Source of the DNA: Methanolacinia paynteri
GTDB taxonomy: Archaea > Halobacteriota > Methanomicrobia > Methanomicrobiales > Methanomicrobiaceae
Assembly (NCBI RefSeq): GCF_000784355.1
Contig: NZ_KN360929.1
Coordinates: 38,299-79,294, forward strand
Direction of reading: 5' to 3'
DNA length: 40,996 nt
Position numbers and translations under genes: made by a program. This document shows, piece by piece, positions 1 to 40,996 of this stretch. Every line of letters begins with the position of its first letter. The first letter of the stretch is position 1. The notes under the pieces were generated by a model. That model worked only from the letters and a program-made list of their open reading frames with translations. It had not been told where the DNA came from and did no database searches.

Positions 1-59
1 AGAGCCCGCGTGCTCGCTTCAATAGAAAATATGATCTGATTTTATTTTTCATTCTATTT

Positions 60-557
60 TCAGATCGTATAATTTCCTGTTACCCACCTCAGGTCGGTGC
101 CCTCGATCAATGCGTCCGTGAGGTCCGCACCGGAAAGGTCCGCTCCTCTCAGGTCTGCATACCGCATGTCGGCACCGGTTAATACGGCCCCTGAAAGATC
201 CGCATAGTCGAATGCAGCGCCCACGAGATCAGCATCGGTAAGGTCAGCTCCCGTAAAGTCTGCAAGCGAGAATATACCGCCGTGAAGGTCTGCATTCCTG
301 AGATCGGCCCCCTGGAAGACCGCTTTGTATGCATTTGCATCAGAAAGATCGGCGCCTTCGAGCATGACACCGCTGTAATCCATATAGGACATCTCCTTCA
401 GGACTATCTCAACCTCTTCGGTATCGTCGGAAGTCGTGTTACAGCTGCACACTTCCCGGGAATTGTATTCTATGAAGAACAATACGTTTCCTATCGCGGA
501 TATTATCAGGAGTATTAAGATGACTATTGTAACTTTTAAAAGGGTCCGCTCATGCAT
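60..557 (-). CDS. Membrane-anchored pentapeptide-repeat protein
   Basis: 165 aa. Residues about 8-28 form one hydrophobic segment (signal anchor), followed by a short Cys-containing linker and then, from about residue 65, continuous A(D/N)L-type pentapeptide repeats (GADLSDANAY, GADLRNADLHG, GADLTDADLVG and so on). Such repeats fold into a right-handed quadrilateral beta-helix. The anchor suggests the helix lies outside the membrane, but orientation is inferred. No catalytic motif is visible and the function is unknown. A TATA-like box (ACTATATATC on the minus strand) lies about 35 nt upstream of the ATG and there is no Shine-Dalgarno (SD) sequence, which fits a leaderless transcript. Confidence 0.85.
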   Translation of the reverse strand: MHERTLLKVTIVILILLIISAIGNVLFFIEYNSREVCSCNTTSDDTEEVEIVLKEMSYMDYSGVMLEGADLSDANAYKAVFQGADLRNADLHGGIFSLADFTGADLTDADLVGAAFDYADLSGAVLTGADMRYADLRGADLSGADLTDALIEGTDLRWVTGNYTI

Positions 558-682
558 AATATATCACTTGATCATAGCTTTTTTTTGATATATAGTTATA
601 CTTGAGGATACGAATCCGGAACTAATTGCAATCGGCCGGTAAAAATATTAGATATGTATGACTGGGGAATCCGGCAGAAAAA

Positions 683-1255
683 CTACAGGATCATTCCTCC
701 TGCCAAAAGCCAGAGCAGAACGCCGGTTACTACCGGAATCGTCAGGTTGTCGTCGACGGGAGACACAAGCTCAGTTACTCCCGCGGCTGTCGCGAGTATT
801 ATGGCATTCAGCGGTCCGGTAAAGAACAGCATGATTACAAAACCCGCACCGATCCCGCAGAGCGTTCCTTCGAGTGTCTTTTTCCCGAAGATCTTTCTTC
901 TCCCGAAGTTTATCCCGGCAATCGTTGTAGCGCTGTCGAGGACGGAGAGCATCACTATGGCGATGATCGTGATTGTACTGCCGAAGAATGCAAGGCAGAA
1001 GAGGGTCGCGATAAAGAAATAAATCGTGCCTTTGCCCGGGAATGTATCCTTTCGTTCGAGTTTTTCGATAAGGAAGGAAAAGAGCGGGACATTTATCCCC
1101 CTGTCCACCGCGTCGGCGATGAGGACCCCGACGAATACTACGGCGATTAATGTCAATGTTGCATAAGCCTCGTTGATGAACTGAACATAGTATATGAACC
1201 CGGCAATGACAAGGCCGAAGAGCATATGCGCAAACTGCCTGTAGATCTCTTTCAC
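683..1255 (-). CDS. Polyprenol/dolichol kinase-like (CTP-dependent) integral membrane protein
   Basis: 190 aa with about six hydrophobic segments. The N-terminus KEIYRQFAHMLFGL and the loop FGRRKIFGKKTLEGTLCG resemble the dolichol kinase/phosphatidate cytidylyltransferase-like family (SEC59/DGK1 type), whose members use CTP to phosphorylate an isoprenoid or diacylglycerol lipid. The GKKTLEGT loop is the most diagnostic piece. The start is a GTG at 1253-1255, with a GGAG about 10 nt upstream. In an archaeon a role in dolichol or archaeal lipid phosphate metabolism is plausible, but the substrate cannot be read from sequence. It stands alone between the pentapeptide gene and tRNA-Ala. Confidence 0.75.
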   Translation of the reverse strand: MKEIYRQFAHMLFGLVIAGFIYYVQFINEAYATLTLIAVVFVGVLIADAVDRGINVPLFSFLIEKLERKDTFPGKGTIYFFIATLFCLAFFGSTITIIAIVMLSVLDSATTIAGINFGRRKIFGKKTLEGTLCGIGAGFVIMLFFTGPLNAIILATAAGVTELVSPVDDNLTIPVVTGVLLWLLAGGMIL

Positions 1256-1371
1256 GAATAGTTGTCTCCGGCGGGAAACTAATAATTTATGGGACGAAGC
1301 CCGATTCCGGGGAGAAAGAAAACATAACTATATTTATCCTGCAAAATCCAATATATTCAGGCAGTTGTTTC

Positions 1372-1443
1372 GGGCTGATAGATCAGGGGAAGATCGCTAC
1401 CTTGGCATGGTAGAGGCCGCGGGTTCAATTCCCGCTCAGTCCA
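1372..1443 (+). tRNA. tRNA-Ala(GGC)
   Basis: A complete 72-nt cloverleaf can be drawn. The acceptor GGGCTGA (1372-1378) pairs with TCAGTCC (1436-1442) with one G-U pair, and the discriminator is A1443. The D stem is GATC/GATC. The anticodon stem CTACC/GGTAG encloses loop TTGGCAT with anticodon GGC at 1404-1406. The T arm is CGCGGGTTCAATTCCCGC. The 3' CCA is not encoded. A TATA-like CTATATTTAT lies about 35 nt upstream. There is no intron. Confidence 0.95.
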
Positions 1444-1519
1444 TGAATTTTTGTATTTTTTTGTCCAAAAATTTACCTGATACCGAAAAGGGTTAAAGTC
1501 AGGTTTTCGGGAAAGAGGA

Positions 1520-1699
1520 TCAGGGGCTATATTTACTGTTTTTTACAACTTCATCTAATTCCTTATTCACTCTCTTTGTAATAGCTTTGACCCTTGAATC
1601 CATTAGTTCACGCTCTAAGGTTTTGTTTATTTCTTCATTACCTTCCCTGAGGTAAAGCAGATCTTCATATAATTCATCGGAGATTTCTATGGTCTTCAT
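1520..1699 (-). CDS. Small RHH/antitoxin-like protein
   Basis: 59 aa beginning MKTIEISDELYEDLLYLREG, a pattern typical of small archaeal ribbon-helix-helix or VapB-like proteins (beta strand, then helix, then a charged C-terminal helix). The open frame continues upstream to 1879. That extension is rejected because its 60 residues look non-coding and because it would run into the promoter region of the divergent surface-protein gene. No toxin gene is adjacent, so an antitoxin role is speculative. It may also be a member of the small DUF7557-like group. The SD is weak. Confidence 0.5.
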   Translation of the reverse strand: MKTIEISDELYEDLLYLREGNEEINKTLERELMDSRVKAITKRVNKELDEVVKNSKYSP

Positions 1700-1854
1700 T
1701 TGATCTTTTATCAGTTGCCCGGAATTAAATATTTTTTTGGTCCATATATCCTGCGTAAGAAAAGAATCCAACGATATTACAGAACGTTTTCTGAGTGATC
1801 TTCTCCGTCGATTCGTGAAGGTGTCTGTTCTGTGAATTTTCCTTACGGCTTCTT

Positions 1855-1895
1855 TGACACAACAATCGACATTTGTCACATTAGACTTTTTTATA
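1855..1895 (+). promoter_or_regulatory. Promoter of first PGF-CTERM gene (copy 1 of repeated promoter)
   Basis: The segment runs from TGACACAACAATCGACAT to TTTTTTATA. The TATA box at 1887-1895 lies about 25 nt before the ATG at 1917, with no SD, predicting leaderless transcription. The upstream element is nearly identical to 2715-2755 and recognisably similar to 3449-3489. In this copy it also contains TGACA...TGTCA inverted arms. Confidence 0.7.
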
Positions 1896-1916
1896 ATCAG
1901 ATAAATAACAGAAAAT

Positions 1917-2531
1917 ATGAATCAAAACCGGTTAATTTTACCTATTTTTATTTTATTTTTGCTTGTATCAGCCGTATCTGCATCAACACCAGTAAAAGAA
2001 ACAACAATTGATGGTGATTATCCATGGATCAGGGTCGATATGACCGGTGGCCATGAACACTACGTTGGCGAGCAGTTCACAATTTCAGGAACCACAAATC
2101 TTCCTGTAGATTATACTCTTATCTTTGAGACAATGTCTATGTCATACTCTCCGGGCGCATCAAATGCCGGAGAATATTCCGGCCTGTCTGAGACCCTCAA
2201 AGTCGTAAAGGGAGACCCCTACAACAAATGGTCCGTTGATATCGATACATCAACCTTCGAACCCGACGAATACATTGTAAACGTTGAATCAGTCGAGACC
2301 ACTTCAACAGCAACAACATCATTCGACCTGCTGGAAAAAGGGGCAACAGCAACCACAACAAAAACAGCGGGGGAAACTGCAACTACTCCCGTACCTCCGA
2401 CAATTTCCATAACAACAGCAGCCACAACAAATACGCAGACCCCGACCGCGACGGCAGCAGCACCCGGATTCGGGGCACTTGCCGCGTTGATCGCACTCGG
2501 TGCAGCAGCACTGATCCTCAGGAAGGAATAA
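1917..2531 (+). CDS. PGF-CTERM surface protein, paralogue 1
   Basis: 204 aa. A signal peptide (residues 1 to about 23, ending SAVSAS) is followed by an ectodomain with landmarks DGDYPWIR, FTISGTTNLPVD, NKWSVDID and PDEYIVNVES. A Thr/Ala-rich linker follows (about 145-180), then PGFGALAALIALGAAALILRKE-type tail features: a PGF tripeptide, a hydrophobic helix and a basic end. That tail is the PGF-CTERM sorting signal recognised by archaeosortase A, so the protein is probably cleaved, lipid-anchored and O-glycosylated on the linker. The ectodomain has no visible catalytic motif. It is the first of three tandem paralogues. Confidence 0.85.
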   Translation: MNQNRLILPIFILFLLVSAVSASTPVKETTIDGDYPWIRVDMTGGHEHYVGEQFTISGTTNLPVDYTLIFETMSMSYSPGASNAGEYSGLSETLKVVKGDPYNKWSVDIDTSTFEPDEYIVNVESVETTSTATTSFDLLEKGATATTTKTAGETATTPVPPTISITTAATTNTQTPTATAAAPGFGALAALIALGAAALILRKE

Positions 2532-2714
2532 TTCCATCATTTTTTTAAAATCTGTCTGGTGACAACGCTTACGGGGTTTCTTTGCGAATACAAAAATCCA
2601 TTATTTTTCTGTAACTTCAGACAAATTTAACCTTAATTTTCAACCTGACAATTCCCGAATATGCGATAATTTTTTGTCAAATTTCGCACAGAATTCATGT
2701 CAGATTTCATAAAT

Positions 2715-2755
2715 TGACACAACAATCGACATCTCTCACATTAGACTTTTTTATA
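2715..2755 (+). promoter_or_regulatory. Promoter of second PGF-CTERM gene (copy 2)
   Basis: This is almost the same sequence as 1855-1895: TGACACAACAATCGACAT is identical, and the element ends in TTTTTTATA at 2747-2755. The ATG at 2777 is about 22 nt downstream, so leaderless expression is likely. The promoter was copied along with the gene. Confidence 0.7.
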
Positions 2756-2776
2756 TCCGAATAAATAACTGGAAAT

Positions 2777-3397
2777 ATGAAAAAAAATCGCTTAATCGTA
2801 CCCATATTCGTTTTCTTTTTGCTTGTATCCTCTGTATCTGCAGCAGCGCCGTCAAAAGAAACAACCATCGACGGTGATTATCCGTGGATCAGGATCGACT
2901 CGATCGGCGATCACTACGTCGGCGATCAATTCACAATTTCAGGAACCACAAACATCCCGGTGGACGAAAGCTTCATCTTTGAGACGGTTTCTTCGTCAAA
3001 ATGGCAGAACGGAGATTACTCCGGACAGTCACAGATCGTCACGGTAGTTAAGGGCGATACCAACAACAAATGGTCTGTAGATGTCGATGCATCAACATTC
3101 AAACCCGACGAATACGTTGTAAACGTCGAGTCAGTAGGTACCGATTCGACAGCGTTAACCACATTCAACCTGCTGGAAAAGAGAGCGACGACAACTACAG
3201 TCAAAACAGCAGCAACAACGGCAATTAAAACCACCACTGCAACCATAACCGTACCACCCCCCACATCTTCTGCAACGGCAAAGACCACAACAATCCCCCA
3301 GGCCCCGCCGGCGACGACAGCAGCACCCGGATTCGGGGCAATCGTCTCATTGATCGCACTGGGAACAGCAGCGACAATCTTCCTCAGGAAGGAATAA
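2777..3397 (+). CDS. PGF-CTERM surface protein, paralogue 2
   Basis: 206 aa with the same architecture as its neighbours: signal peptide (about 1-23), ectodomain with DGDYPWIR, HYVGDQFTISGTTN, NKWSVDVD and PDEYVVNVES, a Thr-rich linker (about 140-180), then PGF, a transmembrane helix and a basic tail. The linker is longer and richer in Thr than in the other two copies. A run of T follows the stop codon (from about 3402), compatible with an archaeal oligo-T terminator. It is predicted to be an archaeosortase-processed cell-surface protein of unknown role. Confidence 0.85.
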   Translation: MKKNRLIVPIFVFFLLVSSVSAAAPSKETTIDGDYPWIRIDSIGDHYVGDQFTISGTTNIPVDESFIFETVSSSKWQNGDYSGQSQIVTVVKGDTNNKWSVDVDASTFKPDEYVVNVESVGTDSTALTTFNLLEKRATTTTVKTAATTAIKTTTATITVPPPTSSATAKTTTIPQAPPATTAAPGFGAIVSLIALGTAATIFLRKE

Positions 3398-3448
3398 TTT
3401 CATATTTTTTTCAAATTCCGCGGCGAAGTTATATCAGAATTAATAAAT

Positions 3449-3489
3449 TGACACAAGAATAGTCATTTGACCACTATATTTTATTATAT
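3449..3489 (+). promoter_or_regulatory. Promoter of third PGF-CTERM gene (diverged copy 3)
   Basis: Begins TGACACAAGAATAGTCATTT and ends in a TATA-like TTTTATTATAT. It aligns with the two upstream promoters but has more substitutions. The ATG at 3510 is about 22 nt downstream, with no SD. Confidence 0.55.
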
Positions 3490-3509
3490 CCTAACAAAAA
3501 ACTTGAAAC

Positions 3510-4061
3510 ATGAATACAAAAAATAGATCAATCATACTCGTATTCATTTTCTTTTTGCTTGCATCCTCTGTATCTGCAGTAGTGACAACAAAAGAAACAA
3601 CAACCGATGGTGATGATCCGTGGATACGGATCACTGCGAACAGTTATTACTACACCAGTAATCAGTTCACAATTTCAGGAACCACGAATCTCCCTGCGGA
3701 CGATAACCTCATCGTTGAGATAGTGTCCACGTCATTCTCAACAGAAAGCGGATCGGAAGGCAAAGAATACAGCGGACTGTCGGAGGTGGTCAAAGTTGTA
3801 GAAGGTGATTCCGACAACAAATGGTCCATAAATGTCGATCCATCAGGATTCATACCTGATGAATACGATGTCAGAGTTGAATCCGTAGAAAGAGATTCAA
3901 CAGCGGCAACAACATTCGAATTACTGGGAGAAGTTACGGCAAGTAAAACTCCAACCACTACCTTACCCCCGCCGGCGACGACAGCAGCACCCGGATTCGG
4001 GGTAATCATCTCATTGATCGCACTGGGAACGGCAGCCGCACTGTTTATAAGGAGAGAATAA
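3510..4061 (+). CDS. PGF-CTERM surface protein, paralogue 3
   Basis: 183 aa. It has a signal peptide, then an ectodomain with DGDDPWIR, SNQFTISGTTNLPAD, NKWSINVD and PDEYDVRVES, a short TPTTTLPPPATTAA linker, a PGF motif, a C-terminal helix and a basic RRE end. It is the most diverged and shortest of the three tandem paralogues, mainly because the Thr-rich linker is reduced. An oligo-T run follows the stop (about 4070). The domain is probably specific to this archaeal lineage; its function is unknown. Confidence 0.85.
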   Translation: MNTKNRSIILVFIFFLLASSVSAVVTTKETTTDGDDPWIRITANSYYYTSNQFTISGTTNLPADDNLIVEIVSTSFSTESGSEGKEYSGLSEVVKVVEGDSDNKWSINVDPSGFIPDEYDVRVESVERDSTAATTFELLGEVTASKTPTTTLPPPATTAAPGFGVIISLIALGTAAALFIRRE

Positions 4062-4148
4062 ATTTACCATTTTTTTAAATCTGTCTGCAGGTTTCTCAGA
4101 CAGGTGACCTGCCAAATTAACACCTGAAGCCATCGGCGGAGATGAAAA

Positions 4149-4766
4149 TCATAATCCCGGATATATATCCGGCTCTCCTTCGAGAAAGTCCTGGAGATTA
4201 TCGATTACATCCTGTATAGTTTTTGAAGAGTCCAGCATCTTCATGATATGCATCTGCGGCGAAGCATAGATCCCGTCCCAGGAATATTCATCATACTCTT
4301 CCCGGCACGGAAACGCCAAAACAGGCTCTCCAAGTGAGAACTGTGCATTTACTCCCTCTTTGTTGCCGCGTGCATCAAGGAAGATCCAGTGATCGTCGGG
4401 AAAAACCGCATTGTAGCAGTGCACGCAGTACCCATGTGAATCATCGTCTGCGAGTGTTAGGTGTTGGTAGCAGAATCCCGCAGGAATCTCAGCACTCCTG
4501 AGAAGGGCGGCAAGAAGATTTGCCTTCGCATGGCATATTCCGGTTCCCGCGGCAAGGACATCCGACGCCTTCGCAGTTATCACTGGAGTGTTGATATCGA
4601 AGCTGTGCGGGATCTCGTCGCGGACGAATTCATATGCGATCTTCGCTTTTTCGACAGGACTATTCGCCCCTGAAAAGAGCTCTTCCGCCTTCAACCTGAT
4701 ATTAGGGGAAGAAAAATCCACGTAAGGATGCTCTTCGAGAAAACGATCCATTCCTCCGCCATTCAT
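4149..4766 (-). CDS. Transglutaminase-like cysteine protease/amidase domain protein
   Basis: 205 aa from the chosen ATG at 4764-4766. The transglutaminase-like triad is visible: Cys78 in GTGICHAKAN, His116 in YCVHCYNAVF and Asp131 in WIFLDARGN. These residues form the papain-like core used for proteolysis, deamidation or acyl transfer. There is no signal peptide, so it is predicted to be cytosolic. The open frame extends upstream to 5045, but that part overlaps the divergent secreted-protein gene and looks non-coding. An alternative start is the ATG at 4749-4751. A 14-bp palindrome and TATA-like sequences lie just upstream, so the gene may be regulated there. Confidence 0.75.
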   Translation of the reverse strand: MNGGGMDRFLEEHPYVDFSSPNIRLKAEELFSGANSPVEKAKIAYEFVRDEIPHSFDINTPVITAKASDVLAAGTGICHAKANLLAALLRSAEIPAGFCYQHLTLADDDSHGYCVHCYNAVFPDDHWIFLDARGNKEGVNAQFSLGEPVLAFPCREEYDEYSWDGIYASPQMHIMKMLDSSKTIQDVIDNLQDFLEGEPDIYPGL

Positions 4767-4779
4767 AATTTCATATATG

Positions 4780-4793
4780 GAACCGATCGGTTC
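4780..4793. promoter_or_regulatory. 14-bp perfect palindrome in a divergent promoter region
   Basis: GAACCGATCGGTTC is a perfect dyad about 14 bp upstream of the transglutaminase-like start codon and is flanked by AT-rich TATA-like stretches. Its position fits a repressor operator for the minus-strand gene, and possibly for the divergent plus-strand gene at 4926. The binding protein is unknown. Confidence 0.4.
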
Positions 4794-4925
4794 ATATAAT
4801 AAACCGACTGCATTTTGCCAATATAAAAGGAAAACGGGCCATAGTATAATTTGCAGAAACCGGAAAGGATAGCTGCCCTGAATCAGTGCAGAAATTTCCG
4901 GTTCAAAAACTAGGAGATGAAAAAG

Positions 4926-5234
4926 ATGAAGAGAAAGATTGTATTGATTGCAGGTCTCGTGCTCCTTGCGGTGGCACTGGTGGCTATGCCCGCAAGTGCA
5001 GGTTATAACCAGGGAGGAAACACAGGCGGATGCCACGGAGCACATGCATGCTCCCAGGACTGTGCCGAATATTCGTATGTTAACGGCCAGTGCACCGGAA
5101 ATTCATGCCATATCGCTGAAAACTATTGCTTAAGGAATTCCGGGGAGTACTGCCTGAACAACGGTACATGTCTTCTTAACGGAACAGGGAACTGTTACGG
5201 AAACGGCAACTCAGGCAACTGCCCCTGTATCTGA
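4926..5234 (+). CDS. Small Cys-rich secreted protein
   Basis: 102 aa from the ATG at 4926, which lies 9 nt after AGGAG. An in-frame ATG at 4917 directly abuts the SD and is less likely. Residues 1 to about 25 are a signal peptide ending MPASAG. The mature part of about 75 residues is rich in Gly, Asn and Cys, with 11 cysteines (GGCHGAHAC, QDC, GQC, NSC, NYC, EYC, GTC, GNC, GNC, PC), suggesting disulfide or metal binding outside the cell. The odd Cys number allows an intermolecular bond or a free thiol. No family is recognised. It is divergent from the transglutaminase-like gene, and a TATA-like ATATAAAAGG lies at 4821-4830. Confidence 0.75.
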   Translation: MKRKIVLIAGLVLLAVALVAMPASAGYNQGGNTGGCHGAHACSQDCAEYSYVNGQCTGNSCHIAENYCLRNSGEYCLNNGTCLLNGTGNCYGNGNSGNCPCI

Positions 5235-5250
5235 GAAGCAAAAAAGATCA

Positions 5251-5264
5251 TTTTTTTATTTTTT
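5251..5264 (+). terminator. Oligo-T terminator between convergent genes
   Basis: A run of 13 T interrupted by one A follows the stop of the Cys-rich protein gene by 17 nt. It sits between convergent genes ending at 5234 and 5268, as expected for an archaeal intrinsic terminator. An A-rich run just upstream could serve the opposite strand. Confidence 0.5.
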
Positions 5265-5267
5265 CCG

Positions 5268-6428
5268 TCAGTTCAGGACGGTATTCCCGGAGACAGACAT
5301 CAATTCGGACAAAAGCTCCTCTGCACTTTCATATCTTTCCCCGGGATCTTTCCGGATGCATTTTGAAACGACAGCCCTGAGTTTTTCATCTTTTATGCAG
5401 TCGTCCAGGTATGCACCGGGGTCCTTCCCCAGGTTTTTCTCGAATACCGTTTTCCCGCAGACCATCCTCAGGATGAGCATTCCTACCTGGAATATATCGG
5501 TCTTCCCGGTGCACCCGTGAACCCCGGGAGAAACCTGTTCCGGCGCGGCAAAAGCCGGGGTGTAGCCATGAAATTCCGTTCCGCCTCCCTTTTCGGATCT
5601 TCCCACCCCCCAGTCGGTGATCTTAGGAGTGAAATCATCATCTATCAGGATGTTCGCCGGTTTTATATCGCAGTGGACTATCCCTTTTTTATGTGCGTAG
5701 GAAAGCCCCCTCAAAACTCCGACTGCAACCTGAATCGCTACGTCGCTCTCCATCGGTTTTTCTATCGTCTCTAATGAATCGGGGATATATTCCATCTCGA
5801 CATACGGGACAGGGAAGACATTGACCGATTTAAGGGAGACGATATTCGGGTGATCGAGCTCCTCCCAGATCTTTACCTCCTGCAGAAACACTTTGCCGGA
5901 TCTCTCGTCCCTCTTCGCGGGGACCTTTACGGCCACAGTCTCTCCGGTCTCCTTCGACTTCACGGAGTAGACAAACGAAAGACCGCCTCTTCCTGTAAGA
6001 ACAGCGTCGGAGTACTTTTCATTAAGCTCTGAAGGAAAATCAGCCGCAGAAACTTTTTCATTCCCCCCGGCAACTCCGCAGGAATCACTATCAACCGGAA
6101 CTGCGGTGCATACCCCTTCATCGCCGGGTTTTTCGCGCCTGTGTCTTATGAAAACAATATAGACGATAATTAGGACAAGAACGACCACAACCGCAAAGAG
6201 ACCGTATATTAACGGCAGTATTGCCTGAATGCCCGAACCGGAACCTGCATCAGATGACCACGGCATTTCATGAGATTCGTTCTCGTCGTAATGCCCCATC
6301 CCCATTGAGTGATCGTTAACGGACGACTGGCTGCCGTAAGCCGCCTGAACCGGGATAAAAATTACGGACAACAGGATCAACATCAGCAAAGCCGGCAATG
6401 TTCTGCCAATTAAACGATCTTTATTCAT
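5268..6428 (-). CDS. Transmembrane eukaryotic-like Ser/Thr protein kinase
   Basis: 386 aa. An N-terminal signal-like segment (about 8-30), a short His/Met-containing outer region (HSMGMGHYDENESHEM), a transmembrane helix (about 68-94), then a cytoplasmic kinase domain (about 140-375). Visible kinase motifs are the Gly-rich loop GRGGLSFVY (146-154), VAVK with Lys168, Glu184, catalytic loop HCDIKPANIL (Asp254, Asn259), DWG (Asp272) in place of DFG, and APE (295-297). All catalytic residues are present, so it should be active. The start overlaps the stop of the upstream HTH-FHA gene by 4 nt, with SD GGTGATGAGAT, so the two are translationally coupled. The His/Met-rich outer stretch might bind metal; this is a guess. 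Confidence 0.9.
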   Translation of the reverse strand: MNKDRLIGRTLPALLMLILLSVIFIPVQAAYGSQSSVNDHSMGMGHYDENESHEMPWSSDAGSGSGIQAILPLIYGLFAVVVVLVLIIVYIVFIRHRREKPGDEGVCTAVPVDSDSCGVAGGNEKVSAADFPSELNEKYSDAVLTGRGGLSFVYSVKSKETGETVAVKVPAKRDERSGKVFLQEVKIWEELDHPNIVSLKSVNVFPVPYVEMEYIPDSLETIEKPMESDVAIQVAVGVLRGLSYAHKKGIVHCDIKPANILIDDDFTPKITDWGVGRSEKGGGTEFHGYTPAFAAPEQVSPGVHGCTGKTDIFQVGMLILRMVCGKTVFEKNLGKDPGAYLDDCIKDEKLRAVVSKCIRKDPGERYESAEELLSELMSVSGNTVLN

Positions 6429-7240
6429 ATCTCATCACCGCTATCGTGGTTATTTTCATTCGCGATTTCCGAATTCTTCAGGTGGAAGACAAACGAAGCC
6501 ATACCTTCACCAGTCCCGAGTTCAATCATGTCACCGTCCGAAAGAACGGTCTCCACGGACTTTTCAACTGATTTGCCGTTTACCGAGGTCCCGCCCGTGC
6601 TTCCCTCATCACGGATACACCAGACGCCTTCTTCCAGGATTATTACGGCGTGCGGTTTCGAAATCCTTGTAACGCCCCTGTAATCGTCGTCCAGGACTAT
6701 GTCATTCTCTTCGTCGAAGATTCCCTTTGCAGACGGATCATATCTCCCGAGTCTCACGGTATTCTTTCGGACCATATAGACCCTGCCGTCATCCGTCCCC
6801 CCGAGAAGGACAAGAACGGGCATATCCGACGACAATTCGTCATCAATCATCTTCCTGATCTCGACGAGCCGGCTCGCAAGTTCGGGATTTTTAATCTCCA
6901 TATTACAGAAACTGCCGACATTCCGTGCAATAAGTTCAAGACCGCCCGGGATCGTTGAATACTTCCAGACTGCATGTATGCCCTTTGAAGTAGGCTTTCC
7001 GACACCGGCATCTTTTTTGATCAAACCGATTTTAAGAAGTTTGTTGAGGTGCTTTTTCGTGTTTTCGTAGCTTGTCCCGATCTCATTCGAGATCTCCCGG
7101 ATGTCCTTCGGATTTCTCTCGATTATCTTTAATATCTTCAGCCTTGTCGGGTTCCCAAGTACGCTCAGGTAATCCGAGAGCCTTTCATAAAACAGGGGCG
7201 AGTCATCGTTCAGTATCGTCCTGTAGAGATCATCGGGCAT
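6425..7240 (-). CDS. HTH-FHA fusion transcription regulator
   Basis: 271 aa. Residues about 20-95 form an ArsR-like winged helix (LGNPTRLKILKII, IREISNEIGTSYENTKKHLN recognition region). Residues about 140-255 form an FHA domain: LGR at 164-166, RISKPH with Ser194/His197, and GTSVNG with Asn221. FHA domains bind phosphothreonine, so DNA binding by this protein could be controlled by phosphorylation. It is the first gene of a two-gene unit with a transmembrane Ser/Thr kinase. A TATA-like AATATAAAATAA lies just upstream and there is no SD, suggesting a leaderless start. Target promoters are unknown. Confidence 0.88.
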   Translation of the reverse strand: MPDDLYRTILNDDSPLFYERLSDYLSVLGNPTRLKILKIIERNPKDIREISNEIGTSYENTKKHLNKLLKIGLIKKDAGVGKPTSKGIHAVWKYSTIPGGLELIARNVGSFCNMEIKNPELASRLVEIRKMIDDELSSDMPVLVLLGGTDDGRVYMVRKNTVRLGRYDPSAKGIFDEENDIVLDDDYRGVTRISKPHAVIILEEGVWCIRDEGSTGGTSVNGKSVEKSVETVLSDGDMIELGTGEGMASFVFHLKNSEIANENNHDSGDEI

Positions 7241-7327
7241 ATGTCATCGAAATTATCTTTATTTTATATTATTACATCTGCGGTATATTTGATATTCCGG
7301 GTTTCGGCAGTCGCGATCGCCCGCCCT

Positions 7328-7804
7328 TCAGGTGACAGACACCAGAATCCAGAGGGCGATCAGCACCACAGGCATCAGGATATCGAACGCGACAACAGCT
7401 CCGGTGTTATACTCGGATGCATTCTCATTCTTTTTTTGTTCGTATATATGCCCGAAGCCTGCTCCTATCGAGAACACCGAATACATCACGATCACCGCAA
7501 GCCAGAAACCGTCCCTAAAGAAGAAGCACAACACACCCGCAATTCCGATCCCGAGGTTCGTAAAGGCGATCTCACGCTGGAACGGATTTCCTTTGGGCCA
7601 CCCGATCTTTTCGGCAATCTCATCCGCATTGAAAAAATGGCCGGAGAAAGCGATTATGCCTGTGACTCCTACCCCGATTACAAGGAGCCAGAAAAGGAAA
7701 ACGTATGCAACGTAATGGACAGTCATCGTTCCGGCGAGCAGCAGGCTGATTATCGCGGCCAATACGCTGAGAAAAAGTGTCATCGCCCAGATACTGATCT
7801 TCAT
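7328..7804 (-). CDS. Small polytopic membrane protein (DUF6790-like)
   Basis: 158 aa with four or five hydrophobic segments. The conserved-looking cytoplasmic loop FFNADEIAEKIGWPKGNPFQREIAFTNLGIG matches my recollection of the DUF6790 membrane family; this is not confirmed by search. No catalytic residues are evident. A GGAAG precedes the ATG by about 8 nt. It lies upstream of the HTH-FHA/kinase pair on the same strand, with an 87-nt gap, so co-transcription is possible but not required. Confidence 0.7.
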   Translation of the reverse strand: MKISIWAMTLFLSVLAAIISLLLAGTMTVHYVAYVFLFWLLVIGVGVTGIIAFSGHFFNADEIAEKIGWPKGNPFQREIAFTNLGIGIAGVLCFFFRDGFWLAVIVMYSVFSIGAGFGHIYEQKKNENASEYNTGAVVAFDILMPVVLIALWILVSVT

Positions 7805-7926
7805 CAGTTAATCTTCCATATTAATCCTATATTGAATTTACCCGAAATCCGCCGCATAATGAAAAGGAAATTTTATGAGACATATTGCAACCAGACGGGA
7901 CTGATAGTAAGTTATATAAAACATAA

Positions 7927-7944
7927 TGTAAAATATATTTTACA
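7927..7944. promoter_or_regulatory. 18-bp perfect palindrome with TATA core
   Basis: TGTAAAATATATTTTACA is a perfect inverted repeat whose AT core could act as a TATA box in either direction. A repressor bound here would block TBP directly. It lies in a 659-nt gap, 80 nt upstream of a possible 40-aa ORF. No known archaeal regulator is assigned. Confidence 0.45.
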
Positions 7945-7982
7945 AGGTGTGGAGAACAACACAACGGTTGTATCCCACCTTG
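7943..7982 (+). other. Potential RNA hairpin downstream of the palindrome
   Basis: CAAGGTG (7943-7949) pairs with CACCTTG (7976-7982), continued by GG/CC, and inside it ACAAC pairs with GTTGT. It sits where a transcript starting from the palindromic TATA element would begin, so it could be a structured leader. Confidence 0.3.
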
Positions 7983-8006
7983 CAAGAGGAGAATCAGAGA
8001 AGGAAG

Positions 8007-8129
8007 ATGAAAGACAGCAAAGAGAACACGACCAGATTTTCTTGCAGTCCTTCGCCTTCCCGGTGCATCTTTCCGGTGATCCGTAAAGAATTGAAAGGGT
8101 CTCTGTCAAATTCCTGCAGGCAACCATAA
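8007..8129 (+). CDS. Possible 40-aa small protein (low confidence)
   Basis: An ATG at 8007 is preceded by purine-rich AGAGGAG and AAGGAAG stretches. The frame encodes MKDSKENTTRFSCSPSPSRC and ends with TAA after 40 residues; it contains three Cys. It is the only plus-strand ORF downstream of the palindrome and hairpin with a plausible ribosome site. The composition is not convincing and the region could equally be non-coding. Confidence 0.2.
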   Translation: MKDSKENTTRFSCSPSPSRCIFPVIRKELKGSLSNSCRQP

Positions 8130-8463
8130 ATAACCCCCCACGAATGGTGCCTGATAAAAGATAAACGGAGCACTCTTTCACGGCTTACTGAAACCGGACG
8201 GAGCAAAATGATGAACTCGGTGCTTCAGTAATGAAATACTGCAGTGATTAAGAAAAGGATGTTTGATCCAAAAAGCAAATTTAATTGAAAGAATCGATAA
8301 ACAGACAAACCAGACCAGAAAATACAGACCAGACCGAAATCAGAACCATATGAATGCAGCAATAAACGAAATCACCATGACATTCACAATATCAGGGGAA
8401 AGAACGGAATCCCCCGTTCCAATCTTTCTCCAAAACATTTTTTTCAACTGAAATTTTCTTAAT
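8130..8463. other. AT-rich intergenic region without a supported gene
   Basis: No convincing gene is seen. Several short open frames exist on both strands, but none has a good start or composition. CAGACCAG-type short direct repeats occur near 8309-8335, too few and irregular to name. Confidence 0.5.
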
Positions 8464-8907
8464 TCAGTCTCTGACATAAGTCCGCAAATCTTTCTCGACG
8501 AGCGGTTTAAAATCAGGATTCAACTCTATCGCTTTTTGAAAACACTCTTTGGCTTCGTCATATCTCTTCAGGTTTAACAGGGAGAATCCCTTCTCGTAAT
8601 AGACGAATCCAAATTCGAGATCGAGTCCGATTGCGGTATCGTAATATTCAAGCGCTCCTTCATGATTTCCTCCCCAAGCGACGGATGCCATCCCTTTTAA
8701 TGTCCATTCAAACGGGTTTTCAGGATTGTGCATGTATTTATCCGGGTTTTCATCATGCTGACTGTACCACTGCTGGTGCGTCAGATTGTTGTCCGATATT
8801 CGCGTGCCACCGCCGACCGGAGCCATTACGCCTGTGCATCCCGCTGACATAACGACGACTGCAAACGCCAGGCATACAAGAGCCGCATTAATGTATCTTT
8901 CATTCAT
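8464..8907 (-). CDS. TPR-containing lipoprotein
   Basis: 147 aa. The N-terminus is a lipoprotein signal with lipobox MSAGC (Cys24), so the protein should be anchored to the outer face of the membrane by a lipid. Residues about 75-145 contain two tetratricopeptide-type repeats (EGALEYYDTAIGLDLEFGFVYYEKG and RYDEAKECFQKAIELNPDF regions), usually protein-protein interaction helices. There are no enzymatic motifs. It is followed on the same strand by further envelope genes; partner proteins are unknown. Confidence 0.82.
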   Translation of the reverse strand: MNERYINAALVCLAFAVVVMSAGCTGVMAPVGGGTRISDNNLTHQQWYSQHDENPDKYMHNPENPFEWTLKGMASVAWGGNHEGALEYYDTAIGLDLEFGFVYYEKGFSLLNLKRYDEAKECFQKAIELNPDFKPLVEKDLRTYVRD

Positions 8908-8939
8908 TCTTCAATCACTCGTTGGTTATTTCATCAGCC

Positions 8940-9365
8940 TTAAGCGTGATCCCGTGCTTCCGAAATCAGGCAACCTCTTTTCGTTTTCCATTCGAAGATC
9001 AGGATCAATGCAATAATGATAAGAAATCCTCCTGCGTCGACGAGCATATATGAAATCCCGGACTCCATCAAAAAGAGCCATATCACGATAAGCCAGATTG
9101 CAAATCCGATTAAAACGCATTTCAGGGCGATCATGCTACGGGCTGCTTCAACGCCCCCGAATTTCCTGTAATACAACAGGTAAACTCCCAGACTGACAAA
9201 GAACGGAATGAGTCCTATGTTTATCCACGAGACCAGGAGGTTATTTGCCATATTCTGACCCGGAAAAAACCATCCTTCGATCAAGATAATGACTGCAAGC
9301 CATATGATGCATAAGAGCAGGCCGAACAGGGGACCAATTATTCTGTCATTCTTGTCCGGTTCCAT
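8940..9365 (-). CDS. Four-helix membrane protein of unknown function
   Basis: 141 aa with four predicted hydrophobic helices (about 12-30, 45-66, 80-102, 110-126) and a charged C-terminal tail ending KRGCLISEARDHA. I recognise no family. The gene has no SD at its ATG. Its upstream region is the duplicated intergenic unit (9420-9969) carrying the conserved motif, so its mRNA may have a leader of about 350 nt. The TPR lipoprotein follows 32 nt downstream and may be co-transcribed. Confidence 0.65.
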   Translation of the reverse strand: MEPDKNDRIIGPLFGLLLCIIWLAVIILIEGWFFPGQNMANNLLVSWINIGLIPFFVSLGVYLLYYRKFGGVEAARSMIALKCVLIGFAIWLIVIWLFLMESGISYMLVDAGGFLIIIALILIFEWKTKRGCLISEARDHA

Positions 9366-9419
9366 TTTTGATCAGATTCAATATCCGGTTCAATCGTTTA
9401 TATGATTTTTTATAGCTTC

Positions 9420-9969
9420 ATTTGATAAAAACCGGAAAAAGGAGAAAATTTGGGACTTGTGTGATCTTAGGGTGTTTCATAACTCCTTTGTCCGGTCTTC
9501 ATGCGGGGACAAAGGTCCCCGGATTTCTGGCAACCGGCACCAGACACCACAATACGTACGATGCCGGCAAAGATGAAGTTGAATGCGTTTATGGGAGATT
9601 AATAAGGAGATACTCAGGCATCGGATTGATTGATCCGGCTTCTTCTCTTCCAATAAAGTCTCCGCATGGTTGTATTTAGGAAAGGTAAGAATGGAGGATC
9701 ACTCCTCCATCCGGCCCCCAATTGAGAATAGGTGTTAACTCTTTAATAATAACTTTCACCATGCTCTTGAACAATGAAATATAATGATCGGAAAAAAACG
9801 TCATACTGAAGGATTTCAATTATTGATGCTAACAAATAACGATAAATTTCTCTTTATTGAATCAATTGTCTGTAGTATGCCGCAAAATTTTTCTTTGCGC
9901 TGTTGAACTACAGAAAATACCTGCAGCAAACAGTCAATAATTTCTGAGTAATTCCGGAAAAAAAGACGA
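9420..9969 (-). repeat. Duplicated intergenic unit, copy A
   Basis: This non-coding stretch is a diverged copy of 16913-17433 in the same orientation. Shared blocks are GACTTGTGTGATCTT (9454-9468), GATGCCGGCAAAGATGAA (9560-9577), a hairpin ATGGAGG/CCTCCAT (9691-9710), the motif at 9754-9776 with its flanks, and a further ~170 bp up to 9969. An extra hairpin CGGGGAC/GTCCCCG occurs near 9505-9523. The short ORFs inside (for example 9422-9679) are not conserved between the copies. It lies between the pseudogene fragment and the start of the membrane-protein gene at 9365. Confidence 0.7.
9741..9776 (-). promoter_or_regulatory. Conserved motif + TATA, copy A
   Basis: TTTCACCATGCTCTTGAACA (plus strand from 9754) is identical in copies B, C and D. 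Read on the minus strand, GGTGAAA is followed after four bases by TTATTAAAG (9749-9741), a TATA-like box. The predicted start of transcription, near 9719, lies about 10 nt before the hairpin at 9710-9691. Confidence 0.6.
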
Positions 9970-10029
9970 ATAATTATTGAATTAACTCTTTTAAGAACCT
10001 GCAACGATATATCCACCGTCCGGGGCGTG
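9970..10029 (-). pseudogene. 3' remnant of a beta-propeller (PQQ-like) gene
   Basis: The minus strand encodes PDGGYIVAG, matching the C-terminus of the gene at 12620-14323 (PDGGYIVAGVLKEVI). One base is missing after the GCAGG codon region, shifting the frame to an early stop. Nucleotide similarity extends through the stop codon region (compare 12611-12668). The Ile codon differs synonymously (ATC versus ATT), as expected for a once-coding sequence. The rest of the gene is absent: the next gene ends at 10038. Confidence 0.6.
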
Positions 10030-10037
10030 GCAACGTT

Positions 10038-10913
10038 TCATCCTGTGGATAAGATGGTTGTTGCAGACAACAATAGAGAAAGAAAAAAACCTAATACAAA
10101 GACTGAAACTTCAATCCATTTTTCAGGGAATTTCGATCTCGCACAGTAGACAGAACCGGCCGACACCAGCGAAACCGCAAGAACGGGAAGAATCCATAAC
10201 GGATAAATGTTCCGTACACAGGGAAGAGATGCAAGTAACGGCCAGGGCATAATGAAAATGAGTGCCGCAAATATCATAATTACCAAAACCTGAATATCAG
10301 GTATTTTATGAACTCCCGTCTTCAGTTCGTTTAAGGATATGAATATTAATACCGAAAGCGACGCAGCGGCCACAGGAACGGCTAACCAGATAATTCCTGG
10401 GATCAAAAGAAGCAGGGGAATTAAAAGACGCCTGTCATGTTCAAGATTGTCATAATATCTTCTTAGAAATACCAGGAGAGCCATTGCCGAGAGCGAAAGA
10501 ATGAGAGAGCCCGAAAAACTTCCTATGTTCCACAGGCCCGGGTATACGAAATCACACATGTATTGTGTTGTACGGAAATATGCAGGATACGTAAGAGCGA
10601 CTAAGAAAACTGCCGGCAGGACGTCTTTTTTGTCCAGGTATCCCCTGAAGACTATAACAGGCGATATCATTACAAGAACTGCTCCTGCAACACCGACCGC
10701 GGAGCCCGCGAGTCCTCCGGAAGGAAAAACAGGAATTACGAGAAGCAAAAACCCCCCGGCAATCCCTATAAAAAGTTGAATTCTTTCGTTTTTGATCTGT
10801 GTTAATACTAGGTATACAAGAACCGAGAACGCTGCAAAGACAATTGAGGTCAAAATCAGGGAGTTCAGTACTAAATCCAAAATGCCGTTTGAAATCCCTA
10901 CTACAAAATCCAT
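10038..10913 (-). CDS. Polytopic membrane protein of unknown function
   Basis: 291 aa with about eight to nine hydrophobic helices over the whole length and short loops. No motif for a transporter, protease or glycosyltransferase stands out. The ATG follows GGAGTTGAA, a good SD. Its 3' end abuts a fragment of a beta-propeller gene, suggesting a past deletion or recombination junction. It is part of the minus-strand envelope gene island. The size and helix pattern resemble the 377-aa protein at 14473, but I see no clear sequence similarity. Confidence 0.7.
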   Translation of the reverse strand: MDFVVGISNGILDLVLNSLILTSIVFAAFSVLVYLVLTQIKNERIQLFIGIAGGFLLLVIPVFPSGGLAGSAVGVAGAVLVMISPVIVFRGYLDKKDVLPAVFLVALTYPAYFRTTQYMCDFVYPGLWNIGSFSGSLILSLSAMALLVFLRRYYDNLEHDRRLLIPLLLLIPGIIWLAVPVAAASLSVLIFISLNELKTGVHKIPDIQVLVIMIFAALIFIMPWPLLASLPCVRNIYPLWILPVLAVSLVSAGSVYCARSKFPEKWIEVSVFVLGFFLSLLLSATTILSTG

Positions 10914-10963
10914 TTCAACTCCAAAAATTATCAGATCAGGGCCGTGTATAAACGGCTATTGTA

Positions 10964-11266
10964 CTATTTTCCGGCAATATCTTTTGCGAGCTCCTTAATT
11001 TCGGTGATCTCTTCTTTCATCTCGCTAACCGATTCTTTTAACGATTCAAGATCTGATGCAAGTTTCCTGTTTAAATCCTGTGATGTCCGGAAATGTTCCA
11101 CAATTTTTTGTAAGATTATAAGGATCAAAAATATCGGTATAATAAGAGCGATGAAAGAGAAGATCATTCCCCACTGGAATGTAATTGCGCCGTAAAAAAT
11201 TACAATGAGACAAAAAACAGCGAATATTATCAGACTATTCCTTTCCCCTGTTCTTAATTCAGTCAT
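10964..11266 (-). CDS. Small membrane protein with C-terminal coiled coil
   Basis: 100 aa from the ATG at 11264-11266, chosen because GGAGGGG lies 4 nt upstream; the frame is open to 11326. There are two hydrophobic helices (about 12-28 and 33-55), then a charged heptad-like coiled coil (LNRKLASDLESLKESVSEMK and following). It overlaps the end of the upstream lipoprotein gene by 8 nt, indicating translational coupling. The architecture suggests a membrane-bound oligomerisation or scaffold protein; no family is recognised. Confidence 0.72.
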   Translation of the reverse strand: MTELRTGERNSLIIFAVFCLIVIFYGAITFQWGMIFSFIALIIPIFLILIILQKIVEHFRTSQDLNRKLASDLESLKESVSEMKEEITEIKELAKDIAGK

Positions 11267-11873
11267 AAATCCCCTCCGTATTAATAACTGAATAGGAAGG
11301 GTACAGGTATAAGATGTTCGTATCATTGTAGATCATGGCAATTTTTGAATCGGAACTGTTTTCTTGTATATCGAACACATACCACCAGCCTTCGATTTTG
11401 TCTTTTGCTTTGTGAAAACCCTCAGGCAGGGGACCGGAGACAGGTCCCGAGATCCATGATACCGCATCGCTGTAGCCCCTGGCAACAGTCATGTCCTGTT
11501 CGTCGATTACTATGTAAAACGAAAGATTATCCTTCCTAAATTCCAGTTCTCCAAATTTTGTATCATTTCCCGCCTCATCAACAACTTTCGAAACTGAAAC
11601 TATGTTCCAGCCGTCTTCAAGCAGTATGCCTGCACGTGAGTCATCCAGTGCGGCATCAATAACCAAGATCGGATCGACTGAAGAATTTTTCATGCCGGTT
11701 TTATCAATTGCTGAAATATCGACTGAAATCTGCGAACTGCCATTATTGTAAGAGAAAGTTATGTAACTTGTTTCATTTACCGGAATGTCTTCATGATCAT
11801 CAGATGAACCAATACATCCCGCCGATATAACGAGCACCAAAAAGATACTAAATATCGGGAAGGATTTCCTCAT
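11259..11873 (-). CDS. Lipoprotein of unknown function
   Basis: 204 aa. The signal sequence ends in lipobox ISAGC (Cys20), followed by an acidic linker and an extracellular domain of about 170 residues rich in beta-strand-like segments and Asn-X-Ser/Thr sequons. No catalytic residues are recognised. It is translationally coupled to the downstream small coiled-coil membrane protein (8-nt overlap) and preceded by another small membrane-protein gene 13 nt upstream, so 12324 to 10964 is likely one operon. Confidence 0.75.
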   Translation of the reverse strand: MRKSFPIFSIFLVLVISAGCIGSSDDHEDIPVNETSYITFSYNNGSSQISVDISAIDKTGMKNSSVDPILVIDAALDDSRAGILLEDGWNIVSVSKVVDEAGNDTKFGELEFRKDNLSFYIVIDEQDMTVARGYSDAVSWISGPVSGPLPEGFHKAKDKIEGWWYVFDIQENSSDSKIAMIYNDTNILYLYPSYSVINTEGIYD

Positions 11874-11886
11874 TATCGTCTCTCCT

Positions 11887-12324
11887 TTATGAAATTCCCG
11901 ATAAAAAAAATAAAATCCATGCTATGGATAACAGACCTGCCACAGCCTGGTACATTTTTTCTTTCCCTGAAGCCAGAAAACCGATCATTCCGAGGCCGAT
12001 CAGCAGAACCAGATGATACCCGACGAATAAAATTATATTGTCTATGTTAAGAGAGTCCTGAAAAGAGATTGACGAAACTGCAAAGAGGATCAGGAACGCA
12101 TATGAAACGATTCCGGCGAGAGGAGCACGGAACCTGTCGCCTGTTTTGTATCCGTAAAGGAAGGTCCCGACAGGGTATGAAATAATTAAAAAGATCCCGG
12201 CTATTCCTGAGTAAAATGAACCTTTCGAGCTTAATATATAGTATATTAAACAGAAAAAGGCAAAAAAAGAGATGTACGATATGAAAATAATATTTTTTCT
12301 CTCAAAGACTTCCTTACATCTCAT
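11887..12324 (-). CDS. Small polytopic membrane protein of unknown function
   Basis: 145 aa with four or five hydrophobic helices. The first (about 12-32) is Phe-rich. The third to fifth lie at about 67-85, 92-110 and 122-140. The ATG follows GGGAGATAAAGG. It is the first gene of a probable three-gene operon with the lipoprotein and the coiled-coil membrane protein. No family is recognised. Confidence 0.7.
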   Translation of the reverse strand: MRCKEVFERKNIIFISYISFFAFFCLIYYILSSKGSFYSGIAGIFLIISYPVGTFLYGYKTGDRFRAPLAGIVSYAFLILFAVSSISFQDSLNIDNIILFVGYHLVLLIGLGMIGFLASGKEKMYQAVAGLLSIAWILFFLSGIS

Positions 12325-12619
12325 CCTTTATCTCCCGGCAAATGATTTACTCTCCAGCGATAGAAAGGGCCGGCGATTCCTGTTTTCTGCTGCCGGTTTT
12401 CTCTCCGTCGCATTTTAAACTTTATATTGATGGTTTTTAGTCCTGCAGGATATATTTGTTATGACCGGATCATCGAAATGTCAACTTTCTGCCGGGAATC
12501 TGATATGAATCGGGTTTTAGGGCCGGATGAGTTATCCAGGAATTTTTACAGGAAAAAGAAGCTCAAAAACATGAAATATAGACTGAATCAATCAAAACGA
12601 AAAATAAGGAGACATATTA
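12325..12619. other. Intergenic region without a supported gene
   Basis: About 295 nt. A plus-strand open frame (12427-12696) runs into the 3' end of the beta-propeller gene in antisense and has no SD. I see no copy of the conserved motif here. The stretch may hold the promoter of the operon starting at 12324, but no clear TATA box is visible. Confidence 0.5.
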
Positions 12620-14323
12620 TTATATTACCTCTTTTAAGACCCCTGCAACAATATATCCACCGTCCGGGGTTGGATTCAAAGAGAAAACCTGCTTGATACC
12701 CGATACATTCTCCGGGTATTCGATAATGAAAATCTTCTCCGATCCGTCCTCCTCTGCTGCAATTACCTGAATACCCTTTCCTTCAATTGGTCCTGCCTGG
12801 TATTTCATGGAAAGCGTCACCTTGTGGTCATTTGAATTCGTCTGTGACGAGAGGGATTTTTTGATCAGGACATTTCCTTCATTGTCGAGAATATACTTCC
12901 GTTCGCCCTGGCCGCGTAAATTCACCTCGATCGTCCCGTCGTCGAGAGGCTCTATAGAATAGGCTTCTCCGTCGATATTTTCGATGAATCTCGTCTTCCA
13001 GAGATAATTCCCCTGGAGATCGAGAGCAACGATCATGTCACCGCTCTGTTCCGGGTCGGAACATGCCGAATCGGGATCGTAACATCCGACAATACAGTCC
13101 AGCAGAATATATCCTTCCGGCGCCATCACAGCCTCCCTGCAATAGGGGAATTCCGTCTCTTTCTTCTCCCAAAGAGTGTTCCCTTCACTGTCTGCGCAGA
13201 GAATCCACCCGTCGAACTTCTTCCATCCATCGGCACCGTCCTCGTTCACTTCGCCGACCAGGAGATATCCGCCGTTGGGTAAGGCTATGCTGTCAACAAT
13301 ATGTTTCTCGTGAGGGTAGTAACGATGCCACAGTTCGTTCCCGTCTTCGTCAAGCCGGATTACGATTCCGTTGAGCATTATTATGGTATATTCATCTCCT
13401 GTTTGAAGTGCCCTTTTGACATCTTGAAGATCTACTTCGGGATAGGCGGAAACGCTCCGGTTGATATCCCAGATCACGCTGCCGTTGTTGTCGAATTTTA
13501 TCACCCTAAGATTTCGGTTTTTTTCACCGAGAAAGAACATCCCGGCCATTATATAACCGCCATCGTTCGAAGAACATACTTCCTGCGGGTAGTCGCTGTA
13601 ACCGTTTATCACGGTCTGCCATTCGGTGGTTCCGTTTGCATCGACTTTCGATATCAGCGAGTCTCCGGTTATGACAGGGGCGGGAGTGGAAACCGAAGAG
13701 GCCAGCCCGGAAAAAAACATGAAGAACATGGATACCATAAGCGGCCCGAATAGTAAAACAACGGCAAATGCTACCAGCCCGAGAATAAATAACTTTGCCA
13801 CAAGATAATCGTCCTGTTTCTCGTCTTCAGGTTTAGATATTTCAGGTTCGGCCGCAACGGGTCCAGGTCCGAGTCCGGGTTTTTTTCCATCTTTATTGCC
13901 CTCGTCCGAATCCTCCTCCGGTTCATAGAACCGTGCGGCGATGAAGTGGACGACCAGGACAAACAGGAGGATCACCATCAGCACCGCATTAAATATGTTG
14001 AACGAATTCACTCCCCCGCTAAGCTCCCGGACAGTTGCCGACGAATCGATAAACCTGAAACTGAAATATAAGATCGACAAAAGGGCGATCACAGAAACTC
14101 TTCTAGGGTACCTGAAGAGAAGAAAGGCCAGAATACCAGGCACAAGGAAATAAACGAACAACAGAATTCCTGCATCCAAACCGTCCAGCTTCATGCCGAA
14201 GAACCAGGCTTCCCAGTTGAGGATGAATACAAAAAGATACATGAACGAACTTAAAACCAAAACAACCAGCAGAATATAATAAAACGCCTGAACGAGATCT
14301 TTTGCCGTTTTCTTAAGATCCAT
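12620..14323 (-). CDS. Membrane protein with C-terminal PQQ-like beta-propeller domain
   Basis: 567 aa. The N-terminal ~220 residues hold about five to six transmembrane helices, interrupted by an acidic, Pro/Lys-rich cytoplasmic loop (about 130-170). Residues about 225-567 form a beta-propeller-like domain with recurrent blocks such as SKVDANGTTEWQ, NDGGYIMAG, IKFDNNGSVIWD, NGGYLLVGE and PDGGYIVAG (the PQQ/delta-60-like repeat pattern). It is probably an outward-facing propeller anchored in the membrane. The ATG has no SD but lies about 30 nt downstream of a TTATTTAAAAG TATA box that is preceded by the conserved motif (copy B). A decayed fragment of a paralogue remains at 9970-10029. Confidence 0.75.
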   Translation of the reverse strand: MDLKKTAKDLVQAFYYILLVVLVLSSFMYLFVFILNWEAWFFGMKLDGLDAGILLFVYFLVPGILAFLLFRYPRRVSVIALLSILYFSFRFIDSSATVRELSGGVNSFNIFNAVLMVILLFVLVVHFIAARFYEPEEDSDEGNKDGKKPGLGPGPVAAEPEISKPEDEKQDDYLVAKLFILGLVAFAVVLLFGPLMVSMFFMFFSGLASSVSTPAPVITGDSLISKVDANGTTEWQTVINGYSDYPQEVCSSNDGGYIMAGMFFLGEKNRNLRVIKFDNNGSVIWDINRSVSAYPEVDLQDVKRALQTGDEYTIIMLNGIVIRLDEDGNELWHRYYPHEKHIVDSIALPNGGYLLVGEVNEDGADGWKKFDGWILCADSEGNTLWEKKETEFPYCREAVMAPEGYILLDCIVGCYDPDSACSDPEQSGDMIVALDLQGNYLWKTRFIENIDGEAYSIEPLDDGTIEVNLRGQGERKYILDNEGNVLIKKSLSSQTNSNDHKVTLSMKYQAGPIEGKGIQVIAAEEDGSEKIFIIEYPENVSGIKQVFSLNPTPDGGYIVAGVLKEVI

Positions 14324-14349
14324 AATAATGATTGAAAATATGACCTTAA

Positions 14350-14387
14350 CTTTTAAATAACGATTTTCACCATGCTCTTGAACAATG
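14350..14387 (-). promoter_or_regulatory. Conserved motif + TATA, copy B
   Basis: The motif at 14365-14387 is identical to copy A over 23 bases. On the minus strand GGTGAAA, four bases, then TTATTTAAAAG (14360-14350). TATA placement predicts transcription from about 14330 and a nearly leaderless mRNA for the beta-propeller gene (ATG at 14323). This is the copy best tied to a gene. Confidence 0.65.
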
Positions 14388-14472
14388 GATGAAATTCGCC
14401 GGAAAAAAAACCATGAGGGAGATAATAATGCAATTGCAATAAAAAAAAGGATTATTCCAACTAATTTTTTCC

Positions 14473-15606
14473 TTAATCGGAATATTCACGGTTTAATTTT
14501 CTGTTATGTAACTTAAATACCACAAACTGATAGAATATTCCTGCAGCTACTATACCCGACAATGCATTTGTCGCTATTGACAAGAGGGACTGAGGAAGAA
14601 GGTCAGGCTGCATGTATATCCCAGCAGAAATAGCAATACCAGCGACGGCGATTAGCACCCCTGCTCCCAAAACAACTCCGAAAATCGTGAGATTATGCAG
14701 TTTATCATTTATTTTCTGCATGAAATAAGGTAAGGGGACAAGCATTAAAAGTGCCATAAAGACAAGTGGAAAGACCCATATAGGGAAATATTGACCGACA
14801 TCAGGTCCAATTGCTGCAAGATATGAACCGATGAACTCACAAAAGAGCCCCATTACGGCCAGGCCGGAAGCCAGGACAATCCGGTTGCCGGGGGCCGAAA
14901 ATTTTTCTAAGAGGGGCAGGAATATGACGGCATAAACTGCAACTGCGGTTTGATATGTAAGAAAAATCACTGAAAAAGCCATAACAACGGTGAAAATTAC
15001 ACGATATGGCCAGGATTCAAACTGAACAAGAATTTCTGAGAAAACATAGAAATATCCAAAAATTGCAAATGCGATCGCTATCGATGCAATAAATGGGGAG
15101 GTTGCAGGAAACAGCCAAGGAATGCTAATATTACTGCCCGGTGTCATCATAACCGAGAAGATATATGTATAATGTAAAATTGTAGTCGCCATTAGTGTAA
15201 ATAAAAGAAGCAGATATCTCCACATTTTCGCAAATTTAATATTAGGGAGAAGGATTAAGGCAGGAATCAAACCCCCGATAAGAATAGAAATGTATTCCAA
15301 AACTCCTGAAAGATCGTTCCTGAACATGTACCACGTCCCGTAGGGTCCTCCTGGAATGAAAAGATCAGGAAACCACACCTCCATAAAATTTTGAACAAGC
15401 CAGGCACAAACCGAAAATAACAAGCCGGAAATTATCAGGACAAAATAAAGGGATTTACGGGACTTCATCTGCGAAAGCAGGATAAATAATCCCACTGCAA
15501 TCACCGCACCTGCCACAAAGACATCTGCAGCAATTACTAAGGACGGGACAGGGACGTTTATGGCATTTAGCTTTCCATCAAACACTTGGTTTATTAAAGA
15601 GTACAT
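14473..15606 (-). CDS. Large polytopic membrane protein of unknown function
   Basis: 377 aa with about ten hydrophobic helices throughout and a short basic C-terminal tail (HNRKLNREYSD). There are a few charged residues in the helices but no recognised transporter or enzyme signature. The ATG is preceded by GGAGACAGAATTAT. It lies 60 nt downstream of the secreted cysteine-protease gene on the same strand, so co-expression is likely; it could help export or processing of that protein, but nothing in the sequence proves this. Confidence 0.7.
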   Translation of the reverse strand: MYSLINQVFDGKLNAINVPVPSLVIAADVFVAGAVIAVGLFILLSQMKSRKSLYFVLIISGLLFSVCAWLVQNFMEVWFPDLFIPGGPYGTWYMFRNDLSGVLEYISILIGGLIPALILLPNIKFAKMWRYLLLLFTLMATTILHYTYIFSVMMTPGSNISIPWLFPATSPFIASIAIAFAIFGYFYVFSEILVQFESWPYRVIFTVVMAFSVIFLTYQTAVAVYAVIFLPLLEKFSAPGNRIVLASGLAVMGLFCEFIGSYLAAIGPDVGQYFPIWVFPLVFMALLMLVPLPYFMQKINDKLHNLTIFGVVLGAGVLIAVAGIAISAGIYMQPDLLPQSLLSIATNALSGIVAAGIFYQFVVFKLHNRKLNREYSD

Positions 15607-15666
15607 ATAATTCTGTCTCCATGAGATTAAATAAACCCATAAAAAATATAATGGAATCTCCCGGCT

Positions 15667-16887
15667 TTAGGGCCGAATATACACAGGGTATATAGAATTC
15701 CAATTTCCAAAGGCGATATACCTTGTATCTGATGTTGACCAGCCGTCATTGATCTCTATGGCATCAAATGAACCATCAGCCCACCCGACAGCCGCGACGG
15801 AATGATTACCATATGCTGTTGAACTACCTATTGCAGTTCCGGCTCCATGCATAGCAAGATGCATCGGACGATCTGCCGTGACCTCTGATTTAACTTCTGA
15901 GAAATAGAAACCCCAGCCATCAGGTACAGCATCTATATCATATCCATAATCATCGCATACACTTTCTATACCCGGCTCGATATTAGAATCATATGTCCCA
16001 TTAACAGGGTCCGTATCCATTGCAGAGTATAACTCAAGGATTAAAGTGTCTCCATTTGATGGGAAATTAGGATAACCATTATTTCGCCAATAGGATAAAA
16101 TCATACCTGAAGCAGTAGGGGCACATGAATTAGTATAGCCTGTTGGCTGGTCAAAGAGAGGAACCCAATATATCGTATCGGCTCCGCGAACTGAAGTAGG
16201 GACTATTGTTCCTCTGCTTACAAGTCCAATGTTTTCATCGACAATCGTCCATTCATCCTCAACTGAAATTGCATCAGATTCTGATTTTCCATTAGTTGAG
16301 ACCATGGAAGTATTTTCATCTTTTAGATCTACAACAGCATCGTTAAAGAGATCAACAATAACATCCTGCTTTGTATTTTTAAGTGGATCTCCAAATGTAT
16401 ATTGGGCATAATAGAATGTCGCTCCAAGATAGAGATATTTTATAGAATTCAGTTTATAATTAGTGTCTCCAATAGATTTCTCTGCACTGAGTTGTGCATT
16501 TTCTTTTGTTTTTCGGGGGATAATGTCCCCTTTCCCAAATTCCAAAATTGGATAATTATCTTTGTTTCCAGAAACTAGAATGAATCCTAAATAATCTCCA
16601 CCTTTTATAATAGAGAATGAATACGCGGCAATATTTCCATCGAGATCATAAAAAGTCAGATCAGATTCAACATTAGCCCCACTCCATTCAGAAAATTCAC
16701 TTATACCTTGAGATACATCATTAAGTTGTAATTGCGCTACCTTTTCAGCATAATCCGATGTAATTAAAGTACTGTCCTTTTGTTCATTTACAGAACTACT
16801 AGCACTAACAGCCGGAACGAAAATCGCTCCTGCGAGTGCCAATACTAAAAACAGGCTTAAGGCCTGCATACCTACAATTCGTTTCAT
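15667..16887 (-). CDS. Secreted C10/C39-like cysteine protease
   Basis: 406 aa from the ATG at 16885-16887, chosen because AGGTGA lies just upstream; the frame also contains an ATG at 16905. A signal peptide is cleaved near VSA-S. Numbering from the upstream ATG, residues about 50-200 resemble a streptopain-type propeptide (LGFILVSGNKDNYPILEFGKG region), and residues about 240-410 a papain-like core with Cys261 in NSCAPTASGM, His368 in GNHSVAAVGW and the INDGW segment. Together these suggest a secreted, self-processed protease. The substrate is unknown. The mRNA may carry a leader of about 310 nt containing the duplicated unit (copy C). Its neighbours are membrane proteins of unknown role. 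Confidence 0.8.
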   Translation of the reverse strand: MKRIVGMQALSLFLVLALAGAIFVPAVSASSSVNEQKDSTLITSDYAEKVAQLQLNDVSQGISEFSEWSGANVESDLTFYDLDGNIAAYSFSIIKGGDYLGFILVSGNKDNYPILEFGKGDIIPRKTKENAQLSAEKSIGDTNYKLNSIKYLYLGATFYYAQYTFGDPLKNTKQDVIVDLFNDAVVDLKDENTSMVSTNGKSESDAISVEDEWTIVDENIGLVSRGTIVPTSVRGADTIYWVPLFDQPTGYTNSCAPTASGMILSYWRNNGYPNFPSNGDTLILELYSAMDTDPVNGTYDSNIEPGIESVCDDYGYDIDAVPDGWGFYFSEVKSEVTADRPMHLAMHGAGTAIGSSTAYGNHSVAAVGWADGSFDAIEINDGWSTSDTRYIAFGNWNSIYPVYIRP

Positions 16888-16912
16888 TTTTTCACCTACA
16901 TTCATAAATTAG

Positions 16913-17433
16913 AACCCGAAAAAAAGAAGAAAATTGGACTTGTGTGATCTTGTGGTTTCCTGAGACTTCTTCGAGATTCCGGGTTCAGGTGGGGGATTAA
17001 TCCCTGAACAGAACAACCAGTATGCAAACCTTAATCTGCATTGATGTCGACAAAGATGAATGCCGGTCTTATTTGCCGGCGGACGATCGGGGAGAGAAAG
17101 GAACGAAGTTGACTCCTCTGACTTTTCTTCCCTAATGTCTTCAACTGGTTAATAATCCAGGAAAGGTTCGGGTGGAAGATCACTCCTCCACCTTAGACCC
17201 CCAATTGAAAATGGAGCTAGCTCTTTAATAAAAACTTTCACCATGCTCTTGAACAATGAAATATAATGATCAAAGAAAACGTCATTCTGAAGTATTTCAA
17301 TTTTTGATATTATGTATAACGATAAATATCTCTTTATTGCATCAATAAACAACCATATTCCATAGAATTTTCTTCGCGCTTTCAACCTGAAAAGTATTAC
17401 CTGCAGGAAATAATTCAATTCAAGTAATTAATT
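16913..17433 (-). repeat. Duplicated intergenic unit, copy C
   Basis: Diverged copy of 9420-9969 in the same orientation. Shared blocks are GACTTGTGTGATCTT (16937-16951), GATGTCGACAAAGATGAA (17043-17060), hairpin GGTGGA/TCCACC (17171-17192), motif plus TATA (17223-17258) and about 170 bp beyond it. In the hairpin, one A-T pair of copy A is replaced by G-C here, while the loop side GATCACTCCTCCA is unchanged. A minus-strand open frame (17149-17418) crosses the unit but is broken by an indel in copy A. Confidence 0.7.
17223..17258 (-). promoter_or_regulatory. Conserved motif + TATA, copy C
   Basis: The motif at 17236-17258 is identical to copies A and B. Minus-strand order: GGTGAAA (17242-17236), four bases, TTATTAAAG (17231-17223). 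The predicted start of transcription is near 17201, about 9 nt before the hairpin at 17192-17171, and about 310 nt before the protease start codon. Confidence 0.6.
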
Positions 17434-18174
17434 TTAGACAGAAAAACCGTAATTTTTCCTCATTTCTTCGGGAAGATTTTCAACTATGATCCTCTCAAGT
17501 CCCGATCTGATATAATAATGCCTCGCAGTCCCGGATTTCCTGCAGGAAAGGAGACCAGCACTTTCAATTTTGCCGACATGCCAGCTCACTGCACTTTTTG
17601 AGATCCCCAGTTCGTCTTTCAGATCTACGTTTCTTATGCCCGGATATTTCGTTATGAGTGCAAGAATCTTCAGCTGCGTAGGATTATGGCTCATGCTGAT
17701 GATCTTTCTTTCAAGTCCGGAGAATGTGCCGTGATTGGGAAATACTCTCCTCGAATTATCGGTATTCTCTATGACAATGTAGTCCCCCTGGCTGAGGCGT
17801 TTTATATGATAGCGAAGACTGTCGCGCTTGATATCCATCGCCGATGCGATCTCTTCGAAACATCTCCCGGGATTTTCGCAGACGTACTCCAGTATCTCCT
17901 TTCTCTTTTTATTATCGAGAATCGACCCGATCCTTCCCGCAATAGGAGGGAAAAACTTAATTGCGGCTAAAAATCCACCGATTAGAGCAAGGATAAAGGA
18001 TATTTTGATCCACATAGGTAAATCCTGAAAGGAATTGAAACCCTTTGCACCTGAATCATAAAAATATTGGTTATCATCATCACCGAAGGTTGTACTATAT
18101 TCACATGAACCTGGAAATACACAATATATAAACAATAAAATTATGATTAGGCATACCTTGCGGCAAATTTTCAT
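17434..18174 (-). CDS. Membrane-anchored double winged-helix regulator
   Basis: 246 aa. An N-terminal signal/anchor (about 5-23), a short outer segment, and a second transmembrane helix (about 55-75) place the rest in the cytoplasm. Residues about 85-145 are one winged helix (KRKEILEYVCENPGRCFEEI...) and about 165-225 a second, MarR/ArsR-like one (PTQLKILALITKYPGI, LGISKSAVSWHVGKIESAGL). Proteins of this layout occur in methanogens as putative membrane-bound transcription regulators. It is the only regulator inside the envelope island that carries five copies of the conserved motif, so it is a natural candidate to bind it; this is inference. There is no sensor domain of note beyond the short outer segment. 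Confidence 0.82.
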   Translation of the reverse strand: MKICRKVCLIIILLFIYCVFPGSCEYSTTFGDDDNQYFYDSGAKGFNSFQDLPMWIKISFILALIGGFLAAIKFFPPIAGRIGSILDNKKRKEILEYVCENPGRCFEEIASAMDIKRDSLRYHIKRLSQGDYIVIENTDNSRRVFPNHGTFSGLERKIISMSHNPTQLKILALITKYPGIRNVDLKDELGISKSAVSWHVGKIESAGLLSCRKSGTARHYYIRSGLERIIVENLPEEMRKNYGFSV

Positions 18175-18302
18175 ATAATTATTTTCATCGATTCTAGAAT
18201 ATAATAATCTTATGTAGTTTAAGATAAATTTTCCAGAAAATGCACATAATAAGATTAGGAAGAGATCCCTTCCAGAAAGAGAGAATCTTATTAAAAAAAT
18301 AA

Positions 18303-18752
18303 TTAAATGGTATAGCTTTGTGTTCCTGTCACGCTATATCCATAGATCTCGTAATACCATCTTCCTTCGGCAATACCATCGCCATTATTAATATTCACCG
18401 AAATATTTCCATCAATAATTCCATCAGAACCATCATAGTAATAGCCGAAGGTATGTTGATCAGGTGAATAGACCATCAATCTCAACGAATTAGAAGTGTC
18501 TCCCCAATGTAGGCGAACACGAAGCTGCGTATAATAACCACTAATATCGGCGTAAGCCCAATCAGTTTCACCCTGCGTTATGGTGCCGGACACGGTCTTT
18601 ACTCCAACATTGCCTTCAACGATCTTGGGAATAGTTACGGTATAACCACCCATATCGATCTTTTCTGCGTCAAAGAGATTCATCGATGCCGAAGCACACG
18701 ATACGAGCATAGCCAAAGCTATCGCTATTAGAAAAATTCCAAATTTTTTCAT
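18303..18752 (-). CDS. Small secreted protein (PPC-like beta domain)
   Basis: 149 aa from the ATG at 18750-18752, preferred over the ATG at 18764 because GGTGA lies 5 nt before it. A signal peptide ending CASAS is followed by about 125 residues with the pattern TDWAYADISGYYTQLRVRLHW ... LRLMVYSPDQ ... GRWYYEIYGYSVTGTQSYTI. This is reminiscent of the bacterial pre-peptidase C-terminal (PPC) beta-sandwich that often accompanies secreted proteases. Here it stands alone and might act with the nearby secreted cysteine protease; that link is speculative. Motif copy D lies about 65 nt upstream of the start. Confidence 0.72.
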   Translation of the reverse strand: MKKFGIFLIAIALAMLVSCASASMNLFDAEKIDMGGYTVTIPKIVEGNVGVKTVSGTITQGETDWAYADISGYYTQLRVRLHWGDTSNSLRLMVYSPDQHTFGYYYDGSDGIIDGNISVNINNGDGIAEGRWYYEIYGYSVTGTQSYTI

Positions 18753-18800
18753 TGTTTTCACCATAGACCCCGGAGGGCCTATAATTGATAATATGAAAAA

Positions 18801-18839
18801 ATGAGATGAAAAATACTTTCACCATGCTCTTGAACAATG
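18801..18839 (-). promoter_or_regulatory. Conserved motif, copy D
   Basis: The motif at 18817-18839 is identical to copies A-C. On the minus strand GGTGAAA is followed after four bases by TTTTCATC, a weaker TATA-like stretch. It is upstream of the small secreted-protein gene; predicted transcription from about 18780 would leave a short leader carrying the GGTGA ribosome site. Confidence 0.55.
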
Positions 18840-18923
18840 AGCCCTTTGTTCAACCTGACAGTGATAAAATTTATATAAAACATACCCATCTCGCGAATAA
18901 ATACAGATGTTATTGTAATATTC

Positions 18924-18945
18924 TTTCACCATGCCCTTGAACAAT
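18924..18945 (-). promoter_or_regulatory. Conserved motif, diverged copy E
   Basis: This copy differs from the others by one T-to-C change in the core and loses the final ATG match. It lies 85 nt upstream of copy D in the same orientation. On the minus strand GGTGAAA is followed by four bases and ATTACAATAAC. TTTATATAAA, a symmetric TATA-like box, lies between copies E and D at 18868-18877. Copy E may be a second binding site or a decaying one. Confidence 0.5.
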
Positions 18946-18949
18946 TTTC

Positions 18950-18984
18950 ATGACAACGACAAATTCAACATTATTTGTTGTCAT
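18950..18984. other. Inverted repeat (hairpin) upstream of the AT-rich gene
   Basis: ATGACAA-CGA-CAAAT (18950-18964) is complementary to ATTTGTTGTCAT (18973-18984), giving 12 pairs with a 3-nt bulge and an 8-nt loop. It lies about 100 nt upstream of the ORF at 19082 and could be an operator, or the left boundary of acquired DNA. Confidence 0.4.
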
Positions 18985-19081
18985 TGGAATTTTATAGAAT
19001 TTAAATGAAAAGAACAGGTAATAATTGAACAGTCGACGATAATTATTTACTCACTTATGAATACTTATTCAATCAGGGAAT

Positions 19082-19927
19082 ATGATTTGTCTTTTAATTT
19101 ACTCATCAGTTTTTTATTTATTTATTTTCACAAATCTATTATTAGCAATTGACTTTCTTCTTAATGAATGTAGCTTATCTGAAAAAATTAATTTATTTAC
19201 ATGTTTAGGCACGTTAGTAATGGCTTATTTCATTTATTTAACAGTTATAGAGATGAAAGAACAACGAAAAGAGGCAATAAAGCCTTTTATATCATTTCCA
19301 TATAGTCAAATTTTTTTTATTGAATTTGAGAATTATGTTGAGGACCGATATTTCCCATTAATAAGGAATTTTTCTACAATAAACCAAAAAAATCAAAATG
19401 ATAATACTATTCTTTATCCTTTTATTGAAATTGAAAATGTTGGAAGAGGAATGGCAAAACAAATTTCTTATTCTTGGGAATATGATTTTTCAGAATTAAT
19501 TCAAGCAATAGGAAATGCAATTGAAAACTCTAAATTTAGATTTGAAAATAAGGACAATCAATTTATAATCTATTTAGATGAAGAAGAAATATATAACTGG
19601 GTAAGAATTACGAAAAGGGATTCTGGAGTTTTACCTCATATAGTAGAAGGATCAAAAGGAGCAAAAATTGAATTACCCATATCTTATACATTGGCATTAG
19701 CGTGTTTAATATATATTGCATTAAAAGAGACAACAGACGTAAATCAAACAATAGATTCTAATTCATTGACTCTAAATCTCGAATATCAGGACATTTCGAG
19801 AAACACATATAAGACGAAATACGAATTTAAATTATTATTGGCTCGTTATGATACTAATTCGGAAAAACAGCTTAAATCAGCTAGTGGAGAAATGTTTGTC
19901 AAAAATATAATTGATTTTGACAGATAA
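19082..19927 (+). CDS. AT-rich orphan membrane-associated protein
   Basis: 281 aa. There are two N-terminal hydrophobic helices (about 5-27 and 40-57), then a soluble, presumably cytoplasmic domain of about 220 residues rich in Glu, Asn, Ile and Lys (EIENVGRGMAKQISYSW, IYLDEEEIYNWVRI segments). No family is recognised. The GENVGRG-like stretch and two-helix start recall small membrane proteins of unknown function in many genomes. Its base composition is far more AT-rich than its neighbours, and it is the only plus-strand gene between 5.3 and 21 kb, so recent acquisition is likely. The SD is weak (AGGGAAT next to the ATG). Confidence 0.7.
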   Translation: MICLLIYSSVFYLFIFTNLLLAIDFLLNECSLSEKINLFTCLGTLVMAYFIYLTVIEMKEQRKEAIKPFISFPYSQIFFIEFENYVEDRYFPLIRNFSTINQKNQNDNTILYPFIEIENVGRGMAKQISYSWEYDFSELIQAIGNAIENSKFRFENKDNQFIIYLDEEEIYNWVRITKRDSGVLPHIVEGSKGAKIELPISYTLALACLIYIALKETTDVNQTIDSNSLTLNLEYQDISRNTYKTKYEFKLLLARYDTNSEKQLKSASGEMFVKNIIDFDR

Positions 19928-19969
19928 TCGTGTATTTAATTATTTTTAATTTGATAAAAAAATGATTTA

Positions 19970-21166
19970 TCAGAAATCGGTCATAATCCTGAACTGATCG
20001 ATCTCAGGATTATTGATCTCTTCTATGAACTGCTCGGCAGCGTTCTTGATATTCTTGCTTGCAGTGATAGCACGTCCGACGACGACGATGTCTGCACCCG
20101 ACTTGAGAGCGGTCTGGACAACATGCTGCCTGATTCCGCCAGCAGTCGCGACAATGAGCTTTCCGCCTGCCGCCTTCTTGATCGCCGGGATGTCTCCCCA
20201 GTTGTATTCGTCTCCCTCGGTGTCGATCGCACGGTGCATCTCGACGATATCCGGAGCCGCTCCCTTCTTCGCAAGCTCCTTGACCAGTTCGGCAGGCTTT
20301 GCAACGTTGAGCATATCGATGATCGAGTAGATTCCCGTCTTCCTTGCCTCAAGGATAAACTTCTCGATGGTGGATATTGGTGCAAGACCGGATACCACAA
20401 CAGCGTCGGCGGATGCGTTTGCAGCCATCCTTGCCTCGAGGTTTCCTGTGTCGAGCGTCTTTAAGTCCGCAATGATGAACGCATCCGGGCGGATCTTCCT
20501 GATCTCGTCGATAACCGAAAGACCGAACTGTTTGATCGTCGGTGTTCCCGCCTCGATCAGGACATGATCGTTCTTCGGGACTTCTTCGAGAACCCTCCTG
20601 ACCGCATTCATATCCACGAGGTCGAGTGCAACCTGCAGGTACGGCGGGTTCCAGAGCCTCTGGACCTTGAATCCCATAACCGCGTGGCTTGCACGATCCT
20701 TCTCGTCCATAAGTGTCGCTTTGTCAGGGAACTTGTCGAGCGCATGTTTTATTGCAAGCTTGGTCGACCCGTAGTTGTAGCGGTAGATGCGGTTGTAGTC
20801 CCTCGCTTCGGGGTGAAGGAATGCGCTTGCGAGAATTACAATATCCTCAGGATCATACCCGCAATCGTCAAAGACGCCCTCTTCGTATGAGTCTGCGACA
20901 GCCTTCGCAATTGCCGCCTGGACCGCTCCGAACATCGCATTTACCTGACCCTCGGTCTTCAGTGTGACTTTAGGAATAATGAGCGTTGCGGGCTTTGTAA
21001 GCAGATTCGGCCTGATTACCGCAAGAAGCGGGGTGTGGCCCGGAGCCAGCTGGGATGCTGCGTTTGCAAAAGCCATTCCCACAGGGCCCATCTTGTCTCC
21101 GATTAAAAGATCTATGTGCGCAAGTTCTGCGCCTTCTCCTTCTAGTGCTTCACCAATCAAATACAT
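19970..21166 (-). CDS. fae-hps: Bifunctional formaldehyde-activating enzyme / 3-hexulose-6-phosphate synthase
   Basis: 398 aa. Residues 1 to about 160 are Fae, with the active-site His17 in AHIDLLIGDK, joining formaldehyde to tetrahydromethanopterin. Residues about 170-390 are a TIM-barrel Hps with LQVALDLVDM, ADLKTLDTGN (metal/substrate site) and VATAGGI / VVVGRAI phosphate-binding segments. The fusion is typical of methanogens. Run in reverse the Hps half yields ribulose 5-phosphate for pentose synthesis while the Fae half captures the released formaldehyde. The ATG follows GGAAGGAAATATTCC. The gene lies downstream of tRNA-Trp on the same strand. Confidence 0.96.
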   Translation of the reverse strand: MYLIGEALEGEGAELAHIDLLIGDKMGPVGMAFANAASQLAPGHTPLLAVIRPNLLTKPATLIIPKVTLKTEGQVNAMFGAVQAAIAKAVADSYEEGVFDDCGYDPEDIVILASAFLHPEARDYNRIYRYNYGSTKLAIKHALDKFPDKATLMDEKDRASHAVMGFKVQRLWNPPYLQVALDLVDMNAVRRVLEEVPKNDHVLIEAGTPTIKQFGLSVIDEIRKIRPDAFIIADLKTLDTGNLEARMAANASADAVVVSGLAPISTIEKFILEARKTGIYSIIDMLNVAKPAELVKELAKKGAAPDIVEMHRAIDTEGDEYNWGDIPAIKKAAGGKLIVATAGGIRQHVVQTALKSGADIVVVGRAITASKNIKNAAEQFIEEINNPEIDQFRIMTDF

Positions 21167-21248
21167 GGAATATTTCCTTCCTGCCTTATTTATTGTTTTA
21201 ATGATAAAAATAGATGCTTACGACACTTGTGTAGATGTCAAAAATCAG

Positions 21249-21440
21249 TGGGGTCGGTGAGATTTGAACTCACGATCGACGGGTCTCTCCGAACATGCGT
21301 TTGAGCGCGATTAAGAGAAATCAAGGTTTTGCATCAGCGCTCCAACGGATCATCACTAGGTTTCCCTTCAGCAGACCCATTGTTCATCATACGCAAAGAC
21401 CGCTGGAGCCCGTCGCCATGCCGGACTAGGCCACGACCCC
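21249..21440 (-). tRNA. tRNA-Trp(CCA) with 118-nt intron
   Basis: Exon 1 is 21440-21403 and exon 2 is 21284-21249. Acceptor GGGGTCG pairs with CGACCCC; the discriminator is A. Anticodon stem ACGGG/CCCGT encloses loop C-T-CCA-G-A with anticodon at 21406-21404. The intron (21402-21285) lies between positions 37 and 38, the canonical archaeal site. The bulge-helix-bulge is visible: exon helix ACGGG/CCCGT, bulge AGA, central helix CTCC/GGAG, bulge AGC, and then an intron helix (TGCGT/ACGCA). Mature length is 74 nt. No CCA is encoded. Confidence 0.93.
21285..21402 (-). ncRNA. Intron-encoded box C/D guide RNA for tRNA-Trp
   Basis: Reading the intron on the minus strand gives box C ATGATGA (21390-21384), D' CTGA (21371-21368), C' GTGATGA (21356-21350) and D CTGA (21337-21334). 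The D guide CCGTTGGAGCG pairs with the anticodon region; the fifth base upstream of D faces C34. The D' guide ATGGGTCTG pairs with CAG/ACCCGT across the exon junction; its fifth base faces C39. The known function of this class is 2'-O-methylation by fibrillarin with L7Ae and Nop5. Haloferax tRNA-Trp introns do the same at C34 and U39. Confidence 0.88.
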
Positions 21441-21555
21441 GGTTAAGCCATCAATATAAGGTCATATTCTAATTTAATTATTTGGTTTTAACCCGGATTT
21501 CGGAATCTGCAATTCACATCAAATATATTTCGTTATAAATTCAACATTTCTGGAT

Positions 21556-23259
21556 ATGGCTATGATAAGCTACGCAAGCGGGACATCCTGCGAACCCCTT
21601 ATCGGCGAGACCGTCGGGGAGATGCTGGAGAGGATATGCGCAACTTATCCGGATAATGAAGCGCTGGTTTCCGTTCAACAAAATATCAGATGGACTTACA
21701 GGGAATTTCTGGACAGGGTTGAAAAAATCGCATGCAGCCTGATGGCTCTCGACGTCAACAAAGGGGACAGGGTCGCGATATGGGCGATGAACTACGCCGA
21801 ATGGACGCTCCTGCAGTTTGCAACCGCGAAATGCGGTGCGATAATGGTGAACATCAATCCGGCGTACAGGACCTTCGAGCTCGAATATGCCCTGAAACAG
21901 GCGGAGATCCACACCGTATTCCTCCAGGGAAGATTCAAGACGTCCGACTACGTGGGAATGTTCTACGAGGCGTGCCCGGAGGCTGTCGATGCAAGACCCG
22001 GAAAGAAGATCAGCACCGAGAAGTATCCGTTCTTAAGAAACGTCGTTTTCATGGGAGATGTCCCCTACAACGGGATGTACACGTGGAACGAGTTCCTGGA
22101 CAAAGGTGCAAACATCAGCAGGGACGAACTCAAAGAGCGTGAGACGCACCTGACCTTCGACGACCCGATCAACATCCAGTACACCAGCGGAACCACCGGG
22201 TACCCGAAGGGAGTCGTCCTTACCCACCACAACGTAGTGAACAACGGCTATACGATCGGAAACGGAATGAAGTTCACCGAGAAGGACAGGCTCTGCATCC
22301 CCGTCCCGTTCTATCACTGCTTCGGGATGGTCCTCTCGAACTTCGCCTGCGTCACCCACGGCTCCACGATGGTCCTCCCGTCACCCGCCTTCGATGCGGA
22401 GACGGTGCTGAAGACGATCGACGAGGAGAAATGCACGGCCGTCCATGGCGTCCCCACCATGTTCATCGCCGAACTCAAACACCCGAACTTCAACAAATAC
22501 AGGTACGACACCCTCAGGACCGGCATCATGGCCGGATCGCCCTGCCCGATCGAGGTCATGCGTGCGGTAAACCAGAAGATGCACATGACCGACATCGTCA
22601 TAGTCTACGGCCAGACCGAGACATCGCCCGGCGTAACCATGACGACGACCGACGATCCGCTGGAAAAGAGGGTTACAACCATCGGAAGGGTCTTCCCGCA
22701 TGTCGAACTCAAGATCATCGACCCGGTGACACAGAGGATCGTCCCACGCGGCGAAACGGGGGAGATCTGTGCACGCGGCTACGTGGTAATGAAGTGCTAC
22801 TACAACAACCCGAGCGCAACAAGGCAGACCATAGACTCGGACCGCTGGAACCACACCGGAGATCTCGGGATCATGGACGACGACGGCTATTTCCGTATCG
22901 TCGGAAGGCTGAAGGAGATGGTCATCCGCGGCGGAGAGAACATCTACCCGCGTGAGATAGAGGAGTTCCTACACACCAACCCGAAGATCGAGGACGTCTA
23001 CATCATCGGAGTTCCGGACGAGAAATATGGCGAGGAGCTCATGGCCTGGGTGAAAGTGAAGGACAAACAGCAGCTGACCGGAGACGAGATCAAAGAGTTC
23101 TGCGACGGCAAGATCGCGAGATACAAGATCCCGAGATATTATAAATTCGTAGACGACTTCCCGATGACTGTGGCGGGAAAGATCAGGAAGCACGAGATGC
23201 AGGAGATCTCGATAAAGGAACTCGGTCTGGAAAAAGAAGCGAAGATCGAGACAGCCTGA
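21556..23259 (+). CDS. Acyl-CoA synthetase (AMP-binding, FadD-like)
   Basis: 567 aa, normal for the medium/long-chain acyl-CoA synthetase family. Motifs: P-loop YTSGTTGYPKG (about 209-219), YGQTETSPG, HTGDLG (about 433), GRLKEMVIRGGENIYPREIE hinge, and the C-terminal catalytic lysine in AGKIRKHEM (about Lys541). The reaction is fatty or aryl acid + ATP + CoA to acyl-CoA via acyl-adenylate; the chain-length preference cannot be told. AAATATATTTC about 30 nt upstream and the lack of SD suggest leaderless initiation. The gene converges with the TetR gene at 23261, one base beyond its stop codon. Confidence 0.92.
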   Translation: MAMISYASGTSCEPLIGETVGEMLERICATYPDNEALVSVQQNIRWTYREFLDRVEKIACSLMALDVNKGDRVAIWAMNYAEWTLLQFATAKCGAIMVNINPAYRTFELEYALKQAEIHTVFLQGRFKTSDYVGMFYEACPEAVDARPGKKISTEKYPFLRNVVFMGDVPYNGMYTWNEFLDKGANISRDELKERETHLTFDDPINIQYTSGTTGYPKGVVLTHHNVVNNGYTIGNGMKFTEKDRLCIPVPFYHCFGMVLSNFACVTHGSTMVLPSPAFDAETVLKTIDEEKCTAVHGVPTMFIAELKHPNFNKYRYDTLRTGIMAGSPCPIEVMRAVNQKMHMTDIVIVYGQTETSPGVTMTTTDDPLEKRVTTIGRVFPHVELKIIDPVTQRIVPRGETGEICARGYVVMKCYYNNPSATRQTIDSDRWNHTGDLGIMDDDGYFRIVGRLKEMVIRGGENIYPREIEEFLHTNPKIEDVYIIGVPDEKYGEELMAWVKVKDKQQLTGDEIKEFCDGKIARYKIPRYYKFVDDFPMTVAGKIRKHEMQEISIKELGLEKEAKIETA

Positions 23260-23260
23260 A

Positions 23261-23845
23261 TCATTTTTTCATCATTCTTTCAATTGAGGTTTTCCATATA
23301 ATCTTTGCCTCCTCCCGTTCAAGGCCCACAACAGAAGCCATCTTTATACCAAGAGTAAGAGACTGAATGGTCCCCGCAGCAAGGACAGGATCGACATCCC
23401 CGGAGATCAGACCATTATTTTTCTGCTCTTCAATAATTTTTACAATCATTTCCCGCATCGATCTGTAATTATCTTTCATTACAGCATTCATCTGTTCGTC
23501 GCGAACAGCCCGGGCAAACATCTCGATTATACTCTTTGTACCGAATCCATCGGCAGGATAAATGAAATTGTCAAAAATCGCAGAGAAGACATCCTCAAAA
23601 TTCTCTTCATTGAAAGCATTGTTCAGGCCGTCGGAGATGCTTCTGCGAAGTGTCCTGTGTGCCTGTGCAACGAGGTCCTCACGATTTTTGAAATAAAGAT
23701 ATAAAGTCGCCCTTGAGATCCCAAGCTGTTTTGCAACATCTTCCATTCGGATATTTGCAAGACCGTCTTTATCGCTCAGTCCGATTGCCGCACGGACAAT
23801 CTTTTTCCTGACTTCTTCTTTATATTCAGGCATCACTTTGGGCAT
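23261..23845 (-). CDS. TetR-family transcription regulator
   Basis: 194 aa. The N-terminal HTH is clear: KIVRAAIGLSDKDGLANIRM, EDVAKQLGISRATLYLYFKN (recognition helix with the Y-Y-F signature). The C-terminal ~140 residues form the helical ligand/dimer domain (YAD-rich, no recognised ligand). It is divergent from a small protein/RND-transporter operon, with three operator palindromes in the 93-nt gap, the classical arrangement for an autoregulated repressor of an efflux pump. The neighbouring acyl-CoA synthetase makes a fatty acid or amphiphile ligand conceivable. Confidence 0.92.
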   Translation of the reverse strand: MPKVMPEYKEEVRKKIVRAAIGLSDKDGLANIRMEDVAKQLGISRATLYLYFKNREDLVAQAHRTLRRSISDGLNNAFNEENFEDVFSAIFDNFIYPADGFGTKSIIEMFARAVRDEQMNAVMKDNYRSMREMIVKIIEEQKNNGLISGDVDPVLAAGTIQSLTLGIKMASVVGLEREEAKIIWKTSIERMMKK

Positions 23846-23885
23846 GATTACTCGAACCTAACTTTGTCTGGAAATTATAAAAAAC

Positions 23886-23953
23886 CGACACACGCGTCAG
23901 TATAATTTATTTACAATCGTGACATACACGTCAGTATAATGACGCATGCGTTA
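23886..23953. promoter_or_regulatory. Three TGAC-N6-GTCA operators for the TetR regulator
   Basis: CGACACACGCGTCA (23886-23899), TGACATACACGTCA (23920-23933) and TGACGCATGCGTTA (23940-23953) fit one 14-bp palindrome, YGAC-RYAYRC-GTYA. They are spaced 34 and 20 bp apart. TATAAT boxes directly follow sites 1 and 2 (CGTCAGTATAAT occurs twice), and site 3 covers the start codon at 23939. TTTTTTATAA near 23876 serves the TetR gene. Confidence 0.7.
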
Positions 23954-24184
23954 TCTTCCCGAGATTCGGGCCTTGCAGGCACTTTAAATATTCAAAATTC
24001 GTCATTAGACCGTATAGTGGAAGACTACTGCGGCATTACGATAAACGAACTGGCTGGAAAGGACTTTTCGGATTATGAAACCGGGCTGTTATGGAGTGAG
24101 ATGAAGGCAGCCAAACCGACGACGCTTGAAAAGATGCTCGTGGAGATGCTTCATCTCGCCTATACAAGAGGAGAAGAGCTTTGA
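23939..24184 (+). CDS. Small acidic protein encoded ahead of the RND transporter
   Basis: 81 aa, soluble, predicted mostly helical (SLDRIVEDYCGITINELAGKDFSDYETGLLWSEMK...). No family is recognised. The TATA box at 23901-23910 lies about 30 nt upstream of the ATG, compatible with a leaderless message, although the third operator overlaps the start codon. Its stop overlaps the TTG start of the transporter by 4 nt (24181-24184), so the two are translationally coupled. It may be a regulatory or accessory subunit of the pump. Confidence 0.65.
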   Translation: MTHALSSRDSGLAGTLNIQNSSLDRIVEDYCGITINELAGKDFSDYETGLLWSEMKAAKPTTLEKMLVEMLHLAYTRGEEL

Positions 24185-26442
24185 AACCGGCCTTCGGGCT
24201 TCTGGCGGACGCAATCAACCGCCACCCCGGAATAATCGCGGGAATTCTCGTGGCGGTGATTCTGGTATCGCTCACCGGCCTCCAGAACCTGAACTTCAAA
24301 AGCACGGGATATGACACGTTCGTATGGGAGGATTCGCAGGACGGACGCAATATCGAAAACTACAACGAACTCTTCGGTTCCGAGACAATCATCCTTATTG
24401 TAAACGGAGATGACATCCTCTCAACCGAAAATCTCAGGTATATCGACACGCTCGTATCGGATCTTGAAAACGAAAATTCGGTGGAATCCATCAGCGGTAT
24501 AACCGGGATTTTAAAGGCATACAACAACGGCAGAATACCCTCTTCAAAAGCGGAAACTGATCGCATCCTTGAACAGATTCCGGAGGATTACAGGGAACTT
24601 TTCCTCCGGTCGCAGATGACAACGCTTCTCACCGTCACATATGAAGGGGACCTGACCGATAAAGAAGAGGCAAAGGCGCTGGACAATATAGAATCTGTTA
24701 TCGAAAATTCAGACCCGCCCACAGGAATTTCAGTGAAGATCTCCGGCGAACCGGCGTACAACAGGGACCTGCAATCCGAGATCCAGAAAGAGATGAAGAC
24801 CCTGATCGCCGCAACGCTTGCGCTGATGTTCTTCTCCATCGTGTTCCTCTTTTCATATGTAAGATACAGGATGCTGCCCGTTGCAATAATCGCAATCGGA
24901 ATCCTTGTCACTTTCGGGGTTATCGGCCTTTTGGATATGCCCATCAGCATGCCGGTAATCGGCTCGTTTCCCGTGATAATAGGACTCGGGATCGACTACG
25001 GCATTCAGTTCCACTCCCGGTTCAACGACGAGATAGAGGATAAAACCGTCAGGGAGGCGGTCTATGCAACACTAACCAAATCAGGACCGGTCCATCTCGT
25101 CGCGATGTGCACAACATGTCTCGGATTCCTGGCCCTGCTCTCTTCATCTATCCCGATGATTGCACAGTTCGGAACAGCCTGTACCATAGGGGTTATTGCA
25201 AGTTTTTTCACGGCACTGATCATAGTTCCCCTGACCTTCAGGATTACAGGCTACAAACCGAAGACCGCAAAAGAAACCGAAAGTGCATTTATGGAAAAAT
25301 ACAGCAGATCACTAGGGAAATTCGCCTGGAGGATTGCGGAAAATCCTGTCCCGGTCATTCTCATATTCCTCTCGGCAGCCGTGATCGGCATACAGCTTGA
25401 CGATAAGGTGCATACGAATATCGACACAAATACATTCGTGCCGCAGGACATGTCTGCAAAGATCGACCTCGACAATGTCAAGGAGATTGTCGGGGAGACC
25501 AGCACATTTACCGTAATGATCGAAGGGGATCGGCTCACCTCGCACGAGGTTCTAAGCTGGATCGATGAATTCGGGAGATACGCGGACAATACTCACGAGG
25601 AGATCACGGGAGTGGAAAGCCCTGCGACCCTCGTGAAGAAATACAACGACGGTGTGATACCGGAAACCGATTACGAAATAGATCTCTTATTGCAAAATAT
25701 TCCCGAAAATGAAAAAGCGGCTGTAATCGAAGGCGGAATGACTGCCGTGATCGAATTCGAGACGAGAGAACTCAGTGTTCCGGAGAAAAGCGATCTCGTC
25801 AGCCAGCTCAGGACGGACATCAGGTGGCTGGACCCGCCCGCGGGAATTTCTGCCTACCCAACGGGAATGTCTCAGATTTCCGGGGATCTCGTCGACGAAC
25901 TCGGGATCACGAAGAACCAGATGACCACGCTGGGATTCATGATGATCCTCATCTTCCTCGTTCTTGTATACAGGAGATTTTCCTCTCTCCTGCCGGTGAT
26001 CCCTGTGGCGATGATCCTCGGCTGGAACACGCTCGTTATGTATATCATGAACATCGAGTATACGCCGCTGACGGCCTGCCTCGGATCAATGACCGTCGGG
26101 CTTGCGATAGATTATACGATACTTATTATGGAAAGATTCGAAGAAGAGATGGAGAAAGGCGAGGAATTCTTCGCGGCCATCGAAACCGGGGTCAGGAAGA
26201 TGGGATCTGCGATCACGATCTCCGGTGCGACCACCCTCCTTGGCTTTTCGACCCTGATCCTTTCGGACTTCAATATCATAAAGATGTTCGGGGAGACCAC
26301 GGTATTAACCATCTTCTTCTCGCTCGTCGGCGGAATAGTGCTGATGCCCGCGATAATTTCATTGCTTTACAGGAGATGCCGGGCTGCCGATAAATGGCTG
26401 TATGGAATATTTGGGAAAAAGAAAGTTTCATTGGGCAAATAA
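24181..26442 (+). CDS. RND-superfamily exporter (HAE3/MMPL type)
   Basis: 753 aa with a TTG start overlapping the previous stop, SD GGAG about 8 nt upstream. Two homologous halves each have one N-terminal helix (about 19-38; about 390-410), an extracellular domain of roughly 160 residues, and five further helices. The helix motifs GLGIDYGIQFHSRFNDE and GLAIDYTILIMERFEEE carry the Asp residues expected for proton coupling. The family is largely archaeal (hydrophobe/amphiphile efflux-3) and is thought to export amphiphiles or lipids. Regulation by the divergent TetR is likely from the operators. Confidence 0.9.
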   Translation: MKPAFGLLADAINRHPGIIAGILVAVILVSLTGLQNLNFKSTGYDTFVWEDSQDGRNIENYNELFGSETIILIVNGDDILSTENLRYIDTLVSDLENENSVESISGITGILKAYNNGRIPSSKAETDRILEQIPEDYRELFLRSQMTTLLTVTYEGDLTDKEEAKALDNIESVIENSDPPTGISVKISGEPAYNRDLQSEIQKEMKTLIAATLALMFFSIVFLFSYVRYRMLPVAIIAIGILVTFGVIGLLDMPISMPVIGSFPVIIGLGIDYGIQFHSRFNDEIEDKTVREAVYATLTKSGPVHLVAMCTTCLGFLALLSSSIPMIAQFGTACTIGVIASFFTALIIVPLTFRITGYKPKTAKETESAFMEKYSRSLGKFAWRIAENPVPVILIFLSAAVIGIQLDDKVHTNIDTNTFVPQDMSAKIDLDNVKEIVGETSTFTVMIEGDRLTSHEVLSWIDEFGRYADNTHEEITGVESPATLVKKYNDGVIPETDYEIDLLLQNIPENEKAAVIEGGMTAVIEFETRELSVPEKSDLVSQLRTDIRWLDPPAGISAYPTGMSQISGDLVDELGITKNQMTTLGFMMILIFLVLVYRRFSSLLPVIPVAMILGWNTLVMYIMNIEYTPLTACLGSMTVGLAIDYTILIMERFEEEMEKGEEFFAAIETGVRKMGSAITISGATTLLGFSTLILSDFNIIKMFGETTVLTIFFSLVGGIVLMPAIISLLYRRCRAADKWLYGIFGKKKVSLGK

Positions 26443-26481
26443 TTTCAGGATAGCACAGATCTTATTCTGGCAACCCCGGCA

Positions 26482-26694
26482 CCGGCGGCCAGGCCGCCGG
26501 ACGGCCCCTGCCCAGGGGCCTTGCCTTAGGATAATCTTCTCACGGCACGCCCAGGGGACCGGCAAGGGTCCCCCGGGCTGTTGAATTTGGTTTTCTTTGA
26601 TTCTACTCAATGAACTCACCGCGTCTCTCCGCTCAGGGGATACTCGTCTATCCTCTGGGCGGTTTCGCAAAAGAGAGGCCCCGGGGTCGGGGCC
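26482..26694. repeat. Cluster of GC-rich intergenic hairpins
   Basis: The 320-nt gap between convergent genes carries CCGGCGGCC-A-GGCCGCCGG (26482-26500), GGCCCCTG-CC-CAGGGGCC (26503-26520), GGGGACC/GGTCCCC (about 26550-26575), CCGCTCAGGGGAT/ATCCTCTGGGCGG with two G-U pairs (26629-26662) and GGCCCC/GGGGCC (26677-26694). No gene is supported; the short ORFs here are by-products of the GC-rich palindromes. The hairpins may stop transcription from both sides or be REP-like elements. Confidence 0.65.
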
Positions 26695-26763
26695 GGTCCG
26701 CGGCGAGGGGTTGTCAAAAGTTGTGAACTTTTATTACACCCACACAGATAAAAGACGGGAAGA

Positions 26764-27435
26764 TCACACCGCCTTATAATCGTCCGTATCTATCTCCTCC
26801 CCCGGTTCCATCACAACGACCTTCATCGGGGTTACTTCCTCGATCGACCGCTTGAACTCACCCGCGTCCTGCTCGATCAGCGGCGACGTATTGTAGTGCA
26901 TCGGGATTACGAGCGGTGCACCGATGAATCCCGCAGCCATCATTGCCTCGGAAGGTCCCATTGTGAACCGTCCTCCTATCGGGAGCATAGCGACATCCGG
27001 GTGATACAGATCCCTGATGAGCTTCATATCCGAAAAAAGACCGGTATCTCCGGCATGATAAACCGTCACCCCGTCCATCCTGATTACGAATCCCGACGCA
27101 GGCCCCCCGTAAAACCCTTCTCCTTTAACCTCCAGCCAGGACGAATGAAGCGCCGGAGTCATCGTAAAAGAAACGCCGTCCCTCACGATCGTCCCGCCGA
27201 TATTCAGCGGTTCCGTATCAAAACCCTCGGAAGACAGGTACTTCGCGATCTCGTTCGGGCATACAACCGGCTTTTTGAACTTCATCGCATCCCCGAAATG
27301 ATCCCCGTGCCCGTGCGTCACCGCGACGATATCCGGAGTGCAGCCGAAATCCCCGTGGGGCATATAAGGGTCGATAATAATCTTCTTCGAGCCTTCAAGA
27401 CAAAAACATGAATGGCCGAGCCATTTGATCCTCAT
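26764..27435 (-). CDS. Metallo-beta-lactamase-fold hydrolase (UPF0173)
   Basis: 223 aa, the usual size for UPF0173 (YtkL-like). The metal ligands THGHGDHFGD, His in PALHSSWLE, AGDTGLFSD and the C-terminal MHYNTSPLI are all present. These are cytosolic binuclear-zinc hydrolases with no agreed physiological substrate. The ATG follows GTGATCC closely. The gene lies 30 nt downstream of the metallophosphoesterase gene on the same strand and may be co-transcribed. Confidence 0.9.
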   Translation of the reverse strand: MRIKWLGHSCFCLEGSKKIIIDPYMPHGDFGCTPDIVAVTHGHGDHFGDAMKFKKPVVCPNEIAKYLSSEGFDTEPLNIGGTIVRDGVSFTMTPALHSSWLEVKGEGFYGGPASGFVIRMDGVTVYHAGDTGLFSDMKLIRDLYHPDVAMLPIGGRFTMGPSEAMMAAGFIGAPLVIPMHYNTSPLIEQDAGEFKRSIEEVTPMKVVVMEPGEEIDTDDYKAV

Positions 27436-27465
27436 GGATCACAATTCTATCTGAAAAATAATAAT

Positions 27466-28407
27466 TCAAATGGTTTCGGAAAAGCCGCCCAACATTTCTG
27501 CGGTCTCTTCCGAAGGATTGATTATAACGATCTCCGGGGTGCACTGGAACCTTAATTCAATTCCGTAGAAGGGCGACGAACCGAGGCCTCTCGTGATATA
27601 TGCAGGAACGCCGTCGCCCACGTAACCGCTGAGTTCGACGATCCCGTTCTCGTTTAACGCCTGGACAAACGCCGGAGTGAACTGGCCGCCATGAGTATGA
27701 CCGGAAAGGATGAGATCCGCATCAGGCCAGTCCGCCCTGCACTCGGGCTCATGAATCAGATATATCGTAAAGGCGTCGGTATCCGGGATGTCCGGCGGAT
27801 CTGCAAGCCCTGCCCATCCGTCGTCGAGTCCGACCAGCAGAAGCTCCGTTCCGTTGATATCGAGAGTCACGTATTCGTTCCTCAATACATTGACACCCAC
27901 ATCTTCCAGCTTCTGCTCCAGTGCATCGCCGAATTCTATATTGGTATTCTCGTCGGTCAGCATGCTCATGTCATAGCCTTCGACCGAAGTATTGGCATCC
28001 TGCGCCACCTCGAGCATCTTTATCTGGCCGTTTACCCCGTGTATCCCCGACTCGTAATCGTGGTTGCCCATGACAGCATAAACCGGGGCATCGATCCCCG
28101 CCCAGACATCCTGCAGCGAGAAGTCCGTCTCCTCTCCGTTCACGAAATCGCCGCCGATCAGGACCACCGACGGATTCAGGCTGTTGATCGTATCGATCGA
28201 TTCGCGGATGAAATCTATATTTCCGTCCTGGAGATGGGGATCGGAGATGTATACTATCCCTTCCGGTGCGCCGTCGATATAGAGAGCGGTTATACTGACA
28301 TTCTCCGCCTCCCATGACATGTACCCGAAGGACCCCGGGACCAATGCAAGCAGAATGACGAATACAAAATACCGTTCATAATCAATTTTCTTCAGGCGGC
28401 GGATCAT
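27466..28407 (-). CDS. Membrane-anchored calcineurin-like metallophosphoesterase
   Basis: 313 aa. An N-terminal hydrophobic anchor (about 13-30) is followed by the phosphoesterase core: DPH (ISDPHLQ), GGDFVNGE, GNHDYESG, a His in IHEPEC and GHTHGGQFTPA. These motifs match the YkuE-like membrane phosphodiesterases, which act on lipid-linked or nucleotide substrates outside or at the membrane. The C-terminal region (about 270-313) is a short beta extension. The substrate is not known. Confidence 0.9.
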   Translation of the reverse strand: MIRRLKKIDYERYFVFVILLALVPGSFGYMSWEAENVSITALYIDGAPEGIVYISDPHLQDGNIDFIRESIDTINSLNPSVVLIGGDFVNGEETDFSLQDVWAGIDAPVYAVMGNHDYESGIHGVNGQIKMLEVAQDANTSVEGYDMSMLTDENTNIEFGDALEQKLEDVGVNVLRNEYVTLDINGTELLLVGLDDGWAGLADPPDIPDTDAFTIYLIHEPECRADWPDADLILSGHTHGGQFTPAFVQALNENGIVELSGYVGDGVPAYITRGLGSSPFYGIELRFQCTPEIVIINPSEETAEMLGGFSETI

Positions 28408-28548
28408 AAGTTACTCTAAAAATTTATCTTCGGAATATAAATGATACAGTTTTGCGGCAGAATATTTTTATACTTTACGGCAACACGCGCAGCAGGAATT
28501 TGGCTTAGAAAAAAGAGACTGAACAACTGAAAACGAAGCCGTAAAAAA

Positions 28549-29184
28549 TTATGAGAGGTCGGCCAGTTCGGCCTCAGTTGCATCCAGGGCCTCGGAAAGT
28601 CCGTCGTTCACAAGGCCGCCGGTCATCGATTCTGTCAGGTCGCGATCCTCCATGACATCTTTGATGCGCTCAAGGAACGGATCGAGGGTCGTATCTCTCT
28701 CCTGCTCTATTACATGACGGTACTCGCGGAGTGTCGACGGGCTTATTCCAAGCTCCTCGCTGATCTCCTTCATCGTCTTCTCCGACAGGAGCAGGCTCTC
28801 CATCACGTCCCTTTCGAAGGGCATCTTGAAGTCGAGTTCCCTGAAGAGCTTCAGTCTCACGCGGGCTCTTGCGACTGTCTTCGAGAGCTTCTCGTCCCCG
28901 AGTTCGCGGGCGATCTCGGTATCGTTCCTGCCCTCGTAGTATCCGCATACGAGACATGCAAGTTCGCGGGGCTTTAATTTCGTTTTGAAGTAGCCCTGGT
29001 CGAGGATCTCCCTCATAATTAAGGCGATCTCCCTCTCTATTGCATCCTTGTCACGCAGGGTACCGTGGATTTTTTTCATCGGCTCAACAATCTCGGTCTT
29101 CCCGGAAATATCCGTGAAAAGGTTTAAAAGCGCCTTTTTCCGGTCGGTAGAGTTTATTTTCTTTTTCCTCTTTGCAACTGCCAT
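28549..29184 (-). CDS. HTH protein resembling conditioned medium-induced protein 4 (Cmi4)
   Basis: 211 aa from the ATG at 29182-29184; the frame begins with a GTG at 29193, but GTGATC just before the ATG looks like an SD. A basic N-terminus (AVAKRKKK) is followed by helical segments and two HTH-like regions: NDTEIARELGDEKLSKTVARARVRLKL (about 90-120) and MKEISEELGISPSTLREYRHVI (about 138-160). The C-terminal ~40 residues are acidic. The pattern resembles haloarchaeal Cmi4, a DNA-binding-like protein of unclear role; this is from memory, not a search. Confidence 0.7.
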   Translation of the reverse strand: MAVAKRKKKINSTDRKKALLNLFTDISGKTEIVEPMKKIHGTLRDKDAIEREIALIMREILDQGYFKTKLKPRELACLVCGYYEGRNDTEIARELGDEKLSKTVARARVRLKLFRELDFKMPFERDVMESLLLSEKTMKEISEELGISPSTLREYRHVIEQERDTTLDPFLERIKDVMEDRDLTESMTGGLVNDGLSEALDATEAELADLS

Positions 29185-29409
29185 TAAGATCACACAAGGT
29201 TTCGAATATAAAGGTCTGTATAAGATAAAAGTTTTCTGTTACTTACACTCCCGGTTAATACATTTATTCAAAAAGATACATCCTGCTGACAAGGCATAAA
29301 CCTTTTGCATACAGCCCCGGCAGGGATGTCAATTTTTTCCAAATGACCCGCGAGAATTACCTTTTATAGCCTTCGGGTCGAATCATATGATATTTATTGT
29401 GTGATAATA

Positions 29410-31128
29410 ATGCCCGATATATATGACAAGATAATTGAACTCGCCAGGAGAAGGGGTTTCGTCTGGCCCACATCGGAATGTTACGGATCTGTCGCCGGGT
29501 TCATCGACTACGGCCCTCTCGGCGCCATGATGAAGAGAAAGATCGAGAATATCTGGAGATATTTTTACGTCATCCAGGACGGCTACTACGAGATCGAGTG
29601 CCCGACGATCGGAGAAGAGTCGATTTATCTTGCATCGGGCCACGTCAAGGGCTTTGCCGACAAGATGATCCAGTGCCCGCACTGCGGAGAATATCACAGG
29701 GCGGATCATGTCGCTGAAGACAACGGAATAGAGAATGCAGAGATCATGTCTCTTGAAGATCTCACGGCGGCACTTAAAGACCTGGAATGCCCCGCGTGCT
29801 CCGGGGCCTTCGACGGCGCGGAGGTATATTATTTCAACCTCATGTTCCAGACGACCATCGGACCGGGATCGCAGAGGAAAGGCTACCTCAGGCCCGAGAC
29901 CGCACAGGGAATCTTCACGGATTTCAACAGGCTTCTCAGGTTCTACCGCGACAAACTTCCCTTCGGAACCGTCCAGATAGGCAAATCATACAGGAACGAG
30001 ATCTCGCCGAGGCAGGGGATGATACGCCTCAGGGAGTTCACGCAGGCGGAGGCGGAGATCTTCATCCACCCGGACCACAAGGACCACCCGGCATTTTCGA
30101 GATACGCCGACCGGAGGGTTCCGCTCTTCAATATCGCCGACCAGGAGAACAAGGGATGCCCGAAGGAGATGTCGATGAAGGACGGGGTCGCCTCCGGCAT
30201 CATCGCAAACGAATATGTTGCATACTATATCGCCCAGACTCACGACTTCATGCTGACGTGCGGTATCTCGCCTGACAAGGTCCGGTTCAGGCAGCACCTC
30301 CCGGACGAGCGGGCCCACTATGCAACGGACTGCTGGGATGCCGAGATCTTTTCGGAAAGATTCGGATGGGTCGAGATGGTCGGGATCGCGGACAGGACAA
30401 ACTACGATCTCAACGCCCATGCAAAGCAGAGCGGCGATCCGTTCACTGTATTCATCCAGTACGAAGAACCGAAGAGGATCAGGGAGACGAAGGTCGTCGC
30501 GAACATGGGTGCGCTCGGACCGAAGTACAGGAACCGTGCGAAGGCTGTCGCAGATGCACTCGCAGTATCCTCACCTTCGGAGAACGGTGCGGAGATCGAG
30601 CTCGACGGCGAGAAGATCCTTGTCCCGCCGGAGTTCTACGAGGTCAAAGATGTAGAGACGGAGATCAACGGCGAATATGTCATGCCCCATGTAATTGAGC
30701 CGAGTTACGGTATCGACAGGATACTCTACGCGGTTCTCGAACATTCCTTCGAGGAGGAGATGGTCGACGGGGAAACGAGGAATGTCCTCAGGTTCCCGCC
30801 GAAGGTCGCACCGGTTCAGGTCGCGGTTCTCCCGCTGATGGCACGCGACGGACTCGACGATATCGCGAGAACTATCAGGTCAAAACTCCAGGAAGAAGAG
30901 ATCCTCACCGAGTACGACGATTCGGGAGCCATCGGAAGAAGATACAGGAGACAGGACGAGATCGGAACCCCGTTCGCAGTGACTGTCGATTACGATACTA
31001 AGGAAGACAATACTGTAACTGTCCGCGAACGCGACTCCATGATGCAGATCAGGTACGATATCGACAAGCTCCCCGCCCTTCTCTCCGACCTGATCAAGGG
31101 AAGAAAATCATTTGAAGAATATCTCTGA
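29410..31128 (+). CDS. glyS: Glycyl-tRNA synthetase (class II, archaeal/eukaryotic type)
   Basis: 572 aa from the ATG at 29410; an in-frame GTG lies at 29401. The core has GFVWPTSECYGSVAGFIDYGPLG, a zinc ribbon-like insert with CPHC (about 88-91) and CPAC (about 127-130), class II motif 2 YRNEISPRQGMIRLREFTQ (about 193) and motif 3 GIDRILYAVLEHSF (about 434). The C-terminal anticodon-binding domain ends the protein. It charges tRNA-Gly. TTTTATAG about 45 nt upstream is a likely TATA box. The hef gene follows after 2 nt, so the two form one operon. Confidence 0.96.
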   Translation: MPDIYDKIIELARRRGFVWPTSECYGSVAGFIDYGPLGAMMKRKIENIWRYFYVIQDGYYEIECPTIGEESIYLASGHVKGFADKMIQCPHCGEYHRADHVAEDNGIENAEIMSLEDLTAALKDLECPACSGAFDGAEVYYFNLMFQTTIGPGSQRKGYLRPETAQGIFTDFNRLLRFYRDKLPFGTVQIGKSYRNEISPRQGMIRLREFTQAEAEIFIHPDHKDHPAFSRYADRRVPLFNIADQENKGCPKEMSMKDGVASGIIANEYVAYYIAQTHDFMLTCGISPDKVRFRQHLPDERAHYATDCWDAEIFSERFGWVEMVGIADRTNYDLNAHAKQSGDPFTVFIQYEEPKRIRETKVVANMGALGPKYRNRAKAVADALAVSSPSENGAEIELDGEKILVPPEFYEVKDVETEINGEYVMPHVIEPSYGIDRILYAVLEHSFEEEMVDGETRNVLRFPPKVAPVQVAVLPLMARDGLDDIARTIRSKLQEEEILTEYDDSGAIGRRYRRQDEIGTPFAVTVDYDTKEDNTVTVRERDSMMQIRYDIDKLPALLSDLIKGRKSFEEYL

Positions 31129-31130
31129 AC

Positions 31131-33419
31131 ATGAATTATATCAGCCACCCGTTGATAAGGCCCGAATCGATTGAAGAGAGGCAGTACCAGTTCTCGATAG
31201 CACTGAGGGCACAGGATGGCAATACGATGGTCGTCCTGCCGACGGGTCTCGGCAAGACCGCCGTCGCGACGATCGCGGCCGCCGCGAGGATAAAGAGCAC
31301 GGGCGGGCGCTTCCTTATGATGGCGCCCACGAAGCCGCTCGTCGACCAGCACTTAAAGACATTCGAGAGAGATTTCATCGATCCCGAAGACGAAGCGTTC
31401 TCGGGGTTCGCTCTTTTTACAGGCGAGACGAAGACCTCGGAGAGGCAGAGGCTCTGGCGGGAGAAGAGGTTCATCTTCGCGACCCCCCAGATTATCAAGA
31501 ACGACATCATCGCAGGGAGATACAGCCTGAAGGATGTCTCGCTCCTGGTTGTCGACGAATGCCACAGGGCTGTCGGGAATTACGCGTATGTATTCATCGC
31601 ACAGGAATACATGAAGACCGCCAGGCACCCGCTCATCCTTGCGATGACTGCTTCGCCGGGAAGCCAGGAGGATAAGGTCGCCGAGGTCTGCTCGAACCTG
31701 GATATACAGATCATCGAGACGAGGACGGAGGAGGACCCGGATGTACGGCCGTATATCCACCAGAGGGATCTCAAATACGTGGACGTCCCTCTTCCCCCCG
31801 GAATAAAGGTCGTCACGGACGGCCTGAAGACGATCCTCCAGAACAGGCTCGATACCCTTACGCAGATGGGCTTCGTCGTCCCGAAGGCGGACAGGCTGAC
31901 GATGAAGGCGCTAAACGGCCTGAAAGGTCAGATCAATGCGTCGATGAGGACAAACACCCGCGATGCCTACCAGGCGATGTCGATACACGCGGAGCTGATG
32001 AAGATCAAACACGCGATAACGCTCGGCGAGTCGCAGGGGAGCATGGTCCTGAAGAATTACCTCTTCAAACTTCTCTCTGAAGGAACCTCTCCTTCGGGGA
32101 CGAAGGCTGGAAAGAGGCTCGCGGCTGATCCGCTCTTCGGCGAGATCATCGACGAGGCGTCTTCATGGGAGAACGAGATTCACCCGAAGCCGGAGATCGC
32201 GGCGGAGATTGTTGAAAAGCAGCTCGAAGAGTTCCCTGACAGCAGGATAATCATATTTGCGAATTACAGGGACAGTGTCAACCTGCTCGACGAATACCTG
32301 AAGGGCAGAGGAGTCGACTGCAAAAAGTTCATCGGGCAGGCGTCGAGGGACTCGGAGAAAGGGCTCTCGCAGAAGAAGCAGATCGAGACCCTGACCGGGT
32401 TCAGGAACGGCGAGTTCAGGGTTCTCATCGCAACATCGGTCGGCGAGGAAGGGCTCGACGTTCCTTCGACCGATCTCGTGATATTCTACGAGGCTGTTCC
32501 GTCGGAGATCCGGAGCATCCAGAGGAAAGGCAGGACGGGACGACACGGGAGCGGGAGTATTATCGTTCTGGTGACCAAAGGAACATCGGACGAGACCTTC
32601 AGGTACGTGAGCCAGAACCGCGAAAAGACGATGAAGAAGGGCATCGCAGGACTTGCATCAGCGACATCAGGGTCGTCCCACGCAGGGGCGGCTGATGCGG
32701 GATTTGGCTCACCAACAGAAACTGACTCCCCGGAAACTTCACGAAAGGGGCAGATCTCGATCGACTCCTTCATTCAGGCGGGACCGTCCATAATCGCCGA
32801 CGACAGGGAGACATCGTCGAAAGTGCTTGAACTGCTCCATGTCAAAGGTGCGTCGATCAGCCTTGAACGGCTCGAATACGGGGACTACGCGATCGGCGAC
32901 CGGATCATCGTCGAGAGAAAGACGACAAGAGACTTCGCCGATTCACTGATTGAAAGGGATCTCCTCGGGCAGGTCAAAAGAATGGCCGATATGTGCATGA
33001 AGCCCGTTGTAATCATAGAAGGCGAGGAGCTCTATTCGCAACGCAACATCAACCCCAATGCAATCAGGGGAGCTCTCGCCGCGATGTCGATCGGAATGGG
33101 GATCTCGATTATCCAGACGAAGGATGCGGAGGACACCGCGGAGATGCTCTACGTCCTCGCCGGAAGGGAGGAGAGCGAGTACGGTTCACGGAAGAGCCCA
33201 CACTTCCACAAGACATACAGGTCCGAGAGGGAATCGCTCGAGTACGTGATCTCTTCTTTCCCCTCGATCGGCCCGAAGAATGCAAGAGATCTCCTCGATC
33301 ATTTCGGCAGCATCCAGGCCATCATGAACGCAGAAATCGAACAGCTGAAGGCTGTACCGGGGATCGGGGACAAGATCGCGAAATCCGTCTTCGAACTTTC
33401 GAGGAAGAAATACCAGTGA
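31131..33419 (+). CDS. hef: Hef-like helicase/XPF-family nuclease
   Basis: 762 aa. The SF2 helicase part (about 1-500) has LPTGLGKT (36-43), DECH (142-145) and motif VI QRKGRTGRHGSG (about 463). A Ser/Thr/Gly-rich linker follows (about 510-550). The nuclease domain (about 555-690) has ADDRE and the GDYAIGDRIIVERKTTRDF active site (about 585-603). It ends with tandem HhH (FPSIGPKNARDLLDHFG, VPGIGDKIA). The protein processes stalled replication forks, an archaeal relative of FANCM and XPF. Both catalytic sites look intact. Confidence 0.95.
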   Translation: MNYISHPLIRPESIEERQYQFSIALRAQDGNTMVVLPTGLGKTAVATIAAAARIKSTGGRFLMMAPTKPLVDQHLKTFERDFIDPEDEAFSGFALFTGETKTSERQRLWREKRFIFATPQIIKNDIIAGRYSLKDVSLLVVDECHRAVGNYAYVFIAQEYMKTARHPLILAMTASPGSQEDKVAEVCSNLDIQIIETRTEEDPDVRPYIHQRDLKYVDVPLPPGIKVVTDGLKTILQNRLDTLTQMGFVVPKADRLTMKALNGLKGQINASMRTNTRDAYQAMSIHAELMKIKHAITLGESQGSMVLKNYLFKLLSEGTSPSGTKAGKRLAADPLFGEIIDEASSWENEIHPKPEIAAEIVEKQLEEFPDSRIIIFANYRDSVNLLDEYLKGRGVDCKKFIGQASRDSEKGLSQKKQIETLTGFRNGEFRVLIATSVGEEGLDVPSTDLVIFYEAVPSEIRSIQRKGRTGRHGSGSIIVLVTKGTSDETFRYVSQNREKTMKKGIAGLASATSGSSHAGAADAGFGSPTETDSPETSRKGQISIDSFIQAGPSIIADDRETSSKVLELLHVKGASISLERLEYGDYAIGDRIIVERKTTRDFADSLIERDLLGQVKRMADMCMKPVVIIEGEELYSQRNINPNAIRGALAAMSIGMGISIIQTKDAEDTAEMLYVLAGREESEYGSRKSPHFHKTYRSERESLEYVISSFPSIGPKNARDLLDHFGSIQAIMNAEIEQLKAVPGIGDKIAKSVFELSRKKYQ

Positions 33420-33482
33420 TTTTTTTCAAACGTAAGTTACGTTAATTTTTTTTTGGATTTTTTTGAGGAATTTTTTTGGGTG

Positions 33483-33830
33483 TAAGCCCCTGTCGGTATT
33501 ATTCTGATTTTGAATTTTTTTCTTTGGAATTGATTCGGGCCTAAGCCCCTACGGGGCAACCCTATGCTCAGTTCGCTCCGCAGGCTCCGCGAACTTTCGC
33601 AATGATGATAACCCGGCCTGGACGCTACCCTCCGGGTAGCCTCGGCCGGGGAGAGGATGAATTAAGACCGAAGTTAAATCAGGAAAAAAGTCAACCATAA
33701 ATTCCAATCGGAGATTTTTCTTTCCCGGAGCAAAAGGGGACGCTTGCCCGTCCCCTTTGCGACCTATCACGATTTGCGTGAGTTGCGCAGCAACTTACGC
33801 ACCGGGCTGCCCCGAAGGGGCTTACGCCCC
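33483..33830. repeat. Cluster of intergenic hairpins with repeated TAAGCCCCT
   Basis: No gene is supported in this 419-nt gap. It holds GCCCC-TAC-GGGGC (33545-33557), GTTCGC/GCGAAC (33571-33594), a nested hairpin with CCCGGCC/GGCCGGG outside and GCTACCC/GGGTAGC inside (33612-33650), a 12-bp stem AAAGGGGACG/CGTCCCCTTT with flanks (33730-33760), GCGTGAGTTGC/GCAACTTACGC (33776-33800) and GCCCC/GGGGC (33809-33821). TAAGCCCCT occurs near 33483, 33542 and inverted near 33818. T-rich runs at 33420-33480 may end the hef transcript. Confidence 0.65.
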
Positions 33831-33838
33831 ATCAAAGA

Positions 33839-34240
33839 CTATCGGCCCTTCAAAACATCGTCCGCGATCCTGATGCACTCCATAATCATAAGGCAGTCCT
33901 TCGGCTTCGACTCCTTCCTCGCCTTTTTGCAAAAATGAATCATCGTCTTTTCAATCTCACCCCTGAGATCGTCGGAAACCTCCGGCTCGTCATCCGCATA
34001 GACCACTTCAGCATAATCCTCCGGTGCGGATTCGGGGAAATCAGGCAGTTTCTGTCCCGACTCAGGTGCAACTTTTTTGACATCCGCCTGCGCTTCTTCC
34101 TGCGCCTTATTGCAGACGACGCACATAGTCTCCCCCTTTACTAAAAAGAGCGGCGAACCGCATGAGGGGCAGGTTTTATCCAGCATTTTCCCGCCTTTCA
34201 GCAGGTATTCGGCCATAATGTCCTCCGGATTCGATGGCAT
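33839..34240 (-). CDS. Zinc-ribbon protein of the autoantigen p27 (SSSCA1) type
   Basis: 133 aa. CPSCGSPLFLVKGETMCVVC (about 24-43) is a two-CxxC zinc ribbon; the protein starts with DIMAEYLLKGGKML. A middle acidic region and a helical C-terminus follow. The N-terminal part matches the Sjogren/scleroderma autoantigen 1-like family found across archaea and eukaryotes; its cellular role in archaea is not established. It is divergent from the UPF0147 gene; TATA-like AATTATATATGC lies in the 67-nt space between them. Confidence 0.85.
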   Translation of the reverse strand: MPSNPEDIMAEYLLKGGKMLDKTCPSCGSPLFLVKGETMCVVCNKAQEEAQADVKKVAPESGQKLPDFPESAPEDYAEVVYADDEPEVSDDLRGEIEKTMIHFCKKARKESKPKDCLMIMECIRIADDVLKGR

Positions 34241-34307
34241 ATTACTTATCTACTCCTTACCAATTATATATGCAGATACCCAATTAATAATAGGATGGTG
34301 ATAAACG

Positions 34308-34571
34308 ATGGCAGAACCGCAAAGCACAATAAATTACTGCATTCAGATGCTTCAGGCCATAATGGACGATTCAACGATTCCAAGAAATATTCGCAGAGTT
34401 GCAGATGATACAAGAAAGGTTCTCATAGACGAATCAAAAGGTCTCGGTCTTCGTGCAGCCACTGCAATATCGATGATAGACGAGATCTCGAACGACCCGA
34501 ACATGCCCGTACATGCAAGAACCCGTATCTGGGAGCTTGTTTCACAACTTGAAACAGTACCTCTCGACTAA
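34308..34571 (+). CDS. UPF0147 family protein
   Basis: 87 aa, fully helical by pattern. The landmarks [22 protein letters not shown] and [34 protein letters not shown] match the archaeal UPF0147 family, whose members are conserved small proteins of unknown function. GGTGATAAACG precedes the ATG, a strong SD. Confidence 0.9.
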
Positions 34572-34625
34572 AAACTTAAAAAACTAAGAACAAATAATTC
34601 GAGTTTTATCCGGAGATTTCCGGAG

Positions 34626-35042
34626 CTATTCTCCTATTACAGTACAATGAACAGTCCTCGATCTGGACGCTCTTATATCCAGTTCGAGAAGAACAACCTG
34701 CTGCCAGGTCCCCAGCTTCATCGCGCCTTTTCTCACCGGCACGGTCAGCGAAGGACCGACAAGCGCAGCCTTTACATGCGAACGGCCGTTCCCGTCGCCC
34801 CAGGCCAAATCATGCTCGTAAGGCAGATCGTCCGGGGAGATCGCCGAAAGCGAACGTTTGAGATCCGAGAGAACACCCGGCTCGTATTCTATAGTAGTAA
34901 TCGCCGCAGTGGAACCTTCGACAAAAAGGTTGATTATTCCTGATAAAACACCGCTTTCGGCGACAATCCTGTTCGCCTGCGGGGTGATATCAATTATATC
35001 CCCTTCGCCCGATGTCTCCAGGGATATTTCAGCCGTATACAT
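34626..35042 (-). CDS. YjbQ/UPF0047 family protein
   Basis: 138 aa from the ATG at 35040-35042, the usual family length; the open frame extends to 35081 but then overlaps the previous gene. Landmarks GIINLFVEGSTAAITTIEYEPGVL, DLAWGDGNGRSHVKAALVGPSLTVPVRKG and LGTWQQVVLLELD match UPF0047. Some members have been reported to have thiamine-phosphate synthase-like activity, but the physiological role is unclear. It lies 10 nt downstream of the membrane-anchored unknown gene. Confidence 0.9.
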   Translation of the reverse strand: MYTAEISLETSGEGDIIDITPQANRIVAESGVLSGIINLFVEGSTAAITTIEYEPGVLSDLKRSLSAISPDDLPYEHDLAWGDGNGRSHVKAALVGPSLTVPVRKGAMKLGTWQQVVLLELDIRASRSRTVHCTVIGE

Positions 35043-35052
35043 CAATCCCTGC

Positions 35053-35688
35053 TCAGGCCTTCGGCCAAAGGAAGGTTTCATACGCCTCTATAGTCCCGCC
35101 GGTCGGAAGCGACGCACTCATCTTGATCTGGCCGATACCGAGATCAGAAGACGGGATAGAGATATCCGAATATGGGATTCTTATTCCCCCGTAAGGTGTG
35201 TTCTCTCCTTCATCGGAGGACGTAATTGTCGTATATCTTTTGTAGAAAATCTTCCTCGGACTTATCGTCTGGCCGTTTTTATCGATCGACGGGCTGTATA
35301 CCGTAATCTGGGTGCTTATCGGCGTGTCGCTGAATATCACCTTTCTTCCGTATGCATCATAGAACGTGAAATGAAGCACGATCCCGTCATTCCCGAGATT
35401 TTGATCCCAGTCCAGCGGCTGGGCATAGATATCGAGGGCCTTTATATTCGAACTTGTACCCAAAACCTCACCGTAATAGACGAAATCCTCTGACGCATCG
35501 GTGACATACACCGTCTCACCCGATCCCCCGGATTCCGTCGATGTAGTTCCGTCACCCGATGAAACATAATATTGCGTCGTGCTGCTGCTCCCTTCTAAAA
35601 GAGGCGGGTATTTGACAAGAAGAATATACCCCCCGCCTGCGATTATCACTAGAAGAAGGATAATTATTATCGCATTGCCTTTTTCCAT
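35053..35688 (-). CDS. Membrane-anchored extracellular protein of unknown function
   Basis: 211 aa. An N-terminal helix (about 6-26) is followed by a Ser/Thr/Gly linker (about 32-60) and an external domain of about 150 residues with beta-sandwich-like segments (FVYYGEVLGTSSNIKALDIYAQPLDW, VLHFTFYDAYGRKVIFSDTPISTQITVYSP). It resembles generic archaeal surface proteins; no enzymatic motif is seen. It lies between the gyrA end and the UPF0047 gene on the same strand. Confidence 0.7.
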   Translation of the reverse strand: MEKGNAIIIILLLVIIAGGGYILLVKYPPLLEGSSSTTQYYVSSGDGTTSTESGGSGETVYVTDASEDFVYYGEVLGTSSNIKALDIYAQPLDWDQNLGNDGIVLHFTFYDAYGRKVIFSDTPISTQITVYSPSIDKNGQTISPRKIFYKRYTTITSSDEGENTPYGGIRIPYSDISIPSSDLGIGQIKMSASLPTGGTIEAYETFLWPKA

Positions 35689-35744
35689 GATCTCAATTCG
35701 GCAATAAACAATATAATTCTGTTCGTAAAAAAAGAGAAGGAAAT

Positions 35745-40146
<4,402 letters not shown>

Positions 40147-40346
40147 TTAGAAGGTGGAAACCGTAATTTCCAAGATATTTTTTCTGCAAACTGCGATGCC
40201 GCCTGAGGACAAAAAACAGCATCTGCGTTTTGATAAATTGCACATATATTATTGTCCCTGCAGGCACTTAAATTATCGCAAAACAGGGCCCATATAGATT
40301 TCAGGGAAAATATTATAGGATTAAGAGAGCCGGAGCAGGCCGGCGT

Positions 40347-40655
40347 TCAGTCGAATTTCCCGACTGCCGGATCTTCGATGCCGAGCTCGCGATCGATGGC
40401 GAGAACGAGTCTTTTCAGCGATTTATTCAGCGATTCGAGATCTTCGGCGTCCATGTTCCCGCTCTGGTGCCAGTTGGCCTTCTGGCGAAGGTCGGTCAGG
40501 TGCTCCTCGACCTCGGTTCCCCTGAACTGTTCGGGGACCTGCATCTCGATAAGATGATCCGCAAGGCCGATCCACGCCCTCTCCGGCGGAAGACCGATGT
40601 GCTTTGCAACAAGCATGATGTTCGTTATGAAACCTCTTCCGAAACGGCTTTCCAT
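40347..40655 (-). CDS. Small conserved-looking cytosolic protein of unknown function
   Basis: 102 aa, mostly helical, with a GLPPERAWIGLADHLIEMQVPEQFRG segment and an acidic C-terminal half (MDAEDLESLNKSLKRLVLAIDRELG). I recognise no family. It has no signal or membrane helix. It lies 50 nt downstream of the truD gene end on the same strand; the 212-nt gap to gyrB beyond it shows no gene. Confidence 0.6.
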   Translation of the reverse strand: MESRFGRGFITNIMLVAKHIGLPPERAWIGLADHLIEMQVPEQFRGTEVEEHLTDLRQKANWHQSGNMDAEDLESLNKSLKRLVLAIDRELGIEDPAVGKFD

Positions 40656-40705
40656 GTTTGAGTTTTGGAGATTTTCCCTGAAAAAAGTATGGATTTGGGA
40701 GACGA

Positions 40706-40996
40706 TCAGACCATTTTTTCCGGGTCGGTCTTCATGATCTCGCGGGAGAGTGTCGTCGCATATGTTCCCGGCGGAAGGCTGAATTCGAGAGTGACGGCGT
40801 CCCCCGAGACTTCATATTTCATCTCTGTCCTGATGGATGCGGCCCGCAGAGCGCCCCTGAAGGCGGTCCCGGTGATCTCTGCAGCCAGCCCGAAGCTTTC
40901 GGGGGTTATGCCGGAATCGTCGAGAAGTCCGGCGATATAGCGATCTGTCTCACCGGCGGGCCTGAACTCCTCGGACCCCGGCATGAATATCGCGGG
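40706..40996 (-). CDS. truD: tRNA pseudouridine synthase D, C-terminal part (cut by window edge)
   Basis: The frame is open to the window end, so at least 96 residues are the C-terminus of a longer protein. An ATG at 40984 is internal, not the start. PGSEEFRPAGETDRYIAGLL, DSGITPESFGLAAEITGTAFRG and the final LEFSLPPGTYATTLSREIMK match the TruD family C-terminal (TRUD) domain. TruD makes pseudouridine 13 in tRNA. The catalytic aspartate lies outside the window. Confidence 0.85.
   Translation of the reverse strand, partial: PAIFMPGSEEFRPAGETDRYIAGLLDDSGITPESFGLAAEITGTAFRGALRAASIRTEMKYEVSGDAVTLEFSLPPGTYATTLSREIMKTDPEKMV

Follow-up and report, generated by a model that had tools for sequence, protein, structure and literature searches.

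Membrane-anchored DNA-binding proteins are abundant in archaeal genomes, but only a handful of them have known target boxes. In Sulfolobus acidocaldarius, ArnR and ArnR1 act as membrane-bound one-component activators, whose boxes (TCGAC-N5-GTCGA) lie at about -43 to -84 and whose targets are archaellum and pilus genes (PMC6396743). Transmembrane one-component regulators such as ArnR are the closest known kind to the system described here, whose candidate regulator is encoded at 17434-18174. Common to both are an HTH and a membrane anchor in one polypeptide, defined boxes upstream of BRE/TATA, and more than one box at a key promoter (flaB needs more than one and has two, and the regulator operon here has two). 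In ArnR, however, the HTH is N-terminal and followed by a HAMP-like part and then the anchor, whereas here the membrane part is N-terminal and two winged helices are C-terminal; furthermore, the box described here abuts the TATA box, and the targets are secreted proteins with a common leader and signal peptide. The 17434-18174 protein lacks the N-terminal HTH layout of the ArnR family, and the TCGAC-N5-GTCGA inverted repeat is absent from the box TGTTCAAGAGCATGGTGAAA.

Methanomicrobia are reported to be enriched in transmembrane transcription regulators (TTRs) in a survey of this class (Demey et al. 2023, PMC10269533). As in this class, a transmembrane segment and a DNA-binding domain are combined in one protein at 17434-18174; in addition, comparison here assigns to it a box, a set of targets, a partner in the operon and parallel paralogous systems. 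EarA of Methanococcus, an archaellum activator, is described as a winged-helix protein with several short TACATA sites at the promoter (cited in PMC6396743). EarA is alike in being a winged-helix euryarchaeal activator, and the box form of related genera holds TACATA in some copies, but the present system has a 20-base box and a membrane-anchored candidate regulator with two winged helices. TACATA repeats are absent from the boxes of the window and of its genus (GAGCATGG). A literature search did not yield a description of this regulon.

Distribution and promoter context of the 20-base box

The window, i.e. the whole stretch of 40,996 nucleotides that was analysed, contains five copies of the box on the minus strand (TTTCACCATGCTCTTGAACA as written on the plus strand; Table 1), four of them exact and one with a single mismatch, where 0.01 are expected from dinucleotide shuffles. 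Copies A to D are identical across 23 bases. In copies A, B and C, exactly 4 bases separate GGTGAAA from a downstream TTATTAAAG or TTATTTAAAAG; copies D and E are without a good TATA box at this spacing. The five-fold repetition and the four-base spacing, both pointed out in the initial annotation, were thus borne out, and the proposed promoter-proximal box at a fixed distance from TATA is likewise supported. Across 27 sites the 20-base core is almost invariant, the flanks fall below about 1.3 bits, and TATA is located at +24. The weak dyad TTCA-N9-TGAA noted in the initial annotation is seen in the genus of the window, but related genera have lost it and carry the box as GTTCAAGNACATAGTGAGA; dyad symmetry is therefore not a defining feature and was rejected as the logic of the binding site.

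Table 1. Features of the box-associated genes and leaders in the window.
Feature	Position	Strand	Evidence and remarks
Box copy A	9754..9773	-	exact match to TGTTCAAGAGCATGGTGAAA; TATA TTATTAAAG 4 bases downstream, 9741-9749
Box copy B	14365..14384	-	61 nt ahead of start of propeller-like membrane protein; TATA TTATTTAAAAG, 14350-14360
Box copy C	17236..17255	-	TATA TTATTAAAG, 17223-17231
Box copy D	18817..18836	-	72 nt before small secreted protein gene; no clear TATA
Box copy E	18924..18943	-	single mismatch; lies 107 bp further upstream than D
Leader element 1 (hairpin) behind copy A	9668..9723	-	usual signal-peptide gene missing; next gene encodes 141-aa membrane protein (8940-9365)
Leader element 1 (hairpin at predicted mRNA 5' end) behind copy C	17158..17202	-	covariation in 29 homologues; fold
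Leader element 2, conserved ACCGGCAT...GATTAAGGTTTGCAT	17015..17067	-	conserved sequence
Target gene, 567-aa membrane protein	12620..14323	-	weak beta-propeller similarity; weak Pfam matches only
Target gene, signal peptide MKRIVGMQALSLFLVLALAGAIFVPAVSA and C39-like peptidase	15667..16887	-	PF13529, 1.4e-9; signal-peptide family
Candidate regulator	17434..18174	-	N-terminal hydrophobic helix, short outer loop, transmembrane helix, two winged-helix domains (Pfam, hydropathy, AF2, orthologue distribution)
Small secreted protein, first gene of regulator operon	18303..18764	-	PPC-like beta-sandwich (alignment, AF2 pLDDT 78, Foldseek)

The view of the motif as the mark of a local regulon did not hold: a genome-wide motif search identified 13 copies on seven contigs, all of them intergenic. 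The sister species similarly carries 13 copies, other genera possess a diverged form of the box, and the reversed control returned zero sites. A repeated motif in front of reassorting 5' modules might be the end of a transposon or of another mobile element. We regard this as extremely improbable, since the copies are intergenic, occupy a fixed place relative to TATA and are aimed at a gene, in one orientation per target; neither a partner inverted end nor an association with a transposase was seen, and the leader-element pattern had no match among viral contigs. It is also very unlikely that the repeats are mere remnants of upstream regions that were duplicated or underwent gene conversion, devoid of regulatory meaning, even though many copies reside within long homologous upstream regions and leaders within one genome are up to 98% identical: copies B, D and E, the locus L009_8556 and others have the box in common and not the leader, conservation of the core is far above that of the flanks, the divergence of the box between genera parallels that of the orthologous regulators, and related modules bear different boxes at the same place.

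We propose that the 20-base motif, at about -52 to -33 from the predicted start, is an operator rather than a core promoter element, and that the membrane-anchored double winged-helix protein recognises it and would switch on a genome-wide set of mainly secreted proteins; to this explanation as a whole we assign a probability of roughly 0.7. A position just upstream of TATA is typical for archaeal activators. The same regulator might bind the box and repress, keeping the genes for secreted proteins silent until released by a signal, as the box adjoins TATA, where TFB could be blocked, and as the domains of the regulator match ArsR/SmtB and MarR-type families, many of which are repressive. However, the box is separated from TATA by 4 bases and overlaps neither TATA nor the predicted start, and the membrane-bound ArnR, taken as an analogue, is an activator whose boxes lie upstream of BRE/TATA (PMC6396743); we consider repression rather unlikely.

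The candidate regulator and its operon

Sequence comparison identifies the protein encoded at 17434-18174, already nominated in the initial annotation, as the best candidate for the regulator. Hydropathy analysis revealed two segments (residues 1-27 and 51-80), the domains HTH_24, HTH_20 and HTH_HVO_0163_N exceed the Pfam cut-offs, and the AF2 model shows a helix (residues 54-100) followed by two winged helices, for which Foldseek returned matches to single winged-helix domains only. The protein is, thus, probably a transmembrane one-component regulator, in which a short outer loop and a transmembrane helix would precede two winged-helix domains predicted to be cytoplasmic.

Among 28 genomes of the family, a phylogenetically clustered set, at least five boxes and a close orthologue of the regulator occur in the same five. 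Full-length orthologues (46-80%) are found exactly in G000, G001, G003, G009 and G012, which have 13, 12, 5, 7 and 10 exact boxes, respectively, and 21 of the 28 genomes have none. Boxes without an intact close orthologue were observed in G007 (one box) and in G014 (two boxes), the latter retaining a regulator fragment with stops. In all five genomes holding both the box and the regulator, the operon of the small secreted protein and the regulator is preceded by two boxes 107-108 bp apart, and among the regulator paralogues of G000 the box is located only before the operon of the 17434-18174 type. As its own operon carries two boxes 107 bp apart, the regulator should regulate itself. Because box and regulator co-occur across species and the box fronts the regulator gene, the protein is probably a sensor of the outside that turns on the target set along with its own gene. 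An outside signal would lead the regulator at the box to contact TBP/TFB, whereby mainly secreted proteins would be turned on across the genome. The phylogenetic and positional association suggests both box binding and target control by this protein.

The first gene of the operon encodes a small secreted protein that, according to the AF2 model and Foldseek (5e-5 to the Tk-SP C-domain and 7e-4 to ColH CBD3), has a fold of the beta-sandwich type of subtilase C-domains and collagen-binding domains. The PF04151 gathering score was not reached, and only one of ten members matched this family at all (E 0.0066). The small protein is probably the partner or the sensor of the regulator.

In relatives, three paralogous operons show the same arrangement with other boxes: in each case a distinct box precedes both the regulator operon and the genes for secreted proteins next to it. 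In M. limicola, the class II box occurs once before the operon and six times before neighbouring leader genes; the class IV box and its operon are present in G001 and G014; and the class VI box precedes the orthologous operon in five genomes and, in all three genomes inspected, stands back-to-back with a second copy directed at a divergent signal-peptide gene. The nominated regulator, therefore, gains comparative backing from its co-occurrence with the box in 5/28 genomes, from the duplicated box at its own operon and from paralogous operons with boxes of their own. Each genome has several membrane winged-helix paralogues (G000 gives 9 matches), and the box could be the operator of another, soluble DNA-binding protein or of an alternative TFB, with the membrane protein being merely a neighbour. 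This appears improbable to us given that the box is duplicated before the regulator operon wherever both occur and precedes no other paralogue in G000, that three paralogous operons have distinct boxes in common with adjacent secreted genes, and that a constrained element of 20 bases exceeds the length of a BRE. More tentatively, it might be speculated that Methanomicrobiaceae possess a family of paralogous outside-in switches, each composed of a secreted PPC-like protein and a membrane-anchored double winged-helix regulator with its own box, whose effectors reside in exchangeable promoter/leader/signal-peptide cassettes; new enzymes or toxins might be recruited by leader recombination, and the small protein could be either the sensor or the sensed signal. 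As box, target list, operon partner and three parallel systems are readable from the sequence alone, binding by the regulator and the signal can be tested in culturable methanogens.

Target genes and their shared 5' module

Most members of the proposed regulon are secreted proteins, a description that fits better than the initial term envelope regulon. The gene types downstream of the boxes in the window are as initially described, namely a propeller-like membrane protein, a protease, a small secreted protein and a four-helix membrane protein, the last (141 residues, 8940-9365) having about four hydrophobic segments. The longest open reading frame of the C39-like peptidase begins at 16905; an ATG preceded by AGGTGA is located at 16887. 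The mature proteins of the targets are unrelated and include C39 peptidase, transglutaminase-like, M12-like and caspase-like proteins. For a Cys-rich target (L014, 10038-10712), a halocin-C8-like bacteriocin was considered and is not claimed, as no NCBIfam match was obtained even at E<=10.

Most targets share a conserved unit comprising the box, TATA, a hairpin at the 5' end of the mRNA, leader element 2, a ribosome-binding site and one type of signal peptide; copy B is without this leader module. The initial annotation had included neither this mRNA leader nor the common signal peptide, the reassortment or the parallel regulons. The hairpin shows covariation, with 32 two-sided cells across 29 homologues, compared to 13.8 +/- 3.6 in shuffles (0/500); it probably stabilises the message or aids translation. 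The leaders in the window and in L009, L011 and L013 match no Rfam family at the gathering score. Leaders of 98-99% identity precede mature proteins without BLASTP similarity, indicating that the 5' module reassorts; in a converse pair, the mature proteins are 73% and the leaders 68% identical. The module is portable and has become attached to mature proteins that are unrelated. As an exchangeable unit of promoter, leader and signal peptide, it exemplifies a way in which archaea may bring diverse secreted proteins under a single control circuit.

Leader element 2 was also considered as a structured RNA. RNAalifold yielded no structure, and two-sided change was almost nil, with the inverted repeat kept in 88% of the cells; the element is, therefore, called conserved sequence only. 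A translated upstream peptide (QIKVCMPV) was similarly rejected, as the frame is often open but the start codons and the frame relative to the gene vary. A scan of the genome contigs identified leader element 2 in two MAGs only.

The box and its targets

The initial annotation had proposed that a repeated promoter motif lies at a fixed distance from a TATA box, and both parts were borne out. The window contains five copies of the box, reading TGTTCAAGAGCATGGTGAAA on the minus strand, against a chance expectation of 0.01, and TTATTAAAG or TTATTTAAAAG follows after exactly four bases behind copies A, B and C. A clear TATA at this distance was sought behind copies D and E and is absent there. Over the whole 2.79-Mb genome (G000), 13 copies with at most one mismatch are spread across seven contigs, all of them intergenic and each oriented toward a gene; a reversed control gave 0 copies. 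The sister species (G001) likewise has 13 copies. Over 27 sites the 20-base core is nearly invariant, the flanks stay below about 1.3 bits, and the TATA begins at +24.

For the most part the box precedes genes for secreted or membrane proteins, whose mature parts are unrelated to one another (see table). At 8 of the 13 sites in G000 more than the box is held in common, namely a leader of about 230-350 nt, behind which a common type of signal peptide, MKTKFGMRALGLLLVVALAGAIFVPVVSA, follows in seven cases; copy A lacks a signal peptide, though the leader is present, and at L014 a related leader precedes a signal peptide of another type. Copies B, D and E and the site L009_8556 have the box alone in common, without the leader. 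The C-terminus of the secreted target at L014 (10038-10712) is very rich in cysteine (CVISAAACIVGCATCAGLC...CCDHKCP); the protein resembles a bacteriocin-type peptide and gave no family match. In M. limicola (G012), M12-like metallopeptidases are encoded by arrayed leader/signal-peptide genes at locus L138 (G012:C1:2847000-2866000), where two different boxes alternate along one cluster.

Features of the window (coordinates) and box targets in loci of family genomes (L numbers)
Feature	Position or locus	Strand	Basis
tRNA gene	1372-1443	(+)	RF00005
Box copies A, B, C, D, E	9754, 14365, 17236, 18817, 18924		
C39-like peptidase, target	15667-16905		PF13529
Candidate regulator	17434-18174		
Small secreted protein	18303-18764		
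C/D box snoRNA sR3	21332-21394	(-)	RF01133, 60.8 bits
Transglutaminase-like target	L013		
M12-like peptidase targets	L042, L138		
Caspase/CHAT-like targets	L138, homologue in L013		
Targets without known family	several		

A candidate regulator and its paralogues

The candidate regulator combines two hydrophobic segments with a pair of winged helices. Close full-length orthologues (46-80% identity) occur in exactly G000, G001, G003, G009 and G012, and in all five the operon leading from the small secreted protein to the regulator carries two boxes 107-108 bp apart. A diverged form of the box, GTTCARNNNYATRGTGARA, was searched in 28 family genomes with reversed controls, which gave zero; it occurs 13, 12, 5, 7 and 10 times in these five genomes, respectively, twice in G014, where the regulator persists only as a fragment with stop codons, once in G007, and is absent from the other 21. 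Within M. limicola, locus L066 (G012:C1:636000-655900) contains a tandem duplication of about 7 kb with an in-frame stop in one regulator copy; the copy at L067 is intact.

Paralogous operons are preceded by boxes of their own. In M. limicola a second box, CTTGTTGGAGACTCTGGACAGAAATTA, precedes a paralogous small-protein/regulator operon and recurs in six exact copies before the leader/signal-peptide genes of the adjoining cluster, with no further sites in the five genomes searched. A third, TTCGATGATTCGGTCACAA, stands in G001 and G014 before such an operon and its divergent signal-peptide neighbour, and also before other leader genes. In each of the five genomes with the orthologous operon, a fourth box, TTTGACGATTTGGACATAA, is located upstream of it; in the three of them that were inspected (G000, G001 and G012), a further copy, back-to-back with the first, faces a divergent signal-peptide gene. 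This pairing, repeated in paralogous systems, is the strongest argument that each regulator would read the box before its own operon. Two leader/signal-peptide genes of G001 (L041, 11322 and 16890) share yet another box, TGTGTAGACGATCGTKCAAGAARAAATA.

Archaeal activators commonly act just upstream of the TATA box. We favour activation and autoregulation by the regulator, with confidence clearly below that in the box assignment, because the box ends four bases before the TATA and because boxes upstream of BRE/TATA serve for activation by ArnR, which is the best studied of the membrane-bound regulators in archaea (PMC6396743). The window's regulator falls outside both ArnR and EarA on layout and box. 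Transmembrane one-component regulators form an established class, in which Methanomicrobia are enriched (PMC10269533). What is unusual here is that leader and signal peptide form a portable module and that a secreted protein is paired with the regulator. Searches of the open-access literature turned up no paper on the box, the leader or the regulon.

The small proteins of the regulator operons align with that of the window at 25-70% identity and combine a signal peptide with a predicted beta-sandwich. Their best structural matches, the C-terminal domain of Thermococcus Tk-SP and the collagen-binding domain of ColH, are both PPC-like, and the Pfam PPC model is not reached. That the small protein serves as sensor or ligand is a guess.

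Leader structure and probable reassortment

Immediately 3' of the predicted transcription start lies a nested hairpin. Compared across five genera in 29 homologues, it has 81% of cells paired, versus 75% in shuffles, and 32 cells with two-sided changes, versus 13.8 +/- 3.6 (0 of 500 shuffles as high; slid controls all lower). Upstream of the ribosome-binding site there is a second element, ACCGGCAT...GATTAAGGTTTGCATGCCGGT, conserved as sequence; covariation gives no support for a structure. Neither element has an Rfam match. A sequence model found 10, 13, 19 and 8 copies of the second element in G000, G001, G012 and G014, some of them behind other promoters.

The 363-nt leader at copy C is 99% identical to two leaders of G001, and BLASTP shows no similarity between the mature proteins behind these, nor between either of them and the C39-like protein. 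Of these two mature proteins, one is 73% identical to a protein of G000 (L011), the leaders of this pair being 68% identical. Because leader identity and mature-protein identity disagree, either 5' modules and mature proteins have recombined or the leaders have been homogenised by conversion. At L037, about 11363-11713 (G001:C1:826862-827212), a partial second regulator copy (residues 130-246, 92% identical) directly precedes a further leader copy; this is a tandem duplication across the regulator end and the leader, and shows how modules multiply.

The leader hairpin, for example at 17158-17202 in the window, contains GGAGUGAUC, which falls one base short of GGAGGUGAUC, the perfect ribosome-binding sequence in archaea, and has a GUGA (GNRA) loop; it is possible that it acts as a ribosome standby or decoy.
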